Origin: Sphingomonas sp. IC081
GTDB lineage: Bacteria; Pseudomonadota; Alphaproteobacteria; Sphingomonadales; Sphingomonadaceae
Reading direction: 5' to 3'
Assembly (NCBI RefSeq): GCF_006874585.1
Contig: NZ_CP029761.1
Location: forward strand, 1,499,001-1,563,000
DNA length: 64,000 bases
Shown: positions 1 to 64,000 of the stretch, piece after piece
How the letters are laid out: each line of letters opens with the position of its first letter
How positions within the stretch are numbered: position 1 is the first letter of the stretch
The notes under the pieces: generated by a model
What the model was told of the DNA's origin: nothing
The model's database searches: none
The model's input: the letters and a program-made list of their open reading frames with translations, nothing else
Translations under genes and position numbers: made by a program

Positions 1-345
1 TGAGAACCATGTGCGGGTCTTGGCACCGGGCGGCCCCTCTGCTTCGGCAAAGGCGCTAAGCGGGATCAGGCAGCGCCGGTGTTCGAAGCTGGAGCGCCAG
101 AAGCCGGACGTCAGCTTGTCCGTGCGGGCGTTGTTCACTGCCTTCGGCTTTAGCGGCTGACCCGACTTGCCCTTGAGCGTCAGCGGGAAGCCCCAGATCA
201 TGCTGCGCACCCGCCCATCGGCCATGACCAGTCCGGGATAGCCGGGATAGACTTCCGCGCCGACGTTCGCGCCAGCATCTACGGTGCCGCCGAACAGCCG
301 CGCGATCTCGGCTGTGGCTGACGTCATCCTGTACAGGTTGCACAT
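1..345 (-). CDS. SOS-response-associated peptidase (SRAP/HMCES/YedK family), 3' end cut by the window
   Basis: The reading frame starts at the ATG at 343-345 and is still open at position 1 (115 codons visible). It begins Met-Cys-Asn; in this family Cys2, exposed after Met removal, is the residue that crosslinks to abasic sites in single-stranded DNA and so protects them from strand breakage. The conserved NNAR-type motif is at residues 71-74, and the RCLIP segment with its following acidic residue is near residues 91-101, both as in the family. It acts in the cytoplasm on damaged DNA. It sits in the integrated element next to a Rep-like gene; SRAP genes are common on phages and islands. The C-terminal part with the active-site His is outside the window, so completeness is unknown. 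Confidence 0.9.
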   Translation of the reverse strand, partial: MCNLYRMTSATAEIARLFGGTVDAGANVGAEVYPGYPGLVMADGRVRSMIWGFPLTLKGKSGQPLKPKAVNNARTDKLTSGFWRSSFEHRRCLIPLSAFAEAEGPPGAKTRTWFS

Positions 346-790
346 GCCGGGGATGCTATGCCCGATGGCCCGATCGGGCAACGTCAGAGGGCAGGGTGCC
401 GCCGCATCGGGCAGGGTAACAATATTGCGCGACCCGAGGCCTTCGTTGCCGACCCTCGGCGCGGGCTTTTCCCCCCACCTCGCCCGCGCACTTTTCATGT
501 CGGTTTTGATGCGTTTTGGGGAGTTCCGCAAACCGCCCCAGAGCTTAGGCCGGCCTCCCGATACCTGCCGAGTATCGCTGATGCGGATTGATGCACCTAG
601 CGGTGCGATTTCGCGCCTTCTCCGGACGCGCCATTTCCGCCTGCACGACGGCCGCTAATTGGCACGGCCGTTGCTCTTGCCCCCCTGACAGCCATGGGCG
701 GCGCAAGCCGCCCCGCACTCCGCCGCCGCTTGGGCTACGAAGGGGGCTGGGAACTTCCCGATAGGCATGGGGGCAATACAAATCTTACGC
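346..790. other. Non-coding stretch of the island with several small inverted repeats
   Basis: No open frame here has a convincing protein or ribosome site. Visible structures are a 12-bp perfect palindrome GCCCGATCGGGC at 368-379, about 23 bp before the SRAP start; an inverted repeat CGATAC/GTATCG at 559-564 and 572-577; GCACC/GGTGC at 593-597 and 602-606; and a 7-bp stem with GCAA loop at 696-713. They may be operator, origin or terminator elements, but nothing in the sequence decides which. Confidence 0.4.
368..379. promoter_or_regulatory. Palindrome upstream of the SRAP gene, possible operator
   Basis: GCCCGATCGGGC is a perfect 12-bp palindrome ending 23 bp upstream of the SRAP start codon, within a longer partial repeat beginning at 360. 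The position suits a repressor site, but no regulator is assigned. Confidence 0.25.
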
Positions 791-814
791 CTGAAGGCGC
801 CCTAGCGCCTTCAG
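791..814 (-). terminator. Hairpin at the end of the integrase/Rep-like operon
   Basis: A perfect 10-bp stem (791-800 with 805-814) with loop CCTA overlaps the stop codon of the Rep-like gene. On the minus strand it is followed only by a weak T-rich stretch, so termination may be inefficient or may need Rho. Confidence 0.5.
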
Positions 815-1608
815 TCCTTTCTCTCTTCTGTTCTGGGGGAGGGGTACAATGCCAAGTTGGCACTCGCACTCATCCCAAAAGAAAGACCGAGCATTTCCTC
901 ATGTTCCCGCAGTGCGGCGGGGTCATCCCGGTACATGTGCGCCATGCGATCTGCCATCGAGCCGCCGGTGAGCGAACGTCGTTCGGCGCGCTCGCGGGCT
1001 CCGGGTGCTGACAGGGAGCCTGCGATGTTCGCGAGTAGCTTGGCTGTCTTACCAGCTATGCGCGACGGCACCGGGCCTGAGCCTACCAGCTTACGGCTCG
1101 TCTCACGCAGTTTGTCGCCCAGCTTTTGGCGCAGCGTGCGGCCGATCTCGACAGGCAGCTTCGCAAGATCGATGAAATAGGCATTGCTGGTCTGTTGGCG
1201 CTTGGGGCCTTCGCCGGGGGCATTGCCGGTTTTGACTGTCCGGCGCACCCAGTTGACCAAGTTCTCTTTGCGCAGAACTTCCAGTTGGCGGACCACGGTA
1301 CGGCGGGAAAGGCGGCTGCGCTTGGCGAGGCTGTCCAGACTTGGGTCGCAGCGGCCCGTCTTGCCATCCATGAAGCCAAAGAGGGCCTTGAGAACCTGAA
1401 GTGCGTTCAGCGAGATCGGCAGTGTCTTGCCCGGCTTGCGCACCAGATCAGCGTAAGCAAGCACAGTGTCGCGATAGGCATCCCTGAACTGGAACATGTT
1501 CGCGTTGTTCGCGGTCGGCTCCCAGTAAATGGTTGAAACCTGCGCTCGTGCGTCATCGACATCGAAGCTGCGGCGCCAAGAAGGCGAGGGGAGGCGTTCG
1601 CGGCTCAA
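811..1608 (-). CDS. Replication-protein-A-like winged-helix protein of the integrated element
   Basis: 265 aa. The TTG start at 1606-1608 is chosen because GGAGG lies seven bases upstream and no ATG nearby has a comparable site. The middle (about residues 65-120) reads as a helix-turn-helix: a helix with Asp-Pro-Ser-Leu, then Leu-Ser-Arg-Arg-Thr-Val-Val-Arg-Gln-Leu, typical of a wHTH recognition helix. The rest is basic and alpha-helical. Proteins of this type are found on sphingomonad plasmids and islands and are usually annotated RepA or helix-turn-helix replication protein; that assignment is from memory of the family. The gene lies 19 bp after the integrase stop and probably shares its transcript. 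A role in replication of an excised circle or in control of excision is inference. Confidence 0.65.
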   Translation of the reverse strand: MSRERLPSPSWRRSFDVDDARAQVSTIYWEPTANNANMFQFRDAYRDTVLAYADLVRKPGKTLPISLNALQVLKALFGFMDGKTGRCDPSLDSLAKRSRLSRRTVVRQLEVLRKENLVNWVRRTVKTGNAPGEGPKRQQTSNAYFIDLAKLPVEIGRTLRQKLGDKLRETSRKLVGSGPVPSRIAGKTAKLLANIAGSLSAPGARERAERRSLTGGSMADRMAHMYRDDPAALREHEEMLGLSFGMSASANLALYPSPRTEERKD

Positions 1609-1627
1609 GCGCGACCTCCCTCATTGA

Positions 1628-2893
1628 TCAGCGCCTGGGAAGGTCGAGCAGTGTTTCTGCTGGCGCGAATCCGTCCATGAGCAAGTCCGCCCATTCCTGC
1701 GAGAGCTGTCGCCGACGAGGCATGTACGCAGCCCGATTGTATCGTGATTCGACCCCGTCTGGCTGGTGCGCCAACATAAGATCGATGATAGCTCGGTCGC
1801 CCGGCCGCTCGAGAGTGATCGCCCGCTCGTTCATTATGGTCGAGAAGGTTGCGCGCCAACCGTGCGGCACATGCCGGCCGGCAAAGCCCTGTGCCCGTCG
1901 ATAAGCGGTATTGAGCGCATTGTCCGTGATGGGGCGATGCGAATGGCGCGCTGACGGGAACAGAAACTTGCGGCTGACAGCATGCATCGCCGCAGCCTTC
2001 ACTGTTTCGACCGCTTGTCTCGCTAGCGGAATAACGAATTCGAATTCCGCCAATTCTGACTGAGCCCGTTGCAGCTTCATTTTCTCGGCGGGAATGCGCC
2101 AAATCGGCTCGGAACCGTCCAGATCCTCGAACTCCCGAAGCTCGGCCATTTGGATAGTACCCGGTCGCGCCGCAGTAAGCGCCAGCAGCCGTGACGCCAA
2201 ATTGGTGGTCGGATGTCCGGGTTCCGCCTCGAATGCTCGTAGGAACGCGCGAGCGTCCTCCAGCTTCAGAAGTGCGGGCTGCTTTCCGCGAACCACAGGT
2301 CGCAAGGCGGCGCCGATGGCAGCCGCAGGATCCATGTCCGCCAACCCCGACGCAATCGCAAATCGAAAGACTGCTGAAATACGTTGCCTGAGGCGATGTG
2401 CGGTTTCGATCGCGCCGCGAGATTGAACAGCTTCCAGCAGTTCGCGAATCTGCGCCGGGCGAAGTTCCGAGATCTCCAAATCGCCAATCGCAGGAAAGAC
2501 TTCCGATTCGAGACTGCCCAGAACGTCCTGAGCGTGCCTTGCCTTCCACTGGGGTTCTTGCAAGCTGTGCCAGCGCGTCGCGACCGACCGGAACCTGCGA
2601 TCGTCCTCTACGCCCGCAGCCCGCCGCGTTGCGCGACGCTTGTATTCCAGGCCGGGGTCGCGCCCCTCCCTCAGTTCGATCCGTGCATCGTCCCGCATCT
2701 CTCGCGCCTTTCGAAGCGAGATTTCCGGGTAAGGACCAAACACGATCCGGCGCTCCTTGCCGCCAAAGCGGTACTTGTACCGCCAAGACTTGTGACCACT
2801 CGTGGTTACGTACAAATGTAAACCTTGCGCATCGGTCAGCTTCAGCGCTTTGTCCGCTGTCTTCGCTGCACGACACTGCAATTCGGTCAACAT
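1628..2893 (-). CDS. P4-type tyrosine integrase
   Basis: 421 aa, normal for P4-like integrases. The N-terminal arm-binding domain (about 1-95) begins MLTE and contains the family's SGxKxWRxxYRFxGKExR segment. The catalytic residues are visible: Arg243 in AARPGT, His344 and Arg347 in HGWR, His376 in LAH, and nucleophile Tyr385 in the following RYNR. The ATG at 2891-2893 is the natural family start. It catalyses site-specific recombination between an att site in the tRNA-Ser 3' end and the element's site. It is transcribed away from the tRNA and is followed closely by the Rep-like gene. The catalytic set is complete, so the element could still be mobile. Confidence 0.95.
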   Translation of the reverse strand: MLTELQCRAAKTADKALKLTDAQGLHLYVTTSGHKSWRYKYRFGGKERRIVFGPYPEISLRKAREMRDDARIELREGRDPGLEYKRRATRRAAGVEDDRRFRSVATRWHSLQEPQWKARHAQDVLGSLESEVFPAIGDLEISELRPAQIRELLEAVQSRGAIETAHRLRQRISAVFRFAIASGLADMDPAAAIGAALRPVVRGKQPALLKLEDARAFLRAFEAEPGHPTTNLASRLLALTAARPGTIQMAELREFEDLDGSEPIWRIPAEKMKLQRAQSELAEFEFVIPLARQAVETVKAAAMHAVSRKFLFPSARHSHRPITDNALNTAYRRAQGFAGRHVPHGWRATFSTIMNERAITLERPGDRAIIDLMLAHQPDGVESRYNRAAYMPRRRQLSQEWADLLMDGFAPAETLLDLPRR

Positions 2894-2897
2894 TCGG

Positions 2898-2939
2898 TGC
2901 CCCCAATTTGTTGAGTGCGTGCCCCCAAGATGCCCCCAG
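2898..2939. repeat. Three direct repeats TGCCCCCA upstream of the integrase
   Basis: TGCCCCCA followed by A or G occurs at 2898, 2920 and 2931, between the integrase start and the tRNA. The place between core site and integrase gene fits arm-type integrase or excisionase sites, and they also overlap the likely integrase promoter. The function is inference. Confidence 0.5.
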
Positions 2940-3051
2940 ATGCAACGCGCTCAGCCAAGAATGCACCGGAATTACACGGCACGAATCGGGCTCACAACCC
3001 TTGATTTTTTGCGATTTTTTGGAAGTCCGCGGCGCTGCCCGGAAGGGGGCT

Positions 3052-3080
3052 TGGCGGAAGAGGTGGGATTCGAACCCACG
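3052..3080. other. Probable attachment site in the tRNA-Ser 3' end
   Basis: The integrase faces away from this end of the tRNA, and P4-type integrases usually recombine within the T-arm to acceptor part of tRNA genes. The exact core is not visible because the partner site lies outside the window. Confidence 0.45.
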
Positions 3081-3141
3081 GATAGGTTGCCCCATCGACG
3101 GTTTTCAAGACCGTTGCCTTAAACCACTCGGCCACTCTTCC
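3052..3141 (-). tRNA. tRNA-Ser (anticodon UGA)
   Basis: Read on the minus strand, a 7-bp acceptor stem (GGAAGAG with CTCTTCC), a discriminator G and an encoded CCA end are present. The anticodon arm ACGGT/ACCGT has loop CTTGAAA, giving anticodon TGA. A long variable arm typical of class II serine tRNAs and a T-arm with GGTTCGAATCC are clear. The gene is intact despite the adjacent island, so integration restored the 3' end. It reads UCA and related serine codons. Confidence 0.97.
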
Positions 3142-3315
3142 ATGCAGGCGTTGCTGCTGCGGGCAACGCGCATAGAGCAAAGCTGACAGCATGCAAGAGC
3201 AGTCGTTGCACTGTGGACAGATTGGGACGGAGTGCAGCCGGCATGCGGTGACTGTCCACCGTTGATGCCGCCGGGGCATTTGCATCGGCGCTGCATTGTG
3301 CAAGATTTGGCGGCG

Positions 3316-4365
3316 ATGACTTTTTCCTCGAAGCTTCGTTTTCTGCGCCTTCCCATTCTTGCCGCAGCCGCGACTGCCGCGCCGATCGTGCCGGCTCATG
3401 CCCAGGCCGTTATCCAGAGCGTCGCCCCTCAGGGTTTCGATGCCTATTTGCAGACGGTCTCCGCGAGGGCACGGCGCGAAGGTGTCAGCGAACCGACGAT
3501 CGCAAAGGTGCTAACCGGCTTGACGCCCAATCAGCGCGTGGTCGAACTGGACAGCGCACAGCCCAACCGCAGCAGTTCGCCGCCGCCGATCGCCCCCTAT
3601 ATCGCCAAGCATGTAGGCTCGAGCATCATCGCCCGCGGTCGGGATCGCTATGCCCAGAATGCGTCCATTCTGCCTGCCATCGAGCAGCGTTATGGTGTGC
3701 CGGCCAAAATGCTGTTTGCCATCTGGGGGCATGAGACCAATTTCGGCAGCTATGTCGGCGATTTCGATCTGGCGCGTTCGCTGGCAACGCTTGCCTGGGA
3801 AGGGCGCCGGCGGCAGTTGTTCGAGAACGAGCTGATCGCACTGATGAAGATGGTCGATCAGGGGGTGCCTACCTACAAGCTCAAGGGCAGCTGGGCAGGG
3901 GCCTTTGGCTATCCGCAGTTCCTTCCCAGCGTCTACCTGCGCCTTGCCGCAGACGGCGACGGCAATGGTACGCGTGACATTTTTTCCAGCCCGGCGGACA
4001 CACTGGCGTCGATCGCGAACTATTTTCGTGATGCGGGCTGGCGGCCGGGCCAACCCTGGGGCGTGCGCGCCTCGCTCCCTGCGAGTTTTTCGGCCAGCGA
4101 CTATGCGTCCAAACTGTCGGCACCGACCTGCGCTGCGGTCCACGCCCGGCATGGCCAGTGGAAAAGCGTGGCGGAATGGCGGGCGCTCGGCGTGACGCCG
4201 CTGGGACCGATTGGGGATCAGGTGCAGGCCTCGCTGTTCCAGCCCGACGGTCCTGGAACTTCGGCCTATCTGTTAACCGGGAATTATCGGGTCATCCTCC
4301 AGTACAACTGCTCGAACTACTACGCCTTGTCGGTGGGGTTGCTTGCAGATGAGATTGCCCGTTAG
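3316..4365 (+). CDS. mltB: Lytic murein transglycosylase, MltB family (GH103)
   Basis: 349 aa. A signal peptide covers about residues 1-31 (basic start, hydrophobic core, AHAQA cleavage region), with no lipobox. The GH103 domain fills most of the rest; catalytic Glu140 sits in the IWGHETNFG motif, and the AFGYPQFLPS segment is a family signature. It cleaves the MurNAc-GlcNAc glycosidic bond of peptidoglycan in the periplasm with formation of 1,6-anhydro-MurNAc. There is no C-terminal peptidoglycan-binding domain. The ATG at 3316 is chosen because it begins the signal peptide. The 3' end overlaps the RlpA-like gene by 17 bp, and a carboxypeptidase follows, so this is a wall-remodelling cluster. 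It could equally be named sltB; substrate details are inferred. Confidence 0.92.
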   Translation: MTFSSKLRFLRLPILAAAATAAPIVPAHAQAVIQSVAPQGFDAYLQTVSARARREGVSEPTIAKVLTGLTPNQRVVELDSAQPNRSSSPPPIAPYIAKHVGSSIIARGRDRYAQNASILPAIEQRYGVPAKMLFAIWGHETNFGSYVGDFDLARSLATLAWEGRRRQLFENELIALMKMVDQGVPTYKLKGSWAGAFGYPQFLPSVYLRLAADGDGNGTRDIFSSPADTLASIANYFRDAGWRPGQPWGVRASLPASFSASDYASKLSAPTCAAVHARHGQWKSVAEWRALGVTPLGPIGDQVQASLFQPDGPGTSAYLLTGNYRVILQYNCSNYYALSVGLLADEIAR

Positions 4366-5332
4366 CCATGTGCTGCCGTTTGCGGCGCTGATTGTCCTCG
4401 TTGCCTCGCCGCTCGCGGCGAAAGAGCGTGGGGCGCCCGTTGTCGCACCGGCAGCAAGCGGACCTGCTGCCGATTATCCGGTGGTAGTGGGGGAGCCGTT
4501 CACGGTCGCTGGCACGACCTGGACACCGGCCGACCAGCTTAATTACGACGCCGTAGGCTATGCCACGACGGGTGAGGGCAAGGGCGTGACTGCCGCGCAC
4601 AAGACGCTGCCCTTGCCAAGCTATGCGGAAGTGACCGCGCTTGGCACCGGCCGCACCATCCTTGTGCGCATCGAGCGCAGGGGCCCCATGGTCAACGACA
4701 GTCTCGTCGAACTCTCCGGCGATGCCGCTGCCCAGCTTGGTGTCACGCCAGGCTCGCACACCCCGATCCGGATCCGGCGCGTCAACCCGCCCGAGGCGGA
4801 GCGGGCCCTGCTGCGCAGCGGCACGCGCGCGCCGGAACGCATGGCCACGCCCGAAGGCCTGCTTGGCGTGCTCCGCCGCAAGCTTGCTGAGCAGTCGCCG
4901 TTGCTGCCGCCGCCTTCGACGCCGCCCAGAATGCCGACGACGCTGCCCCTGCCTCAGGATGGTCCCGTTAGTGCGCCCGCGCCGACGCCAAATCCTGTGC
5001 CAAGAGCGACGACTGCCGCACTACAGCCCCCCATCCGCACTGCGCCGCCCGCAGCGAAGCCAACCGAAAAGCCGACTGCGAAACCGGCAGTGGCATCTGC
5101 TCCTTCCACCAGCGCACCGCGCAAGGATGGCTCCTTCGTTCAGGTCGGGGCATTTTCCGTCGAAGCCAACGCACGAAAGGTGGCCGCGCAGCTGGGCGGC
5201 TCCGTTAGCAAGGCAGGCAAGCTCTGGCGTGTCCGGCTCGGTCCATTCCAGGCGGACACGCAAGCTGCGGCCGCGCTGCGCAAGGCGCAATCGGCAGGCT
5301 ACAAGGACGCCAGGATCCAGCGCGGGGACTGA
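4349..5332 (+). CDS. rlpA: RlpA-like double-psi beta-barrel protein with C-terminal SPOR domain
   Basis: 327 aa from ATG 4349. A signal peptide (about 1-24) is followed by a DPBB domain (about 60-135), a Pro/Ala/Thr-rich linker (about 165-250) and a SPOR domain (about 255-327) that in known proteins binds denuded septal peptidoglycan. RlpA of Pseudomonas cleaves glycan strands lacking stem peptides. Here the AAHKTLP segment with His84 is kept, but the usual NDRGP motif carrying a catalytic Asp reads ERRGP at 109-113 and the usual ASWYG start is absent. Lytic activity is therefore doubtful and the protein may act as a septal binder. It overlaps mltB and precedes dacF, supporting a division or wall role. 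Confidence 0.85.
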   Translation: MRLPVSHVLPFAALIVLVASPLAAKERGAPVVAPAASGPAADYPVVVGEPFTVAGTTWTPADQLNYDAVGYATTGEGKGVTAAHKTLPLPSYAEVTALGTGRTILVRIERRGPMVNDSLVELSGDAAAQLGVTPGSHTPIRIRRVNPPEAERALLRSGTRAPERMATPEGLLGVLRRKLAEQSPLLPPPSTPPRMPTTLPLPQDGPVSAPAPTPNPVPRATTAALQPPIRTAPPAAKPTEKPTAKPAVASAPSTSAPRKDGSFVQVGAFSVEANARKVAAQLGGSVSKAGKLWRVRLGPFQADTQAAAALRKAQSAGYKDARIQRGD

Positions 5333-5508
5333 TCGCCGGGGCCAGGGCCGGTCCGCTCCTTCGCAAACAGTGCACAAGCTGCCGCAGCGCTGGAGCGGAC
5401 ACCGCGCGCGCGGTATAGCCAATCGCGAATCTCGCGCGCCGGCCAATCTGGCGGCGCGCCCCGCACCATCGCACCCCACCGTGAGGGCGCGCCGGGAGAA
5501 GTCGCGTC
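5333..5508. other. 176-bp gap between rlpA and the carboxypeptidase gene
   Basis: No gene or clear terminator is visible. A GGGAGAA ribosome site at the right end serves the TTG start at 5509. A promoter for the downstream operon could lie here, but no confident -35/-10 pair was recognised. Confidence 0.35.
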
Positions 5509-6672
5509 TTGAAGTTCTTTCCTAAGTCCGCCCGTTTCATCACCTCGGCATTGGCTATCGCGCTCGGGGTTCCTGCAAATGCGGCAATTCCGACGCCGCC
5601 TGCGGAGTTGCAGGGCATTCCGGTCAGTCTGCTGGTCGATATCGGCTCGGGACAGGTGCTCGTGCAGAACCATCCGGACATTCCGTTCCTGCCGGCTTCC
5701 GTCACCAAGGTGATGACGGCATTCGTGGCTTTCGAGGAAATCGACGCGGGGCGCCTGCCGCTCGACCGCCGCTTCGCAGTGCGCCCGGAAACCGCGCGGG
5801 AATGGTTTGCCAAGGGTACCTCAATGTACCTGACCGAAAAGGACCAGCCCACCACGACCGACCTCCTCCACGGCATCATGACAGCGTCCGCCAATGACGG
5901 CGCGATCGTGCTTGCCCAAGGCTATGCCGGCAGTATTCCTGCGTGGACCGCAAAGATGAATGACGCCGCGCGCCGCCTCGGCATGTCGCGCAGCCACTAC
6001 AATACGCCCAATGGCTGGATGGACGAGGGACACACTTACGTCACCGCCAGCGATCTTGTCCGTCTTGCCGACGCGATGATCACCCGCCATCCGGCGCTCT
6101 ATCGCGAATTCTCGGGTGTAAAGCACTACATGTGGCGCGACGTCGCCATGCGCAGCCATGACCCGACAGTGGGGGTGGTTCCCGGTGCCGACGGCATCAA
6201 GACCGGTTACACGCGCGAGGCAGGATACAACTTCCTTGGCACCGCAGAACGCGATGGCCGCCGGCTGGTAATGGTGCTGGCAGCATCTCCCCTGCCCAAG
6301 CAGCGCGATGCCGCGGCGCGGGCCTTGCTGGAATGGGGCTTCTCCGCGTGGACGCCTCGACACCTGTTCGATCAGGGCCAGCCTGTCGCGCAGGCCGAAG
6401 TGCAGGGCGGAACCGACCGCTCGGTGCCGCTGGTCGCCAACCGCGAGGTTCATGCGACCCAGCCTACCGGTGACAATCGCAAGGTTACGCTCGCTGTCCA
6501 TTACAAGGGGCCGCTGGTGGCACCGATCCGTAAGGGAGACGAAGTCGGAAGCCTCGAAATCAAGGTCGACGGCCTTGCGCCCGGCCGTGTCCCTCTTTAC
6601 GCCGGGCGCGACGTTGCCGTGGGCGGCCCGCTGGACAGGCTCTGGAACGGCCTTATCAGTCTCTTCGCATGA
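5509..6672 (+). CDS. dacF: D-alanyl-D-alanine carboxypeptidase (penicillin-binding protein 5/6 type, peptidase S11)
   Basis: 387 aa. The TTG start is supported by GGGAGAA about eight bases upstream and by the signal peptide that follows directly (about 1-26). The three serine-transferase motifs are intact: SVTK with Ser64 and Lys67, SAN at 127-129, and KTG at 231-233. A C-terminal beta-rich PBP5_C-like domain follows (about 275-365), and a final short hydrophobic or amphipathic segment probably anchors the protein to the membrane. It removes the terminal D-Ala of pentapeptide stems in the periplasm, which limits crosslinking, and is a target of beta-lactams. It overlaps tmk by ATGA. Whether to call it dacA, dacC or dacF is convention only. 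Confidence 0.93.
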   Translation: MKFFPKSARFITSALAIALGVPANAAIPTPPAELQGIPVSLLVDIGSGQVLVQNHPDIPFLPASVTKVMTAFVAFEEIDAGRLPLDRRFAVRPETAREWFAKGTSMYLTEKDQPTTTDLLHGIMTASANDGAIVLAQGYAGSIPAWTAKMNDAARRLGMSRSHYNTPNGWMDEGHTYVTASDLVRLADAMITRHPALYREFSGVKHYMWRDVAMRSHDPTVGVVPGADGIKTGYTREAGYNFLGTAERDGRRLVMVLAASPLPKQRDAAARALLEWGFSAWTPRHLFDQGQPVAQAEVQGGTDRSVPLVANREVHATQPTGDNRKVTLAVHYKGPLVAPIRKGDEVGSLEIKVDGLAPGRVPLYAGRDVAVGGPLDRLWNGLISLFA

Positions 6673-7313
6673 AACCGGGACGATTCATTGCGCTGGAAGG
6701 CGGGGAAGGGGCTGGCAAGTCCACGCAGGCACGGCTGATTGCCGACGCCTTGCGTGGACTCGGGCTGGAAGTGGTGACCACGCGGGAGCCGGGCGGAACG
6801 CCCGGTGCCGAGGCGATCCGCAACCTGCTCCTCCATGCCGAAGGCGAAGGCTGGGGCGCACGCGCCGAGGCACTGCTGTTCGCGGCCGCCCGCGCCGACC
6901 ATGTCGAGAAGCTTATCCGTCCGGCACTCGCCCGCGGAGCCTGGGTCATCTGCGATCGCTATCTCGATTCCAGTCGCGCCTACCAGGGCGGCGGCGGTGG
7001 GCTGTCGGATGCGGATCTGCGCACTTTGCACGCCATCGGCAGCGAAGGCCTGCTGCCGGACGTCACCCTGCTCATCGAAGTGTCGCCGGAAGTCGCCCGT
7101 ACCCGCGTAACCCGCCGCGACGTCGACGGAAGCGATCGCATCGGCGGCCGTGAAGCGGCCTATCACGCGCGCGTCAACGCCGCATTTGTCCGGTTTGCGG
7201 ACGAGGAGCCGAAGCGCTTCATTCGCATTGACGGCAATGGGTCGCCGGAACAGACACGTGCGCTTGCCGTGCAGGCACTGGAACCGCTGCTACCCGAAAG
7301 CGCCGGGACGTGA
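6669..7313 (+). CDS. tmk: Thymidylate kinase
   Basis: 214 aa, the normal size. It phosphorylates dTMP to dTDP with ATP in the cytoplasm for DNA synthesis. The P-loop GGEGAGKST is at about residues 10-18, followed by the TREPGGTPGAE segment and the DRYLDSSRAYQG motif that contacts dTMP. The ATG lies within the stop codon region of dacF (ATGA), so translation is probably coupled, and the 3' end overlaps holB by GTGA. The pairing tmk-holB is widely conserved in bacteria and supports both names. Confidence 0.97.
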   Translation: MKPGRFIALEGGEGAGKSTQARLIADALRGLGLEVVTTREPGGTPGAEAIRNLLLHAEGEGWGARAEALLFAAARADHVEKLIRPALARGAWVICDRYLDSSRAYQGGGGGLSDADLRTLHAIGSEGLLPDVTLLIEVSPEVARTRVTRRDVDGSDRIGGREAAYHARVNAAFVRFADEEPKRFIRIDGNGSPEQTRALAVQALEPLLPESAGT

Positions 7314-8287
7314 GCGAGGTGCTGCCGTTCGTCGGCCAACGCGAGGCATGGCACGAGTGGCTTGCTGCCATCGGCTCGGAGCGCATGCATCACGCCTGGC
7401 TGCTCGCCGGGCAGCGCGGGCTGGGCAAACGGGCCTTCGCGCGTGAAGCGGCGGCGGAACTGGTTCGCCAGCCCGGCCACCCGCGCCCGGATCACGCCTC
7501 CCACCCGGATATTCACATCCTCGAGGCATTGCCCGCAAACGACGACGAAGCCAAGAAAAAGGCGGAGGGCAAGCCCTGGCAGGCCAAGCGCAGCATCTCC
7601 GTGGACCAGGTGCGCGAGATGATCCGTCGCCTCGCCACCAAGCCCACGTTGGGCGAGCGCCGCGCCATCGTCATCGATCCTGCCGACGAACTGGAGAAAA
7701 GCGCGGTCAACGCCTTGCTCAAGGCCTTGGAGGAACCGCCGGCGGGAACGTTTTTCCTGCTGGTCACGCACCAGCCGGGGCGGCTGCTGCCGACTGTCCG
7801 ATCCCGCTGCCGGGTCCTGCGCTTTTCGGCGCTCAGCGAAGCCGAGCTCGATGAAGTGATCCGGCGAGAGCTGCCGGAATCGGATGCCTCGATCCGCCGC
7901 ACTGCCATCGAGGCCGCGCAGGGATCGCCCGGCGTTGCGCTGAGCTTTGTCGAGCATGACCTCGCCGGGATCCATCACTTGATGCTGAGGATCCTCCACG
8001 AAGGAGACCGTGATTACCACCTTCGCGGGGCCCTCGCTGACGAGATGGGGGCGAGGCCGGCGCGCGGCCGTCAGTTGGCGACGCTGGAACTGGCCCGCAC
8101 GGTGGTGGCGGGAGAACTGGCTGCGGCTTCGCGGCCCCGGCAACTCGCGCTGATCGAGGCCCATGGCACGCTGATGCAGATATCCGCACAGTCACCGACC
8201 TACAATTTCGATGCCGGCCTTCTCGTAATGGAAATTGGCGGCTTGCTGGCATCGGCTGCGATGCCTAGAGAGGCGGCTCGCCCGTAA
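7310..8287 (+). CDS. holB: DNA polymerase III delta' subunit
   Basis: 325 aa, GTG start overlapping the tmk stop (GTGA). It is part of the clamp loader that opens the beta clamp on DNA. An AAA+ fold is recognisable: a P-loop-like GQRGLGKRAF near residues 40-49, a DPADELEKSAVNALLKALEEPP stretch with the sensor region after it, and the RSRCR arginine motif near residue 165. The four-cysteine zinc module found in many delta' proteins is missing in the segment after the P-loop, which is not rare in alphaproteobacteria. Its place between tmk and metG fits the name. Confidence 0.93.
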   Translation: MSEVLPFVGQREAWHEWLAAIGSERMHHAWLLAGQRGLGKRAFAREAAAELVRQPGHPRPDHASHPDIHILEALPANDDEAKKKAEGKPWQAKRSISVDQVREMIRRLATKPTLGERRAIVIDPADELEKSAVNALLKALEEPPAGTFFLLVTHQPGRLLPTVRSRCRVLRFSALSEAELDEVIRRELPESDASIRRTAIEAAQGSPGVALSFVEHDLAGIHHLMLRILHEGDRDYHLRGALADEMGARPARGRQLATLELARTVVAGELAAASRPRQLALIEAHGTLMQISAQSPTYNFDAGLLVMEIGGLLASAAMPREAARP

Positions 8288-8313
8288 ACTCCAGCAAGGA
8301 ATTGCGACGCCGC

Positions 8314-9879
8314 ATGGCCGAGCCTTATTACGTCACCACCGCCATTTCCTACCCCAACGGCAAGCCGCATATCGGCCATGCCTACGAGGCCATTGCCGCC
8401 GACGTCATCGCCCGCCACCGCAAGGCGGAAGGCTTCGACGTGCGGTTCCAGACCGGCACCGACGAGCACGGCCTGAAGATGGCGCAAAAGGCTCGTGACC
8501 TCGGCATCACGCCGGCGCAGCTGGCGACAGAAATGTCTCAGCATTTCATTGATATGTGCGCGGCTCTTAACATCGAATACGATGTCTTCATCCGCACCAC
8601 CGAACCGCGCCATCACGAAGCGACGCAGGAATTGTGGCGCCGGATGGAAGCGAACGGCGACCTCTATCTCGACCGGTATGAAGGCTGGTACTCGGTTCGC
8701 GACGAAGCCTATTATGACGAGTCCGAACTGGTTGCCGGGGAAGGGGGAGGCAAGCTCTCGCCCCAAGGGACTCCCGTGGAATGGACCGTCGAGGAATCGT
8801 GGTTCTTCCGCCTGTCGAAGTACCAGGACAAACTGCTCGAGCTCTACAATTCGAGCGACTTCATCCGTCCCGACACCCGCCGCAACGAGATCCAGCGCTT
8901 CGTCGAAGGCGGCCTGCGCGATCTTTCGGTTTCGCGTACCAGCTTCGACTGGGGCATCAAGGTGCCGGGCAGCGACAACCACGTCATGTACGTCTGGGTC
9001 GACGCGCTGACCAACTACCTCACCGGCCTCGGCTTCCCGGATGAAAGCGGCGACTACGCCAAGTTCTGGCCGGCAGACCTGCACCTGATCGGCAAGGACA
9101 TCGTCCGCTTCCATACGGTCTATTGGCCGGCGTTCCTGATGAGCGCAGGCCTGCCGCTTCCCAAGCTGGTCTACGGCCACGGCTTCCTGCTCAATCGCGG
9201 CCAGAAGGAATCGAAGTCGCTCGGCAACGTGACCGATCCGATCGGCCTTGCCGAGACCTTCGGCGTCGATGCCGTACGCTATTTCCTGCTGCGCGAAGTG
9301 GCCTTCGGTCAGGACGGTTCGTGGTCGCCCGAAGCGATTGTCACGCGTACCAATGCCGAACTCGCCAATAGCTTCGGCAACCTTGCCCAGCGCAGTCTTT
9401 CCATGATTTTCAAAAACTTGGACGGATCAATCAAGGCCGACTTCGAGGAATCTGAAGCTGACAAGGCGCTGTTTGCCGCTGTCGCCGAGGGTATCGCCGG
9501 CCTGCGCAAGAGCTTCACGGATCTCGCCTTCAGCGACGGCCTCGAAGCCTGGATGCGCGCCGTCTTCGCGTGCAACCAATATGTCGACGAGCAAGCTCCC
9601 TGGACGCTGCGCAAGACCGACCCCGCGCGCATGGAAGTTGTGCTCATGACCTTGTTCCGCGTCGTGCGCGATCTCGCCATCGCGGTGCGTCCGGTCGTGC
9701 CCAACTCGATCGACAAGTTGCTTGACCAGATGGGTATCGCCACGGAAGCTCGAGGCTACGCGTCGCTGGGCGATGCGGACTGGTTTACCGCACTTGCCGC
9801 AAGGGGCTTCAAGGTGGAAAAGCCGGAAGGCGTGTTCCCCCGCCTCGAATTACCCGAGGGTACGGAAGCAACGGCTTGA
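8314..9879 (+). CDS. metG: Methionyl-tRNA synthetase
   Basis: 521 aa. It charges tRNA-Met with methionine. The class I signatures are clear: HIGH in PHIGHAYEA near residue 20, and the KMSKS equivalent KESKSLGN near residue 300. The segment after YSVRDEAYY, where many MetRS have zinc cysteines, contains none, so this is the zinc-less form. The C-terminal anticodon-binding helical domain is complete, and there is no C-terminal tRNA-binding EMAP-like domain. The ATG at 8314 is taken because AAGGA lies 13 bases before it; the in-frame TTG at 8302 is too close to that site. It ends one base into the tatD start (TGATG). Confidence 0.96.
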   Translation: MAEPYYVTTAISYPNGKPHIGHAYEAIAADVIARHRKAEGFDVRFQTGTDEHGLKMAQKARDLGITPAQLATEMSQHFIDMCAALNIEYDVFIRTTEPRHHEATQELWRRMEANGDLYLDRYEGWYSVRDEAYYDESELVAGEGGGKLSPQGTPVEWTVEESWFFRLSKYQDKLLELYNSSDFIRPDTRRNEIQRFVEGGLRDLSVSRTSFDWGIKVPGSDNHVMYVWVDALTNYLTGLGFPDESGDYAKFWPADLHLIGKDIVRFHTVYWPAFLMSAGLPLPKLVYGHGFLLNRGQKESKSLGNVTDPIGLAETFGVDAVRYFLLREVAFGQDGSWSPEAIVTRTNAELANSFGNLAQRSLSMIFKNLDGSIKADFEESEADKALFAAVAEGIAGLRKSFTDLAFSDGLEAWMRAVFACNQYVDEQAPWTLRKTDPARMEVVLMTLFRVVRDLAIAVRPVVPNSIDKLLDQMGIATEARGYASLGDADWFTALAARGFKVEKPEGVFPRLELPEGTEATA

Positions 9880-10667
9880 TGTTTATAGATTCGCATTGCC
9901 ATCTTGAATACGAAGGCCTGGTCGAGGATCAGCAGGGCGTGCTGGATCGCGCCCGCGCTGCCGGGATCAAGGGGTTCCTCAACATCTCGACGCGGCAAAG
10001 CGAATGGGATCGCGTGGTCGGCACGGCCGCGCGTATCCCGGACGTATGGGCTTCGGTCGGCATTCATCCCCATGAAGCCGACCAGCATGCCGATCTGGGC
10101 GAAGCTGCACTGCTTGAAGCAACACGGCACCCCAAGGTGATCGGCATCGGCGAGACCGGCCTTGATTACTATTACGACAAGTCTGATCGTGAGGTGCAGC
10201 AGGCGCTGTTCCGCACGCATATCCAGGTCGGCCGGACCACCGGCCTGCCGCTGATCATCCATACGCGCGATGCGGAAGACGACACCTTCCGCATTCTCGA
10301 GGAGGAAATGGGGAAGGGCGCATTCCCGGCACTGATCCACTGCTTTACCGCTAGCGCGGACTTCGGCCGCAAGGTGCTGGACCTGGGCCTCACGATCTCG
10401 ATCTCGGGCATCGTGACTTTCAAGAACGCGGCTGACTTGCAGGAGGTTGTTAAGACGATTCCTGAAGATCGGCTGCTGGTCGAAACGGACTCTCCTTTCC
10501 TTGCCCCGGTCCCGCATCGCGGCAAACGCTGCGAGCCTGCCTATGCGGCCGACACCGCGCGTTTCGTCGCGAACCTGCGCGGCGTGAGCGAGCAGGAACT
10601 GGCAGAAGTTACGTCTCGCAACTTCTTTGCGCTGTTCACCAAGGCCGATCGAAAGGCCGTGTCGTGA
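9879..10667 (+). CDS. tatD: TatD family metal-dependent deoxyribonuclease
   Basis: 262 aa. The metal ligands of the amidohydrolase-like TIM barrel are present: DSHCHL near the start, GETGLDYYYD near residue 88, HTRDAE, HCFTAS, and ETDSPFLAP near the C-terminus. The family has 3'-5' exonuclease or AP-endonuclease activity, and a role in DNA repair or RNA quality control is reported for several members. The ATG shares its first base with the metG stop, and the 3' end overlaps the next gene by GTGA. Cellular substrate is not decided by the sequence; some members (YcfH type) sit beside holB or metG as here. Confidence 0.93.
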   Translation: MFIDSHCHLEYEGLVEDQQGVLDRARAAGIKGFLNISTRQSEWDRVVGTAARIPDVWASVGIHPHEADQHADLGEAALLEATRHPKVIGIGETGLDYYYDKSDREVQQALFRTHIQVGRTTGLPLIIHTRDAEDDTFRILEEEMGKGAFPALIHCFTASADFGRKVLDLGLTISISGIVTFKNAADLQEVVKTIPEDRLLVETDSPFLAPVPHRGKRCEPAYAADTARFVANLRGVSEQELAEVTSRNFFALFTKADRKAVS

Positions 10668-11443
10668 AGGTGGTGATGCTTGGTAGCGGAACCTCGACGG
10701 GGGTCCCGCGCCTCGGCGGCGAATTCGGAGCCGATTGGGGGCTTTGCGACCCCAGCGAGCCTAAGAATCGCCGAACCCGCGTATCGATCCTGCTGGAAAG
10801 CGATGCCGGAAGCCGCATTCTCGTCGACACGTCGACCGACTTGCGCGCGCAGCTTCTGGCCAACGACATCCACCGCATCGATGCGGTTTTCTGGACCCAT
10901 GACCATGCGGACCATTGCCATGGCATCGATGACATGCGTCCGCTGCGCTATGGGCGCGCAGGCCCCATACCCGGCTTTGCCAATTCCGAAACGGTCCGGC
11001 GCCTCCGGCAGCGCTTCGGTTATGTCTTTGCAGGTCAGTTCGGCTATCCAACCCTGATAAGCCTCGACAATCTCGATACCATGCGGCTGTGCGAAGGTTT
11101 CCGTGTCGATCACGTGCAAATGCCGCACGGACCGGCGGAATCCACCGCGTTCAGATTTGATTGCGACGGAAAATCAGTGTGTTACGCGACAGATTTCAGC
11201 GAAATTACCGGGGGAATGGTTGACCTCTGTTACGGCGCGGACCTGCTCGTGGTCGACTGCCTTCGCCGCGAACCGCATCCCACGCACGCACATCTCGGCA
11301 TGGCGCTGGAACTGGCGTCGGTCTGCCGGGTGGGCAAGGCGGTTCTGACCCATCTCGACAAGTCGATGGACTACGCAACGCTTTCCGCCGAAGTGCCGGA
11401 CAATGTCTCGGTAGGTTATGATGGAATGGTGATCGAACCGTGA
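10664..11443 (+). CDS. MBL-fold metal-dependent hydrolase, PhnP-like
   Basis: 259 aa, GTG start overlapping tatD. The metallo-beta-lactamase motif THDHADHCHGIDD is near residue 76, with further ligands in the later His-Gly-Pro, YATDFSE and THLDKS segments. The N-terminal GSGTSTGVPRLG is typical of the PhnP group, which are cyclic phosphodiesterases; PhnP itself acts on 5-phosphoribosyl 1,2-cyclic phosphate. No phosphonate genes are nearby, so that reaction is not implied. The conserved position after tatD suggests a housekeeping nucleotide or RNA-related role, which is inference. Confidence 0.85.
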   Translation: MKVVMLGSGTSTGVPRLGGEFGADWGLCDPSEPKNRRTRVSILLESDAGSRILVDTSTDLRAQLLANDIHRIDAVFWTHDHADHCHGIDDMRPLRYGRAGPIPGFANSETVRRLRQRFGYVFAGQFGYPTLISLDNLDTMRLCEGFRVDHVQMPHGPAESTAFRFDCDGKSVCYATDFSEITGGMVDLCYGADLLVVDCLRREPHPTHAHLGMALELASVCRVGKAVLTHLDKSMDYATLSAEVPDNVSVGYDGMVIEP

Positions 11444-11625
11444 TCAACAGCGCAACGATCGTAGGCATCATTTCCGTGATCGGTGCGCTGATCCTGGTTT
11501 CCAGCCATTCGCGCTTTCGGGAGCTTGGCTTTACCAAGGGCATCAAGCTTGCGCTGATCTGGGCACTTATAATCATTGCGTTGACGTTGGTGATCGAAAC
11601 CCTCGGCATGCGGCTAAGGGGATGA
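11440..11625 (+). CDS. Small two-helix inner-membrane protein of unknown function
   Basis: 61 aa, GTG start inside the stop of the preceding hydrolase gene (GTGA). Two hydrophobic segments, about residues 5-22 and 36-55, are separated by a short basic loop (SHSRFRELGFTKGIK), and the C-terminus is basic, so both ends are likely to face the same side. No signal cleavage site is seen. The tight translational coupling and normal codon use argue that it is real. I do not recognise a named family; similar short proteins occur at this place in related genomes as far as I recall. A function cannot be given. Confidence 0.7.
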   Translation: MINSATIVGIISVIGALILVSSHSRFRELGFTKGIKLALIWALIIIALTLVIETLGMRLRG

Positions 11626-11654
11626 CGTCGGATCGTACCGACCGCTCATTTAAC

Positions 11655-11668
11655 ATAATACATATTAT
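11655..11668. promoter_or_regulatory. AT-rich inverted repeat upstream of mazG
   Basis: ATAATA-CA-TATTAT is a perfect 6-bp inverted repeat in the only strongly AT-rich spot nearby, 24 bp before the mazG ATG. It probably contains the mazG -10 region; it could also be an operator. Confidence 0.4.
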
Positions 11669-11692
11669 CAACCTATCAAACCCCAGGTGACC

Positions 11693-12478
11693 ATGACCCC
11701 GCACCACCACCAGATCGATCGTCTTCTGGGCATTATGGCGCGACTGCGCGATCCGGTTTCAGGCTGTGAATGGGACCGCGAGCAGGATTTCGTGACGATC
11801 GCTCCCTACACGATCGAAGAAGCCTATGAGGTCGCCGACGCTATTGCTCGCGACGACATGGTCGATCTGCGCGGAGAACTCGGCGACCTGTTGCTTCAGG
11901 TCGTTTTTCATGCTCGCATGGCCGAAGAACTGGGCCACTTTGCCTTTGGCGATGTCGCTGCCGCAATCTCGGACAAGCTGGAGTCACGCCATCCTCACAT
12001 CTTTGGTGAAGAGACCTCGGGCGATCCACAGACCGAGCGTTGGGAAAAGCTGAAAGCCAAGGAACGCGCGAGCAAGGGCGAAACGAGCGCGGTCGACGGT
12101 GTGGCGATCTCCCTGCCGGCGTTGATGCGGGCCGAGAAGCTCCAGAAGCGAGCCGCCCGCGCCGGTTTCGATTGGCCCGATCCCAGCGGTGCTGCGGAAA
12201 AGGTTACCGAAGAGATGGCCGAACTCGCAGAGGCTGGCGAGGCAGACCGCCTGGAGGAAGCCGGCGACCTGCTTTTTGCTGCCGTCAACCTGGTCCGCCT
12301 CAATGGTATCGCGCCCGAAGACGCCCTGCGCGCCGCCAATGCCAAGTTCGAGCGCCGCTTCCGGTCCATGGAGGCCTTTGCCGCCCGGGATGGACTGGAT
12401 TTCGCGGCGCTCTCGCTCGATGAACAGGAGGCCTACTGGCAGGCAGTCAAGCGGTCAGAGCGCGCTGAAACGGCCTAG
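11693..12478 (+). CDS. mazG: Nucleoside triphosphate pyrophosphohydrolase MazG
   Basis: 261 aa, close to the 263 aa of E. coli MazG. It hydrolyses NTPs and dNTPs to monophosphates and pyrophosphate and cleans the nucleotide pool. Two MazG repeats are visible: the first has GCEWDREQDF and EEAYEVADAI followed by the EExxD-type LRGELGDLLLQ, the second has EEMAELAEA and EEAGDLLFAAVNL near residues 175-205. The ATG at 11693 is chosen over the GTG six bases earlier because the AGGTGA overlapping that GTG could itself act as a ribosome site, although its spacing is short. Its 3' end overlaps the hflX 3' end by 24 bp on the opposite strand. Confidence 0.93.
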   Translation: MTPHHHQIDRLLGIMARLRDPVSGCEWDREQDFVTIAPYTIEEAYEVADAIARDDMVDLRGELGDLLLQVVFHARMAEELGHFAFGDVAAAISDKLESRHPHIFGEETSGDPQTERWEKLKAKERASKGETSAVDGVAISLPALMRAEKLQKRAARAGFDWPDPSGAAEKVTEEMAELAEAGEADRLEEAGDLLFAAVNLVRLNGIAPEDALRAANAKFERRFRSMEAFAARDGLDFAALSLDEQEAYWQAVKRSERAETA

Positions 12479-13795
12479 CTCGCGGTCGGCAAGGCGTACC
12501 TGCACCCGCAGCAGAGGCCCCTGCTCGTTCTCGCCGGCATCTTCTTCGGACACGACGTCACCCCGCGCATGCAGGAATGCCAGCCGCTGGCCGTCCGCCG
12601 CAGGAATGACAAAGCTGTAGAGCTTTGCATCCTCGGTGAGAGACAAGCCCACCGTATCCAGCAGCGCGTCGCATCCCATGCCGGTGAGCGCGGAAATCGG
12701 CACGATCGTCTCGCCAACGCGGTGAGCAATTACCTCGCGCAGTTCTTCGGCCTGTTCAGGCCCGAGAAGATCCCACTTGTTCCACACCTCGACCATTGGG
12801 ATCGCGGGCTCGGCCTCCCCTTCTCCGTCCTCGTTCTCGCCGCTGCCGAGCACTCCGAGGTCGGCCAGTACGTCCAGCACTTGCCGCTTCTGTGCTTCGG
12901 TGTCGGGGTTGGCGATGTCACGGACGTGCAGGATAAGATCGGCGGCTGTCACTTCCTCCAGGGTCGCACGGAAGGCCGCGACGAGCTGGGTAGGAAGGTC
13001 GGAAATGAAGCCGACGGTATCCGAGAGGATCGCCTTTTCGACGCCGGGCAATCGAATTGCCCGCATCGTCGGATCCAGCGTGGCGAACAGGAGATCCTGC
13101 GCCATCACCTGAGCGCCTGTCAAATAATTGAAAAGGGTCGATTTCCCTGCGTTCGTATAACCAACAAGCGCGACGATCGGCCAGGGCGCCTTTTCACGCC
13201 GGTCGCGGTGCAGGCCGCGTGTCCGGCGGACTTGCTCCAGTTCCCGGCGGATCTTGCCCATGCGATCGCGGATCATGCGGCGGTCCGCCTCGATCTGCGT
13301 TTCGCCGGGGCCGCCAAGGAAGCCGAAACCGCCGCGCTGACGCTCAAGGTGAGTCCAGCTGCGCACGAGGCGACCAGCCTGGTAATCGAGGTGCGCGAGT
13401 TCGACCTGGAGGCGGCCTTCCGCGGTCGCGGCGCGTTCGCCGAAAATCTCCAGGATCAGTCCGGTACGGTCGATGACCTTGCGCTTGAGCTTTTCCTCGA
13501 GATTGCGCTGCTGGATCGCCGACAGGGAGCCGTCGACGATGATCAGTTCTGCCTCGTTCAGCTCGCAGGCGACGCCGATGTTCTGGATCTGGCCTTCGCC
13601 GAAGAGCGTGCCGGCGCGCGGCTCGCGGATGGGAATTGCCATGGCTTCGGCCACGACAAGGCCGATCGCGAGGGCGAGCCCTTTCGCTTCTTCAAGACGG
13701 GCTTCGGTATCGAGGTCTCCACGACCCCGCATTTGCGGATAGACGACAAGGGCACGCGCGCCGCGCGTGACCTCGCCCTTGAGTTCGTCGTTCAA
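12455..13795 (-). CDS. hflX: GTPase HflX
   Basis: 446 aa. HflX is a ribosome-associated GTPase that splits stalled or hibernating 70S ribosomes. The N-terminal HflX domain (about 20-190) contains the GEGQIQNIG and ERQRGGFGFLGGPGE segments that mark the family. The GTPase domain follows, with G1 GYTNAGKST, the switch region, G3 DTVGF and G4 NKWD. An acidic insert (GENEDGEGEAEP) sits between the DTVGF and NKWD motifs. It starts 19 bp after hfq, so the classic hfq-hflX transcript is kept. The 3' end is convergent with mazG and overlaps its coding sequence. Confidence 0.96.
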   Translation of the reverse strand: MNDELKGEVTRGARALVVYPQMRGRGDLDTEARLEEAKGLALAIGLVVAEAMAIPIREPRAGTLFGEGQIQNIGVACELNEAELIIVDGSLSAIQQRNLEEKLKRKVIDRTGLILEIFGERAATAEGRLQVELAHLDYQAGRLVRSWTHLERQRGGFGFLGGPGETQIEADRRMIRDRMGKIRRELEQVRRTRGLHRDRREKAPWPIVALVGYTNAGKSTLFNYLTGAQVMAQDLLFATLDPTMRAIRLPGVEKAILSDTVGFISDLPTQLVAAFRATLEEVTAADLILHVRDIANPDTEAQKRQVLDVLADLGVLGSGENEDGEGEAEPAIPMVEVWNKWDLLGPEQAEELREVIAHRVGETIVPISALTGMGCDALLDTVGLSLTEDAKLYSFVIPAADGQRLAFLHARGDVVSEEDAGENEQGPLLRVQVRLADRELGRFSAL

Positions 13796-13814
13796 ATCGG
13801 TTCAGCTTTGCTCG

Positions 13815-14390
13815 TCAGTCTTCGTCGATTTCTTCATGCGCCTGAAGGTCGACCGGAGTCACGGGCTGAATCGTCGAAACCGCATGCTTGTAGGCCAGCT
13901 GAACGTAGCCTTCGCGTTCCAGCAGCATGCAGAACAGGTCGTAAGCGGCAACACGGCCCTGAAGCATGACGCCATTGATCAGGAACATCGTGACCTGCAC
14001 ACCGGCGTTACGGATGCTGGACAGGAAGACATCCTGAAGAACGCGGGTCTTCTTGGTGCTTTCAGCGCCGTTGGAAAACTGACGCGCGTCGATCGGTGTC
14101 GAGGGCATGATCGTCGAGATCGCATGCTTGTAGACAAGCTGCGACTGACCGTCACGACGCAGGAGAATCGAGAAATTGTCGAACCAGGTCACGATGCCTT
14201 GGAGCTTGACGCCCTTCACGAGGAACATCGTGACCGGTGTCTTGTTCTTGCGGAGGAGGTTCAGGAACTGGTCCTGGAGGTTCTGCCCCTTGCTCGCCGA
14301 AGTGCCGGCGGCAACCGGAGGCGACGCGAGGTTTTCCTCCGCAGGCGGGGGGGTGGGACGAGGACGCGCGGTCAGCGTGCGGCCAGCCAT
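13815..14390 (-). CDS. hfq: Tandem-domain RNA chaperone Hfq
   Basis: 191 aa, about twice the usual length, because two complete Sm/Hfq domains are joined: residues about 36-98 and 116-178. Both keep the Sm1 segment and the Sm2 motif YKH (87-89 and 167-169). Domain 2 differs in several RNA-contacting places: Lys of GVKLQG becomes Met (GVMLQG), and the basic RKNK rim patch becomes RNAG. Three copies could build the usual six-domain ring. The second ATG (14388-14390) is chosen because GGAG lies seven bases upstream; the first ATG is only one base from it. Hfq pairs small RNAs with mRNAs. Double Hfq proteins are known from Novosphingobium relatives as far as I recall. Confidence 0.95.
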
Positions 14391-14578
14391 GTTCATGCTC
14401 CTTTTTTTGGCGGCCGCTTATGCGGTCCGCGATCTGGCCCTGCCCTGATGGCAATGACCGTTCTCGAATCAAAATCTATCGCCTTGCTGCAATGCAGTAA
14501 ACGCGAAAAATGTAGCAAGACGATGACAGATGCTGAGAGACGCTCCGAATCCCTGAGGTTTCCGCCATTTTGGAGGCC

Positions 14579-15973
14579 TCAGATTTCCTCGTCGTCAGGC
14601 TCGCCCTCGCGCCGCTCGGCCATGCCGAGCAGCTTGAGTTTGCGATGCAGGGCCGAACGCTCCATGCCGATGAACGATGCCGTCTTCGAGATATTGCCCG
14701 AGAAACGGCGAATCTGAAGCCGCAAATATTCTCGCTCGAAGGTTTCCCGCGCCTCACGCAGCGGTGCGCTCATCATCACCGAGATTCCGGCCTCGCCGCC
14801 GGTGCGATTGGCGAAGATCTCGGGCGGCAGCATGTCTACCTCGATCCGGGCCAGCTTTTCGCGCGGTGCCATGATGACGGTCCGTTCGACCACGTTGCGA
14901 AGCTGGCGGACATTGCCTGGCCATTCATAAGCCTGCAGCGCGGTCATTGCCTCGGCGCTGACCTGCGGCGGGGCAATCCCCTGTTCGTTCGCGTAGCGTG
15001 CGAAGAAATGATCGATCAGCGATGGAATGTCATCGCGCCTCTCGCGCAGAGCGGGAATGGTGACTGGTACCACGTTCAGGCGATAGAAAAGATCCTCGCG
15101 GAAGCGCCGTTCGGCGATTTCCTTTTCGAGATCGCGCGATGTGGAGGATACCACGCGCACATCCACGCGGATCTGGCGGGTGCCGCCGACACGGACAAAC
15201 GCCTGATCGGTCAACACCCGCAGGATGCGGGCCTGCGTCGATAGCGGCATATCGGCCACTTCGTCGAAATAGAGTGTCCCGCCGTCGGCCATCTCCAGCA
15301 GGCCCGGGCGCACGAGTGCCCCTTCGCTTTCCTCACCGAACAGTTCCTGCTCGAAGCGTTCAGGCGTGATACGCGCCGAATTGACGCTGACGAAAGCGCT
15401 GCTTGCGCGCGCACTCCAGGCATGGAGCAACCGCGCGGCCACTTCCTTGCCCGATCCTGCGGGCCCCGTAATCAACAGGCGGCTGCCGGTATTGGCGACT
15501 CGCTTCAGCGTCGCGCGAACCTGGTTGATGACGCCGCTGGATCCGGTGAACTCCTCGCCACTGGTGAAATCCGAGCGCAACTGTGCATTTTCGCGGCGCA
15601 GCCGCTCCGTTTCGGTTGCGCGCTCGACGAGGTGCAAGAGCTTTTCGGCCTCGAACGGCTTTTCGATAAAGTCCACGGCGCCGCGACTGATGGCCGCAAC
15701 CGCAGTATCGATATTGCCGTGGCCGGAGAAGATGATCACCGGCAGCCCCGGCTCACGCGCCTTGATCGCGTCGAGCACCTCGAGCCCGTCCATCGGGCTC
15801 CCGTGAAGCCACACGTCCAGCAGGACCAGCGAAGGACGGCGCGCATCGACCGCGGCCAACGCAGCGCCGCTGTCCCCTGCTGTGCGGCATTCATAGCCTT
15901 CGTCGCTCAACACGCCCGCAACCAGTTCGCGGATGTCGCGCTCGTCATCGACAATCAGAATTTCGAGGGCCAT
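14579..15973 (-). CDS. ntrX: Response regulator NtrX
   Basis: 464 aa. A receiver domain (phospho-acceptor Asp53), an AAA+ domain (about 140-375) and a C-terminal Fis-type helix-turn-helix (SGNISKTASFIGMERSALHR) are in the NtrC-family order. The GAFTGA loop that contacts sigma-54 is absent: at 217-224 the sequence reads EGALVRPG. NtrX of alphaproteobacteria commonly has this change and regulates without acting as a classical sigma-54 activator. NtrYX is tied to nitrogen and redox status and to envelope genes in several species. It lies 73 bp after ntrY and upstream of hfq. Confidence 0.95.
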   Translation of the reverse strand: MALEILIVDDERDIRELVAGVLSDEGYECRTAGDSGAALAAVDARRPSLVLLDVWLHGSPMDGLEVLDAIKAREPGLPVIIFSGHGNIDTAVAAISRGAVDFIEKPFEAEKLLHLVERATETERLRRENAQLRSDFTSGEEFTGSSGVINQVRATLKRVANTGSRLLITGPAGSGKEVAARLLHAWSARASSAFVSVNSARITPERFEQELFGEESEGALVRPGLLEMADGGTLYFDEVADMPLSTQARILRVLTDQAFVRVGGTRQIRVDVRVVSSTSRDLEKEIAERRFREDLFYRLNVVPVTIPALRERRDDIPSLIDHFFARYANEQGIAPPQVSAEAMTALQAYEWPGNVRQLRNVVERTVIMAPREKLARIEVDMLPPEIFANRTGGEAGISVMMSAPLREARETFEREYLRLQIRRFSGNISKTASFIGMERSALHRKLKLLGMAERREGEPDDEEI

Positions 15974-16046
15974 GGCATTGTCTTCATCTGGAGGAATATG
16001 GAGAGCGATCGAAGGATCGCTGGAGACCTTGTTGGAGGACGCCCTG

Positions 16047-18272
16047 TCATTCAGCGGCCTCCGCCTTGCGAGCCTGCGCGGTGGGATCGACGGCGAACCG
16101 CATGGTCACCGTGGTCCCGCCGCCAAGCGTCGGCAGGAACTGCATTTCGCCGCCATGCTCTTCGATGATCTTGTTGACGATGGCGAGACCGAGGCCGGTC
16201 CCCTTCTCGCGCGTGGTCACGTAAGGCTCGATGATGCGTTCGCGGTCCTGCGACAAGCCGATGCCGTTGTCGGCGATCCGCACGAGGATGGCGTCGCTCA
16301 GCGCGTCGACAGAGACCGCGATGGCGCCGTGATAGTCGTCACCGGCATCCTTGGCCTTGGCCTCGACTGCCTCGACCGCGTTCTTCAGCACGTTGGTCAT
16401 GGCCTGGCCGAACTGGTGACGGTCGCAGTCGATCGAACCGATGGCCCCGTCGCTGGCAAAGCTGAAGGCGATGTCCGGACGGGCGACTTCCTGCAGGAAC
16501 AAGGCCTGCCGGGTCAGTGCGACCGGGTCCTCAGGCCGGAAGACCGGCTTGGGCAGGCGGGCGAAGGACGAGAACTCGTCGACCATCTTGCGCAGGTCTC
16601 CGACCTGGCGGATGATCGTGCGGGTTAGATCCTCGAACAGTTCCGGATTGTCGACGATCTGCTTGCGATAGCGCCGGCTGAGGCGTTCGGTCGCGAGCTG
16701 GATCGGAGTCAGCGGGTTCTTGATCTCGTGGGCGATGCGCTGCGCGACATCAGACCAGGCCGCGGTGCGCTGGTCGAGCAACTGGCGGGTGATGTCCTCG
16801 AAGGTGATGACATAGCCGGTCGCATCGCGCGTGACCTTGACCGCGAACGTGAGCAGGTCGCCGTGCCGGTGATACTGAACAAGCCCGCCGCTACTTCCCT
16901 GCTCGACCAAAGCGGCGAACTGCGCGGCCACATCGGCCAGCGGAGTGCCTTCCGGCACCTGCTCCAGCGTGGTGAGCAGCTTGAGCGCGGTGCTGTTCAT
17001 CAGGAGGATGTAGCCCTCCTTGTCGAGCGAGATGATACCCGAGGTGACCGATTCCAGCACCGCCTCGATGAAGATACGGCGTTCGTGCAGTTGCCGGTTG
17101 GCCCCCAGTAAAGCCTGGGTCTGCTTCTCGATCTGCGCGGTCATCCGGTTGAAGGCACGGTTGAGCAGCCCGATCTCGTCGGTGCCCACCCTTCCCTCCA
17201 GACGGAGTGCGAAATTGCCGCTGCCGACCGTACGTGCCGCGTCGACAAGTTCGTAGAGCGGCTTGACCTGCCTGTCCGCAAATCGCAGCGCGAACCAGAC
17301 AGCCAGCCCCACGAGTGCGAGCGAAGCGATGAACAGCGCGATGTTGAAGCGCAGCTGGAAAACCCGTGCGCGGCTTGTCAGCACTTCGTAGGCCTGGACG
17401 ATATTCTCGGCGTTTTCGGCGCGTTGTCCCTGGCTCAGGGCAAGCAAGTCGTTGCTGCGCGCCGCGTAGAGATAGATGCCGGCATCCCGCTCGATCGGGA
17501 CGACCGCCACGATCCGGTTGGCGTCCGAAGTGACGACGTAAGGCTCCTTTTGAAGCCTTTGCTGAACATCCGGTGCGATCCGCTTGGAATCCGATTTCCG
17601 GTCCGGATCGACGATGATCGGCGTGCGCTGCTCACCGTCGGGCGTCACCTGGACCAGGGCGGCGACCGAAAGGTTTCGGCGATAGACCTGGTCGCCGAAA
17701 AACGCCTGGAATTCGCGGCTACCCACCGGATATTCACCCAGCCAGTCCCGGGTGTCCTGCGCCATGGCCACAGATTCGTAACCGACGTCGCGCTGGGTCT
17801 GCTCGTAATAGCCACGCGCCAGCTTGTTGGCGTTTTCCAGCAGGCCGCGCGAGGAATCAGAGAACCAGAACTCCACGCCCGACTGGAACAGCCAGGACGC
17901 AAAGACCACCACAAGCAGGGTCGGCACCGCGGCGATCAACGAGAAGATGAACACCATGCGCACATGCATCTGCCCGGTGCCGCCGATATGTTCGGCCGCG
18001 CGGCGCAGGGCCATCCGGCGCCCGAACAGCACGAGGATCGCCATGGCCGGCACCAGCGTCCCGACAAGCAGCGTGGCCGTCAGGTTCGAGGGGAGCAGCG
18101 TTCGCTTGTCCGCCCCGGTATTGAGCGCCATCCAGGTTGCCGCCGTCATCGCCAGGAAGGCGAGAATGGAGGCGACTTCCATGACCGCAAAGAAATTCGC
18201 CCGGCGCGCCCCGATCTGGACACGCCGCCACCAACGCGGCCAAGCGCGCTTGCGGACCCATTGTTCGTTCAT
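16047..18272 (-). CDS. ntrY: Sensor histidine kinase NtrY
   Basis: 741 aa inner-membrane kinase. Three hydrophobic segments lie in the first 130 residues (about 28-50, 63-85, 104-128). A periplasmic sensor region of about 175 residues follows, then another membrane helix near 309-330. A HAMP domain (about 330-385), a PAS domain (about 398-495), HisKA with phospho-acceptor His515 in [12 protein letters not shown], and an ATPase domain with N and G boxes come in that order. It phosphorylates NtrX. The ATG is at 18270-18272, 60 bp after ntrC. Confidence 0.95.
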   Translation of the reverse strand: MNEQWVRKRAWPRWWRRVQIGARRANFFAVMEVASILAFLAMTAATWMALNTGADKRTLLPSNLTATLLVGTLVPAMAILVLFGRRMALRRAAEHIGGTGQMHVRMVFIFSLIAAVPTLLVVVFASWLFQSGVEFWFSDSSRGLLENANKLARGYYEQTQRDVGYESVAMAQDTRDWLGEYPVGSREFQAFFGDQVYRRNLSVAALVQVTPDGEQRTPIIVDPDRKSDSKRIAPDVQQRLQKEPYVVTSDANRIVAVVPIERDAGIYLYAARSNDLLALSQGQRAENAENIVQAYEVLTSRARVFQLRFNIALFIASLALVGLAVWFALRFADRQVKPLYELVDAARTVGSGNFALRLEGRVGTDEIGLLNRAFNRMTAQIEKQTQALLGANRQLHERRIFIEAVLESVTSGIISLDKEGYILLMNSTALKLLTTLEQVPEGTPLADVAAQFAALVEQGSSGGLVQYHRHGDLLTFAVKVTRDATGYVITFEDITRQLLDQRTAAWSDVAQRIAHEIKNPLTPIQLATERLSRRYRKQIVDNPELFEDLTRTIIRQVGDLRKMVDEFSSFARLPKPVFRPEDPVALTRQALFLQEVARPDIAFSFASDGAIGSIDCDRHQFGQAMTNVLKNAVEAVEAKAKDAGDDYHGAIAVSVDALSDAILVRIADNGIGLSQDRERIIEPYVTTREKGTGLGLAIVNKIIEEHGGEMQFLPTLGGGTTVTMRFAVDPTAQARKAEAAE

Positions 18273-18332
18273 CGTGGCCGAGTTACAACGCCAGTGTTGC
18301 CGGTTTGCAAGTGCAAATGCATCAAGCGCGGC

Positions 18333-19778
18333 TCATGAACGACGGGTGAATTCCTCGGGATCGAGCGCAAGTTCGCTCAATCGCTTGCGCAAGGTGTTGC
18401 GATTGATACCCAATGCCTGAGCAGCCCGAAGCTGGTTCCCACCGGTCTCGCGCAGCACTTCGCTGAACAAGGGCCGCTCGAAGGCAGCCACCGCCGCTTC
18501 GTAGATCGTGCCGCTGGCAGGCCGTTCGGCTGCAAGCCAGCGACTGACCGCATCGGCAATGCCCCCTTGCCCGATCACTGCCCCCTCTCCGCCGCCCGAA
18601 AGGTCGTCCCCGGCCGCAGCGGGGGCGGTATCCGGGCTCAATAGGGCCTGTACGCTTTCGGCATCGATCATATCCTCCCGCGCAAGCAAGGCGAGGCGAT
18701 AGATCACGTTCTTGAGTTCGCGCACATTGCCGCGCCACGGCTGCCGGGCCAGCAATTGCGCCGCTTCAACGCTCAACTGGCGGCGCGGAAGCCCTTCACC
18801 TGCGGCCAGTTGCAGGAAATGGCGGGCAAGAACCTCGATGTCGTCGCGCCGCTCGCGCAGGGGCGGCATATGGATCGGCACGACGTTGAGGCGGTAATAG
18901 AGATCCTCACGGAAGCGCCCCGCAGCGATCTCCGGTTCGAGGTCCTTGTTGGTCGCTGCGATGATGCGCACGTCGAGGCGAACCTCCTCGCGTCCGCCAA
19001 CACGCCTGACAGTGCCGGACTGGAGGGCGCGAAGGAGGCGGGTCTGCGCCTGCATCGGCATGTCACCGATCTCGTCCAGGAACAGCGTGCCCCCGGAAGC
19101 CTGTTCGAACTTGCCGACATGGCGCGCGACAGCGCCGGTGAAGGCCCCTTTCTCGTGGCCGAACAACTCGCTCTCGATCAGGTCGGCCGGGATCGCCGCG
19201 GTATTGACCGCGATGAACGGTCCGGCCCGGCGATGACCGAGATTGTGCACGGCTTCGGCCACCAGTTCCTTACCGGTTCCCGATTCTCCCAGGATCAGCA
19301 CGGTCAGGTCATTGCGCAGGACCCGCGTTATCATGCGGAAAACCGATTGCATGGCGACACTGCGACCCACCAGCGGCAGGCCGTCGCCCAGCGGTTCATC
19401 CCCGTCCGGCAGCAACTCCTTGCCCGCCCCGGCCGCCTGGCGCACGGTGCGCGCGAGTTCGTCGATGTCGAAGGGCTTCGGGAAATACTCGAAGGCGCCG
19501 GTATCGCTCGCCCGCACTGCGGTATCGAGCGTGTTCTGCGCCGAAAGAATGATGATCGGCATCAAGGGGTGCAGCGCCCGCGCACGATCGATCGTCTCGA
19601 TCCCGTCGCCGTCCGGCAGCATGACGTCGGTGACCAGGGCGTCGAAACCACGCTCACCCAATAGACGGTCACGCTCGGCGATTGTCTGGCAATGCGTCAC
19701 CGCAAAACCCTCGGCCTCCAGCGCGGCGGTGATGACGATGGCGATCGAGACGTCGTCCTCGACCAGCAAAACACTCAT
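18333..19778 (-). CDS. ntrC: Nitrogen regulator NtrC
   Basis: 481 aa. A receiver domain with Asp51 in VTDVMLPDGDG is followed by an AAA+ sigma-54 interaction domain that has a Walker A GESGTGKE, an intact GAFTGA loop in HEKGAFTGA, and a Walker B LFLDEIGDM. The C-terminal Fis helix-turn-helix contains the NQLRAAQALGINRNTLRKRL recognition region. It activates sigma-54 promoters of nitrogen-assimilation genes when phosphorylated by NtrB. It overlaps ntrB by ATGA. The intact GAFTGA makes a useful contrast to NtrX next door. Confidence 0.96.
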   Translation of the reverse strand: MSVLLVEDDVSIAIVITAALEAEGFAVTHCQTIAERDRLLGERGFDALVTDVMLPDGDGIETIDRARALHPLMPIIILSAQNTLDTAVRASDTGAFEYFPKPFDIDELARTVRQAAGAGKELLPDGDEPLGDGLPLVGRSVAMQSVFRMITRVLRNDLTVLILGESGTGKELVAEAVHNLGHRRAGPFIAVNTAAIPADLIESELFGHEKGAFTGAVARHVGKFEQASGGTLFLDEIGDMPMQAQTRLLRALQSGTVRRVGGREEVRLDVRIIAATNKDLEPEIAAGRFREDLYYRLNVVPIHMPPLRERRDDIEVLARHFLQLAAGEGLPRRQLSVEAAQLLARQPWRGNVRELKNVIYRLALLAREDMIDAESVQALLSPDTAPAAAGDDLSGGGEGAVIGQGGIADAVSRWLAAERPASGTIYEAAVAAFERPLFSEVLRETGGNQLRAAQALGINRNTLRKRLSELALDPEEFTRRS

Positions 19779-20902
19779 GGCGCGACCTTTCTCCTGCTCG
19801 CCCTGCCGCGGGTTTCACGCGCAAGCGGCAGGTGAACGCGAAAGTGCGTCAGGCCTGCTTCATCGTCGCGTTCGTGGGTAATGCGCCCGTTCATGTCGCG
19901 AACGAGCTTGCGCACCAGCGGCAGGCCGAGCCCCTGCCCCGCCTTCTTGGTGGTGACGAAGGGCTCGAAAATATGTTCGCGCATTGCCGCATCGACGCCG
20001 GGACCGTTGTCGGTGACGCGCAGTTCGACGGGGAGCCGCACCGGCTCGCCCGAATCGGTGGTGTGAAGCTGGAGGCCGCTGGCAAAGCGCGTGCGAATGG
20101 CCACTCGCGGCGCGGCTTCCCCCTGACAGGCTTCACGGGCATTGGCGACAAGGTTGATGATCACCTGCACCAGGGCATCGGGACTACCGAGTACGGCTGG
20201 CAAGGAAGGATCAAATTCTTCCTTAATTCTGACCTTTACCACCGAACCTTCATGCGCCGCTGAAAGAACGTCGATGGCGCGGCGAGCGGCCTCGTGGAGG
20301 TTGCACGGCTCGACCGGCGGCGTCGTGCGCCGAGACAGCTTCTGCATGCGTTCGATCAGGTTGGCGATCCGGTCCACTTCGGAAGTGATGAGTTCGGTCA
20401 GCGGAAGATCGCGCTCGCTGGCATGGCGCCCCAGCAATTGCGCTGCCCCGCGAATGCCCGCCAATGGGTTCTTGATCTCGTGCGCCATGATCTCCGGGCC
20501 GCGCAGCACGGCATTGTCGGCGCTGCCGGAATCGTCTCCCAGCGCATCGGTGGCGCTATTGTCGTGGATCGTCAGGACCTGCCAGCCCGGCGTGTCGGCC
20601 ACCGGCGCGACGTTGACATCGATGCGCAGGACCCCGCGCCCGCGGATTGAGACCGTCACCTCACGTGCGGAAACCGGAGTTTCGTAATCGTCCAGACGCT
20701 CCAGCAGGCGCGCGTCGGGCACCGTCATGACGTCGCGCAGGCGATTGCCGACAAGACGGCGGGCAGATTGCCCGAAGAACTGTTCCGCCGCCGGATTGAG
20801 CGAAGCGATCCTGAGCCCCGGCTCCAGCACCACAACGGCCACCGGCAGGCTCGCCATCAACCGCCCGATGTCCGGCCGAGCATTGACCGAAGGGGCGTTC
20901 AT
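19775..20902 (-). CDS. ntrB: Nitrogen regulation histidine kinase NtrB
   Basis: 375 aa, no membrane segments, as expected for this cytoplasmic kinase. A PAS domain (about 12-115) is followed by the HisKA phospho-acceptor His141 in [15 protein letters not shown] and an ATPase domain ending with [13 protein letters not shown]. NtrB phosphorylates or dephosphorylates NtrC under control of the PII protein. The start codon overlaps the dusB stop by ATGA, so the dusB-ntrB-ntrC unit is translationally coupled, which is the classical nifR3-ntrBC arrangement of alphaproteobacteria. Confidence 0.96.
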
Positions 20903-21942
20903 GCAGCCTGACGCTGAAGGGTGTTCGCCTCGCCGGGTTCATCGCGATAGGGAGCGTAGAACTCGGCAAGTTCGGCAAGCACACGATCGGGATCGTCGAT
21001 GAAGTTCACGTGATTTCTGAACTCTGCCGACCCGCGAATGCCGCGCACGTACCAGCCCAGATGCTTGCGCGCCATCTTGACGCCGGTCTCGCGCCCGTAA
21101 TGGCTGAGCATCTCTTCGTAATGCTCACGAATGATCTCGTACTGGGCGCCGAAACCGGGCTCAGCCCCGAAGCCGTTTCCGCGCCACCACTGCATGATCT
21201 GCGCCAGCGCCCAGGGCTTGCCGTAGGCACCGCGCCCGACCATCAGGCCATCCGCGCCCGACTGTTCCAGCGCCTTGGCCGCATCTTCGATCCCGCAGAT
21301 ATCGCCATTGACGATCAACGGGATGGAAACCGCGTCCTTGACCCCGCGCACAAATGCCCAGTCGGCCGAGCCCTTGTACATCTGGTTGCGGGTACGACCG
21401 TGAACGGTGATCATCTTCGCGCCCAAATCCTCGGCAATGCGCGCGAGTTCCGGAGCGTTGAGGCTGTCATGACACCAGCCCATGCGCATCTTGACGGTGA
21501 CCGGGACCTTCACGGCCTTCACCGTCGCCTCGATCAGGCGAGTCGCCAGGGGCACATCGCGCATCAGCGCCGAACCGGCATCGCCGTTGACGACCTTGCG
21601 GACCGGGCATCCCATGTTGATGTCGATGATGGCAGCACCGCGATCCTCGACCAGCTTGGCGGCCTCGCCCATCTGCTCGGGATCGCAACCGACAAGCTGC
21701 ATCGACACCGGGTCTTCCACCGGATCCCACATCGCCTTCTGGAGCGACACGCGAGTCTCCCGGATGGCCGCCGGGCTGGCGATCATCTCGGTGACGTTGA
21801 GGCCTGAGCCGAAGCTGCGCACCATACGGCGGAACGGCAGGTCCGAAACCCCGGTCATTGGTGCCAGCACGACCGGACACTCGATCCGCACGGGACCGAC
21901 TTCGATCGGCTTCATGGCCGGAGGAGTGGGAAGTTCGTTCAT
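20899..21942 (-). CDS. dusB: tRNA-dihydrouridine synthase DusB (NifR3)
   Basis: 347 aa from the ATG at 21940-21942. It reduces uridines in the tRNA D-loop using FMN and NADPH. The TIM-barrel signatures are present: [13 protein letters not shown], the [12 protein letters not shown] motif with the catalytic Cys, [18 protein letters not shown], and the NGDI and GRGAYGKPW phosphate-binding loops. A longer frame upstream has no family similarity and no ribosome site, so it was not used. It leads the ntrBC operon. The upstream gap to divergent ispDF is 119 bp and holds a repeated 12-mer. Confidence 0.94.
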
Positions 21943-21977
21943 GATGCGAGCCCGACAATTGCCTGAATGACGCCACG

Positions 21978-22007
21978 TGCCTAAAAAACGTGACATGCCT
22001 AAAAAAC
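21978..22007. repeat. Direct repeat TGCCTAAAAAAC between dusB and ispDF
   Basis: The 12-mer occurs at 21978-21989 and again at 21996-22007, an 18-bp period, in the divergent promoter region. Two equally oriented copies at nearly two helical turns may be a regulator site; no known box is recognised. Confidence 0.5.
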
Positions 22008-22061
22008 AGGCAGCGCATAGTGGATTGCCCTCGGGACGGCAAGCGATTACCGGCAGGCACG

Positions 22062-23246
22062 ATGTCGCAGGACCAGACAATTTCGCAGGCGCGAAGCATA
22101 GCCGGGCAGAAGGCCGCAGCCATCGTCGTTGCAGCCGGCCAGGGACTTCGTGCCGGCCAGCCTCTCCCCAAGCAATTTGCGCTCTGGCGCGGCAAACCGG
22201 TGCTGCGGCACTCGGTGGAGGCCCTGGCGAACGCCGGCATGGCCCCTATCCTCGTGGTCATCCCGGAAGGCGCCGATCCGCTGGTTCGCGAGATTCTTTC
22301 GGGGATCAAGGACATCCAGCTGACGACAGGCGGCGCAACTCGTCAGGAATCGGTTCGGATCGGACTTGAGGTGCTGGCCGGGTCTGCGCCAGACCTCGTG
22401 CTGATCCACGACGCGGCCCGCCCGGTCCTGCCGGCCGCCGTGATCGAGCGATTGACGGCGGCACTGGACCGCCACCCAGGCGCAATCCCGGTGCTGCCGG
22501 TGGTCGACAGCCTTGCGCATGCGGAGATGGGCGCAGAGGGCGAGACGATGGGCGCTCCTGCCCGCCGCGAGGACCTGCGCCGCGTCCAGACCCCGCAGGC
22601 ATTCCGATTCGCCGAAATCCTCGCCGCCCATCGCAACTGGGAAGGCCCTTCCCATGCCGGCGACGATGCCCAGGTCGCACAGGCTGACGGCCTTCAAATC
22701 GCGCTCGTCGAAGGAGACGAAGCCTTGCACAAACTGACGTTCGCGACCGACTTCGCGCCCTCCGCCCCGCCGATACGCGTCGGTACCGGCTATGACGTCC
22801 ACCGCCTTGAAGCAGGCGAGGACCTCTGGCTCTGCGGGGTAAAGATCGAGCACAGCCACGGCCTTGCCGGCCACAGCGACGCCGACGTGGCCATCCACGC
22901 ACTGGTCGATGCCCTGCTGGGCGCGATCGGCGCGGGCGACATCGGCCAGCACTTCCCGCCGAGCGATCCGCAATGGAAGGGCGCCGCCTCCGATCGCTTC
23001 CTCGCGCACGCCGGATCACTGGTCACCAAGGCGGGCTACATGCTTGCCAATGCCGACGTCACGATCATCTGCGAAGCCCCCAAGATCGGCCCGCACCGCG
23101 AAGCCATGCGTGCCCGGCTTGCCGAAATTCTTGGCGCCGATCCCACCGTCGTCAGCGTCAAGGCAACCACGACCGAGAAACTGGGTTTCACCGGCAGGTC
23201 CGAAGGCATCGCGGCGCAAGCCGCCGTAAGCCTGATCCGCCTCTAG
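22062..23246 (+). CDS. ispDF: Bifunctional IspD/IspF (MEP cytidylyltransferase and MECDP synthase)
   Basis: 394 aa fusion of two MEP isoprenoid-pathway enzymes. IspD (about 1-235) has the nucleotide-binding [18 protein letters not shown] and HDAARP motifs and makes CDP-methylerythritol. IspF (from about 237) begins GTGYDVHRL, whose Asp and His bind zinc, followed by [12 protein letters not shown] and the [11 protein letters not shown] end; it cyclises the later intermediate. The intermediate step (IspE) is not encoded here. The fusion is typical of alphaproteobacteria and epsilonproteobacteria. ATG 22062 begins the conserved part; a longer frame to the left is unsupported. It supplies precursors for carotenoids, ubiquinone and undecaprenyl phosphate. 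Confidence 0.96.
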
Positions 23247-23256
23247 GGAATAGTCG

Positions 23257-23820
23257 ATGACCGTTCACCGCAAGACACTCACCCTCGCCGCCATGCTGCT
23301 GGGAATCGCCCCAAGCATCGCGCAGGCAGAAACGGCCTGCCTGACACGGCCCGAAGCGCAGGCCATGTTCACCTATGCCCTGCCCCAGGTCATTTCCGGC
23401 ACCGCCAAGCGCTGCGAGCAGGTTCTGCCTGCCGACTCCTATCTAAGGACGCACGGCAGCGAACTGGCAGCGCGCTATGCGTCTCAGAAAGGACGCTCCT
23501 GGCCCGAAGCCAAGGCCGCTTTCCTGAAGCTTTCCCAAGGGCAAAGCAGCGATGTTGCCAAGTTCGCGCGCAATTTGCCCGACGAATCGCTGCGCCCCCT
23601 GGTCGACATCACGGTCGAGGGACTGGTCTCGCAGCACCTCCCGCTCAAATCGTGCGACCGGATCGATCTTGCGGTCGACCTGCTCGCCCCGCTGCCGCCC
23701 GAAAACACCGCCGGCCTTATCGCGCTGATCGTCGAGATGACCGCGAAGGCCAAGGACGTCGCGCCCGCCGATGTGGCCGACAAGGCGAAGATCGCCGGCC
23801 TGACCCTCTGCAAGGACTGA
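23257..23820 (+). CDS. Secreted protein of unknown function
   Basis: 187 aa, starting 10 bp after ispDF and ending one base before pncC. A signal peptide covers about residues 1-24 (basic start, LAAMLLGIAPSIAQA core and cleavage region). The mature part is alpha-helical and has four cysteines (CLT, RCEQ, SCDR and TLCKD), which could form two periplasmic disulfides. I do not recognise a domain. Codon use matches its neighbours and the tight packing argues it is real and co-transcribed with ispDF and pncC. Confidence 0.75.
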   Translation: MTVHRKTLTLAAMLLGIAPSIAQAETACLTRPEAQAMFTYALPQVISGTAKRCEQVLPADSYLRTHGSELAARYASQKGRSWPEAKAAFLKLSQGQSSDVAKFARNLPDESLRPLVDITVEGLVSQHLPLKSCDRIDLAVDLLAPLPPENTAGLIALIVEMTAKAKDVAPADVADKAKIAGLTLCKD

Positions 23821-23821
23821 C

Positions 23822-24331
23822 ATGCCCGACACCCTCCTTTTCCCGCAGGATCTCTACGCCCTGGCGGAGCGCGTCATTACCGAGAACAAGGCTGCCGGCC
23901 GCAAGGTGGCGGTCGCGGAAAGCTGCACGGGTGGCCTCGTCTGCGCGGCATTAACCGAAGTTCCGGGCTCTTCGGCGGTACTGGATCGCGGCTTCGTGAC
24001 GTATTCGAACGAGGCCAAGCAAGAACTGCTGGGTGTCTCACCGGACATCATCGATACGCTGGGCGCAGTATCACCGGCCACGGCATGGGCCATGGCGCAA
24101 GGCGCCATTGCGAACAGCCGGGCGGATGTGGCCGTGGCAATCAGCGGCATTGCCGGTCCTGACGGCGGCAGCGAGTTCAAGCCGGTGGGAACCGTGGTCT
24201 TCGCACGCGCCTTGCGCGGCGCGGAAGAGGAAGATGCCGAACAGAAGCTGCTGGACGGCACGGGCCGGACGGAAATCCGCCATCAGGCCGCGCTGATCGC
24301 ACTGGAACTGCTGCTGCCCGAAAACGCCTGA
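23822..24331 (+). CDS. pncC: Nicotinamide-nucleotide amidase (CinA C-terminal domain family)
   Basis: 169 aa, the size of stand-alone CinA-C proteins. It deamidates NMN to nicotinate mononucleotide for NAD recycling. The AESCTGGLVCAALTEVPGSS motif with its catalytic Ser is near residue 34, GFVTYSNEAK follows, and AISGIAGPDGG carries the second active-site region. The N-terminal molybdopterin-like domain of full CinA is absent. It ends before a hairpin terminator at 24353-24381. The gene is often found beside ispDF or ratA in this group, as here. Confidence 0.93.
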   Translation: MPDTLLFPQDLYALAERVITENKAAGRKVAVAESCTGGLVCAALTEVPGSSAVLDRGFVTYSNEAKQELLGVSPDIIDTLGAVSPATAWAMAQGAIANSRADVAVAISGIAGPDGGSEFKPVGTVVFARALRGAEEEDAEQKLLDGTGRTEIRHQAALIALELLLPENA

Positions 24332-24352
24332 AGGACGGCCAGAAGGACTGGA

Positions 24353-24381
24353 TGGAGCGGCCCTCGTAGCAGGCCGCTCCA
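24353..24381. terminator. Hairpin between convergent pncC and ratA
   Basis: TGGAGCGGCC (24353-24362) pairs perfectly with GGCCGCTCCA (24372-24381) around a 9-base loop. The genes converge here, so it probably serves both strands; the T-runs are weak. Confidence 0.65.
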
Positions 24382-24394
24382 AACTCATGAAAAC

Positions 24395-24841
24395 TCAGCT
24401 TTCCTGCGGCTCGCCATAGAGTTCGTGCGCCCGGGTTTCGAAAGCGGCGACCATCTTGCGGAAGGCCTTGTCAAAATACTGGCCGGCCAGCTTCTCGAAC
24501 AGCACGTTGCGGAAGCTGAAACGTACGTCGAACTCGATATCGCAGCTATGCGCATCCACCGGATGGAAGATCCAGTGGTTGTCGAGATCCTTCATCGGCC
24601 CGTCGACATAATGCACCTTGATCTCGCGCGGACGGACCTTCTCGACGCGCGAGGTGAACTTTTCGCGCAGCGCCTTGAAGCCGACCAGCATATCCGCGAT
24701 CATCTCGCTGCCGTCGTCCGACTTGACCCGGGTGGCGACCACCCAGGGCAGGAATTCCTGGTAGCGGCCTACGTCCGCGACAAGATCGAACATCTGTTCG
24801 GCGCTGTAAGGCAGCCGCTGCGTCTCATGAATACCGGGCAT
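24395..24841 (-). CDS. ratA: RatA/Coq10 family START-domain protein
   Basis: 148 aa, a single polyketide-cyclase/START lipid-binding fold: the SAEQMFDLVADVGRYQEFLPW start, a MLVGFKALREKFTSRV strand and the FEKLAGQYFDKAFRKMVAAFE helix are typical. In mitochondria Coq10 binds ubiquinone and helps respiration; E. coli RatA was reported to block 70S ribosome formation, but that role is debated. It starts 3 bp after the lipA stop and shares its transcript, which suits a function linked to respiratory metabolism. Confidence 0.9.
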   Translation of the reverse strand: MPGIHETQRLPYSAEQMFDLVADVGRYQEFLPWVVATRVKSDDGSEMIADMLVGFKALREKFTSRVEKVRPREIKVHYVDGPMKDLDNHWIFHPVDAHSCDIEFDVRFSFRNVLFEKLAGQYFDKAFRKMVAAFETRAHELYGEPQES

Positions 24842-24844
24842 GCG

Positions 24845-25789
24845 TCAGGCCTTCGGAGCGGCCTTTGCGAGCTTGGCTTCACGCGCCGCACGCATTTCCG
24901 CAAAGTCCTTGCCGGCATGGTAGCTCGAACGCGTCAGCGGCGAGGAGGCGACCTGCAGGAAACCCTTGGCACGGGCAATCGCGCCATAGGCATCGAATGC
25001 CTTGGGGGTGACGAACTCCTTGACCTCGGCGTGCTTGGGCGTCGGCCGCAGGTACTGGCCCATGGTCAGGAAATCGATGTCGGCGCAGCGCATGTCGTCC
25101 ATCACCTGATGGACTTCGAGACGCTCTTCGCCCAGCCCCAGCATCACGCCGGACTTGGTGAAGATCAGCGGATTGTGGGCCTTCACCTCTTCGAGCAGAC
25201 GCAGCGATGCGTAGTAACGTGCACCGGGACGAATGGTCGGGTAAAGGCGGGGAACCGTCTCGAGGTTGTGATTGTAGACGTCGGGCCCGGCCTCGACGAT
25301 GGCCTCGACCGCGCGGCGCATCTTGCCGCGGAAGTCGGGCGTCAGGATCTCGATGGTGGTATTGGGCGTTGCTGCGCGCAGCGCCTGGATCACCTTGACG
25401 AACTGGTTGGCACCGCCATCGGGAAGATCGTCGCGATCGACCGAGGTGATGACGATATGTTCAAGACCGGTCTTCAGCGCCAGTTCGGCGACATGTTCGG
25501 GTTCGAGCGGATCGACGCGCCCCGGCATGCCGGTCTTCACGTTGCAGAACGCACAGGCGCGCGTGCAGGTATCGCCCAGGATCATCACCGTGGCGTGCTT
25601 CTTGGTCCAGCACTCGCCGATATTCGGGCAAGCCGCCTCTTCGCAGACCGTATTGAGCTTCAGGTCCCGCATGAGCTGGCGCGTTTCGCCATAACCCTTG
25701 CTGGTCGGCGCCTTCACGCGGATCCAGTCGGGCTTGCGCTGACGTTCGGGCTTCTGCTCGGGGCTCGGCACGGAAGAGAGGTCGTTCAT
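24845..25789 (-). CDS. lipA: Lipoyl synthase
   Basis: 314 aa. This radical-SAM enzyme inserts two sulfurs into octanoyl groups on lipoyl domains, for example that of PdhB at 34102-35457. The radical-SAM cluster motif CTRACAFC is present, and the auxiliary-cluster cysteines are seen in [12 protein letters not shown]. The C-terminal RSSYHAG segment carries the serine ligand. The ATG at 25787-25789 (MNDLSS) is chosen over a longer frame that continues toward 25861 without similarity. ratA follows directly. Confidence 0.97.
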
Positions 25790-25872
25790 GAGGCCCAGAT
25801 AGTCGCAAGCGCCGCCGCTTGCCAGTGCGAATATCCGGTCTATGGGTTGCGTGCGTTTCAACGGAGGCCCCC

Positions 25873-26547
25873 ATGACCGATTCTTCCACCGGAACCAGCG
25901 CAGGCGACAATCGCGTGCTCGATGGTTTGATCGCCGGCTACCGCCGTTTCCGCGACTCGGGCTGGACCCCGCATCGCGAACGCTGGGCCCGTCTCAGCGA
26001 AGGCCAGCAACCCGAAGTGATGATCGTCGCCTGCTCCGACAGCCGCGTCGATCCTTCGCAGATCTTCGACGTCGACCCCGGCGAGATCTTCGTGGTCCGC
26101 AATGTCGCCGCCCTTGTCCCGCCCTTCGAGACCTCGCCCGGCCACCACGGCGTGTCCGCCGCACTGGAATTTGCGGTACAGGTCCTCAAGGTGAAGGAGA
26201 TCGTAGTCATGGGCCACGGCATGTGCGGTGGCTGCAAGGCGGCGCTGACGCAGGAACTTCACGGCACCGAGCCGGGTGAAGGCGGCTTCATTGCCGACTG
26301 GATCTCGATGCTCGACGAGGCCCGCGCCCCGGTCGCAGCCGAATTCGGCACCACCGGCCGTCCCGCCGAGCGGGAAATGGAACAGGCTGCGGTGCGCGTC
26401 AGCATCGAGAACCTGATGTCGTTCCCCTGCGTGCGCCACAAGGTGAAGAACGGTGAACTGACCCTGCGCGGCACCTTCTTCGCCATTTCCGATGGCGTGC
26501 TGCACCTGATGGATCAGGAAACCGGCGAGTTTGCACCGGTAGCCTGA
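25873..26547 (+). CDS. can: Beta-class carbonic anhydrase
   Basis: 224 aa. It interconverts CO2 and bicarbonate in the cytoplasm. The zinc ligands and catalytic dyad are visible: Cys54, Asp56 and Arg58 in ACSDSRVD, then His and Cys in GHGMCGGC. The ATG at 25873 has GGAGG with optimal spacing; the longer frame upstream lacks support. It is transcribed divergently from lipA and ends at a strong hairpin. There is no membrane segment, so it is not the SulP-fused type. Confidence 0.95.
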
Positions 26548-26575
26548 TCGCTCGCTACCGACAGCCCACAAATAA

Positions 26576-26605
26576 AAAGGGCGGCGGGTAATCCCGCCGC
26601 CCTTT
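26576..26605. terminator. Bidirectional terminator between carbonic anhydrase and the TPR-like gene
   Basis: A perfect 13-bp stem (26576-26588 with 26593-26605) has a 4-base loop. It is preceded by A-rich and followed by T-rich sequence, so it can end transcription from both convergent genes. Confidence 0.9.
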
Positions 26606-26626
26606 GTTTTGGGCATATATTGCCGA

Positions 26627-27949
26627 TCAGGCGGCCGGCTTGCCCTTGGTGGCGGCATAGGCCGACCACAGCTTGGCAATCGACGAGCGCTTGTCGGTCA
26701 CCTTGGCGAGCGTGGCCTGCGCTTCGGCAACCTTGCCCTGCATGGCCTGGGCCATGCCGAGGCGCAGGTTAGCCTTGTTGGCATCGACACCCGGCTTGGT
26801 CAGTGCGGACTGGAGCAGCGCCTCGACCTTGGCATACTGTTCATAGCTCAGCAGCACGTCGGCCGCGCCCATGATCTGGGCTGCGGTCGCGCCGGGCTTC
26901 TGGGCATCGCGTTCGGTCGCGGCGAGCGAGGCCTTGTCGCCAGCGACGCGCGAGGCGGCATTGGCGCGATCGGCGCCGACTTCTGCCTGGGTCAGCTGGC
27001 CCTTCGCGAGGCCCTGATCCATGACCTTGAGTGCTTCACCCGGATAGGCGCGCGGATCGGCGTTTTCCAGGTACTCATAGTAGTCGCGCTTGTCCTTCAT
27101 GCCGCCGGTGATGAACATCAGGCGCATGAGGTCGAGGTTGTCCGACTTCTCGAACGACCCCAGCTGGCGCACGATCGAAGCCGAGATGTTCCAGGTGTCG
27201 TTGCGCGGATAGTACTGCGCAAGCATCGCCGCGTAGTCTGCCGAGGCGTCGAGCTGCTTGGCGGTATAAGCCGCCTGAAGCACGTTGCGGATCGACGTTT
27301 CGCTCGGCGCCACGCCCTTGGCCTTGGCGCCGTCGACTTCGGCCTTGGCCATGTCCATGGCCGCCTGCGGGTTTCCGCCGCGCTTGTAGGATTCCGACAG
27401 GATCAGGTCGAGCTGGTTCTGGGGATCCTGATAACCGGCATCCTTTGCCTGCTTCACGTATGTCGCAGCGGTCGCATAGTCCTTCAGGTTGAAGGCGTTG
27501 ACGCCGGCATCGAAATAGGTCGCGGGAAGCGAGGCGGCGGGAACCTTGCCGCTCTCGATCATCAGCAGGACACCCTTCTGCTTGAATGCGAGGTCCTGCG
27601 AAAGCACGCCATAAGTGCGGGCGAACTGGCCCATCGCCATCTTGTCGTCAGGCGTGGTGGCCGAAGGCAGGGCCGCCTCGATGGCCGCCTTGCCGTCGCC
27701 GCCAAGCGCGGTGTCGATGCTGGCCTTGGCCGCCGGGAAGGCATCCGCGCCAGCGCCCTGCGGAATCGCGGCGGTCGCGGCGTTGATCGCCTTTTCGATC
27801 GGACCGGCAGCCTTGATGAAGCCTTCCGAGTACTTGCTTTCGGATTTCTTGGCTTCCTTTGCCGAAGCAACCGGCGCCATCGCCACGGCCATGCCGCCAC
27901 CCAGGGCCACGGCAAGGGCAACACGGGAAATCAGGAACTTGCGAGCCAT
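26627..27949 (-). CDS. Secreted TPR-like repeat protein of unknown function
   Basis: 440 aa. The ATG at 27947-27949 is chosen because GAGGAG lies nine bases upstream; a TTG further up abuts that site. A signal peptide covers about residues 1-30 and ends near APVASA. The mature part is almost all helical, rich in Ala and Lys, with repeated helix pairs such as NAFNLKDYATAATYVKQAKDAG and ANLRLGMAQAMQGKVAEAQATL that look like degenerate tetratricopeptide units. It probably scaffolds proteins in the periplasm; the partner is unknown. It is divergent from gyrA with 317 bp between. Confidence 0.75.
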   Translation of the reverse strand: MARKFLISRVALAVALGGGMAVAMAPVASAKEAKKSESKYSEGFIKAAGPIEKAINAATAAIPQGAGADAFPAAKASIDTALGGDGKAAIEAALPSATTPDDKMAMGQFARTYGVLSQDLAFKQKGVLLMIESGKVPAASLPATYFDAGVNAFNLKDYATAATYVKQAKDAGYQDPQNQLDLILSESYKRGGNPQAAMDMAKAEVDGAKAKGVAPSETSIRNVLQAAYTAKQLDASADYAAMLAQYYPRNDTWNISASIVRQLGSFEKSDNLDLMRLMFITGGMKDKRDYYEYLENADPRAYPGEALKVMDQGLAKGQLTQAEVGADRANAASRVAGDKASLAATERDAQKPGATAAQIMGAADVLLSYEQYAKVEALLQSALTKPGVDANKANLRLGMAQAMQGKVAEAQATLAKVTDKRSSIAKLWSAYAATKGKPAA

Positions 27950-28266
27950 CAAGGCCAACTCCTCAAAAAGACATGTACGGTCGCGCCGCGAACCACGGCA
28001 CTATAAATTCGCCGGGCCGGTTTGACGGCGAAATCGCCGCTTGGCAACCTTGCCGCCCGATTAGACGCGCCCCACTGAACGCTGATTGAATGCAATTCGT
28101 CGCAAGTTCGCAGGGCTTCGCCGCAGCCCTTTGGCAACGCCTTGCCATAAGTGTGGAAAAAGCAATGCCCACCCCGGTCCCCGCACGCGTTCCGGTGGCT
28201 TTCATCCGCCGCATGCCCTAGGGCCGAATATCAACCCTTGTCCCGCAGCAACGAACGATCCAGCGC
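27950..28266. other. Divergent promoter region between the TPR-like gene and gyrA
   Basis: 317 bp with no gene. It must hold promoters for both directions. GAGGAG near 27959-27964 (minus strand) is the ribosome site of the TPR-like gene. No convincing ribosome site precedes the gyrA GTG, and no clear operator palindrome was noticed. Confidence 0.5.
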
Positions 28267-31029
28267 GTGAGCGACGACACCGACATTCCCGAGCAGAACG
28301 GTTCCGGACACACCGGCCCCGAAGGCGAATACACACGCATCGACATCGTCGATGAGATGAAGACGAGCTATCTCGATTACGCGATGAGCGTGATCGTGAG
28401 CCGCGCGCTTCCCGACGTGCGCGACGGCCTCAAGCCCGTCCATCGCCGCATTCTCTATAGCTGCCACGAAGCGGGCTACGTTGCGGGCCGACCGTACCGC
28501 AAGTCGAGCCGCATCGTCGGTGACGTCATGGGTAAATATCACCCGCATGGCGACAGCGCGATCTACGACGCGCTTGCCCGCATGACGCAGCCCTGGTCGA
28601 TGCGACTGCCGCTGATCGACGGTCAGGGCAACTTCGGCTCGATGGACCCCGATCCGCCGGCCGCAATGCGTTACACCGAAGCGCGCCTCGACAAGGTGTC
28701 GAACGAGCTTCTGGCCGACATCGAGAAGGCCACGGTCGACTTCGCCGACAACTACGACGGTTCCGAAAGCGAGCCGACCGTACTGCCGGCGCGCTTCCCG
28801 AACCTGCTCGTAAATGGCGCCGGCGGCATCGCCGTCGGCATGGCCACGAACATTCCGCCGCACAACCTCGGCGAAGTGATCGACGGCTGCCTTGCCATGA
28901 TCGACAATCCGGCGGTCACCATCGAGGAACTGATCCAGATCATTCCGGGGCCGGACTTCCCGACCGCTCCGCTGATCCTCGGCCAGGGCGGCGCCCGCAA
29001 CGCGTACCTGACCGGGCGCGGCTCGATCATCATGCGCTGCCGCCACGAGATCGAGGAGGGCCGCGGCGACCGTCGCTCGATCGTGCTCACCTCGATCCCC
29101 TACCAGGTCGGCAAGGCCGGTCTGGTCGAGAAGATCGCCGAAGCCGCCAAGGACAAGCGCATCGAAGGCATCGCGGACATCCGCGACGAATCGAACCGCG
29201 AAGGCATGCGCGTGGTCATCGACCTCAAGCGCGATGCAACGCCGGAAGTCGTGCTCAACCAGGTCTGGCGCAACACTCCGGCACAGTCGAACTTCGCGGC
29301 CAACATGCTGGCCATCAAGAACGGCCGCCCCGAAGTCTTCAACCTGCGCGATATCCTCGCCTCGTTCATCCAGTTCCGCGAAGAAGTCATCACCCGCCGC
29401 ACCAAGTTCGAACTGAACAAGGCGCGCGACCGGGCGCACATCTTGCTCGGTCTGGTCGTCGCGGTTTCGAACCTCGACGAAGTGGTGAAGATCATCCGCG
29501 GCGCGCCGAACCCGGCGGAAGCCCGCGCCCGCCTGCTGGCGCGCGAGTGGCCGATCGGCGATATCGCGCCCTACATCCGCCTGGTCGAAGCCATCGAGCC
29601 CAATGCCGAGGAAACCGGCGGCGTCTATCGCCTGTCCGAGATCCAGGTGAAGGCCATCCTCGACCTGCGTCTGCACCGCCTGACGGCACTCGGCCGGGAC
29701 GAGATCGGCGACGAACTCAAGGAACTCGCCGCCGCGATCGAGGAATATCTCTCGATCCTCTCCGACCGCGTGAAGCTTTACGGCGTCATGCGCGGCGAAC
29801 TGGTGGCCGTCCGTGACCTCTATGCCACCCCGCGCGTTTCCGAGATGACTGGCGCCGCCGAAGGCATCGAGGACGAGGACCTGATCGAGCGCGAGGACAT
29901 GGTCGTTACGGTGACCATGGACGGCTACATCAAGCGCACGCCGCTCTCGACCTTCCGGGCCCAGAACCGTGGCGGCAAGGGCCGCGCCGGCATGGCGACG
30001 AAGGACGAGGACGTGGTGACGACCATGTTTGTCACCTCGACCCACAACCCCGTGCTGTTCTTCTCGACCGCCGGCAAGGTCTACCGCCTCAAGGTCTACA
30101 AGCTGCCCGAAGGCGGCCCGACCACGCGCGGCCGCCCGATCGTCAACCTCCTGCCCGCGCTGGACAAGGACGAGACGATCCAGACCGTACTCGCCCTGCC
30201 CGAGGACGAGAAGGAATGGAGCAAGCTCTCGGTCGTCTTCGCGACGGCCAAGGGCAACGTGCGCCGCAACGCGATGGACGCCTTCGCGAACATCCCGTCG
30301 AACGGCAAGTTCGCGATGAAGTTCGACGAGGACAGCGACGATCGCCTGATCGGCGTCGCGCTGCTCAGCCATCAGGACGACGTGCTGCTGGCAAGCCGCC
30401 AGGGCAAGGCAATCCGCTTTGCCGGCGATCTTGTACGCGAATTTGCAAGCCGCACCTCGACCGGGGTCAAGGCAATGACGCTGAAGGACGACGACGAGGT
30501 CATCTCGCTCTCGATCCTCCACCGCGTCGGCGTGAAGGACCAGGACGAGCGCGAGGCCTACCTGCGCTTTGCCCCGTGGAAGGGCGAAAAGGAGGGCGAA
30601 CCCTCGCTCGAAGCCGACCGTTACACCTACCTGGCCGAGATGGAGCAGTTCATCCTCACGGTCTGCGCCAACGGCTATGGCAAGCTGTCCTCGGCCTACG
30701 AGTATCGCCGCACCGGTCGTGGCGGCCAGGGCATCACCAACATCGACAACATCGCCCGTAACGGCCCTGTCGTCGCAAGCTTCCCAGCCACGCGTGCGGA
30801 CCAGCTCATGCTGGTGACCGATCAGGCCAAGCTGATCCGCCTGCCGCTCGATTCGCTGCGCGTGATCGGCCGCGGTTCGGCGGGCGTACGCCTGTTCAAC
30901 GTCTCTGGCGGCGAACACGTGGTGAGCGCCGTGCGCCTCGATGAAGCCGAAGCGGAAGACGTGGCCGAAGGCGAAGCCATCGACACCCCGGCAACCGAAG
31001 CACCCGAAACGCCGGAATCCGAAGCGTGA
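28267..31029 (+). CDS. gyrA: DNA gyrase subunit A
   Basis: 920 aa, somewhat longer than E. coli GyrA (875). With GyrB it introduces negative supercoils. The catalytic Tyr lies in [10 protein letters not shown]. The quinolone-determining segment reads GDSAIYD, keeping the Ser and Asp that are mutated in resistant strains, so a sensitive target is expected. The C-terminal beta-pinwheel domain with [11 protein letters not shown] (GyrA box type) is present, and the protein ends in an acidic tail rich in Glu. The GTG start lacks a clear ribosome site. The 3' end overlaps the DUF952 gene by GTGA. Confidence 0.98.
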
Positions 31030-31367
31030 GCGATACCGTTGCCTACAAGATCCTGACCGGCGAGCAGTTCCAGCAACTGCTCGCCGACAAGGTGTTCACC
31101 GGCGCACCGATCGACAAGGCGGATGGCTACATCCACATGTCGACCGCAGCGCAGGCCCAGGAAACGCTCGAAAAGCACTTCGCTGGGCAGGACGGCCTTG
31201 TTCTCGCCGCCGTTGATCTGTCGGTGCTGGGCGATGCGGTGAAATGGGAAGTATCGCGCGGCGGCGCGCTGTTTCCGCATATCTACGCCGATCTACCGCT
31301 CTCCGCGGTAATCGCGCACGGCCCGGTCGCCTACGACGCCGACAGCAAGCTGACCTTTCCTGCGTAA
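31026..31367 (+). CDS. DUF952 family protein
   Basis: 113 aa, GTG start overlapping the gyrA stop, so translation is coupled. It has the DUF952 pattern: an N-terminal [26 protein letters not shown] with conserved His and Ser, and [13 protein letters not shown] near the end. The fold resembles ADP-ribosyl or RNA 2'-phosphotransferase-like proteins in structural surveys, but no reaction is established. It is cytoplasmic and follows gyrA in this order in related bacteria as far as I recall. Confidence 0.85.
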
Positions 31368-31421
31368 GCGGGGCGCGCTCACCCTTTCCCATCCCGTCGC
31401 AAAGGTCTAGGCGCAGGCGCC

Positions 31422-32768
31422 ATGACATACGACGTTCACATCATCGGCGGCGGCCTTGCCGGCAGCGAAGCCGCCTGGCAGCTGGCCCGCCGCGGCTTCA
31501 AGGTCCGCCTCTCCGAAATGCGCGGCACGGGTGAGAGAAGCCCCGCGCATCAAGGCGATGGCCTGGCCGAGCTGGTCTGCTCCAACTCGTTCCGCTCGGA
31601 CGATCACGAAAAGAACGCCGTCGGCTTGCTCCACGAGGAAATGCGCCGCTGCGATTCGCTGATCATGTCGGCGGCGGGCAAGGCGCAGGTTCCCGCAGGA
31701 TCGGCGCTCGCCGTCGACCGCGACGTGTTCTCGGCGGAAGTCGAAGCGCGCCTTGCCGCCCTGCCCAACCTCGACATCGTGCGCGAACGGATCGACGTTC
31801 TGCCCGAAGCCGGCACCACCATTGTCGCCACCGGACCGCTCACCGCCGAAGCGCTGGCCCACAGCATCGGCGCGGCGACCGGCGCGGACAGCCTGGCGTT
31901 CTTTGATGCCATCGCCCCCATCGTCTACCGCGACACCATCGACATGGACGTGTGCTGGATGGCCTCGCGCTGGGACAAGGGCGAGACCAAGGACTACATC
32001 AACTGCCCGATGGACAAGGACCAGTACCTGGCTTTCCATCAGGCCCTGCTCGACGGCGAAAAGACCGCCTTCAAGGAATGGGAAGCCAACACGCCCTATT
32101 TCGACGGCTGCATGCCGATCGAGGTCATGGCCGAACGCGGCGTCGAGACCCTGCGATTCGGCCCGATGAAGCCGGTCGGACTCGACAATCCGCACTGGGC
32201 GACCGAAGAGCACCCCAAGGGCCGCTGGGCCTATGCGGTTGTCCAGCTTCGGCAGGACAACAAGCTGGGCACGCTGTGGAACATGGTCGGCTTCCAGACC
32301 AAGCTCAAGCACGCCGAGCAGGTGCGCCTGTTCCGCACCATTCCGGGGCTTGAAAATGCGGAATTCGCGCGCCTCGGCGGTTTGCACCGCAACACTTTCC
32401 TGAATTCCCCGGTACTGCTGGATCGCCAGCTTCGCCTGAAAAGCGCGCCGCACGTCCGCTTTGCCGGGCAGATCACCGGCTGCGAGGGCTACGTCGAAAG
32501 CGCCGCCGTCGGCATGATGGCGGGACTGATGACGGCAACCGAACTCGCGGGCCGCGAATGGCAGGCGCCCCCACGCACGACCGCACTCGGCGCCCTGCTC
32601 TCGCACATCACCGGTGACGCCGAGGCGGACAGCTATCAGCCGATGAACGTCAACTTCGGCCTGTTTCCGCCGCTTCACGAGGTGAAAAAGAAGCAGCGCA
32701 AGGAAGCCTATACCGAGCGCGCCAAGGAAGACATCGCCCCCTGGCTGGCTAACCTTTCGCCCGCCTGA
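31422..32768 (+). CDS. trmFO: Folate/FAD-dependent tRNA (uracil-54-C5) methyltransferase TrmFO
   Basis: 448 aa. It makes m5U54 in the tRNA T-loop using methylene-tetrahydrofolate as carbon donor, unlike SAM-dependent TrmA. The FAD-binding [15 protein letters not shown] is at the N-terminus, and the catalytic cysteines are placed as in the family: [10 protein letters not shown] and [14 protein letters not shown]. The C-terminal [16 protein letters not shown] contacts FAD. The ATG at 31422 begins the FAD motif. Its 3' end is one base from the convergent EF-hand gene. Confidence 0.96.
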
Positions 32769-32769
32769 G

Positions 32770-33234
32770 CTATTTGCAGGAGCACTTGGGCTTCGGCTTC
32801 GCCGGTGGCGGAGCCGTTGACCGAAACTCCTCGGGCGTCAGGATCTGGTCGTGGTCGCCGTCGGCATGTTCAAACTTGTCGACCGTCGCCACGGCCCATT
32901 CCTCGAAAGTCAGCAGATTGTTGCCGTCCTTGTCGAGCTTGCGAAATGCGGCTGTGCGCGTCGAGAGCATCTCCTCGCGCGTGATCCTGCCGTCACGATT
33001 GAAGTCATAACGCGAGAAACGCCGCTGTTCGCGCGTCAGCGGCGTTGCCTCGGGCAATTCGGGGCCGGCGAGGTCTTCAAGATCGGCGCTAGGTATTTCG
33101 GTGGGCTGCGGCTGCGCCTGCATCACCGCCGGCGGCGGAGCGGCCTTCTCCACTTCCGCCCGGCCCTGCCACCAGAACAGGCCCAGCGACAGCAGTACAA
33201 GCACTGTCACGCCGCCGAGGATGAAGCGCTGCAT
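32770..33234 (-). CDS. Membrane-anchored EF-hand calcium-binding protein
   Basis: 154 aa. The ATG at 33232-33234 follows GGGAG at proper distance. An N-terminal hydrophobic segment (about 3-22) anchors or exports the protein. After a Pro/Ala-rich stretch come EF-hand loops: DFNRDGRITREE, DKDGNNLLTFEE and DGDHDQILTPEE, with Asp at positions 1, 3 and 5 and a Glu at 12, so at least the first two should bind calcium. The tail PPPAKPKPKCSCK is basic and contains two cysteines. A periplasmic calcium-sensing role is likely; the partner is unknown. Confidence 0.85.
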   Translation of the reverse strand: MQRFILGGVTVLVLLSLGLFWWQGRAEVEKAAPPPAVMQAQPQPTEIPSADLEDLAGPELPEATPLTREQRRFSRYDFNRDGRITREEMLSTRTAAFRKLDKDGNNLLTFEEWAVATVDKFEHADGDHDQILTPEEFRSTAPPPAKPKPKCSCK

Positions 33235-33317
33235 CGCCAAACTCCCTGAAGTCGCGCGCGGGTTATCCGCCCACCACGGCATTCCAGGGAAATTACATAA
33301 CTGTTATCACGGGCAAT

Positions 33318-33998
33318 TCAGCGCCCGAGCAGGCCGATCCTCATGGCCTTCAGTACGGTTTTAGCGGAGCCCTGCCCACCATTGGCCATGTTCTCGCTGG
33401 CCAATCCTTCCAGCACGGCGAGAGGACGCAGCATCCGCGAAACCCGCGCCAACCGTCCCTTCTCGGCTTGAGCCAAACGGCGCACCACCACGCTTTCGCC
33501 TGGATGGTTCAGTTTGGTGGCAAGATCGGCCAGGGCCCAGCGCCGCCCGAGTGCGCGCGCAACCCCTGCCTCACCCTCCCGACCGAGCGCCTCGGCCAGC
33601 CCGCCAAAAGCAGCGGTACGGCCATCCACCATCTCTTCCAGAGCCGAGGGCGCCAAGGGGGCTTCTCCCGTCAGCGCTTCCCAGCCATCGACCAGGCCGA
33701 CAAGAGCACGGTGCTTGCCGTTCCAGCTTCGCAAGACGGCCAGCAAGGGTTCGCCCTCAGGCCATTCGGCCGCATCGCGGTCCAGCGTCTCGCGCCACCA
33801 CGCCAGGCGGATCTGCGCCATCATCGGCTCGCGCGAATGGCGCAGCAAACCGGCGAGACGCTGGTCGAGCGCCAGCAATGCCAGTGTCGGCAACTTCGCG
33901 CGCGCGGGCGCATAAGCGAGCGCCAGTTGCATGGTCTGCGGCAAAGCAGGCAGCAGCAGGTCTTCGGGGCGACTTGAAGGGGCAGATGGCTCGAACAC
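33318..33998 (-). CDS. Degenerate squalene/phytoene synthase-like protein
   Basis: 226 aa, GTG start. The MMAQIRLAWWRETLD segment matches the conserved helix of the squalene/phytoene synthase superfamily, and LGRRWALADL resembles the second conserved region. The aspartate-rich motifs that bind diphosphates are not visible in either region, so condensation activity is doubtful. The mitochondrial NDUFAF6 protein is a similar inactive relative that assists complex I assembly. Whether this protein has an assembly role is inference. The neighbours pdhAB give no direct clue. Confidence 0.65.
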   Translation of the reverse strand: MFEPSAPSSRPEDLLLPALPQTMQLALAYAPARAKLPTLALLALDQRLAGLLRHSREPMMAQIRLAWWRETLDRDAAEWPEGEPLLAVLRSWNGKHRALVGLVDGWEALTGEAPLAPSALEEMVDGRTAAFGGLAEALGREGEAGVARALGRRWALADLATKLNHPGESVVVRRLAQAEKGRLARVSRMLRPLAVLEGLASENMANGGQGSAKTVLKAMRIGLLGR

Positions 33999-34047
33999 CG
34001 AGCCTCTCTAACCGGCACGGCCCCTCGCGCAAGTGCGTAACGCAAAA

Positions 34048-34075
34048 CGGCGGCGAAGCCAGTGCTTCGCCGCCG
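34048..34075 (-). terminator. Rho-independent terminator of pdhAB
   Basis: A perfect 12-bp stem (34048-34059 with 34064-34075) with loop CAGT is followed on the minus strand by TTTT, 27 bp after the pdhB stop. Confidence 0.88.
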
Positions 34076-34101
34076 CTTCAGACGCCTACCAGACGGCAGG
34101 A

Positions 34102-35457
34102 TCAGCGATAGCAGACCTTGCGGACCGCTTCGACGATGCGCGGCGTGTCGATCAGCGCGAGCTTCTCGAGATTGGCCGCATAAGGCAGTGGCACGTCTTC
34201 GTTGCAGACGCGGACAACCGGGGCATCGAGGTCGTCGAAGCCGTCTTCCATGCAGATCGCGATGATTTCCGAAGCGATCGAGCAGACCGGGAAGCCTTCC
34301 TCCGCAACGACCATGCGGTTCGTCTTGGCGAGGCTGGCCAGCACGGTTTCCTTGTCGAGTGGACGCAGGGTGCGAAGGTCGATGACTTCGGCATCGATGC
34401 CTTCACCGGCCAGCTGCTCGGCGGCTTCGAGCGCAAGGCCGACGCCGATCGAGTAGGACACGATGGTCACGTCCTTGCCTTCGCGCATGATGCGCGCCTT
34501 GCCGATCGGCAGGACGTGATCGTCGAGTTCGGGCAGTTCGAAGGTGCGGCCATAGACCAGCTCGTTCTCAAGGAACACGACCGGATCCTCGCTGCGGATC
34601 GCCGCCTTGAGCAGGCCCTTGGCGTCCGACGCGTCATAAGGCGCGATGACAACCAGACCCGGCACGTTGGCGTACCAGGGACCGTAGTTCTGCGAGTGCT
34701 GCGCGCCGACGCGGGCGGCAGCGCCGTTGGGACCACGGAAAACGACCGGGCAGCGCATCTGGCCGCCCGACATGTAGTTGGTCTTGGCGGCCGAGTTGAT
34801 GATGTGGTCAATCGCCTGCATGGCGAAGTTGAACGTCATGAACTCGATGACCGGGCGCAGACCGCCCATCGCGGCGCCGGTGCCGATACCGGCAAAGCCG
34901 TACTCGGTGATCGGGGTATCGATCACGCGGCGCGGACCGAATTCCTCGAGCAGGCCCTGGGTCACCTTGTAGGCGCCCTGGTACTCGGCCACTTCCTCGC
35001 CCATCACGAAGACGCGGTCGTCGCGACGCATTTCCTCGGCCATCGCGTCGCGCAGGGCTTCACGAACGGTCGAGGTCTTCATGTTGGTGCCGAAGGGAAC
35101 TTCGGGGTCCTTCTTCGCAACCGGAGCAGGGGCTTCGGGGCGAGCCGCAGCCGCGCCAGCAGCAGGGGCAGCCTCGGCCTTCGGCGCCGCGGCCGAAACG
35201 GTCGAAGCATCTTCGCCTTCACCCGCAAGCACGGCGATCACGGTGCCGACCTTCACGCCCTCGGTGCCTTCGGCCACGAGCAGCTTGCCGACGGTGCCTT
35301 CGTCGACGGCTTCGAATTCCATCGTCGCCTTGTCGGTCTCGATTTCGGCGATGATGTCACCCGAGGTGACTTCGTCGCCTTCCTTTACCAGCCAGCGGGC
35401 AAGCTTGCCCTCTTCCATCGTCGGAGAGAGCGCCGGCATCTTCAGTTCGATCGCCAT
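34102..35457 (-). CDS. pdhB: Pyruvate dehydrogenase E1 beta subunit with N-terminal lipoyl domain
   Basis: 451 aa. An N-terminal lipoyl domain (about 1-80) has Lys43 in ETDKATM as the lipoylation site. An Ala/Pro-rich flexible linker (about 82-115) and the E1-beta transketolase domain follow ([25 protein letters not shown], then [15 protein letters not shown]). Together with PdhA it decarboxylates pyruvate and passes acetyl to E2. The lipoyl-E1beta fusion is common in alphaproteobacteria. The start shares a base with the pdhA stop (TGATG). LipA at 24845-25789 would supply the lipoyl sulfurs. Confidence 0.96.
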
Positions 35458-36545
35458 CAGTAGCGCTCCACCAGGACGTCAGTATAAAGTTCAGCAGCTT
35501 CGGGCTCGGGCGAATTTTCGGCGAAGTCAGCCGATTCGGCGACGGCCGCGCGCACGCGCTTGTCGATGTCCTTGAGCGCGGCTTCATCCACGCCCATGGC
35601 GATCAGTTCGTTCTTCGCATGGTCGATCGGGTCGCGCTTTTCACGCACGTCCTGAACTTCCTCGCGGCTGCGGTACTTCGCCGGATCCGACATCGAGTGG
35701 CCGCGATAGCGGTACGTGTTCAGTTCCATGAGAACCGGACCGTTGCCTGCGCGGACATATTCCAGAGCCACTTCGGCAGCCTTGCGGACTTCGAGCACGT
35801 CCATGCCGTCTACCTGCATGCCAGGGATACGGAACGCAGTGCCGCGACGATAGAAGTGGGTCTCGGCCGAGCCGCGCTTCACGGCGGTGCCCATGGCGTA
35901 GCCGTTGTTCTCGATCACGAAGATGATCGGCAGCTTCCAGAGAGCCGCCATGTTGAAGCTCTCGTAGACCTGGCCCTGGTTGGCCGCGCCGTCGCCGAAG
36001 TAGGCCATCGCGACACCGCCGTCTTCACGGTACTTGTGCGCGAAAGCGAGGCCTGCGCCGAGCGAGACCTGCGCGCCGACGATGCCGTGGCCGCCGTAGA
36101 ACTTATGCTCGACGCTGAACATGTGCATCGAACCGCCCTTGCCGCGCGAGATACCGGCAGCGCGGCCGGTCAACTCGGCCATGATCACCTTCGGATCGAT
36201 GCCGTAGGCAAGCATGTGACCGTGGTCGCGATAGCCGGTAATGACCGAATCGCGTTCACCGTCGAGCGCGGACTGCAGGCCCACGGCAACGGCTTCCTGG
36301 CCGATATAGAGGTGGCAGAAACCGCCGATCAGGCCCAGCCCATAGAGCTGGCCTGCGCGTTCCTCGAAGCGGCGGATGAGCAGCATCTGCTCATAGAAGT
36401 GAAGCAGCTCTTCCTTGCTGGGCTTGTAGCGCTTGTCGGCTTCCAGGGCTTCCTGGAGGCTGCGCAGCGCAAAGTCTTCGTCCTGTGCCGGTACTACGGC
36501 TGCTGGCTCGGCGCCGGACCCGGCGTCACTCTTAGCTTTGGGCAA
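35457..36545 (-). CDS. pdhA: Pyruvate dehydrogenase E1 alpha subunit
   Basis: 362 aa. The thiamine diphosphate motif [23 protein letters not shown] is intact, as are the phosphorylation-loop type [11 protein letters not shown] and the [12 protein letters not shown] segment. The TTG start is chosen because GGGGAG lies five bases upstream and the first residues (MPKAKSD) are a short lead before the conserved part. It forms the alpha2beta2 E1 enzyme with PdhB. The upstream region contains a TATAAG stretch that may be the -10 box. The E2 and E3 genes are not in the window. Confidence 0.96.
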
Positions 36546-36663
36546 CGGGACTCCCCATCGTTGGTGCGATTGATTACCGGCCGCTTATAGGACGCCGGAC
36601 GGAAATCGGAAGCGCGATGACGGAAATTTGCCGTACCCGGCACAAAAATTATGGCGAATGGAA

Positions 36664-36680
36664 ATGTTGCATCGCAACAT
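36664..36680. promoter_or_regulatory. Inverted repeat upstream of pdhA
   Basis: ATGTTGC-ATC-GCAACAT has 7-bp perfect arms. It lies 119 bp upstream of pdhA and 45 bp after the divisome gene's stop. It has no T-run, so an operator is more likely than a terminator. Confidence 0.4.
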
Positions 36681-36724
36681 GATGCGCCACGAAGCTCAGG
36701 AGCAAAGCCCTGAAAGGCGCAAAA

Positions 36725-37039
36725 TCAGCGCTTGATCAGCATGACCATTTCATCAGGGCGCGCGACATTGAGGTTCGAGCGCAGCAGTTCACCGGCAAGA
36801 TCGGGGTCAACCTTGCTGGAATCGAGCAAGGCAACGCGATTTTTCAGGCGATCGCGCTGACCTTCCAGTTCGGCCAGCTTTTCATGGCGCTGCTCAAGAA
36901 GACGCTGATTTTCGCCCCAGGCGAGCACACCACTGGGTCCGGCGATCACGAAACCACCCATGAGCAGGAGCAAGGCCAGGGCACCGCCCTGAACCAGCCG
37001 CTCTTTCGCAAGGTTGTTGTCGTGATGCATGGCCCTCAT
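36725..37039 (-). CDS. ftsB: FtsB/DivIC-type septum formation protein
   Basis: 104 aa single-pass membrane protein. A short cytoplasmic start, a membrane helix (about residues 17-36), then a periplasmic coiled coil (NQRLLEQRHEKLAELEGQRDRLKNRVALL) and a DPDLAGELLRSNLNVARPDEMV end match the FtsB/DivIC family, which forms the FtsQBL complex that activates septal wall synthesis. The start is uncertain between ATG at 37039 and ATG at 37030; neither has a good ribosome site. A palindrome with two GANTC sites lies 10-25 bp upstream. Upstream location of pdhAB is usual in alphaproteobacteria. Confidence 0.88.
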   Translation of the reverse strand: MRAMHHDNNLAKERLVQGGALALLLLMGGFVIAGPSGVLAWGENQRLLEQRHEKLAELEGQRDRLKNRVALLDSSKVDPDLAGELLRSNLNVARPDEMVMLIKR

Positions 37040-37048
37040 GCCGTGATA

Positions 37049-37064
37049 GAATCACAAGTGATTC
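37049..37064. promoter_or_regulatory. Palindrome with two GANTC (CcrM) sites upstream of ftsB
   Basis: GAATCACAAGTGATTC is a perfect inverted repeat with a 2-base centre; each arm begins with GAATC or ends with GATTC, both CcrM methylation sites. GcrA in alphaproteobacteria acts at promoters with such sites and controls division genes. The link to ftsB is inference from position. Confidence 0.55.
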
Positions 37065-37192
37065 CGCGTTGCAAGCACGAATATTACCCGATTCGCCCCC
37101 GCAAGCGACAGACCCGCGCGCCACGCTGCACCGCAAAATGAACAATTTAGATGTTGATAAGTTTTACGCGCCAGCAACATAAAGCTGGCCGT

Positions 37193-38698
37193 TCAACCTG
37201 GCGGGTCACTCGGCGGGACATTGCCGATGGCCTTGCTGATGGCGGCCAGGCGGGTTCGCAGCCGGGCATCGCTCTCGTCCAGATCCCGCTCCGCCCCCAG
37301 AACCGCACGGCGAGCGTCGATCACCGGAAGGTAGTTGACCTGTCCCGCCCGGTAGCGCGCCTCCACCAGCGCGGCATGCGACCTTGCGTGATCCAGCCGC
37401 ATCGCGAGGTCGGAACGAACCTGCCATTCAGCCGTATAGCCGGTCAGCGCATCGTCGATCTCCTGCCAGGCCTTCAGCACCGTGACCTGGAAATTTACAG
37501 CAGCCTCGCGCTCTTCCAGCTTGCGGACCTGTACAGCCGCCCGGCGACGGCCGCCATCGAAGAGCGGCAGGCTGAGGCTGGGACCGATCTGCCAGGTCCG
37601 GCTCGCCCAGTCGAACAGGTTCTGCGAGCGATAGCTTTCCAGGGCAAATCCGCCGCCGAGCGTGATGCTGGGATAGAGATCAGCCGTCGCCACGCCGATC
37701 TGCGCGGTCGCCGCATGAAGCCTTGCTTCGGCGGCCTGCACGTCGGGCCGCCGAAGCGCCACTTCGGATGGTAGTCCAAGGGACATGTCGGGCAGGCCCG
37801 GCGGCAACGGGCCGAATGGCGCCGGTTTCAACACGTCCCGCAAGACCCCGGGCTGGACGCCGAGCGCAACCGCGATTCGATTGGCCTGCACTGCCTCCTC
37901 GGCCCGTGCTGCCGGAAGACCGGCCTGCGAGGCGCGCAAGCTGGCAGAATCGGTTTCGATCGCCGCGTGATCGCTCAGGCCTCCAGCCGTCCGGGCACTC
38001 GTCAGTTCGACCCGGCTTTGCAGGAGAGAGATGTCATCGGACGCTGCCCGGACCTGCATCTGGGCGCTTCGCATGGCAAAATAGGCTTGCGCGACTTCCG
38101 CGGTAACCGCAAGGCGCGTGAGGTCCAGCAAGGCCCCCTGCTGATCGACGCCGGCATCCGCCGCCTCGACCGAACGCCGGACCTTGCCCCAGAGGTCGAT
38201 TTCCCACCCCGCATCGAAACCCGCCTGATAGTCGGTGAACGGATCGCCGATGACCTCGGCGATCTCGTCCCGATTCGAGCCGGCAAGGGCGTTGAACAGG
38301 CGCGTCGACGCACCGTTCTCGCTCATGCGTTCACGCGTCACGCTGCCGCTGGCGTTGACTTGCGGCAGCGCCGCGGAGGCGATTCCACCGCGCTGGGCCC
38401 GGGCCTGGGCATAATGAAGTGCCGCCGTCTGAAGATCGGGACTGGCAGCCAGAGCCCTGCGCTCCAGATCGTCCAGAACAGGATCGCCAAGCAAAGTCCA
38501 CCACTGCGCCGGCATCGCCTGCGTCCCTGCCGGAACGGCAACCACATCGCCGCTCCCGCTGCGCCACTGCGACCAGTCGCCGGGGGCGGTCACCGCCGGC
38601 GGCTTGAAATTCGGGCCGACCGTGCAGGCCGACATGCCGAGGCAGAGAGCAAGCGCGCCGCCAAGCGGCAGCCAGGCAATGGTCCGGGCACGAGACAT
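37193..38698 (-). CDS. Outer-membrane efflux lipoprotein, NodT/OprM family
   Basis: 501 aa. ATG 38698 is chosen because GAGGA lies nine bases upstream. The signal peptide ends with a lipobox LGMSAC, so Cys near residue 25 is lipidated, and TVGPNFKPP is the usual start of the mature NodT-type channel. Two TolC-like repeats follow, with LGLPSEVALRRPDVQAAEARLHAATAQIGVATADLYPSI in the second. It is the outer-membrane duct for the preceding ABC exporter. It is the last gene of a five-gene operon. Confidence 0.9.
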   Translation of the reverse strand: MSRARTIAWLPLGGALALCLGMSACTVGPNFKPPAVTAPGDWSQWRSGSGDVVAVPAGTQAMPAQWWTLLGDPVLDDLERRALAASPDLQTAALHYAQARAQRGGIASAALPQVNASGSVTRERMSENGASTRLFNALAGSNRDEIAEVIGDPFTDYQAGFDAGWEIDLWGKVRRSVEAADAGVDQQGALLDLTRLAVTAEVAQAYFAMRSAQMQVRAASDDISLLQSRVELTSARTAGGLSDHAAIETDSASLRASQAGLPAARAEEAVQANRIAVALGVQPGVLRDVLKPAPFGPLPPGLPDMSLGLPSEVALRRPDVQAAEARLHAATAQIGVATADLYPSITLGGGFALESYRSQNLFDWASRTWQIGPSLSLPLFDGGRRRAAVQVRKLEEREAAVNFQVTVLKAWQEIDDALTGYTAEWQVRSDLAMRLDHARSHAALVEARYRAGQVNYLPVIDARRAVLGAERDLDESDARLRTRLAAISKAIGNVPPSDPPG

Positions 38699-38710
38699 GG
38701 CCAATTATCC

Positions 38711-39859
38711 TCAGGAAAGCCGGTGGCGGAACAGCCACGCGGAAAGCGGCAGGGTCACCGCCGCGACCGCGAGTAGCGGCACGAAGTTGATGGCGATCTC
38801 GCCGAGTCCGGCGCCTTCAAGGTAGACCCGGCGCACGATGGCAACCCCGAACCTCAGCGGGTTCACATAAGTCGCATACTGAAGGACCAGCGGCATGTTG
38901 CGGATGGGTGTCAACAGACCGGACAGCAAGGTCAGCGGCATGATCAGCACGAAGGAATACAGCATCGCCTGCTGCATGTTCAGCGCAAAGGCCGATAGCG
39001 TCATGCCGATGCCGACGGCGGCGATATTGAAGCAAAGAAGGCCAAAATACAGGAGGAACGGCGAACCGCTCATCGGTATCCGGAACCAGAGCAACACGAT
39101 CAGCATCACGATCGTCGATTGCAGGAGTCCGACAACGATGGACGGCAGCGCCTTGCCGACCAGTATCTGCAAGGGTGTCATCGGCGTGACGAGAAGCTGG
39201 TCGAATGTCCCCTGCTCCCGCTCACGCGCTACCGAAAGGGCTGCCAGCAGCATGGTCTGAAGCATCGACAGCGTCGCGATCATGGCCGGCATGATCTGCC
39301 AGCGCGACTCCAGGTTGGGGTTGAACCAGGCGCGCCGGACGACGGCCACCCCCTTCCCGCCCGAACGCGCGGCGTTGAGCGCCTGCACCACCGCGCTGAC
39401 ATAGGACGCCGCCGATCCCGCCGTCGTCGAATTGCGACCGTCGAACACGACCTGCACCTCGCCATTGCCCCCGCTGGCCAGCTTGCGATCGAAGTCGGCG
39501 GGAATGGTGACGGCCATCAGCACCTGCTGACGGTCTATCAACGGCGCGATCTGGCTGGCGTTCACCAACGTCGCCTGCCGGGTGAACACCCCCGTCCCGT
39601 CAAGCCGCGCGATGAGTTCGCTGGCAGCCTGACCCCGGCTCTGGTCAAGCACGGCATAGGGCACATGTTGCAGATCGAGGATCGCGCCATAGCCGAACAG
39701 CAAGGTCTGAATGAAAGCCGGTGCGAACAGGATGATGCGGTTGGCGGGATCCTTGAACAACGCCAGCACTTCCTTGCGGAACAGGAAGGCGACTTCCCCC
39801 AGCCACCCGAGGACCGAGGCCAAGATAGGGGGCAGAGCGCGGCCGGATTCACGGTCCAT
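38711..39859 (-). CDS. ABC-2 type exporter permease (second)
   Basis: 382 aa. One N-terminal membrane helix is followed by a large periplasmic region (about 60-190) and five or six C-terminal helices, as in YbhS/YbhR/YhhJ permeases. AREREQGTFDQLLVTPMTPLQILVGKALPS is the family signature loop. It starts a few bases after the first permease stop; ATG at 39857-39859 or the GTG just before it could be used. It forms the transmembrane channel together with the first permease and the ATPase. Confidence 0.88.
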   Translation of the reverse strand: MDRESGRALPPILASVLGWLGEVAFLFRKEVLALFKDPANRIILFAPAFIQTLLFGYGAILDLQHVPYAVLDQSRGQAASELIARLDGTGVFTRQATLVNASQIAPLIDRQQVLMAVTIPADFDRKLASGGNGEVQVVFDGRNSTTAGSAASYVSAVVQALNAARSGGKGVAVVRRAWFNPNLESRWQIMPAMIATLSMLQTMLLAALSVAREREQGTFDQLLVTPMTPLQILVGKALPSIVVGLLQSTIVMLIVLLWFRIPMSGSPFLLYFGLLCFNIAAVGIGMTLSAFALNMQQAMLYSFVLIMPLTLLSGLLTPIRNMPLVLQYATYVNPLRFGVAIVRRVYLEGAGLGEIAINFVPLLAVAAVTLPLSAWLFRHRLS

Positions 39860-39863
39860 CACG

Positions 39864-41012
39864 TCAGCCCAGTCGCTTGCGCAATGTTCTGCGCGTAAGG
39901 AATGTGAGAACCACGATATAGCCCAGCAGGATCGCGCTGTTGCTGGCGACCATGCCCCAGTCGGTGCCCGCGAGGAACAGCGTCTTGATCACACCCATGA
40001 AGTGCGTTGCCGGCAGGATCTCCGCAACGATGCGGACGGCGAGCGGAATGTTGCGGAGATCGAAGACGAATCCGGACAGCATCAGCGCCGGCATGAAGCT
40101 GGCAAGCAGGGCCACCTGGCTGGCCGCGAACTGGTTGCGGGTAACGCCGGAGATCAGCAGTCCCACCAACAGCGACACCAGCAGATAGAGGAAAGACACC
40201 AGGACGATCGCCACCAGTGACCCGCGGATCGGCACGGCAAACAGCACGACAGCCGCGATGATGCACATCGCCAGATCGATCAGGCCGATGATGATATACG
40301 GGGCCAGTTTGGCAAGCACGAGTTCCAACGGCCGCACCGGCGTGACGAACAGCGCCTCCAGCGTTCCGCGCTCCCACTCGCGCGCGATCAGCAGCGAACT
40401 GAGGAAGGCGCCAACCAGCGTCATGATCAGCACGACGAGCCCCGGCACCAGGTACCAGCGGCTGTTGCCTTCCTCGTTGAACCAGGTCCGGGTCATCAGC
40501 GTGACCGTGCCTGTGGCCACACCGCCGCCTCGATCCGCCTGCCGCGCCGTGGCGGTGGCCAGCGCGCCCTGCACATAGGCCTCGAGCGTTTGCGCCGTGG
40601 TCGAATCGACCCCGTTGAGGACGAGCTGCACCTGCGCGCCGCCCTTCACCTGCCGACTGGTGAAATCGCCGGGGATCTGGACGATGGCATCCACCTTGCC
40701 ATCCACCAGCATCCCGCTGGCCTCCTCCATCGTCTGGACGTCGACAGGGTCGAGGTACGGCGAACCGCGCAGCCCCGACACCAACTCGCTCACAGTTTCG
40801 GAGCGATCCTGGATCACCAATGCAACCGGCGCATCCCTGACGTCGAACGAAAGGCCATATCCGAACAGCAGGATCAGCACGACCGGTAGCAACAACCCCA
40901 CCATCAGGTTGCTGCGATCACGCAGCATCTGGCGGGTTTCCTTGCGCACCAGGGCGACCAGACGGGTGGTGAAGCCGCTACCGTCCGCGGAGGTGTTGCG
41001 CGCATCGCTCAT
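39864..41012 (-). CDS. ABC-2 type exporter permease (first)
   Basis: 382 aa, same layout as the following permease: N-terminal helix, periplasmic part, C-terminal helices. The REWERGTLEALFVTPVRPLELVLAKLAP loop is the ABC-2 signature. The ATG overlaps the ATPase stop by ATGA, so the products are made together. The two permeases are paralogous and likely form a heterodimer. Substrates of such exporters in enterobacteria include lipophilic drugs and sodium or lithium ions; here it is unknown. Confidence 0.88.
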   Translation of the reverse strand: MSDARNTSADGSGFTTRLVALVRKETRQMLRDRSNLMVGLLLPVVLILLFGYGLSFDVRDAPVALVIQDRSETVSELVSGLRGSPYLDPVDVQTMEEASGMLVDGKVDAIVQIPGDFTSRQVKGGAQVQLVLNGVDSTTAQTLEAYVQGALATATARQADRGGGVATGTVTLMTRTWFNEEGNSRWYLVPGLVVLIMTLVGAFLSSLLIAREWERGTLEALFVTPVRPLELVLAKLAPYIIIGLIDLAMCIIAAVVLFAVPIRGSLVAIVLVSFLYLLVSLLVGLLISGVTRNQFAASQVALLASFMPALMLSGFVFDLRNIPLAVRIVAEILPATHFMGVIKTLFLAGTDWGMVASNSAILLGYIVVLTFLTRRTLRKRLG

Positions 41013-42769
41013 GCCGCGGACCTTCGCTTGACCCGCCCCTGCTCGACGATGGCGATGAAGGCCTGGTTCATGTCGTCCACGCTTTCACCCCCGGCCTGCT
41101 CACGCACTTGCCCGGGAGTGCCAAGTGCCAGCATGCGGCCTGCGTCCTGGATGGCGATGCGGTCGCAATACTCGGCCTCTTCCATGAAATGGGTAGTGAC
41201 GATCACGGTCACCCCCGATTGCGACAGCGATGTGATCGTGCGCCAGAACGCCCGGCGCGCCAGCGGATCGATGCCGCTGGTCGGTTCGTCGAGGAACAGG
41301 ATCTCCGGCTCGTGCACGAGGCCCGCCGCCATGGCGAGGCGCTGCTTGTAGCCGTGGGGCAAGGCCCCGCTGGTCGCCGCACCGTCGAGCCCGAACTGAC
41401 CAAGAATGGCGTGGACCCGTTGCTTCAGCACACTCCCGCGCAGCCCGTAGGCACCGCCGAAAAATTCGAGGTTCTCGCGCACCGTGAGATTGGCATAGAG
41501 CGAGAATTTCTGCGCCACATAACCGATCTTGCGCCGCGCCTCGGAGCGCGCACGGCGCAAGTTCACGCCGGCGACTTCCAGCGTTCCGCTGGTCGCGGGA
41601 AGCAATCCGCACAGCATGCGGAAAGTCGTGGTCTTGCCCGCGCCATTGGGGCCGAGCAGCCCGAATATCTCGCCGCGCCGGACATCGAACGAGGTATTGG
41701 CGACAGCCGTGAAATCCCCGAAACGGCGCACCAGATCGCGCACATGAATGACCGCGTCGCCCGCAGCATCTTCCTTTGCCGCCAGACGCATTTCCGGGAT
41801 TGCCGCATCGCGCGGTGCATCCGGCTTCGCGGCGTCATGCTGGCGCAGCAGCAGCATGAAAGCGTCTTCCAGCTCCTCGCTGCGCGGCTCGGCCGGGCGC
41901 CCCTGGAGCAGATCCGCCATGCCGTCCACCGGGCAATCGGCCTGACGGATAAAACGGACGGCGCCGCCGCGCGGCACCGCATCCACCACCCGCTCGGGAG
42001 CATCGATCAGCCTGGCCTGCAGATCGCGCGCTGGCGTTCCGGGTTCGGGCGTGACGCGGTAGGTGAGGCCGGCCGCCCTCGCGGTAATCGCCTGGGGCCG
42101 ATCCTGGGCCAGCAGCCGTCCGTGATCCATGACCAGCACTTCGTCGCAGCGCCCCGCCTCGTCCATGTAGGCGGTACTGACGAGGACACTGAGGCCATCG
42201 GAGGCAATCAACTGCTCGATGATCTCCCAGAGATCGCGGCGCGACAGGGGGTCGACACCCACGCTCGGCTCGTCCAGCAGAAGCAGGTCGGGCACGCGCA
42301 CCAGCGTACAGGCAAGGCCCAGCTTCTGTTTCATGCCGCCCGACAGATTGCCCGCCGCCCGCGCCGTAAAGCGGGCCATGTCGGTCATTTCCAGCATGCG
42401 GCGGAAACGTTCGGCCCGCACCTCCTGCGGCACGCCGTGAAGATCTGCGTAAAGATCGAGATTTTCCTGAACGGAAAGATCTTCATAAAGACCAAATCTT
42501 TGCGGCATATAGCTGATACGGTTCTGAACTGCCTGCGGATCGCCAGCGACATCCGTACCCAGCACTTTGAGCGACCCGCCATCCGGCTTCAGCAGCCCGG
42601 TCAACATGCGCATCAGCGTGGTCTTGCCCGCACCGTCGGGCCCCACCAGGGCCGAAATCGTTCCTCGCTTCAGCGAGAACGTCAGATCGTGGACGGCATC
42701 GAAAAGTCGGCCGTCCGGCCCGGCGAAGACCTTGCGCAGGCCTTCGCAGACGACGGTGCAATCGCTCAC
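41009..42769 (-). CDS. ABC exporter ATPase with two nucleotide-binding domains
   Basis: 586 aa, GTG start overlapping the HlyD stop (GTGA). Two full ATP-binding cassettes are fused. Domain 1 has Walker A GPDGAGKTT, signature LSGGMKQK and Walker B LLLLDEPSVGVDP. Domain 2 has Walker A GPNGAGKTT, an altered signature (SGALPHGYKQRLAMAAG, lacking LSGGQ) and LFLDEPTSGIDP. The domain pair and the PDGAGKTT variant resemble YbhF and RbbA. It powers the two permeases. Altered second signature could mean one weak site, as seen in several exporters. Confidence 0.9.
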   Translation of the reverse strand: MSDCTVVCEGLRKVFAGPDGRLFDAVHDLTFSLKRGTISALVGPDGAGKTTLMRMLTGLLKPDGGSLKVLGTDVAGDPQAVQNRISYMPQRFGLYEDLSVQENLDLYADLHGVPQEVRAERFRRMLEMTDMARFTARAAGNLSGGMKQKLGLACTLVRVPDLLLLDEPSVGVDPLSRRDLWEIIEQLIASDGLSVLVSTAYMDEAGRCDEVLVMDHGRLLAQDRPQAITARAAGLTYRVTPEPGTPARDLQARLIDAPERVVDAVPRGGAVRFIRQADCPVDGMADLLQGRPAEPRSEELEDAFMLLLRQHDAAKPDAPRDAAIPEMRLAAKEDAAGDAVIHVRDLVRRFGDFTAVANTSFDVRRGEIFGLLGPNGAGKTTTFRMLCGLLPATSGTLEVAGVNLRRARSEARRKIGYVAQKFSLYANLTVRENLEFFGGAYGLRGSVLKQRVHAILGQFGLDGAATSGALPHGYKQRLAMAAGLVHEPEILFLDEPTSGIDPLARRAFWRTITSLSQSGVTVIVTTHFMEEAEYCDRIAIQDAGRMLALGTPGQVREQAGGESVDDMNQAFIAIVEQGRVKRRSAA

Positions 42770-43782
42770 CGTGTCGATCCGGCCTTCGCGGCGCCCGCGT
42801 CGATGCGTACCGTCACCGGCTGTCCGAGCCGAAGCCGGCCCTGCCGGTCGTCCACGCGCACCCGCACTTCGTAAACCAGCGCGGTACGCAACGATTCTGT
42901 CTCCACCGACTTGGGCGTGAATTCGGCAACCGAGGAAATGTACCCGATCGTTCCGGCAACCGGCTGGTCGGGGAAACTGTCACTGGTCACGGCAGCCCGC
43001 TGACCCATGCGGACCCGGCCAAGGTCGGCCTCCTCGACATAGACCCGGATCCACTTGGGGCTGGTGAGCGCCAGTTCGTATACCGGTTTCTGCGGTGCGG
43101 CCATGTCGCCAACTTCAAGCAGGCGCGAACGCACGACCGCATCCGATGGCGCCTTGAGCGCGCCCTGATCGATCTGGTGTGTCAGCAGCGCCAGCTGCGC
43201 CTCGGCGCTTTTCACCTGGGCTTCGGCGGCAGCGATGTCCTCCGATCGCGGGCCGCGCAGGGCCAGCCTCAGCGCCGCCTCCGCCTCCTTGAACTGGGCC
43301 TTGGCGACTTGCGAGGCATTGCGCGCCTGATCGAGTTCCTGAGCGCTCACCCCGCGCCCGTCGGTGCTTGCGGATACCGTTTGCGCCCGCTGGTAATCGT
43401 CCGCAGCGCGCCGGGCCGTAGCCTGCGCGGAGGCGAGCCGAGCCCGTGCCTGCGCGATGTCTTCAGGGCGCGTGCCGTTCCGCAGCTTGAGCAGGTTTTC
43501 GCGCATCGCCGCCACCTGGGCTTCGGCATTGCGCGCCTGCAGACCAAGGCTGACCGTGTCGAGCCGGGCGATGACCTGCCCGGCCCTGACGGCATCGCCC
43601 TCCTCCACCGCCATCTGGATGACGCGGCCCGACCCGTCAAAAGCCAGAGAAACCTGCCGAATATCGACATTGCCGTGCAGGATGATCGCATCCTGCTCCT
43701 TGCCGCTTCGGGTGAACCAGAAAACCAGCCCGGCCGCCAGCAGTATTGCCACCACCACTGCGGCGACCACGGATTTCTTCAT
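42766..43782 (-). CDS. HlyD/YbhG-type membrane-fusion protein
   Basis: 338 aa. One N-terminal membrane helix (about 5-22) is followed by a lipoyl-like half motif (GRVIQMAVEEGDAVRAGQVIARL), a long helical hairpin with many Ala/Gln/Arg residues (about 85-215), the second lipoyl half, and a beta-barrel. It bridges the inner-membrane ABC exporter and the NodT channel. It is the first gene of the operon and its upstream region has a palindromic site (43836-43848). No regulator gene is present next to it. Confidence 0.9.
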   Translation of the reverse strand: MKKSVVAAVVVAILLAAGLVFWFTRSGKEQDAIILHGNVDIRQVSLAFDGSGRVIQMAVEEGDAVRAGQVIARLDTVSLGLQARNAEAQVAAMRENLLKLRNGTRPEDIAQARARLASAQATARRAADDYQRAQTVSASTDGRGVSAQELDQARNASQVAKAQFKEAEAALRLALRGPRSEDIAAAEAQVKSAEAQLALLTHQIDQGALKAPSDAVVRSRLLEVGDMAAPQKPVYELALTSPKWIRVYVEEADLGRVRMGQRAAVTSDSFPDQPVAGTIGYISSVAEFTPKSVETESLRTALVYEVRVRVDDRQGRLRLGQPVTVRIDAGAAKAGSTR

Positions 43783-43835
43783 CGACGTACCTCGCCCAGC
43801 GTCTCGGGAATCGGAAAAGTACTCACGCTTTACCA

Positions 43836-43848
43836 GTCACATAGTGAC
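43836..43848. promoter_or_regulatory. Inverted repeat in the exporter operon promoter
   Basis: GTCAC-ATA-GTGAC lies 54 bp upstream of the hlyD-type start, a position suited to a TetR- or MarR-type repressor. No regulator gene is adjacent. Confidence 0.45.
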
Positions 43849-43890
43849 ACCGCGTTGGCGCAAATCAAATCGTGTTTACGCATAGGGAAG

Positions 43891-44160
43891 CTAGGCGGCG
43901 TGGACAGATTCCGCATTGCCACGGCTGGAGACAAAAGCCGTCAATTCAAGAAGGTGAGGCGCAGGAGTATGTCGATACTTCCAGCCGAGCCGACGCCGAA
44001 GGGACGGCTTTTGCCTCCAGCCCCGTAGGGGTTGCCCTGCAAGCTGCGCCAGCAGCGTTGCTCCGCCTTGAAAGAGGCCCGCTCTTCCTGCGGCTTCGCG
44101 CCTTGCTGGCGCAGCTTGCAGGGCAACCGTGGCAATGCGGAATGTGTCCACGCCGCCTAG
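43891..44160. mobile_element. 270-bp palindromic element with nested hairpins (MITE-like)
   Basis: The ends are 34-bp inverted repeats (43891-43924 and 44127-44160, one mismatch), beginning and ending with CTAG. Inside are two long hairpins: a 20-bp stem 43923-43942 with 44003-44022 (one mismatch) and a perfect 24-bp stem 44030-44053 with 44105-44128. One strand can thus fold into a three-way junction. There is no coding frame of note. It sits between the divergent starts of the exporter operon and the ABC-F gene. CTAG ends could be target duplications as made by IS5-type transposases, but this is not proven because CTAG is itself palindromic. Confidence 0.75.
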
Positions 44161-44223
44161 GTCTCGCTGCGCCTGCGCAGTGAGGGTTTCCCCAAGCCGC
44201 AAAAATGCTCTAGGCGCTGCGCC

Positions 44224-46104
44224 ATGCTGAATATTCGCGATATCACTGTCCGTCTCGGCGGGCGCACCATTCTCGACCAGGCTGCCGCCACCATTCCCAA
44301 GGACGGCAAGGTCGGCCTGATCGGCCGCAATGGCGCGGGCAAGTCCACGCTGGTGAAGGCGATCATCGGCCAGCTGGAACCCGATGGCGGCTCGGTGGAG
44401 ATGCCACGCCGGGCCCGTCTCGGCTATATCGCCCAAGAAGCCCCTAGCGGCACCAGAACCGCCCTTGAAGCGGTCCTGGACGCCGACACCGAGCGCAAGG
44501 ACCTGCTTGCCGAATCCGAAACCTGCGTCGACCCCCACCGCCTCGGCGACGTCCACGAACGCCTCCTCGCGATCGACGCCTATACCGGTGAGGCACGCGC
44601 CGCGCGCATCCTTGTCGGCCTCGGTTTCGACGAAGAGATGCAGAACCGTCCGCTCGACAGTTTCTCCGGCGGCTGGAAGATGCGCGTCGCCCTCGCCGGC
44701 CTGCTGTTCTCGCAGCCCGACGTGCTGCTGCTCGACGAACCTTCGAACCACCTCGACCTCGAAGCGACGCTGTGGCTGGAGAACTTCCTCCAGACTTACC
44801 CCAAGACGCTGATCGTCATCAGCCACGAACGCGATCTGCTCAACAACGTGGTCGATCACATCCTGCACCTCCAGCAGGGCAAGCTGACGCTTTATCCCGG
44901 CACGTACGACAGCTTCGAGCGTATCCGCGCCGAGCGCGCCGCGCAGGCGGCCGCAGCGCGCGCCAACCAGGATGCGCAGCGCAAGAAGCTGGCCGAATAC
45001 GTCGCCCGCAATTCCGCCCGCGCCTCGACCGCAAAGCAGGCGCAGTCGCGGGCCAAGATGCTGGCCAAGATGCAGCCGATCGCGGCCATGGCCGAGGATT
45101 CCTCGCTCAGCTTCGATTTCCCCAGCCCCGACGAACTGCGCCCGCCGCTGGTCACTCTGGACCTTGCCGCCGTCGGCTACGAGACCGACAAGCCGATCCT
45201 GCGCCGGTTGAACCTGCGCATCGACCCCGAGGACCGCATCGCCCTCCTCGGCCGCAACGGCAACGGCAAGACCACGCTGGCGCGCCTGCTGGCCCGTCAG
45301 CTGGAGCCGATGGAAGGTTCGCTGAGCTTCTCGCCCAAGATCCGCATCGGCTACTTCACGCAGTACCAGGTCGAGGAACTGCCCTCGGATTCGACCCCGC
45401 TGGAACTGATGACCCGCGCGATGGAAGGCAAGCCGCCGGTTGCCGTGCGCGGGCAGCTTGGCCGCTTCGGCTTTTCCGGCGACCGGGCGACGGCGCAGAT
45501 CTCCACGCTTTCGGGCGGTGAGCGCGCACGCCTTGCGCTGGCGCTGGTCACCCGCGATGCGCCGCACATGCTGATCCTCGACGAACCGACCAACCACCTC
45601 GACGTCGACGCGCGCGAGGCACTGGTGCAGGCGCTCAACCAGTTCGAGGGCGCGGTCATCCTCGTCAGCCACGACCGCCACATGGTCGAACTCGCGGCTG
45701 ACCGGCTGGTGCTGGTCGATCAGGGCACGGCGGCCAATTACGACGGTTCGATGGAGGACTACATCGACTTCGTGCTCGGCCGGAACCAGCCCAAGGGCGA
45801 TGGCAAGGCGCAGGCCGATGCCAAGCCCGCCCGCAAGAACGGCGCCGTCGCGCGCGAGGAACTGAAGGCCCTGCGCAAGAAGGTTTCCGAGACCGAGACG
45901 CGCATGAAGCGCATCCAGCAGCAGATCGAGGCGCTCGACGCCGCGCTGGCCGATCCCGCTTCGGTCAAGGGCGATCTCGCCAAGCTGGGCATCGGCGAGA
46001 TCGGCAAGCGCCGCACGCAGGCTGCCGAGGAACTCGAAGCCGCCGAACAGGGCTGGTTCGAGGCCAGCGAGGCCATGGACGAATACATGGGCGGCGGCGC
46101 ATGA
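44224..46104 (+). CDS. ABC-F family ATPase (YheS/Uup type)
   Basis: 626 aa. Two ATP-binding domains without membrane segments: Walker A GRNGAGKST and GRNGNGKTT, signatures FSGGW and LSGGE, Walker B LLLLDEPSNHLD and LILDEPTNHLD. The linker between them is charged (QRKKLAEYVARNSARASTAKQAQSRAKMLAKM), which in ABC-F proteins enters the ribosome P/E site. The C-terminal tail (about 535-620) is a coiled coil, like YheS. These factors resolve stalled ribosomes. It overlaps the GreA-like gene by ATGA. Antibiotic resistance is possible but nothing shows it. Confidence 0.92.
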   Translation: MLNIRDITVRLGGRTILDQAAATIPKDGKVGLIGRNGAGKSTLVKAIIGQLEPDGGSVEMPRRARLGYIAQEAPSGTRTALEAVLDADTERKDLLAESETCVDPHRLGDVHERLLAIDAYTGEARAARILVGLGFDEEMQNRPLDSFSGGWKMRVALAGLLFSQPDVLLLDEPSNHLDLEATLWLENFLQTYPKTLIVISHERDLLNNVVDHILHLQQGKLTLYPGTYDSFERIRAERAAQAAAARANQDAQRKKLAEYVARNSARASTAKQAQSRAKMLAKMQPIAAMAEDSSLSFDFPSPDELRPPLVTLDLAAVGYETDKPILRRLNLRIDPEDRIALLGRNGNGKTTLARLLARQLEPMEGSLSFSPKIRIGYFTQYQVEELPSDSTPLELMTRAMEGKPPVAVRGQLGRFGFSGDRATAQISTLSGGERARLALALVTRDAPHMLILDEPTNHLDVDAREALVQALNQFEGAVILVSHDRHMVELAADRLVLVDQGTAANYDGSMEDYIDFVLGRNQPKGDGKAQADAKPARKNGAVAREELKALRKKVSETETRMKRIQQQIEALDAALADPASVKGDLAKLGIGEIGKRRTQAAEELEAAEQGWFEASEAMDEYMGGGA

Positions 46105-46559
46105 GTGTCGCTTTCCGGCGCGACGGGGACGAGGAGCATCTCGAGCCCAAGTTCGAAGTGCCGATCCCGCCGGGACCGAACCTCGTCACCGCCGCAGGCC
46201 GCGCCCTGATCGACACCCGCATCGCCGCGCTGGAGGCCGAAATCCCGGCCCTCACCGACGAAACCGCGCTCAATGCCGCCAAGCGCGACTTGCGCTACTG
46301 GCGCAAGCGCCTGGCGACGGCGGACGTGCAACCGGCGCCTTCCGGCGACCGGGCGATGTTCGGGCACCATGTCCGCTTCGCCCTCAACGGCAAGGAGCGC
46401 GAGGTGCACATCGTCGGCCATGACGAGGCCGATCCCGCCAAGGGCGCGCTGGCATTTACCGCCCCGCTCGCCCGTGCCTTGCTCGGCGCGGAAGTCGGCG
46501 AATTCGTCGATTTCAATGGGCAGGAAGAGGCTATCGAGGTGCTGGCTCTGCGCGCTTGA
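46101..46559 (+). CDS. GreA/GreB-like transcription elongation factor, divergent
   Basis: 152 aa. Residues about 20-75 form a coiled coil like the RNA-polymerase channel domain of Gre factors (GPNLVTAAGRALIDTRIAALEAEI), and the C-terminal part (about 80-150) matches the FKBP-like Gre domain (MFGHHVRFALNGKEREVHIVGHDEADPAKGALAFTAPLARALLGAEVGEFVDF). The usual acidic tip motif GDxSENAxY that drives transcript cleavage is replaced by LTDETALNAAKRDL, so cleavage activity is uncertain. It starts within the ABC-F stop codon (ATGA). Rnk-like anti-cleavage factors are an alternative. Confidence 0.72.
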   Translation: MSVAFRRDGDEEHLEPKFEVPIPPGPNLVTAAGRALIDTRIAALEAEIPALTDETALNAAKRDLRYWRKRLATADVQPAPSGDRAMFGHHVRFALNGKEREVHIVGHDEADPAKGALAFTAPLARALLGAEVGEFVDFNGQEEAIEVLALRA

Positions 46560-46641
46560 GAGGGTCAGCCTCTCGAAAACACAGCCCTCACGAATGCGGG
46601 CGCCCCGCTTTCTTCTGCCCGCCAACCGCAAGAAACGCGGG

Positions 46642-46661
46642 ATCCCCGCCTTCGCGGGGAT
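46642..46661. repeat. REP-type palindrome
   Basis: ATCCCCGC-CTTC-GCGGGGAT is an 8-bp perfect hairpin in a longer context (GGGATCC.. and ..GATGACG) that resembles extragenic palindromes spread through many proteobacterial genomes. Confidence 0.7.
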
Positions 46662-46672
46662 GACGGATATGG

Positions 46673-46720
46673 TTTGGATCGGTGTTTGGATCGGCCTCTG
46701 GATCGGCCTTTGGATCCGGG
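46673..46720. repeat. Four 12-bp tandem repeats
   Basis: The unit TTTGGATCGGCC appears four times in a row with small changes (tttggatcggtg, tttggatcggcc, tctggatcggcc, tttggatccggg). It is just after the REP hairpin. A number that varies between strains would be expected. Confidence 0.75.
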
Positions 46721-46760
46721 CGGGGCTCGATTTCCTCTCGCGCTCCCTGATCCAAAGAAA

Positions 46761-46785
46761 AAGGCGGGGAACCGAGCCCCGCCTT
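46761..46785. terminator. Terminator between GreA-like and DEAD-box genes
   Basis: AAGGCGGGG (46761-46769) pairs with CCCCGCCTT (46777-46785) around a 7-base loop. Flanking A- and T-rich sequence makes it usable from both sides. Confidence 0.7.
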
Positions 46786-46810
46786 CTCCTGATTTCAAGC
46801 CTGGCAGAGC

Positions 46811-48610
46811 TTACCAGTTGCCCTTCTTCGGCTTCTTGTGGAACGGCTTGCCGCCGCCGCCACTGCGCTCGGGACGGGCACCGCCGGTCGGGCGCGGCTG
46901 GTAGCGCTGGCCTTCATAGCCGCCACGACCACCTTCCTCACGGCCGCCATGCGGCTTGCGACCGCGGCCCTGCGGGCCTTCGCGGCGACGTTCGCGGGCG
47001 ACTTCGCGCGGGGTGTCCTGCGCCTGCACGATGCGGATAGTGTTCTCCACGTCGCCGCTATCGTCATTCGCCGTACGCTCGACGGCGCGAACGAACTGTT
47101 CGGCCTGCGCGCGCGGGATCTGGAAGTAGGTCTCGTTGGCCATGATGCGGATCTGGCCGACCGCGTTGCGGGTAACATGACCACGGCGGCACAGCAGCGG
47201 CAGGATCCAGCGCGGATCGGCGTGCTGCTGACGGCCCACGTCCATGGTGAACCACACGACATCGTCGAAACCGGGACGCTGGCGCGCCTCGCGGGCCTCG
47301 GGGCTGTTGCCGATGAGTTCTTCCGGCTGCGGCATGGCGGCGCGGTGGGCGCGAACCAGTGCGGCGGCCAGATCCTCGGCGCTCACCTTCTCGAGGATTT
47401 CGCGGGCGATCTCGCGATCTTCCTCGTCAGCCTCGACCGGGGCGAGCAGCTTTTCCATCAGGCGGCCACGGTCGGCGGCGCGGATGACGTCGGGGGTCGG
47501 CGCGGCCACCCATTCGGCCTCGATGCGCGCACCGCGCAGCATGCCTTCGACGCGGCGACGGCGCGGGAACGGCACGATGAGCACGGCCGTGCCCTTTTTG
47601 CCGGCGCGGCCGGTGCGGCCCGAACGGTGCTGCAGCGTTTCGGCATCGCGCGGGATTTCCACGTGGATGACAAGCGTGAGCGAGGGAAGATCGATACCGC
47701 GCGCGGCGACGTCGGTGGCGACGCAGACGCGGGCGCGCTTGTCGCGCAGCGCCTGGAGCGCGTTGTTGCGCTCGTTCTGCGAGTGCTCGCCCGAAAGCGC
47801 CACGGCCGAGAAGCCGCGCTCGGTCAGCGTCGAGTGCAGGTGCTTCACATTGTCGCGGGTGGCGCAGAACAGGATCGCGGTTTCGGCGTCGTGAAGGCGC
47901 AGCAGGTTGACCACCGCGTTCTCGACGTCGGCCGGGGCAACGGTGACGGCCTGATAGGAAATGTCACCGTGGCCGCGGTTCTCGCTGATCGTCGAGATGC
48001 GCAGCGCATCGGTCTGGTAGCGGCGGGCCAGCGCCTCGATCGGGCGCGGCATCGTGGCCGAGAACAGCAGCGTGCGGCGGCTCTCCGGCATCGCGTCGAG
48101 CATTTCTTCCAGGTCTTCGCGGAAGCCCATGTCGAGCATCTCGTCGGCTTCGTCGAGCACGACGACGCGCAGCGCCGAGAGGTCGAGCTTGCCGCGTTCC
48201 AGATGGTCGCGCAGACGGCCCGGCGTGCCGACAACGATCGTCGCACCGCGTTCGAGCGCCTTGCGCTCACGCACCGGGTCCATGCCGCCGACGCAAGTGA
48301 CGATGCGCGCGCCGGTCTTGCCGTAGAGCCATTCAAGCTCGCGGCTGACCTGCTGCGCCAGTTCGCGCGTGGGGGCAATGGCGAGGGCCAGCGGCGCCTC
48401 GGCGTAGGGGATGGAACCGTCCGCCAGCAGTTCGTCGCTCATGGCGATGCCGAAAGCGACGGTCTTGCCCGAGCCGGTCTGCGCGGAAACCACGAGGTCG
48501 CGCCCGCGCGCTTCGGCTTCCGAAACGGCGGCCTGAACGGGGGTCAGGGCCTCGTAGCCCTGCGCCGTGAGGGCGTCGGCAAGGGGCTGGGGGAGCTGTG
48601 AAAAAGTCAT
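46811..48610 (-). CDS. DEAD-box RNA helicase with C-terminal DbpA-type RNA-binding domain
   Basis: 599 aa. The helicase core is complete: AQTGSGKT, PTRELA, GTPGR, DEAD, SAT, ATDVAARGID and HRSGRTGRAG. A DbpA/CsdA RNA-binding fold lies at about residues 470-545 (VVWFTMDVGRQQHADPRWILPLL), and the tail is rich in Arg and Gly (RRREGPQGRGRKPHGG). This combination is found in CsdA/DeaD and DbpA, which remodel rRNA and mRNA, often in the cold. A 257-bp upstream region with no gene may include a long leader. Close naming (deaD or dbpA) is not possible from the sequence. Confidence 0.93.
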   Translation of the reverse strand: MTFSQLPQPLADALTAQGYEALTPVQAAVSEAEARGRDLVVSAQTGSGKTVAFGIAMSDELLADGSIPYAEAPLALAIAPTRELAQQVSRELEWLYGKTGARIVTCVGGMDPVRERKALERGATIVVGTPGRLRDHLERGKLDLSALRVVVLDEADEMLDMGFREDLEEMLDAMPESRRTLLFSATMPRPIEALARRYQTDALRISTISENRGHGDISYQAVTVAPADVENAVVNLLRLHDAETAILFCATRDNVKHLHSTLTERGFSAVALSGEHSQNERNNALQALRDKRARVCVATDVAARGIDLPSLTLVIHVEIPRDAETLQHRSGRTGRAGKKGTAVLIVPFPRRRRVEGMLRGARIEAEWVAAPTPDVIRAADRGRLMEKLLAPVEADEEDREIAREILEKVSAEDLAAALVRAHRAAMPQPEELIGNSPEAREARQRPGFDDVVWFTMDVGRQQHADPRWILPLLCRRGHVTRNAVGQIRIMANETYFQIPRAQAEQFVRAVERTANDDSGDVENTIRIVQAQDTPREVARERRREGPQGRGRKPHGGREEGGRGGYEGQRYQPRPTGGARPERSGGGGKPFHKKPKKGNW

Positions 48611-48867
48611 GAGTTTGTGAATCAGTCCTGTGCCGCTTGCGCGGTCTCATGGGGGTAAGTTGCCGTGGAGTGTTTTTGTGCGACCCAATGGTCCTTGCAC
48701 GCCCCATAGCGGAAAAATCCACGTTTGGCGCGTCCCAATTTCACATCGTTCATCGCAGCAGTCGCAAGACTGCGGATTTACCAGTCCGGCGGCGTCACGG
48801 AATGGTCACGCTGTGCGCATAGTCCGCTCAGCGGGGACCGCAAGCAAAAAACAGGAACCGCATCAAC

Positions 48868-49656
48868 TTGACACCACGTCAACCCAAGCGCCTGCTGGCC
48901 TCGATCCACGATGTCGGGCCGGCAAGCGAACGCGCCGTATTGCAACTGGCGGACATTCTGGAAGCGCGGCTGGGCGGGCCGAGCTTCGCCATGCTGGTGG
49001 TGCCGGACTATTGGGGCAGCCATCCGCTTGCCCGGGACAAGGCCTTCCAGGCCCGGCTGCGACACTGGTCCGATCGCGGGATCGAGATGTTCGTGCACGG
49101 CTGGTTCCACAAGGACATGGTCGCGCTCGGCAGCGGCCACGCCAATGCCGCCGCGCGCTTCAAGGCCCGCCACATGACCGCGGGCGAAGGCGAGTTCCTC
49201 GGCCTCGACGACACCACCGCGCTCGCACGGATGCTGGAAGGCAAGGCGCTGGTCGAAGACGTGATCGGGCGCGAGAGTGCCGGTTTCATTGCACCGGCAT
49301 GGCTCTACGGGGACGGCGCGCGGACCGCGCTGCGCAAGGCCCGATTCGCCCTCAGCGAGGATCACTGGCGGGTATGGGACGCATCGACCGACCAGGTGCT
49401 GGCCAAGGGACCGGTGATCACCTGGGCGAGCCGCTCGGCAATGCGCACGGCATCGTCGCTCGCCTTTGCCGGGATCGCCCGCGCCGCGCTGGGCGCACTC
49501 GATACGGTGCGCATCGCCGTGCACCCCGGCGACGTCACCAGGCCATCGCTGCTCGCCAGCATCGATGCCACCCTCGGCCGCTTCGCCAAAACGCATCGGC
49601 CGGCCCGCTATGGCGAACTGCGCGCTCCGGCCAACGCCTCCGGAATGACTGTTTGA
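48868..49656 (+). CDS. DUF2334 polysaccharide-deacetylase-like protein
   Basis: 262 aa, TTG start chosen because the conserved part begins at once (LLASIHDVGP). This is the polysaccharide-deacetylase fold: SIHDVGP is the first motif and HGWFHKD the His-containing second motif; IAPAW and the HPGD segment near the end suit the remaining barrel. Family members are usually predicted to act on carbohydrates. No signal peptide is present, so the protein seems cytoplasmic, which is unusual for a wall deacetylase. It lies 163 bp before the glycosyltransferase set and probably belongs with it. Confidence 0.8.
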   Translation: MTPRQPKRLLASIHDVGPASERAVLQLADILEARLGGPSFAMLVVPDYWGSHPLARDKAFQARLRHWSDRGIEMFVHGWFHKDMVALGSGHANAAARFKARHMTAGEGEFLGLDDTTALARMLEGKALVEDVIGRESAGFIAPAWLYGDGARTALRKARFALSEDHWRVWDASTDQVLAKGPVITWASRSAMRTASSLAFAGIARAALGALDTVRIAVHPGDVTRPSLLASIDATLGRFAKTHRPARYGELRAPANASGMTV

Positions 49657-49819
49657 ATACGGTTTCCGGTCCAGGGAATGACAGCCCCGGGAACGTCACG
49701 AACCCGACACGATAGTCGCAGTACCGCGACACCGGCCGCCGAAGCTGCGGTCTTGATCGGCCGCGAAATTTTGCGCGCGGCGACTGCGGAGGGATGCAGT
49801 CGGTGACGTCGGGGGTAGC

Positions 49820-51010
49820 ATGAACGACAAGCTCAGGATCGTCATTCCGATCCACAGTCTCGACCCGGGGGGAGTGGAACGCGTCGCGCTCGGCCTCGCG
49901 GTGCATTGGGACCGTGCGGGACACGATGTGACGATCGTGCTGGGCCGTTCGGCCAGCAGCCACCTGACCAGCGCCCCCGCGCTCGATTACTGGCAGCTCC
50001 CCGCCCCCTTCCCCACCGCGTCCTGGGAGACGCCGTGGATGATCCACTGTCTCCACGGCTACCTCCTCAAGAACGACGCCGACGTGGTGTTCCTTGCGGG
50101 CAACACTTATGCGGTGGTCGGCGCCGCCGTGCGGCTGATGCTGGGCGAGCAGATGCCGCCGATGATGCTCAAGGTCAGCAACGCCCTGCACCGCCCCGAC
50201 ATGCCGCCCCTGCTGCGCAGCGGTTACCGGGCCTGGCTGCGGACGCAGGGGCGGATGTTCGACCGCCTGATCGCGCTGTCCGAACCGATGGCGCGCGAGA
50301 TCCGCGAGATCGCCGATGCCCATCCCCGGCAGGTGGCGACGATCGCCAACCCCATTCTCGGACGCCGCCGGCTTGCCGACCTCGCCCGCATCGAACGGCG
50401 CCCCGCCTCGGCCTGGGGCACCCGCTATCTCGCCGCCGGACGGCTGGTCCCGCAAAAGAACTACGGCCTGATGCTGCGCGCCTTCGCGCGCTCCGCCCGC
50501 CCCGGCGACACCCTGACGATCGCCGGCGAAGGCCCCGAACGCGCCGCCATCGAGCGGCTGGCCGGCGAACTGGGCATAACCGACCGGCTGCACCTTCCCG
50601 GCCATCTCGCCTCGATCGACCCCTTGCTCGCCCAGGCAGACGCCTTTGTGCTGAGTTCCGACTACGAAGGCCTGCCCGGCGTCGTTGTCGAGGCACTGGC
50701 GAGCGGCCTGCCGGTACTCGCCACCGACTGCTGCGTGTCGATGGCCTGCCTGCTGGAAGAGGAACGCACCGGCCTGCTGGTGCCGACCGGCGACGAGCAG
50801 GCCTTTGCAGCGGGGCTGGCCCGCCTGCGCGAATTCCGCGGCGACCCGGCCCGAGCCCGCGCCATCGCCGCGCGCTACGAAATCGAGGGTGCATCCTCAC
50901 GTTACCTGGACCTCATGGAAAAACTGCGCCGCGAACACGAGCGCAGCCGCCAGCGGATGCGCGACACCAGCGCCTGGCTGTCACCTGCCCCCCGGCAGCG
51001 AACGCTTTGA
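49820..51010 (+). CDS. Group 1 (GT4) glycosyltransferase
   Basis: 396 aa. Start ATG 49820 follows GGGGGTAGC. The GT-B fold is recognised from the N-terminal PGGVERVALGLA loop and the C-terminal GRLVPQKNYGLMLRAF, GEGPERAAIERL and SDYEGLPGVVVEALASGLPVLATD. The EGLPGVVVEAL stretch contains the E(x)7E signature of family GT4. It transfers a nucleotide-sugar residue in the cytoplasm. It is the second gene of an apparent envelope cluster with another GT4, a polytopic protein and a DUF2141 protein. Acceptor and sugar are unknown. Confidence 0.9.
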   Translation: MNDKLRIVIPIHSLDPGGVERVALGLAVHWDRAGHDVTIVLGRSASSHLTSAPALDYWQLPAPFPTASWETPWMIHCLHGYLLKNDADVVFLAGNTYAVVGAAVRLMLGEQMPPMMLKVSNALHRPDMPPLLRSGYRAWLRTQGRMFDRLIALSEPMAREIREIADAHPRQVATIANPILGRRRLADLARIERRPASAWGTRYLAAGRLVPQKNYGLMLRAFARSARPGDTLTIAGEGPERAAIERLAGELGITDRLHLPGHLASIDPLLAQADAFVLSSDYEGLPGVVVEALASGLPVLATDCCVSMACLLEEERTGLLVPTGDEQAFAAGLARLREFRGDPARARAIAARYEIEGASSRYLDLMEKLRREHERSRQRMRDTSAWLSPAPRQRTL

Positions 51011-51038
51011 GCATCCGCGCACACCTTCGGAGAATCGC

Positions 51039-51980
51039 GTGACCGAAATCGTCACTGCCATGGCGCCCGCATCAATCGGCGCCGACGGCCCCACCATTCA
51101 GCTTACCCCGCAGGACCGCAGCCCCAATCGCGGCAGGCAGGCCCTGTTCTCGATCGTGCTCTCGCTCGCGGTCATCGCTGCCGTCATCCACGAGATGGGC
51201 GGCCTCGAAATCGCGCGGATGCGCGCGATGATGCCGATGGGCGTCGGCTTCTGGCTGGTCTTCGCCGCAGGATACCTGGTGACGCCGGCCAGCGAGTGGC
51301 TGATCTTCCACCGCCTCTGGGGCATTCCGGCGGGCGGCATGCTCGCGCTGCTGCGCAAGAAGATCTACAACGAGCTGCTGCTCGGCTATCTCGGCGAGGC
51401 CTATTTCTACACCTGGGCGCGCAAGCGCGTCGCGCTGACGGCGGCCCCGTTCGGCGCGGTGAAGGACGTGGCGATCCTCTCGGCAATGACCGGCAACGGC
51501 GTGACCATGCTGCTGGTGGCGATCATGCTGCCGATGGTGGGCACGACCCGCCTCGGGCTCGATTCGCACATGCTGGTCTATTCGCTGGCGATCCTGCTGG
51601 CGGTCTCGGTCGGTGCCATGGTGTTCCGCCGCAAGGTCTTCACCCTGCCGCGCGCCGACCTGGTGATGATCACGCAGGTCCACCTTGCCCGCATCGCCTT
51701 CACCACGCTGGCCAATGCGGTGATGTGGCACATCGTCCTGCCGCAAGTGCCGCTGAGCTGGTGGCTGTTCCTGGCGACGCTGCGCCTGCTCGTCTCGCGC
51801 CTGCCGCTGATGCCCAACAAGGACCTGCTGTTTGCCGGTTTCGCGGTACTGGCACTCGGCCACGAGGGCGACATCGGCGCGCTGATGACGCTCATGGCGG
51901 GCCTGCTGCTGGCCGCCCACCTCGTGCTTGGCGGCCTGCTCGCCGTGCGCGACCTGATCGCACCGGAGGCCAGCGCATGA
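51039..51980 (+). CDS. Polytopic inner-membrane protein of unknown function, possibly flippase-like
   Basis: 313 aa. The GTG start is chosen because GGAGA lies five bases upstream. Six to eight hydrophobic segments are visible, starting near residues 30-50 and ending with MTLMAGLLLAAHLVLGGLLAV. The segment NELLLGYLGEAYFYTWARKR, followed by a KDVAILSA helix, resembles the conserved core of the lysylphosphatidylglycerol-synthase-like/flippase-like membrane family, but the match is weak. The next gene starts within its stop codon (ATGA), and two glycosyltransferases flank it, so a role in moving or making a glycolipid is a reasonable guess. Confidence 0.65.
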   Translation: MTEIVTAMAPASIGADGPTIQLTPQDRSPNRGRQALFSIVLSLAVIAAVIHEMGGLEIARMRAMMPMGVGFWLVFAAGYLVTPASEWLIFHRLWGIPAGGMLALLRKKIYNELLLGYLGEAYFYTWARKRVALTAAPFGAVKDVAILSAMTGNGVTMLLVAIMLPMVGTTRLGLDSHMLVYSLAILLAVSVGAMVFRRKVFTLPRADLVMITQVHLARIAFTTLANAVMWHIVLPQVPLSWWLFLATLRLLVSRLPLMPNKDLLFAGFAVLALGHEGDIGALMTLMAGLLLAAHLVLGGLLAVRDLIAPEASA

Positions 51981-52504
51981 GCCTTGCCCTGCTACTCCCG
52001 CTCGCGATGACGGCGGCGATCCCTTCCACCCCCGATCTCGGCAAGGCCGAAGGCCAGTGCCGTGCGGGCGAGCGCGGCCCGGCCTTCGAGGTGGAAGTGC
52101 TTGGCCTCAAGGACCGCGCCGGCAAGCTGAAGCTCGAAGTCTACCCAGCCAACGACAAGGACTTCCTGGCCGACGACAACGTGCTGGTCATGGCCGGCAA
52201 GACCTTCCGCCGCGTGGAAGTGCCGGTCCCCGCCAGCGGCACGCCAAGGCTCTGCGTGCGCCTGCCCGGCCCCGGCACCTATGCCGTCAGCCTGCTGCAC
52301 GACCGCGACAACGACCGCCGCTTCAGCTGGCGGATCGACGGCATCGGCTTTTCGGGGAACCCCAGGCTCGGCTGGGGCAAGCCTGCCGTGCGCAATGTCG
52401 CCGTCAGCGCCGGCAGCGGCCTCACGGCGCTGCGCATCGTGATGAACTATCGCAGCGGGCTGGGCGTCGCCCCGCTCAAGTCCCCATCCAGACAGGACTC
52501 CTGA
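51977..52504 (+). CDS. DUF2141 secreted protein
   Basis: 175 aa, ATG overlapping the membrane-protein stop (ATGA). A short hydrophobic start (MSLALLLPLAMTAAIPS) suggests export. The mature part shows the DUF2141 beta-sandwich pattern: GKLKLEVYPANDKDFL, CVRLPGPGTYAVSLLHDRDNDRRFSWRIDGIGFSGNP. DUF2141 proteins occur beside envelope or carotenoid genes; their function is unknown. In this place, between a polytopic protein and a glycosyltransferase, it is likely a periplasmic component of the same process. Confidence 0.82.
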   Translation: MSLALLLPLAMTAAIPSTPDLGKAEGQCRAGERGPAFEVEVLGLKDRAGKLKLEVYPANDKDFLADDNVLVMAGKTFRRVEVPVPASGTPRLCVRLPGPGTYAVSLLHDRDNDRRFSWRIDGIGFSGNPRLGWGKPAVRNVAVSAGSGLTALRIVMNYRSGLGVAPLKSPSRQDS

Positions 52505-52507
52505 ACC

Positions 52508-53656
52508 ATGCGGATTGTCGATGTCTGCGCCTTCTATTCCCCCCAGGGCGGCGGCGTGCGCACGTATGTCGAACAGAAGCTGCGGATCGGCCCGGCGCTC
52601 GGCCACGAGATCGTCATTCTGGCCCCCGGCGACGAGGAAGCGGTGATCGAGCGCGGCCCCGGCGCCCGCATCGTCACCCTCAAGAGCCCGCGCTTCCCGC
52701 TGGACCGCAAGTACTGGTACTTCAACGAGGCGCCGCGCCTCCACGCCGCGCTCGATGCCCTCGCCCCCGATTTCGTCGAGGCGACCTCGCCCTGGCGCAG
52801 CGCGGGGCTGGTGGCGGACTGGGCGGCGCCGACACCGCGCAGCCTTGTCATGCATGCCGATCCGCTGTCGGCCTATGCCTATCGCTGGCTGGGCGACGTG
52901 TTCTCGCGCCAGACCATCGACCGGCAGTTCTCGATGTTCTGGCAGCACTTGCGCCGCAATTCCCGCCGCTACGACTATGTCGTCTGCGCCAACAGCGACC
53001 TCTCCCGCCGCCTCGACGAAGGCGGCGTAAGCCACACGGTGACGATCCCGATGGGTGTGGAGGCAAACCGCTTCTCGCCGGACCATCGCGATCCGGCCTT
53101 GCGGGCCCGCCTGCTGGCCGGTTGCGACTTGCCGCAAAGCGCCGCGCTGCTGCTGGCGATCGGCCGCCTCGCGCCGGAAAAGCGCTGGCCGCTGGTGATC
53201 GATGCGGTGAGCATGGCCAGCCAGCAGAGCCCGATCGGCCTCGTCATGCTGGGCGAAGGGCGCGAGCAGCGCACGATCCTGCGCCATATCGCCGGAAACC
53301 CGCATGTCCGCCTTTATGAGCCTGAGCGCGACCGTGCCGCTTTTGCCCGGATCATGGCGAGCGCGGACGGCCTCGTCCATGGCTGCGAGGCGGAGACGTT
53401 CTGCATGACCGCCGCCGAAGCACGGGCAAGCGGGGTTCCGGTGATCGTTCCCGATGCCGGGGGCGCTGCCGACCATGCCCGCGGCGGCGCAGGCCGGACC
53501 TATACGGCGGCCGATGTCCACGCCGCCGCCGAAGCGATCCGCGCGGTGGTGCGCGAACGTCCGCGTCCCGCCGCCACGGCACGCACGATGGACGAACATT
53601 TCATTGATCTTTTCGCGGCTTACGAAGCGCGCCTGCGCCATCGCCGCGCGGCCTGA
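52508..53656 (+). CDS. Group 1 (GT4) glycosyltransferase
   Basis: 382 aa, starting 3 bp after the DUF2141 stop. N-terminal GGGVRTYVEQKL and C-terminal GRLAPEKRWPLVIDAVS, GEGREQRTIL and CEAETFCMTAAEARASGVPVI mark the GT-B/GT4 fold; the Glu pair around ETFCMTAAEA is the E(x)7E signature. The first half resembles glycosyltransferases with a His- and Ala-rich acceptor region, and the predicted donor is a nucleotide sugar. It is the last gene of the plus-strand cluster; a strong hairpin follows. Alpha-mannosyl- or glucosyl-type activity cannot be told apart. Confidence 0.9.
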   Translation: MRIVDVCAFYSPQGGGVRTYVEQKLRIGPALGHEIVILAPGDEEAVIERGPGARIVTLKSPRFPLDRKYWYFNEAPRLHAALDALAPDFVEATSPWRSAGLVADWAAPTPRSLVMHADPLSAYAYRWLGDVFSRQTIDRQFSMFWQHLRRNSRRYDYVVCANSDLSRRLDEGGVSHTVTIPMGVEANRFSPDHRDPALRARLLAGCDLPQSAALLLAIGRLAPEKRWPLVIDAVSMASQQSPIGLVMLGEGREQRTILRHIAGNPHVRLYEPERDRAAFARIMASADGLVHGCEAETFCMTAAEARASGVPVIVPDAGGAADHARGGAGRTYTAADVHAAAEAIRAVVRERPRPAATARTMDEHFIDLFAAYEARLRHRRAA

Positions 53657-53663
53657 CGCCGCT

Positions 53664-53693
53664 TTCGGGGACTGCCGCAAGGCAGTCCCCGAA
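53664..53693. terminator. Bidirectional terminator between the glycosyltransferase and NodT genes
   Basis: A perfect 13-bp stem (53664-53676 with 53681-53693) with a GCAA loop lies between convergent genes. Confidence 0.85.
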
Positions 53694-53696
53694 CGG

Positions 53697-55136
53697 TCAC
53701 TGCTTTTCCCAGCCGCCGCCCAGCGCCAGGAACACGGCGATCTGGTCATCCACCAGCGAGGCTTCCGCCGCCGCATGGTTGACCTGAGCCGAGGCCAGAT
53801 TGGCCTGTGCCGTCAGCAGCGACAGCAGATCGCTGCGCCCGAACCGGAACAGCTTGGCTGCCTGCGCCGAGGAAACCCCGGCGCTGGACGTCGCGCTGCC
53901 GAGTGCCGCGGCACGGTCGGTATCGCGCGCATAAGTCTCCAGCGCCGTTTCGGTGCCGCGCAGGGCCTCCAGCACGGCCGCGTCGAACTTGGCGATATCG
54001 CCTTCGACTTGCGCATTGGCCGCATCGATCCGCGCCTTGACCACCGGCCGGTTCGGGAAGCTCCAGCTCAGCAGCGGGCCAAGGCTGAAGCCGAAGCTAT
54101 GCGTCTTGCCGAGGTTCTCCAGCTTGCCGTCGTTGATGATGCCGCCGCCGATGCTGACGGTGGGATAGAGGTCTGCCGTGGCGACGCCGATCCTGGCCGT
54201 GTCGCCCGCGATGGTGCGTTCGGCCTGACGGATGTCGGGACGGCGGCGGATCATCGCCGCACCGTCTCCCACCGGCATCGGCGAGCGCAGCCTTGGCAGC
54301 GCGGCGCAGCTTTCGACGTCCGCGGGGTATTCCGCGGGCGGTTTGCCCAGCAGCGTCGCCAGCAGATAGAGCGCTGCCTTGCGCTTGGCGGTGAAGGCCG
54401 GGAGGCTGGCCTTGCTGGTCTCCACCGCCGTGCGGGAACGGCTGACGTCGAACGCGGTGCCGCGTCCGCCGCGCTGCAGCCGGGTGGTGGCGGTGAGCGT
54501 CTGCTGCTGCAGCGCGATCACCTTCTCGACCGTCGCCTGCTGGTAATTGGCCGCGCAGACATCGGCATAAGCCTTGGTGACTGCCGCCGCGACGCTGATG
54601 CGCACGGCATCGCGCGCGGCCTCCACAGCCTCGCGGTCGGCCAGGCTGCCTTCGATGGCGCGCTTCAGCTTGCCATTGAGGTCAAGCGGATAAGTAACTG
54701 AAAAACCGAGATCGTAAGTCAGAACGCCGGGCATGTTGGTGCCGGCGGACGTCGTCGTGTAGTCGCGTTCGAGGTCGGCATCGGCCAGCACCGAAGTGCC
54801 CAGCGCCTTCTGCCCGCTCGCCTCGCGCACCACCGCGTCGGCGCGGCGCAAATTGGCATCGGCCGCGCGCAAGTTCGCGTTCGCTTCCAGCGCCTGCTCA
54901 ACCAGCGCATCAAGACGCGGATCGTCGTAGAGGCTCCACCAGCGGTCCGGCAGCGGCTCCTGCGAGAACTCCGGCCCCTGCCCCGAGGCGAAGGCGCCGT
55001 TGGCGGAAGGCATGGTCGCCACCGAATGCTCCGGCGGCTTGTAGTCGGGACCGGCAACGCAGCCGGCCAGCATCGCCATCGCGCCAAGCGAGGCGGCACC
55101 GAGGAGTCGGGGGAGGAGGCGGGGAGCGATGGTCAC
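53697..55136 (-). CDS. Outer-membrane efflux lipoprotein of the AaeAB-like operon
   Basis: 479 aa, GTG start overlapping the HlyD-type stop (GTGA). The signal peptide ends in MAMLAGC, a lipobox, and VAGPDYKPPE begins the mature NodT/OprM-type channel. Repeat 2 has DGAAMIRRRPDIRQAERTIAGDTARIGVATADLYPTV. It is the outer-membrane channel for the inner-membrane FUSC and HlyD components. E. coli AaeAB uses TolC instead, so here the channel is encoded in the operon. It is unrelated in detail to the NodT protein at 37193-38698. Confidence 0.9.
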   Translation of the reverse strand: MTIAPRLLPRLLGAASLGAMAMLAGCVAGPDYKPPEHSVATMPSANGAFASGQGPEFSQEPLPDRWWSLYDDPRLDALVEQALEANANLRAADANLRRADAVVREASGQKALGTSVLADADLERDYTTTSAGTNMPGVLTYDLGFSVTYPLDLNGKLKRAIEGSLADREAVEAARDAVRISVAAAVTKAYADVCAANYQQATVEKVIALQQQTLTATTRLQRGGRGTAFDVSRSRTAVETSKASLPAFTAKRKAALYLLATLLGKPPAEYPADVESCAALPRLRSPMPVGDGAAMIRRRPDIRQAERTIAGDTARIGVATADLYPTVSIGGGIINDGKLENLGKTHSFGFSLGPLLSWSFPNRPVVKARIDAANAQVEGDIAKFDAAVLEALRGTETALETYARDTDRAAALGSATSSAGVSSAQAAKLFRFGRSDLLSLLTAQANLASAQVNHAAAEASLVDDQIAVFLALGGGWEKQ

Positions 55137-56071
55137 TGGGCAGGCTCCGCCGATGCGTTGGGGGCCGGGTTCCGGGCCTGCTTCTGGCTCTTGGCGGGCG
55201 CCTGATCGTGCTGTTCGATGGTCACCGTCGCGGTGCGGCCCGCGATCAGGCGCACGTCCTTGGGCACATCGGTCAGCTTCACGCGGACGGGGATGCGCTG
55301 GGCAAGGCGGACCCAGGTGAAGGTGGGATCGACGCTGGGCAGCAGGTTGCGCGAATCGCTGCGGGTGGTGTCGTTGATGCCCGCCGCGATGCTCTCGACC
55401 ACGCCCTTGATCTGGCGCGTCTCGCCCATCAGCACGACCGTCACCGGCGCGCCGACGTGGATATTCGGCAGCTTGGTTTCCTCGAAATAGCCTTCGACGC
55501 GGATCGAATCGCTGTCGATCAGCGCCATCGCCTGGCTGCCCGGCGCCACATAGTCGCCCGGATGCAGGTCGAGGTTGGTCACGGTGCCGTTGACCGAGGC
55601 GTGGACATTGGTGCGCGCGAGGTCGAGCTTGGCCTTGTCGAGCGCGCTCAGCGCCTGATCGAGCGCGGCGCGGGCGGTGGCGACGGCGGCAACGTTCTGT
55701 TCGTGGCTTTCGGTCGCCACCAGGTCGCCGAGGGCAAGGTCGCGCGCGGCCTCGCGCTGGGCCTGACCCAGCTTGGCCTGCGCGCTGGCGACGGCGGCCT
55801 GTGCCTGCTGCATCGCCAGCGTGTAGCGCGGACGGTCGATCACGAAGAGCAGGTCGCCTGCCCTGACCTCCTGGTTGTCGCGCACTTCCACCGAGGTGAC
55901 GAGGCCGCCGATGTCGGGCGTGACGCGCACCACGTCGGCGCGGACACGGCCGTCGCGGGTCCAGGGGCTGTCTTCGTAATGGTTCCAGAGCCAGTAGGCG
56001 ACGCCTGCGGACAGGACGACAAGGACGATGGTCGCAAGGCTCGGGGCGATCCGGGCAAGCAGGTTCTTCAT
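55133..56071 (-). CDS. aaeA: HlyD-type membrane-fusion protein (AaeA-like)
   Basis: 312 aa from the ATG at 56069-56071, which lies in the stop region of the DUF1656 gene (ATGA). A longer frame upstream runs into that gene and is not used. One membrane helix (about 10-30), then DSPWTRDGRVRADVVRVTPDIGG (the AaeA/EmrA start), a short helical hairpin and a lipoyl/barrel part are in the expected order. AaeA with AaeB exports aromatic carboxylic acids such as p-hydroxybenzoate in E. coli. Substrate here is inferred only by family. Confidence 0.9.
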   Translation of the reverse strand: MKNLLARIAPSLATIVLVVLSAGVAYWLWNHYEDSPWTRDGRVRADVVRVTPDIGGLVTSVEVRDNQEVRAGDLLFVIDRPRYTLAMQQAQAAVASAQAKLGQAQREAARDLALGDLVATESHEQNVAAVATARAALDQALSALDKAKLDLARTNVHASVNGTVTNLDLHPGDYVAPGSQAMALIDSDSIRVEGYFEETKLPNIHVGAPVTVVLMGETRQIKGVVESIAAGINDTTRSDSRNLLPSVDPTFTWVRLAQRIPVRVKLTDVPKDVRLIAGRTATVTIEQHDQAPAKSQKQARNPAPNASAEPAQ

Positions 56072-56283
56072 TGGCGGAAACCGATCAGCGGAGCGGCCCA
56101 GACCAGAAGCCCGAGCACGAGGATGTAAAGGCACAGGTCAACCGCCGCACGATAGGCGAATAGGCGGTAGAAACCCACGAGATTGGCAATGCGCATGAGC
56201 ATCAGGGTGATGACCGAGGCAATCACCGCGAGCACCAGAAGGGTCGGCACGAAGACGCCGTCGAACGAGATCTCGCCCCTCAT
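56068..56283 (-). CDS. aaeX: DUF1656 small membrane protein (AaeX-like)
   Basis: 71 aa, overlapping both neighbours by four bases (ATGA). Two membrane helices (about 10-32 and 46-66) and the EISFDGVFVP start with YRLFAYRAAVDL in the middle are the DUF1656 pattern. In E. coli the equivalent AaeX sits in front of aaeA. It probably stabilises or regulates the FUSC efflux protein; its function is not known. Confidence 0.9.
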   Translation of the reverse strand: MRGEISFDGVFVPTLLVLAVIASVITLMLMRIANLVGFYRLFAYRAAVDLCLYILVLGLLVWAAPLIGFRQ

Positions 56284-58337
56284 GCCGCCACCCTTTCGGG
56301 CGCGGCCATGGGCGGCGCTTCGGGGAAGATGTTGCGGCGCAAGCTGTAGAGGCTGAGCACGCCGGAACGACCGACGGCCGGATCCTCGTCATGCTGCACG
56401 GCGCCGAGCGCGACGTCGATCTCGTGCAGCAGCCTGGGGTCGGCAGGAGCGGGACGATCCGGTTCGAGGCCGCGGTAATAGTCGCCCACGCTCGCCAGCA
56501 CGGCGGTGAGCGGGGCGCTGCGTTCCGGCGACATGCCCAGGCGCAGTTCACGCAGTTCGCCGATGGCAATGCCGGTGCGAAGGTCACGCAGGGCATCGTA
56601 GAGCGGCTTTCCGGGCGAACGCCCGGCCATGGCAAGGCGGGGGGCAAGGTGTGCGATACGATCGAGCATGCGGTTGATCCAGGCGCGCACGTCGGGCGGG
56701 CCCATGAGGTTGGAACGTTCGGCGATATCCCCCCATCCGGCACGGATCGTGCGCCGGATGGCGGCTTGCGCGCCGGTCGAATTGAGCAGGCGGATCATGA
56801 CGATGGCGTAGAGAATGCCCACCAGCTGGGCGATGCCGCCGTTTATGTAACTGGCGAAACCGCCGACATACTCGTTCGCCACCAGCACCGGCGAGCCGAG
56901 GCCAAGCAGCATCGGCATCGCCACCCCTGCGTAACGCGGGGACTGCATCAGCATCCCCAGCATCAGCAGCATCGGCGCCATCGTCGCGGAAAACTGCAGG
57001 TAGCCGTCCAGCCGCGGCATCAGCACGAAGCCGTAGAGCATGCCCAGCAGCACCGCGATGAAGGTGCCGACAAAAAACGTGCGCAGCGGTGCCAGCGGGT
57101 CCGGCGCGGAAGCGAACAGCGCGGTGAACACGCCTGCCAGCATGATCGCGGTGCTGCCGTCGTGCCAGCCGCTCATGATCCACAGATAGCAGCCGAACAC
57201 GATGGTGGCGAAGGCCCCGAGCGCGCCGCGGACCGCCCCGCCATAATCGCGATGGACCTCGCGCCCGCGCCGCCCTTCGAGCAGTTCCGCCGCGCGCGCA
57301 CTGACCGGACGGGTGCTCGGCGTCTCCAGCTGTTCGGCGAGATCGCGGCAGTCGCGATGCGCCGCGATCAGTGTCGAAAGGCGCGAGAGCAGGCTGAGCA
57401 GGATGATGTCGTGCCAGGGCGTGGCGGCGCGAACCGGCGGTTCCAGCGCGGCGCAGCGGGCGCGCAGCGCCTCGGCCTCGGCGGTGCGGGAGGCGATGTC
57501 CATGTGCCCGAGGCGCGCGAACCAGTCCCGCGTATCGTCCAGCAGGCGGGCGATATCGGGATGGGGGATCCCGGCCTCATGAAGTTGCGCGATCCGGTCG
57601 GCAACGGCGGCCCCCAGCGGCATGATGAGCGAAAGCTGGTCCTGCAGGGCACGCACGGTGCGGATGCGCGGGGCGATGCGGGTGCTCTCGTAAGGAAGGT
57701 GGATCGAGAGCTGCTGCAATTCGGTGACGTCCAGCGCCAGCCGCCGCCGCTCGCGGTCGATCGCGGGATCGGCATCGACCGACAGCGAATCGCGTGACCA
57801 GCGCTCGGCGTCGGTCAGGATCGCGGTCACCCGCTGCAGCATGAAGGCCGACACCGACTGCGGAAACACCAGGGCATGGACAAAGCTGCCGCACAGGATG
57901 CCGATGGTGATTTCCTGCACGCGCAGCGAAGCCGTGGTGAAGATCAGCTGCGGGGTATCGACGCTGGGCAGCACGATCAGCACCGCCGTATAACCCGCCA
58001 GCACCGAGGCATAGGAGCGCGGTGTGCGGTCGAGCAGCGAGACGAAAACGCAGATCGCCAGCCAGCCACCGATCGCCAGCGTGAGCAGTTCGGGCGAATG
58101 GGCCAGCGGCGGCACCATGAACACTGCGGCGGCCGCCCCGATGAACGTGCCGACGACGCGGAACATCGCCTTGGACACCACCGCGCCCGCCAGCGGCTGG
58201 GCGACGATATAGGATGTCAGGAACGCCCAGTACGGCCGGTCCAGCCCGATCGACAGGGCAATGTAGACGGCCAGGATCGCGGCGAGGTACGCCTTCACCG
58301 AAAACAGCGCTGCATCAAATCCAAAGCGCTTGGTCAT
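56280..58337 (-). CDS. aaeB: FUSC-family efflux protein (AaeB-like)
   Basis: 685 aa. The N-terminal half has about five to six membrane helices (LAAILAVYIALSIGLDRPYWAFLTSYIVAQPLAG onward), a large cytoplasmic region follows (about 165-360), and a second set of helices lies near 370-520; the FUSC/AaeB layout. It exports aromatic acids or similar compounds with AaeA. The ATG at 58335-58337 overlaps the marR stop by ATGA. All genes of the operon overlap by four bases, so stoichiometric translation is likely. Confidence 0.92.
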   Translation of the reverse strand: MTKRFGFDAALFSVKAYLAAILAVYIALSIGLDRPYWAFLTSYIVAQPLAGAVVSKAMFRVVGTFIGAAAAVFMVPPLAHSPELLTLAIGGWLAICVFVSLLDRTPRSYASVLAGYTAVLIVLPSVDTPQLIFTTASLRVQEITIGILCGSFVHALVFPQSVSAFMLQRVTAILTDAERWSRDSLSVDADPAIDRERRRLALDVTELQQLSIHLPYESTRIAPRIRTVRALQDQLSLIMPLGAAVADRIAQLHEAGIPHPDIARLLDDTRDWFARLGHMDIASRTAEAEALRARCAALEPPVRAATPWHDIILLSLLSRLSTLIAAHRDCRDLAEQLETPSTRPVSARAAELLEGRRGREVHRDYGGAVRGALGAFATIVFGCYLWIMSGWHDGSTAIMLAGVFTALFASAPDPLAPLRTFFVGTFIAVLLGMLYGFVLMPRLDGYLQFSATMAPMLLMLGMLMQSPRYAGVAMPMLLGLGSPVLVANEYVGGFASYINGGIAQLVGILYAIVMIRLLNSTGAQAAIRRTIRAGWGDIAERSNLMGPPDVRAWINRMLDRIAHLAPRLAMAGRSPGKPLYDALRDLRTGIAIGELRELRLGMSPERSAPLTAVLASVGDYYRGLEPDRPAPADPRLLHEIDVALGAVQHDEDPAVGRSGVLSLYSLRRNIFPEAPPMAAPERVAA

Positions 58338-58786
58338 GGCTTGCTGCTGCTTTCAGCCACGCGGGCAGCGATTCGGTCGAGAACCGCCACGGTGGTTTCG
58401 AGGTCCGCATCGGTGATGCCATCCAGAAGGCCGGCGCGCAATGTGTTGAGGCGCGTATCAATTCGTGCGGCCAGCGCCTCGCCATCAGCGGTCAGCGACA
58501 GGTGCTTGGCGCGGCGGTCGGTCTCATCGGCGATCCGCGCGACCAGCCCGGCGCCTTCCAGCAGGTTGAGCGTGCGCACCAGCGAGGGTTCGGTAACCCC
58601 GACGACGCGGGCAAGCTCGCTCTGGCGCACCGTCTTGCCGAGGCGCAGCAAGTGCACCAGCGCCCAGCCCGAGGAGTTGGAAATCCCGAGCGAGGAAAGC
58701 GCATCGTCCGCCAGTTGCCGCCATGATCGCGACACCGGCGCCAGCCTTTCGGCAAATGCCCGTTCGCGCTTTCGTCGTTCCTGCAT
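58334..58786 (-). CDS. MarR-family transcriptional regulator
   Basis: 150 aa, a single winged helix with dimerisation helices. The recognition region VRQSELARVVGVTEPSLVRTLNLLEGAGLVARI and the wing DRRAKHLSLTADG are typical of MarR/SlyA. It probably represses the downstream FUSC efflux operon and is released by an aromatic ligand. A SlyA-like site TTAGCAGCCTAA lies 11 bp upstream of its start, suggesting autoregulation. The divergent GGT gene could share that control. Confidence 0.93.
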   Translation of the reverse strand: MQERRKRERAFAERLAPVSRSWRQLADDALSSLGISNSSGWALVHLLRLGKTVRQSELARVVGVTEPSLVRTLNLLEGAGLVARIADETDRRAKHLSLTADGEALAARIDTRLNTLRAGLLDGITDADLETTVAVLDRIAARVAESSSKP

Positions 58787-58796
58787 GGACGGGTAC

Positions 58797-58808
58797 TTAG
58801 CAGCCTAA
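58797..58808. promoter_or_regulatory. MarR/SlyA-type operator TTAGCAGCCTAA
   Basis: TTAG-CAGC-CTAA, with a further CTAA directly after it, differs from the SlyA consensus TTAGCAAGCTAA only at two central bases. It lies 11-22 bp upstream of the MarR ATG. The match to a consensus is from memory. Confidence 0.55.
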
Positions 58809-59031
58809 CTAATGACCGCAAGGCGAACGAACGGAGATATTATTGCAAGTCCCGCAAGCCAATCGGCAATTGCATCTGCTGCATTTGCGAAGATGCAGGC
58901 GCCGGAATCGGGCAGCGAGGCGCCCAGGAAGCCCCACTCTTGCACATGGCCAGGGGCGGCGGGGCTGGCACAAGCCGGCAAGGCTCGTTAAGCCACGGGA
59001 AAATCGGTCGCTCCCAGACAGGAGAACGCAC
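58809..59031. other. Promoter region between the MarR and GGT genes
   Basis: About 220 bp with no supported gene. AGGAGA at 59020-59025 serves the TTG start of GGT. Purine-rich and repeated TTGC/GCAA groups occur at 58842-58900, but no clear motif is recognised. Confidence 0.4.
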
Positions 59032-60780
59032 TTGCGCCGCCCCACCGCCTTCCGCCGTATCACCGCTTCCGCCCTCGCCCTATCGCTGACTTTCGCGCTG
59101 ACCGCGCCGTCGATCGCGCAGGCCGAGGCGCCTGTCGATGTTGCCGCTGCGAACACCCGCCCGCAGCAGTGGGGCCTTGCGCGCCACGCGATGGTCGCGG
59201 CGGCCAATCCGCTGGCGGTCGAGGCCGGAGTCGAGGTGCTGCGCAAGGGTGGTTCGGCGGTGGATGCCGCGGTTGCCATCCAGGCCGTGCTCGGGCTGGT
59301 GGAGCCGCAAAGCTCGGGCCTCGGCGGCGGCGGCTTCATGATCTATTACGATGCCAGGACCCGCAAGGTCACCGCCTACGACGGGCGCGAGATGGCCCCG
59401 TCCGGCGCCAGCAATCACCTCCTCGTCGATGACGGCGGCAAGCCCCTGCCCTTTGTCGACGCGGTGCTGGGCGGCATCTCCACCGGTGTTCCCGGCGCCG
59501 TCGCGATGCTCGACATGGCGCACCGCGATCATGGCAAGCTCGCCTGGGGCAGCCTGTTCGGCAAGGCGCACGAACTGGCCGCGGACGGCTTCATCGTCAG
59601 CCCCCGGCTTGCCGGCATGATCAAGTCGCGCGCGCCGCAGGCCTCCTCGCCCGACGCCGTGCGCTATTTCACGAAGCCGGACGGCACCCGCTATGTCGCG
59701 GGCGACCGGCTGCGCAATCCCGCTTACGCGCAGACGCTGGAGCGGATCGCCAAGTTCGGCGCATCCGGCCTGCTCACCGGCCCGGTCGCACAGGACATCA
59801 TCACCCGCCTCCACGAAGGCCCGCGCCCCAGCACGATGACGCTGGCCGATCTGGCCGCCTACAAGCCGCGTTCCGGCCCGGCGCTGTGCAATCCTTATCG
59901 CACTTACGTCGTCTGCACCCCTGAATCCCCCTCGGGCGGCCTCGGCCTGCAGGTCGCGCTGGGCCTGCTTGCCCATACCGACATCAACACGCGCTCGGCC
60001 AGCGACGAGAAGGCCTGGTTCCAGTTCGCCCAGGCCAGCCGCCTCGCCTATGCCGACCGCGACCGCTACGTCGGCGACCCGGCCTTCGTGAAAGTGCCCG
60101 AACAGGGCCTGCTCGACCCGGACTATCTCGCCAGCCGCGCCGCGCTGATCGGCGAGAGGGCCGGTCCCGTGAGCTTCGGCATGCCCAGGGGGGCGCCGGT
60201 CAACGGGCCCGATGCCACCGCCGAACCGGGCGGTACCAGCCACTTCGTCATCATCGACACGCAAGGCAACGTCGTCTCGATGACAACGACGGTGGAAAGC
60301 ATCTTCGGCTCGGGCCGTATGGTCGACGGCTTTTTCCTCAACAACCAGCTGACCGACTTCTCCTTCTCGCCGCGCGACCAGGACGGCGCGCCTGCCGCCA
60401 ATGCCCCGGCCCCCGGCAAGCGCCCGCGTTCGAGCATGGCCCCGGCCATCGTCCTCACCCCGCAGGGCAAGCTCGTGGCCGCAGCAGGATCGCCGGGCGG
60501 CACGTCGATCCAGGCCTACAACCTCAAGGTGCTGGTCGCCATGCTCGACTGGAAGATGACGCCGCAGGACGCCGTCGCGTTGCCCAACCTTGTCGCCAAG
60601 GGCGATGCCTTCAATGCCGACAAGTTCCCCGAACCGATCATGGCCGGGCTCGCCGCGCGGGGCATGCCGCTGTCGACCGGCAGGGGCGAGGAATCGGGGC
60701 TGCAGGCCGTGGTCGTGACCCCCAAGGGTTACCTTGGCGGCGCCGATCCCCGCCGGGAGGGCGTGGCCAGGGGATTCTGA
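59032..60780 (+). CDS. ggt: Gamma-glutamyltransferase precursor
   Basis: 582 aa from the TTG at 59032, chosen because AGGAGA lies six to seven bases before it and a signal peptide follows (MRRPTAFRRITASALALSLT...AQAEA). The protein cleaves itself before Thr402 in PGGTSHF, which becomes the nucleophile; QSSGLGGGGFMIYYD is the substrate-loop region and PRSSMAPAIVL and GSPGG the second-subunit motifs. It removes or transfers gamma-glutamyl groups from glutathione and peptides in the periplasm. An in-frame extension to 58843 has no family similarity. It heads a group with a sulfotransferase and a TonB receptor. Confidence 0.94.
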   Translation: MRRPTAFRRITASALALSLTFALTAPSIAQAEAPVDVAAANTRPQQWGLARHAMVAAANPLAVEAGVEVLRKGGSAVDAAVAIQAVLGLVEPQSSGLGGGGFMIYYDARTRKVTAYDGREMAPSGASNHLLVDDGGKPLPFVDAVLGGISTGVPGAVAMLDMAHRDHGKLAWGSLFGKAHELAADGFIVSPRLAGMIKSRAPQASSPDAVRYFTKPDGTRYVAGDRLRNPAYAQTLERIAKFGASGLLTGPVAQDIITRLHEGPRPSTMTLADLAAYKPRSGPALCNPYRTYVVCTPESPSGGLGLQVALGLLAHTDINTRSASDEKAWFQFAQASRLAYADRDRYVGDPAFVKVPEQGLLDPDYLASRAALIGERAGPVSFGMPRGAPVNGPDATAEPGGTSHFVIIDTQGNVVSMTTTVESIFGSGRMVDGFFLNNQLTDFSFSPRDQDGAPAANAPAPGKRPRSSMAPAIVLTPQGKLVAAAGSPGGTSIQAYNLKVLVAMLDWKMTPQDAVALPNLVAKGDAFNADKFPEPIMAGLAARGMPLSTGRGEESGLQAVVVTPKGYLGGADPRREGVARGF

Positions 60781-60829
60781 CGCGGGTCCGGCTTGAGCGG
60801 AGCGGATCGGCCACGCATAGTCGGCGCCG

Positions 60830-62608
60830 ATGAATCACACCGCACCTGCCGTTCCGCTCGGCCAACTCGTCGCGACCGACCCTGCCGGGGCCGTGCCCTT
60901 GCTGCGCGAGGCGCTGGCCCGCAAGGGCGAGGATCCGCGCGTGCTGCGCCTGCTCGGACAGGCCCTGCGCACGCTTGGACGGGACAGCGAAGCGGAACGG
61001 GCGGAAAATGCCGCGATCCGCGCCTCGGTGCGCGATCCCGCGCTGATCGCCATCGCGCAGGCCTTGCTGGCGAACGATTTGCCGACCGCCGAGGCGGGCC
61101 TGCGGGAACGCCTGTCCGCCCAGCCGCGCGATGTCGCCGCGATCCGCATGATGGCGGAACTCGCCGGGCGAATTGGCCGTTACCGCGACGCCGAGACGCT
61201 GCTGCTCCGCGCGCTGGAACTGGCCCCCGGTTTTGCCGCGGCCCGCGCCAATCTTGCCACGGTTCTCTACAAGCAGAACCGCTTCGCCGATGCCGTGGCC
61301 GCGCTGGACCACGTGCTCGCCGCCAACAGCGCCAGTGCGGGCGATCTCAACCTCAAGGCTGCGGCGCTGGGGCGGATCGGGGAATACGAGGAATCGCGCA
61401 GGATCTACCGCGAGCTGCTCGAAAGTTTCCCGGACCACGCCAAGCTCTGGATGAGCTACGGCCATATCCTCAAGACACTGGGCGAACAGGCCGAAGCCGT
61501 CAGCGCCTATCGCCGCTGCATCGCCCTCGAACCTGCCCTCGGCGAGGCATGGTGGAGCCTTGCCAACCTCAAGACGGTCCGCTTCGGCGATGCCGATGTC
61601 GCGGCGATGCGGCGCGTTCTGGATCAGGCCGGCATCGGGCCGGACGATCGCCTGCACCTCCATTTCGCGCTCGCAAAGGCGCTGGAAGATCGCAGCGAGG
61701 CCGAAGCCGCGTTTGCGCACTACGCCCAGGGCAACGCGCTGCGCAGCATGGAGCTGCAGCATGATCCCGAGGCCGTGGCCGAGCAGGTCGACGCGGTGAT
61801 CGGGACGTTCTCGCCGACCTTCCTCGCCGCCCATGCCGATGGCGGCGATCCCTCGCCCGCGCCGATCTTCATCCTCGGCATGCCGCGCGCCGGCTCCACG
61901 CTCATCGAGCAGATCCTCGGCAGCCACTCGCAGATCGAGGGCACGATGGAATTGCCCGACATTCCGGCACTTGCCATGCGCGAGGCACAGGCCACCGGCG
62001 GACGCCCGCGCGACTGGCCAGCCGCGCTGGCCGCCATGTCGCCGCAGCGCCGCGCCGAACTGGGGGCGGAATTCCTCGAACGCACGCGCGTGCAGCGCAA
62101 GACCGACAAGCCCTTCTACATCGACAAGCTGCCCAACAACTGGGCCTACCTCGGGTTCATCGCGCTGATCCTGCCCCATGCGAAGATCATCGACGCCCGC
62201 CGCCATCCGCTCGATTGCTGCGTCTCCAATTTCCGGCAGAACTACGCCAAGGGGCAGGCGTTCTCCTACGATCTCGCGCACATGGGCCGCTATTATGCCG
62301 ACTATGTGCGGGTGATGCGCCACTACGATGATGTGATGCCCGGCCGCGTTCACCGGGTGATCCACGAGGACCTGCTGGACGATCCCGAAAGCCGCGTCCG
62401 CGCGCTGCTCGACTATCTGGGCTTGCCGTTCGAGCCCGCCTGCCTCGAATTCCACAACAACACGCGCGCCGTGCGCACCGCCTCGAGCGAACAGGTCCGC
62501 CGCCCGATCAACCGCGACGGCGTCGGCCAGTGGCGCGCCTACGAGGCCTGGCTCGCCCCGCTCACGGCAGCATTGGGCGATCTTCCAGAGACTTACGCAA
62601 AATCCTGA
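60830..62608 (+). CDS. Tetratricopeptide-repeat sulfotransferase
   Basis: 592 aa. The first half (about 15-290) is a series of TPR units, for example the runs near residues 130-165 and 200-240 (YGHILKTLGEQAEAVSAYRRCIALEPALGEA). The second half is a PAPS sulfotransferase: GMPRAGSTLIEQIL (about 349-362) is the 5'-phosphosulfate-binding loop, and RRHPLDCCVSNFRQNYA carries the 3'-phosphate-binding Arg and Ser. The protein lacks a signal peptide. TPR-sulfotransferases are often found beside TonB-dependent receptors in sphingomonads and Caulobacter, as here. The acceptor is unknown. Confidence 0.9.
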   Translation: MNHTAPAVPLGQLVATDPAGAVPLLREALARKGEDPRVLRLLGQALRTLGRDSEAERAENAAIRASVRDPALIAIAQALLANDLPTAEAGLRERLSAQPRDVAAIRMMAELAGRIGRYRDAETLLLRALELAPGFAAARANLATVLYKQNRFADAVAALDHVLAANSASAGDLNLKAAALGRIGEYEESRRIYRELLESFPDHAKLWMSYGHILKTLGEQAEAVSAYRRCIALEPALGEAWWSLANLKTVRFGDADVAAMRRVLDQAGIGPDDRLHLHFALAKALEDRSEAEAAFAHYAQGNALRSMELQHDPEAVAEQVDAVIGTFSPTFLAAHADGGDPSPAPIFILGMPRAGSTLIEQILGSHSQIEGTMELPDIPALAMREAQATGGRPRDWPAALAAMSPQRRAELGAEFLERTRVQRKTDKPFYIDKLPNNWAYLGFIALILPHAKIIDARRHPLDCCVSNFRQNYAKGQAFSYDLAHMGRYYADYVRVMRHYDDVMPGRVHRVIHEDLLDDPESRVRALLDYLGLPFEPACLEFHNNTRAVRTASSEQVRRPINRDGVGQWRAYEAWLAPLTAALGDLPETYAKS

Positions 62609-62732
62609 ACGTGTGTTCATGTGGCAGAAATGTCATAGCTGCACCGCAACATGAGCGACCTCCCAAAGCCCTATTGCCGGTTCCCGAAAATTATGGAGAC
62701 CTACGCATAGAGGACATAATGGGGGTTAACGG

Positions 62733-64000
62733 GTGGTCGTTTCCGGCATTTCGTTTCGTCGCAGCATGGTCGCCATGCTGCTGGGGTCGTCCGCGATTGC
62801 TGCAGCGCAACCTGCCTTGGCGCAGGACGACAAGGCCGCACAGGCGCCCGCCGCCGATGGCGTCATCTACGTCACGGCCCAGAAGCGGGTCGAGAACCTC
62901 CAGGACGTGCCGATCGCGATCACCGCACTCGGCGCTGAAAAGCTGAAGGACCTGCAGGTCAAGGAACTGCAGGACGTCGTCAAGTTCCTGCCCTCGGTGA
63001 CGATCCAGACGGTGCAGCCCGGCTTCAGCCAGGTCTACTTCCGCGGCGTCGCCTCGGGCGAGAACGCCAACCACTCCGGCCCGCTGCCCACCGTCGGCAC
63101 CTATCTCGACGAAATGCCGATCACGACCATCCAGGGCGCGCTCGACATCCACGCTTACGACATCGCCCGCGTGGAAGCGCTGGCCGGCCCGCAAGGCACG
63201 CTCTACGGCGCCAGCTCGATGGCGGGCACCATCAAGATCGTCACCAATGCGCCAGACACCTCGGGCACGTACGGCGCAGTCGACGCGGAAGTGAACTCGG
63301 TCTCGCACGGCGACATGGGCGGCGTGATGCAGGGCTTCATCAACTACCGGATCAGCGATTCCGTCGCCGCGCGCCTGGTCGGCTGGTATCGCCATGACGG
63401 CGGCTATATCGACAATGTCCACGGCAGCCGCACCTTCGCCGTCTCGGGCATCACCCAGGACAATGCCGAGCTCGTCGAGGACAACTACAACGACGTCGAT
63501 ACCTACGGCGGCCGCCTGGCGCTGGGCATCGACCTTGACGGCAACTGGACGATCAAGCCCACCATCATGGGCCAGGTCCAGAAGACCAACGGCAGCTTCG
63601 CGCAGGAACGCTCCAGCGCCGTCAGCGGCAAGCTGCAGACCGTCCAGTACAATCCCGAGAAGAGCAAGGACGAGTGGTATCAGGCCGCCCTCACCATCGA
63701 GGGCAAGATCGGCAACTGGGACCTCACCGCCACCGGCGGCATCCTCAACCGCAAGGACTGGACGCAGTCCGACTATTCGGACTACTCCTACTTCTACGAT
63801 GCCCTGTTCGGCTCCGGCGCCTACCTCTACGACAATGCGGGCGATCTCGTCAGCCCGAACCAGTACATCAAGGGCAAGGACGCCTACCACCGCCAGTTCG
63901 GCGAAATTCGCATCAGCTCCCCGCAAAGCAACCCGCTGCGCTTCATCGGCGGCGTGTTCTACCAGCGCCAGCAACACCACATCGAGCAGAACTACATCAT
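62733..64000 (+). CDS. TonB-dependent outer-membrane receptor, N-terminal part (cut by the window end)
   Basis: The GTG start at 62733 is the first possible one after an in-frame stop; GGGGG lies seven bases before it. A signal peptide (MVAMLLGSSAIAAAQPALAQ) is followed by a TonB-box-like DGVIYVTAQKRVENLQDVPIA, a plug domain (PSVTIQTVQPGFSQVYFRGV, then VEALAGPQGTLYGASSMAGTIKIVTN) and barrel strands that are still open at 64000, about 422 codons. It imports a ligand, often a siderophore, vitamin or oligosaccharide, using TonB energy. The ligand is unknown. Confidence 0.93.
   Translation, partial: MVVSGISFRRSMVAMLLGSSAIAAAQPALAQDDKAAQAPAADGVIYVTAQKRVENLQDVPIAITALGAEKLKDLQVKELQDVVKFLPSVTIQTVQPGFSQVYFRGVASGENANHSGPLPTVGTYLDEMPITTIQGALDIHAYDIARVEALAGPQGTLYGASSMAGTIKIVTNAPDTSGTYGAVDAEVNSVSHGDMGGVMQGFINYRISDSVAARLVGWYRHDGGYIDNVHGSRTFAVSGITQDNAELVEDNYNDVDTYGGRLALGIDLDGNWTIKPTIMGQVQKTNGSFAQERSSAVSGKLQTVQYNPEKSKDEWYQAALTIEGKIGNWDLTATGGILNRKDWTQSDYSDYSYFYDALFGSGAYLYDNAGDLVSPNQYIKGKDAYHRQFGEIRISSPQSNPLRFIGGVFYQRQQHHIEQNYI

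Follow-up and report, generated by a model that had tools for sequence, protein, structure and literature searches.

The definition of miniature inverted-repeat transposable elements (MITEs) usually rests on their ends, with whatever lies between these treated as filler; the inside is usually derived from the partner transposon and AT-richness is typical, although neither property is required. RUP of Streptococcus pneumoniae is a MITE with a TA duplication that is moved by IS630-Spn1, and the REP/BIME sequences are dispersed palindromes with a tetranucleotide at the foot that are moved by Y1 (RAYT) transposases, the REP/RAYT unit being a single short hairpin. Published accounts describe the Correia elements (NEMIS) of Neisseria as dispersed, gene-less, mobile sequences with inverted ends that lie near genes, yield transcripts cut by RNase III and can themselves invert (PMC10969869), list RUP with a length of 108 (PMC2267715), and include among the folding intergenic repeats of Alphaproteobacteria the Bru-RS elements of 103-105 bp (PMC2267715) as well as the RIME and A/B/C motifs of Rhizobiales and their kin (PMC2573895).

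The window analyzed here, a stretch of 64,000 nucleotides from Sphingomonas sp. IC081, contains a 270-bp element (Table 1) that we assign, with a probability of roughly 0.86, to a gene-less lineage of MITEs that is likely mobilized in trans by IS5-family transposases and that keeps its fold while its ends change. The MITE is a known kind of element, and the combination of a conserved inside with changed ends is a variant for which no match was found: in agreement with the original prediction, which had not recognized a described family, the open-licence literature yielded no description of such an element and no paper that joins Novosphingobium with miniature inverted-repeat transposable elements. 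Like the Correia elements, it is dispersed, gene-less and mobile, with inverted ends and a location near genes, but it has two long paralogous hairpins and a central one, a near-constant length, many end types and a different host group, and a simple sigma-70-type scan detected no promoter-like site in the window copy. It differs from RUP in its IS5-family partner, length of 270 bp and four-branched fold, and from REP/BIME in having long double ends, a TA duplication and a DDE partner in place of the REP/RAYT hallmarks. With Bru-RS, RIME and the A/B/C palindromes, it has in common that all are folding intergenic repeats of Alphaproteobacteria, a comparison made by description. The IS5-family transposons, its probable movers, resemble it in their ends and TA target, whereas the element lacks a transposase and its inside is not theirs.

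Table 1. Coordinates of the element and its neighbors in the window, and of the transposons with the same type of ends in other loci
Feature	Position	Strand	Size, basis and remarks
Whole element with flanking target bases	43891..44160	none	270 bp; inverted-repeat search, copies
Element proper, GG...CC	43894..44157	none	264 bp, if TA is the duplication; end table
Left TA copy of target duplication, within CTAG	43892..43893	none	sequence and end table
Right TA copy of target duplication, within CTAG	44158..44159	none	sequence and end table
Left terminal inverted repeat	43891..43927	+	first 23 bases match F1 IS left ends at 22/23
Right terminal inverted repeat	44124..44160	-	inverted-repeat search and IS end comparison
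Hairpin A	43923..44022	+	100 nt; conserved apical core ~43949-43996
Small central hairpin, CCCC-GTA-GGGG	44021..44031	none	fold and alignment
Hairpin B	44030..44128	-	99 nt; reverse-complement paralogue of hairpin A; covariance model match on the other strand
Left neighbor, HlyD-like exporter subunit ORF	42766..43782	-	identified by eye
Right neighbor, ABC-F ATPase ORF	44224..46104	+	identified by eye; kept in four relatives
IS5-type transposons with F1 ends	L155 2580-3802; L135 5581-6858; L150 5956-7210; L191 4848-6148; L199 3975-5252		

The bounds of the element given in the original prediction are exact. The predicted outer repeats of 34 bp and hairpins of 20 and 24 bp are present as well, but their arms are a few bases longer: the outer inverted repeats span 37 nt (95% identity), and the arms of hairpin A (43923-43947 and 43998-44022, 88% identity) and of hairpin B (44030-44054 and 44104-44128, 100% identity) span 25 nt each. 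The strong fold had been described as a three-way junction but comprises four branches, because the small CCCC/GGGG hairpin sits between the two large ones, which makes it a four-way junction. As previously noted, there is no gene inside, only overlapping mechanical ORFs of which none was judged gene-like by eye, and the element indeed lies between the exporter and ABC-F ORFs, at 108 bases from the former and 63 bases from the latter. Its G+C content is 63.3%, compared to 65.0% for the window, so that the AT-richness of MITEs is not observed. In hairpin A, AAGGTGAGG occurs close upstream of an ATG at 43969 that opens a 19-codon frame with a stop within the small hairpin (window 43951-44028 in all); this ATG is missing from several relatives, and the arrangement is probably due to chance.

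A blastn search of the 5.52 Mb genome of the organism (9 contigs; G000) detected five full copies at 97-100% identity, the window copy counted, besides two full copies at 78% and many partial ones. The end motif of this type, hereafter F1, occurs 39 times in the genome with at most one mismatch, compared to 0 occurrences of a reversed-pattern control. A sixth F1 copy (L007, G000:C1:2744545-2744921) is 377 bp long owing to an internal tandem duplication of 107 bp, and its site is empty in G154, a genome of the same species; an F1-like element (G000:C1:3873014-3876413) is split by ~3.1 kb into parts that match query bases 1-81 and 74-270 with an overlap of 8 bases, as if another transposon had inserted there and duplicated 8 bp.

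Copies with the same ends were found in 10 of the 98 genomes, and in 1 of the 27 genera, of the first sample of relatives, own genome included. An exact 31-mer had 0 matches in genome contigs, and a 22-base end pattern used in its place matched 99 stretches in named genomes, a figure that also covers truncated copies and the ends of IS. The 80 of these 99 matches that were listed come, as judged by eye, mostly from Novosphingobium and also from Sphingobium, Sphingomonas, Stakelama, Aurantiacibacter and Altererythrobacter; among the same listed matches, a few lie outside the order, in Mesorhizobium, Rhizobium, Beijerinckia and a Rhodospirillales MAG. The pattern is also present in two IMG/VR contigs, and the phage records searched contained no match. 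In an IMG/VR contig catalogued as viral (L213 13630-13762), an F1 end is followed by hairpin A. Among plasmids, the F1 query produced partial matches in three records, the L337 and F2 queries full-length relatives in some of six records each, and the L370 query none. The dispersal for which a BLASTN check had been proposed is thus borne out, with same-end copies spread in the organism's own genome, in Novosphingobium and in other Sphingomonadales.

Comparison with G154 reveals an exact, empty site of a sister copy: at the end of an argC-like gene, the element is present in our genome, and G154 has a continuous sequence of 204 bp in which CTAG stands once. At the window site, G154 carries the element too, and in four other relatives the flanks at this locus are too divergent for an empty site to be read. 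In yet another genome (L254, G047:C79:98204-98416), the otherwise empty argC site contains nine extra bases that look like both tips of the element fused, a possible excision footprint. At another stop-codon site, the F1 copy of our genome is replaced in G154 by a different 270-bp element with another type of ends (F2), at the same CTAG. The YTAR motif is found on both sides of 72 of the 84 extracted elements of 240-300 bp and is lacking on one or both sides of the other 12; because TA was part of the extraction pattern, which tolerated one mismatch, its constancy is in part a product of the search, and the outer bases were free. These are C or T to the left of TA and G or A to the right, in combinations that vary between copies. 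Because the outer bases vary, the target duplication is likely TA inside YTAR; CTAG does flank the window copy, as predicted, but its reading as a four-base target duplication was rejected given that its outer bases differ among copies. Of the 28 sites counted in the organism's own genome (element length 240 bp or more, both ends recognized), 14 coincide exactly with the stop of an ORF of 150 codons or longer, compared to 11 of the 49 YTAR sites in the window, a count on mechanical ORFs that is only suggestive of a preference for stop codons. The CTAG tetranucleotide itself is seen 14 times in the whole window, with 207 occurrences expected from base composition.

By these sequence features, that is, terminal inverted repeats, short length without a transposase, many dispersed copies, and TA duplication along with the empty site of a sister copy, the element is a MITE. 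Partner transposons with the same ends are present in other genomes, and a transposase search at E <= 1e-40 detected none in G000 or G154. Pairs of F1 ends located 1.2-1.3 kb apart enclose homologous transposase DNA in five loci (L155, L135, L150, L191 and L199; Table 1), and the ends and flanks of L210 are the same as those of L135. The transposase is encoded in two frames according to the listed ORFs of L155, L135, L191 and L150, with L199 being assigned by its ends. The Pfam models DUF4096 (PF13340) and DDE (DDE_Tnp_1) match L155, L135 and L191, the three that were scanned, and the NCBIfam IS5 model (NF033580) matches L155 and L135, identifying the partner as a member of the IS5 family; we take these two-frame transposons to belong to the IS427 group. 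In L155, the final codons of the transposase are inside the end repeat, and the stop is the TAG of the terminal CTAG. The F1 transposons have ~810 bp of transposase DNA in common with L155 (84-90%); the ~390-490 bp between the left end and the transposase contain different small ORFs, with no match to L155 in the others, as if passengers had been acquired.

The N-terminal half of the F1 transposase is encoded in 30 of the 194 genomes of the genus at E <= 1e-40 and, at the same threshold, in neither G000 nor G154; the best match of a related transposase query in the organism's own genome is 53% identical. A resident 840-bp IS (L216/L217) has ends that resemble those of a third type, F3, and both of its ORFs resemble the IS5 model, although the N-terminal one in L216, with a score of 107.1, falls just short of the cut-off of 110. 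None of the loci examined contains a partner IS for F2. The original prediction of a MITE moved by an IS5-type transposase is supported by the copies, the empty site, the TA flanks and the IS5-family transposons with the same ends, but no F1 transposase was detected in the organism's own genome at E <= 1e-40.

Were this an ordinary MITE produced by internal deletion of the partner IS, with meaningless filler inside, its short length and the 19-23 bp of ends it has in common with the IS would be accounted for, and bacterial MITEs are, according to PMC10969869, common and thought to be IS-derived. However, the element and the IS have only their ends in common (22-23 bases at the left end and 19-20 at the right end) and nothing inside; the hairpin covariance model introduced below matches none of L155, L135, L150, L191, L199, L216 and L217; blastn of the element against the IS likewise returns the ends only, with a match to hairpin B added in the composite L131; and the inside is spread more widely than any single end type. 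Thus, the inside is not derived from the partner, as it usually is in MITEs, and we consider an origin by internal deletion highly improbable. The composite itself (L131 2529-4583, Mesorhizobium) is a 2,055-bp unit between F1 ends that carries a transposase remnant at one end and, at the other, a half-MITE-like stretch that includes hairpin B; the ORFs in the middle are, by eye, TetR-like and hydrolase-like.

The F2 element of G154 aligns with the window element at a score of 77, compared to a maximum of 36 in 500 shuffles, and has a similar fold; the genome of Sphingomonas sp. IC081 contains 20 full-length F2 matches at 81-98% identity and two F3 elements with yet other ends. Between F2 and F3, hairpins A and B are 81% and 84% identical and the outer repeat 42%; between F1 and F2, the values are 61% for hairpin A (79% in its core), 39% for hairpin B and 33% for the outer repeat. 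With hairpin B at 39%, hairpin A alone is recognizable by sequence between F1 and F2. A covariance model of hairpin A was built from 25 sequences. In the organism's own genome, this model detects 35 hairpin-A loci, 33 of them at 66.3 bits or more and the other two at 52.1 and 43.7 bits. In six F1 copies it also picks up hairpin B, on the opposite strand and with 65.1 bits (E 7.4e-14), and A and B are therefore paralogues in inverted orientation; a pairwise shuffle of the two hairpin cores of one copy was not significant, with 158 of 2000 shuffles being as good. With our genome included, the model has matches in 35 of 246 genomes of the order, which represent 15 of its 71 genera, and in 6 of 289 genomes of the class.

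The ends are widely different at the 27 of 29 examined order-level loci where they are readable. In the class-level genomes, they include TTAGGTTGTATCGAC... and CTAGAGCGTTTTCAGGG... among others, and the TAGAGC... ends of some of these relatives seem to us to recall repeats of the RIME, Bru-RS or A/B/C type. The geometry, in contrast to the ends, is nearly fixed: 59 of the first 96 extracted elements are exactly 270 bp long and 75 are within 268-272 bp, and the two large hairpins are equal within 1 nt in 74 of the 82 elements of 262-296 bp. Among the 27 order- and class-level elements that were folded, a subset of the loci matched by the hairpin A model with automatic bounds (L333 is mis-bounded; L100 is the same place at 270 bp), 12 have branches of exactly 95, 11 and 96 nt, and the length of 19 lies within 268-272. 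The shape that recurs across end types consists of an outer stem of ~34 bp, two equal hairpins of ~95-100 nt and one small hairpin. At the class level, single-hairpin forms of ~160-175 bp occur too, and several matches lack readable ends. Shorter forms of this size are L363 (G668), L364 (G641), L120, L142, L037 and L109, with a single hairpin match in L120, L142, L363 and L364; G668 has one element with a single hairpin and one with two, and the ends of both are similar.

Different ends around a similar inside could have arisen without any exchange, if the ends had drifted along with their transposases from one ancestral end and the inside had changed more slowly. Several end positions (AGG, C15, A16, A18, C21 and C24) are nearly invariant across F1-F3, and slow divergence of the ends with the transposases can therefore explain part of the pattern. 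A tree of 86 insides, with the outer 34 bp removed (L333, L342, L354 and L356 were left out as mis-bounded or gappy), requires at least 16 changes of end type over 14 clusters, three above the least possible number of 13; starred branches force four changes of one end type and two of each of three others. This is a quick tree whose long branches make the deep part unsure, and the clusters, gapless at 70%, include one offset artefact (L347), leaving at most 13 end types; it supports repeated changes of ends weakly. Drift, however, does not fit the contrast between F2 and F3, which in one genome are 42% identical in the ends and 81-84% in the hairpins, or the pairs L336/L340 and L346/L350, where close insides are combined with different ends. 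Furthermore, L016 has an F1 left end joined to an F2 right end via the common hairpin A core, which on sequence grounds we regard as a trace of recombination. We accordingly find drift without exchange a serious but rather doubtful explanation, and return to the reading of an inside that is kept while ends change.

The predicted RNA fold of the element has a free energy of -197.6 kcal/mol, compared to -110.1 +/- 5.2 for 200 shuffles, none of which is as low, and the opposite strand reaches -191.9 kcal/mol compared to -110.1 in shuffles; the fold is far beyond chance. In the consensus of 65 aligned F1-F3 elements (64 of the 68 elements of 262-296 bp kept after removal of near-identical ones, with L043, L049, L053 and L130 omitted by hand, plus L009), 49 of 64 pairs show two-sided changes. 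Paired cells account for 97.8% of 4160, compared to 78.4% in shuffled alignments and 39.5-45.1% with slid partners, and the covariation score is 0.523, compared to 0.173 and 0.047-0.087, respectively; kinship inflates the shuffle test, and the slid control keeps kinship and favors a structure derived from the same rows. Two-sided changes are also seen in 53 of 91 pairs among 43 F1 elements alone and in 24 of 102 pairs among 20 F2 and F3 elements. The covariance folding of aligned copies that the original prediction had called for thus reveals massive compensatory change. Two copies (L154 3106-3375 and L012 1500-1768) carry the apex of hairpin B in the opposite orientation to the others, and these were excluded from the F1 folding set and the tree on account of the inverted loop.

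Four orthologous same-site pairs of resident copies differ by 14 substitutions, 8 of them at paired positions and 0 compensated, and a fifth pair, of F2 elements in duplicated surroundings (L274/L277), shows one two-sided change, in the small hairpin. Although the data are few, resident copies seem to decay, and the target of selection would therefore be the lineage as it moves, not a function for the host at a given site.

The two-sided changes might also come about without selection, if the arms were kept alike by template switching or inter-arm inversion in replication and the fold had no function. The inverted apex of hairpin B in L154 and L012 indicates that the arms do recombine, all changes in the four same-site pairs of resident copies are one-sided, and the outer stem has similar numbers of G.U and A.C mismatches (20 and 17 in F1, 8 and 7 in F2 and F3), with no strand preference. 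In hairpin A, by contrast, G.U outnumbers A.C (45 to 8 in F1 and 45 to 0 in F2 and F3), mostly from a few columns and in a structure that came from a program favoring G.U; in hairpin B, with 1x1 positions included, the counts are 22 and 59 in F1 and 7 and 2 in F2 and F3. Mismatches are also kept inside the cores: columns 75-92 form a G.U or U.G wobble in 47 of 65 elements, and the mirror position in hairpin B is A.C in 38 of 43 F1 elements, a pattern that, A and B being mirror copies, is consistent with each hairpin retaining the wobble in its own orientation. The G.U and A.C counts do not separate DNA from RNA. Homogenisation leaves unexplained these kept mismatches, as well as the similar length and equal arms across end types. 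Arm homogenisation is real and may explain part of the two-sided changes, but it does not explain the near-fixed geometry, and as a full account of the fold we judge it unlikely.

The strong fold on both strands, the massive covariation, and the proximity to both start codons (108 and 63 bases) could be taken to indicate that a structured RNA controls the exporter and ABC-F operons from a divergent promoter region, as the original prediction proposed as one option. This reading is hard to reconcile with the presence of the same sequence at many unrelated sites and with the surroundings of the ABC-F gene in relatives: the divergent pair is kept together with the element in G154, but it was not seen in four other relatives, in which a tblastn search with the first part of HlyD found no HlyD within ~1.5 kb of ABC-F. 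The divergent setting is, as far as these genomes indicate, local. In the G154 copy at the window site, all four changes are one-sided, three of them in paired positions, and none is compensated. No Rfam 15 family reaches its gathering score in the element (isrG scores 28.6, with a cut-off of 100), and the sigma-70-type scan of the window copy found neither a promoter-like nor a terminator-like site. Control of both neighbors by an RNA was accordingly rejected as the main reading and appears extremely improbable; where it now lies, the window copy is probably no more than a passenger.

The favored reading, a MITE lineage with a kept fold, can be put as a tentative mechanism. An IS5-family transposase would bind the ends of the element, acting in trans, and paste it into TA within YTAR, in many cases at a stop codon, and the lineage would survive by switching its ends to those of other IS5-type transposons, with the inside kept. 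The folded single strand would be selected because it aids the spread of the element, not for a service to the host, with lagging-strand DNA during excision as the first guess for its nature and RNA as the second. The sequence comparisons suggest that the element owes part of its spread to its own fold. We further advance, as a speculative extension on which we would place less than even odds, that the heritable unit is the fold: a two-fold symmetric, cross-shaped single strand, working alike from either DNA strand, that would have lasted throughout the order, and in patches through the class, by trading its ends for those of any IS5-type transposon available, and that would be active in transposition or in survival as RNA.

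What sets this family apart is that the inside, with its near-fixed length, paralogous hairpins and compensatory changes, is kept while the ends change. If this holds, two questions become open to experiment: can a non-autonomous element survive the loss of its transposases by switching to new partners, and does DDE transposition in bacteria involve a folded single strand? If, further, the fold is the heritable unit, the inside rather than the ends would define this mobile element. The hairpin A model also offers a means of annotating a repeat family with 35 loci in the genome of Sphingomonas sp. IC081 and representatives in 15 of the 71 genera of the order.
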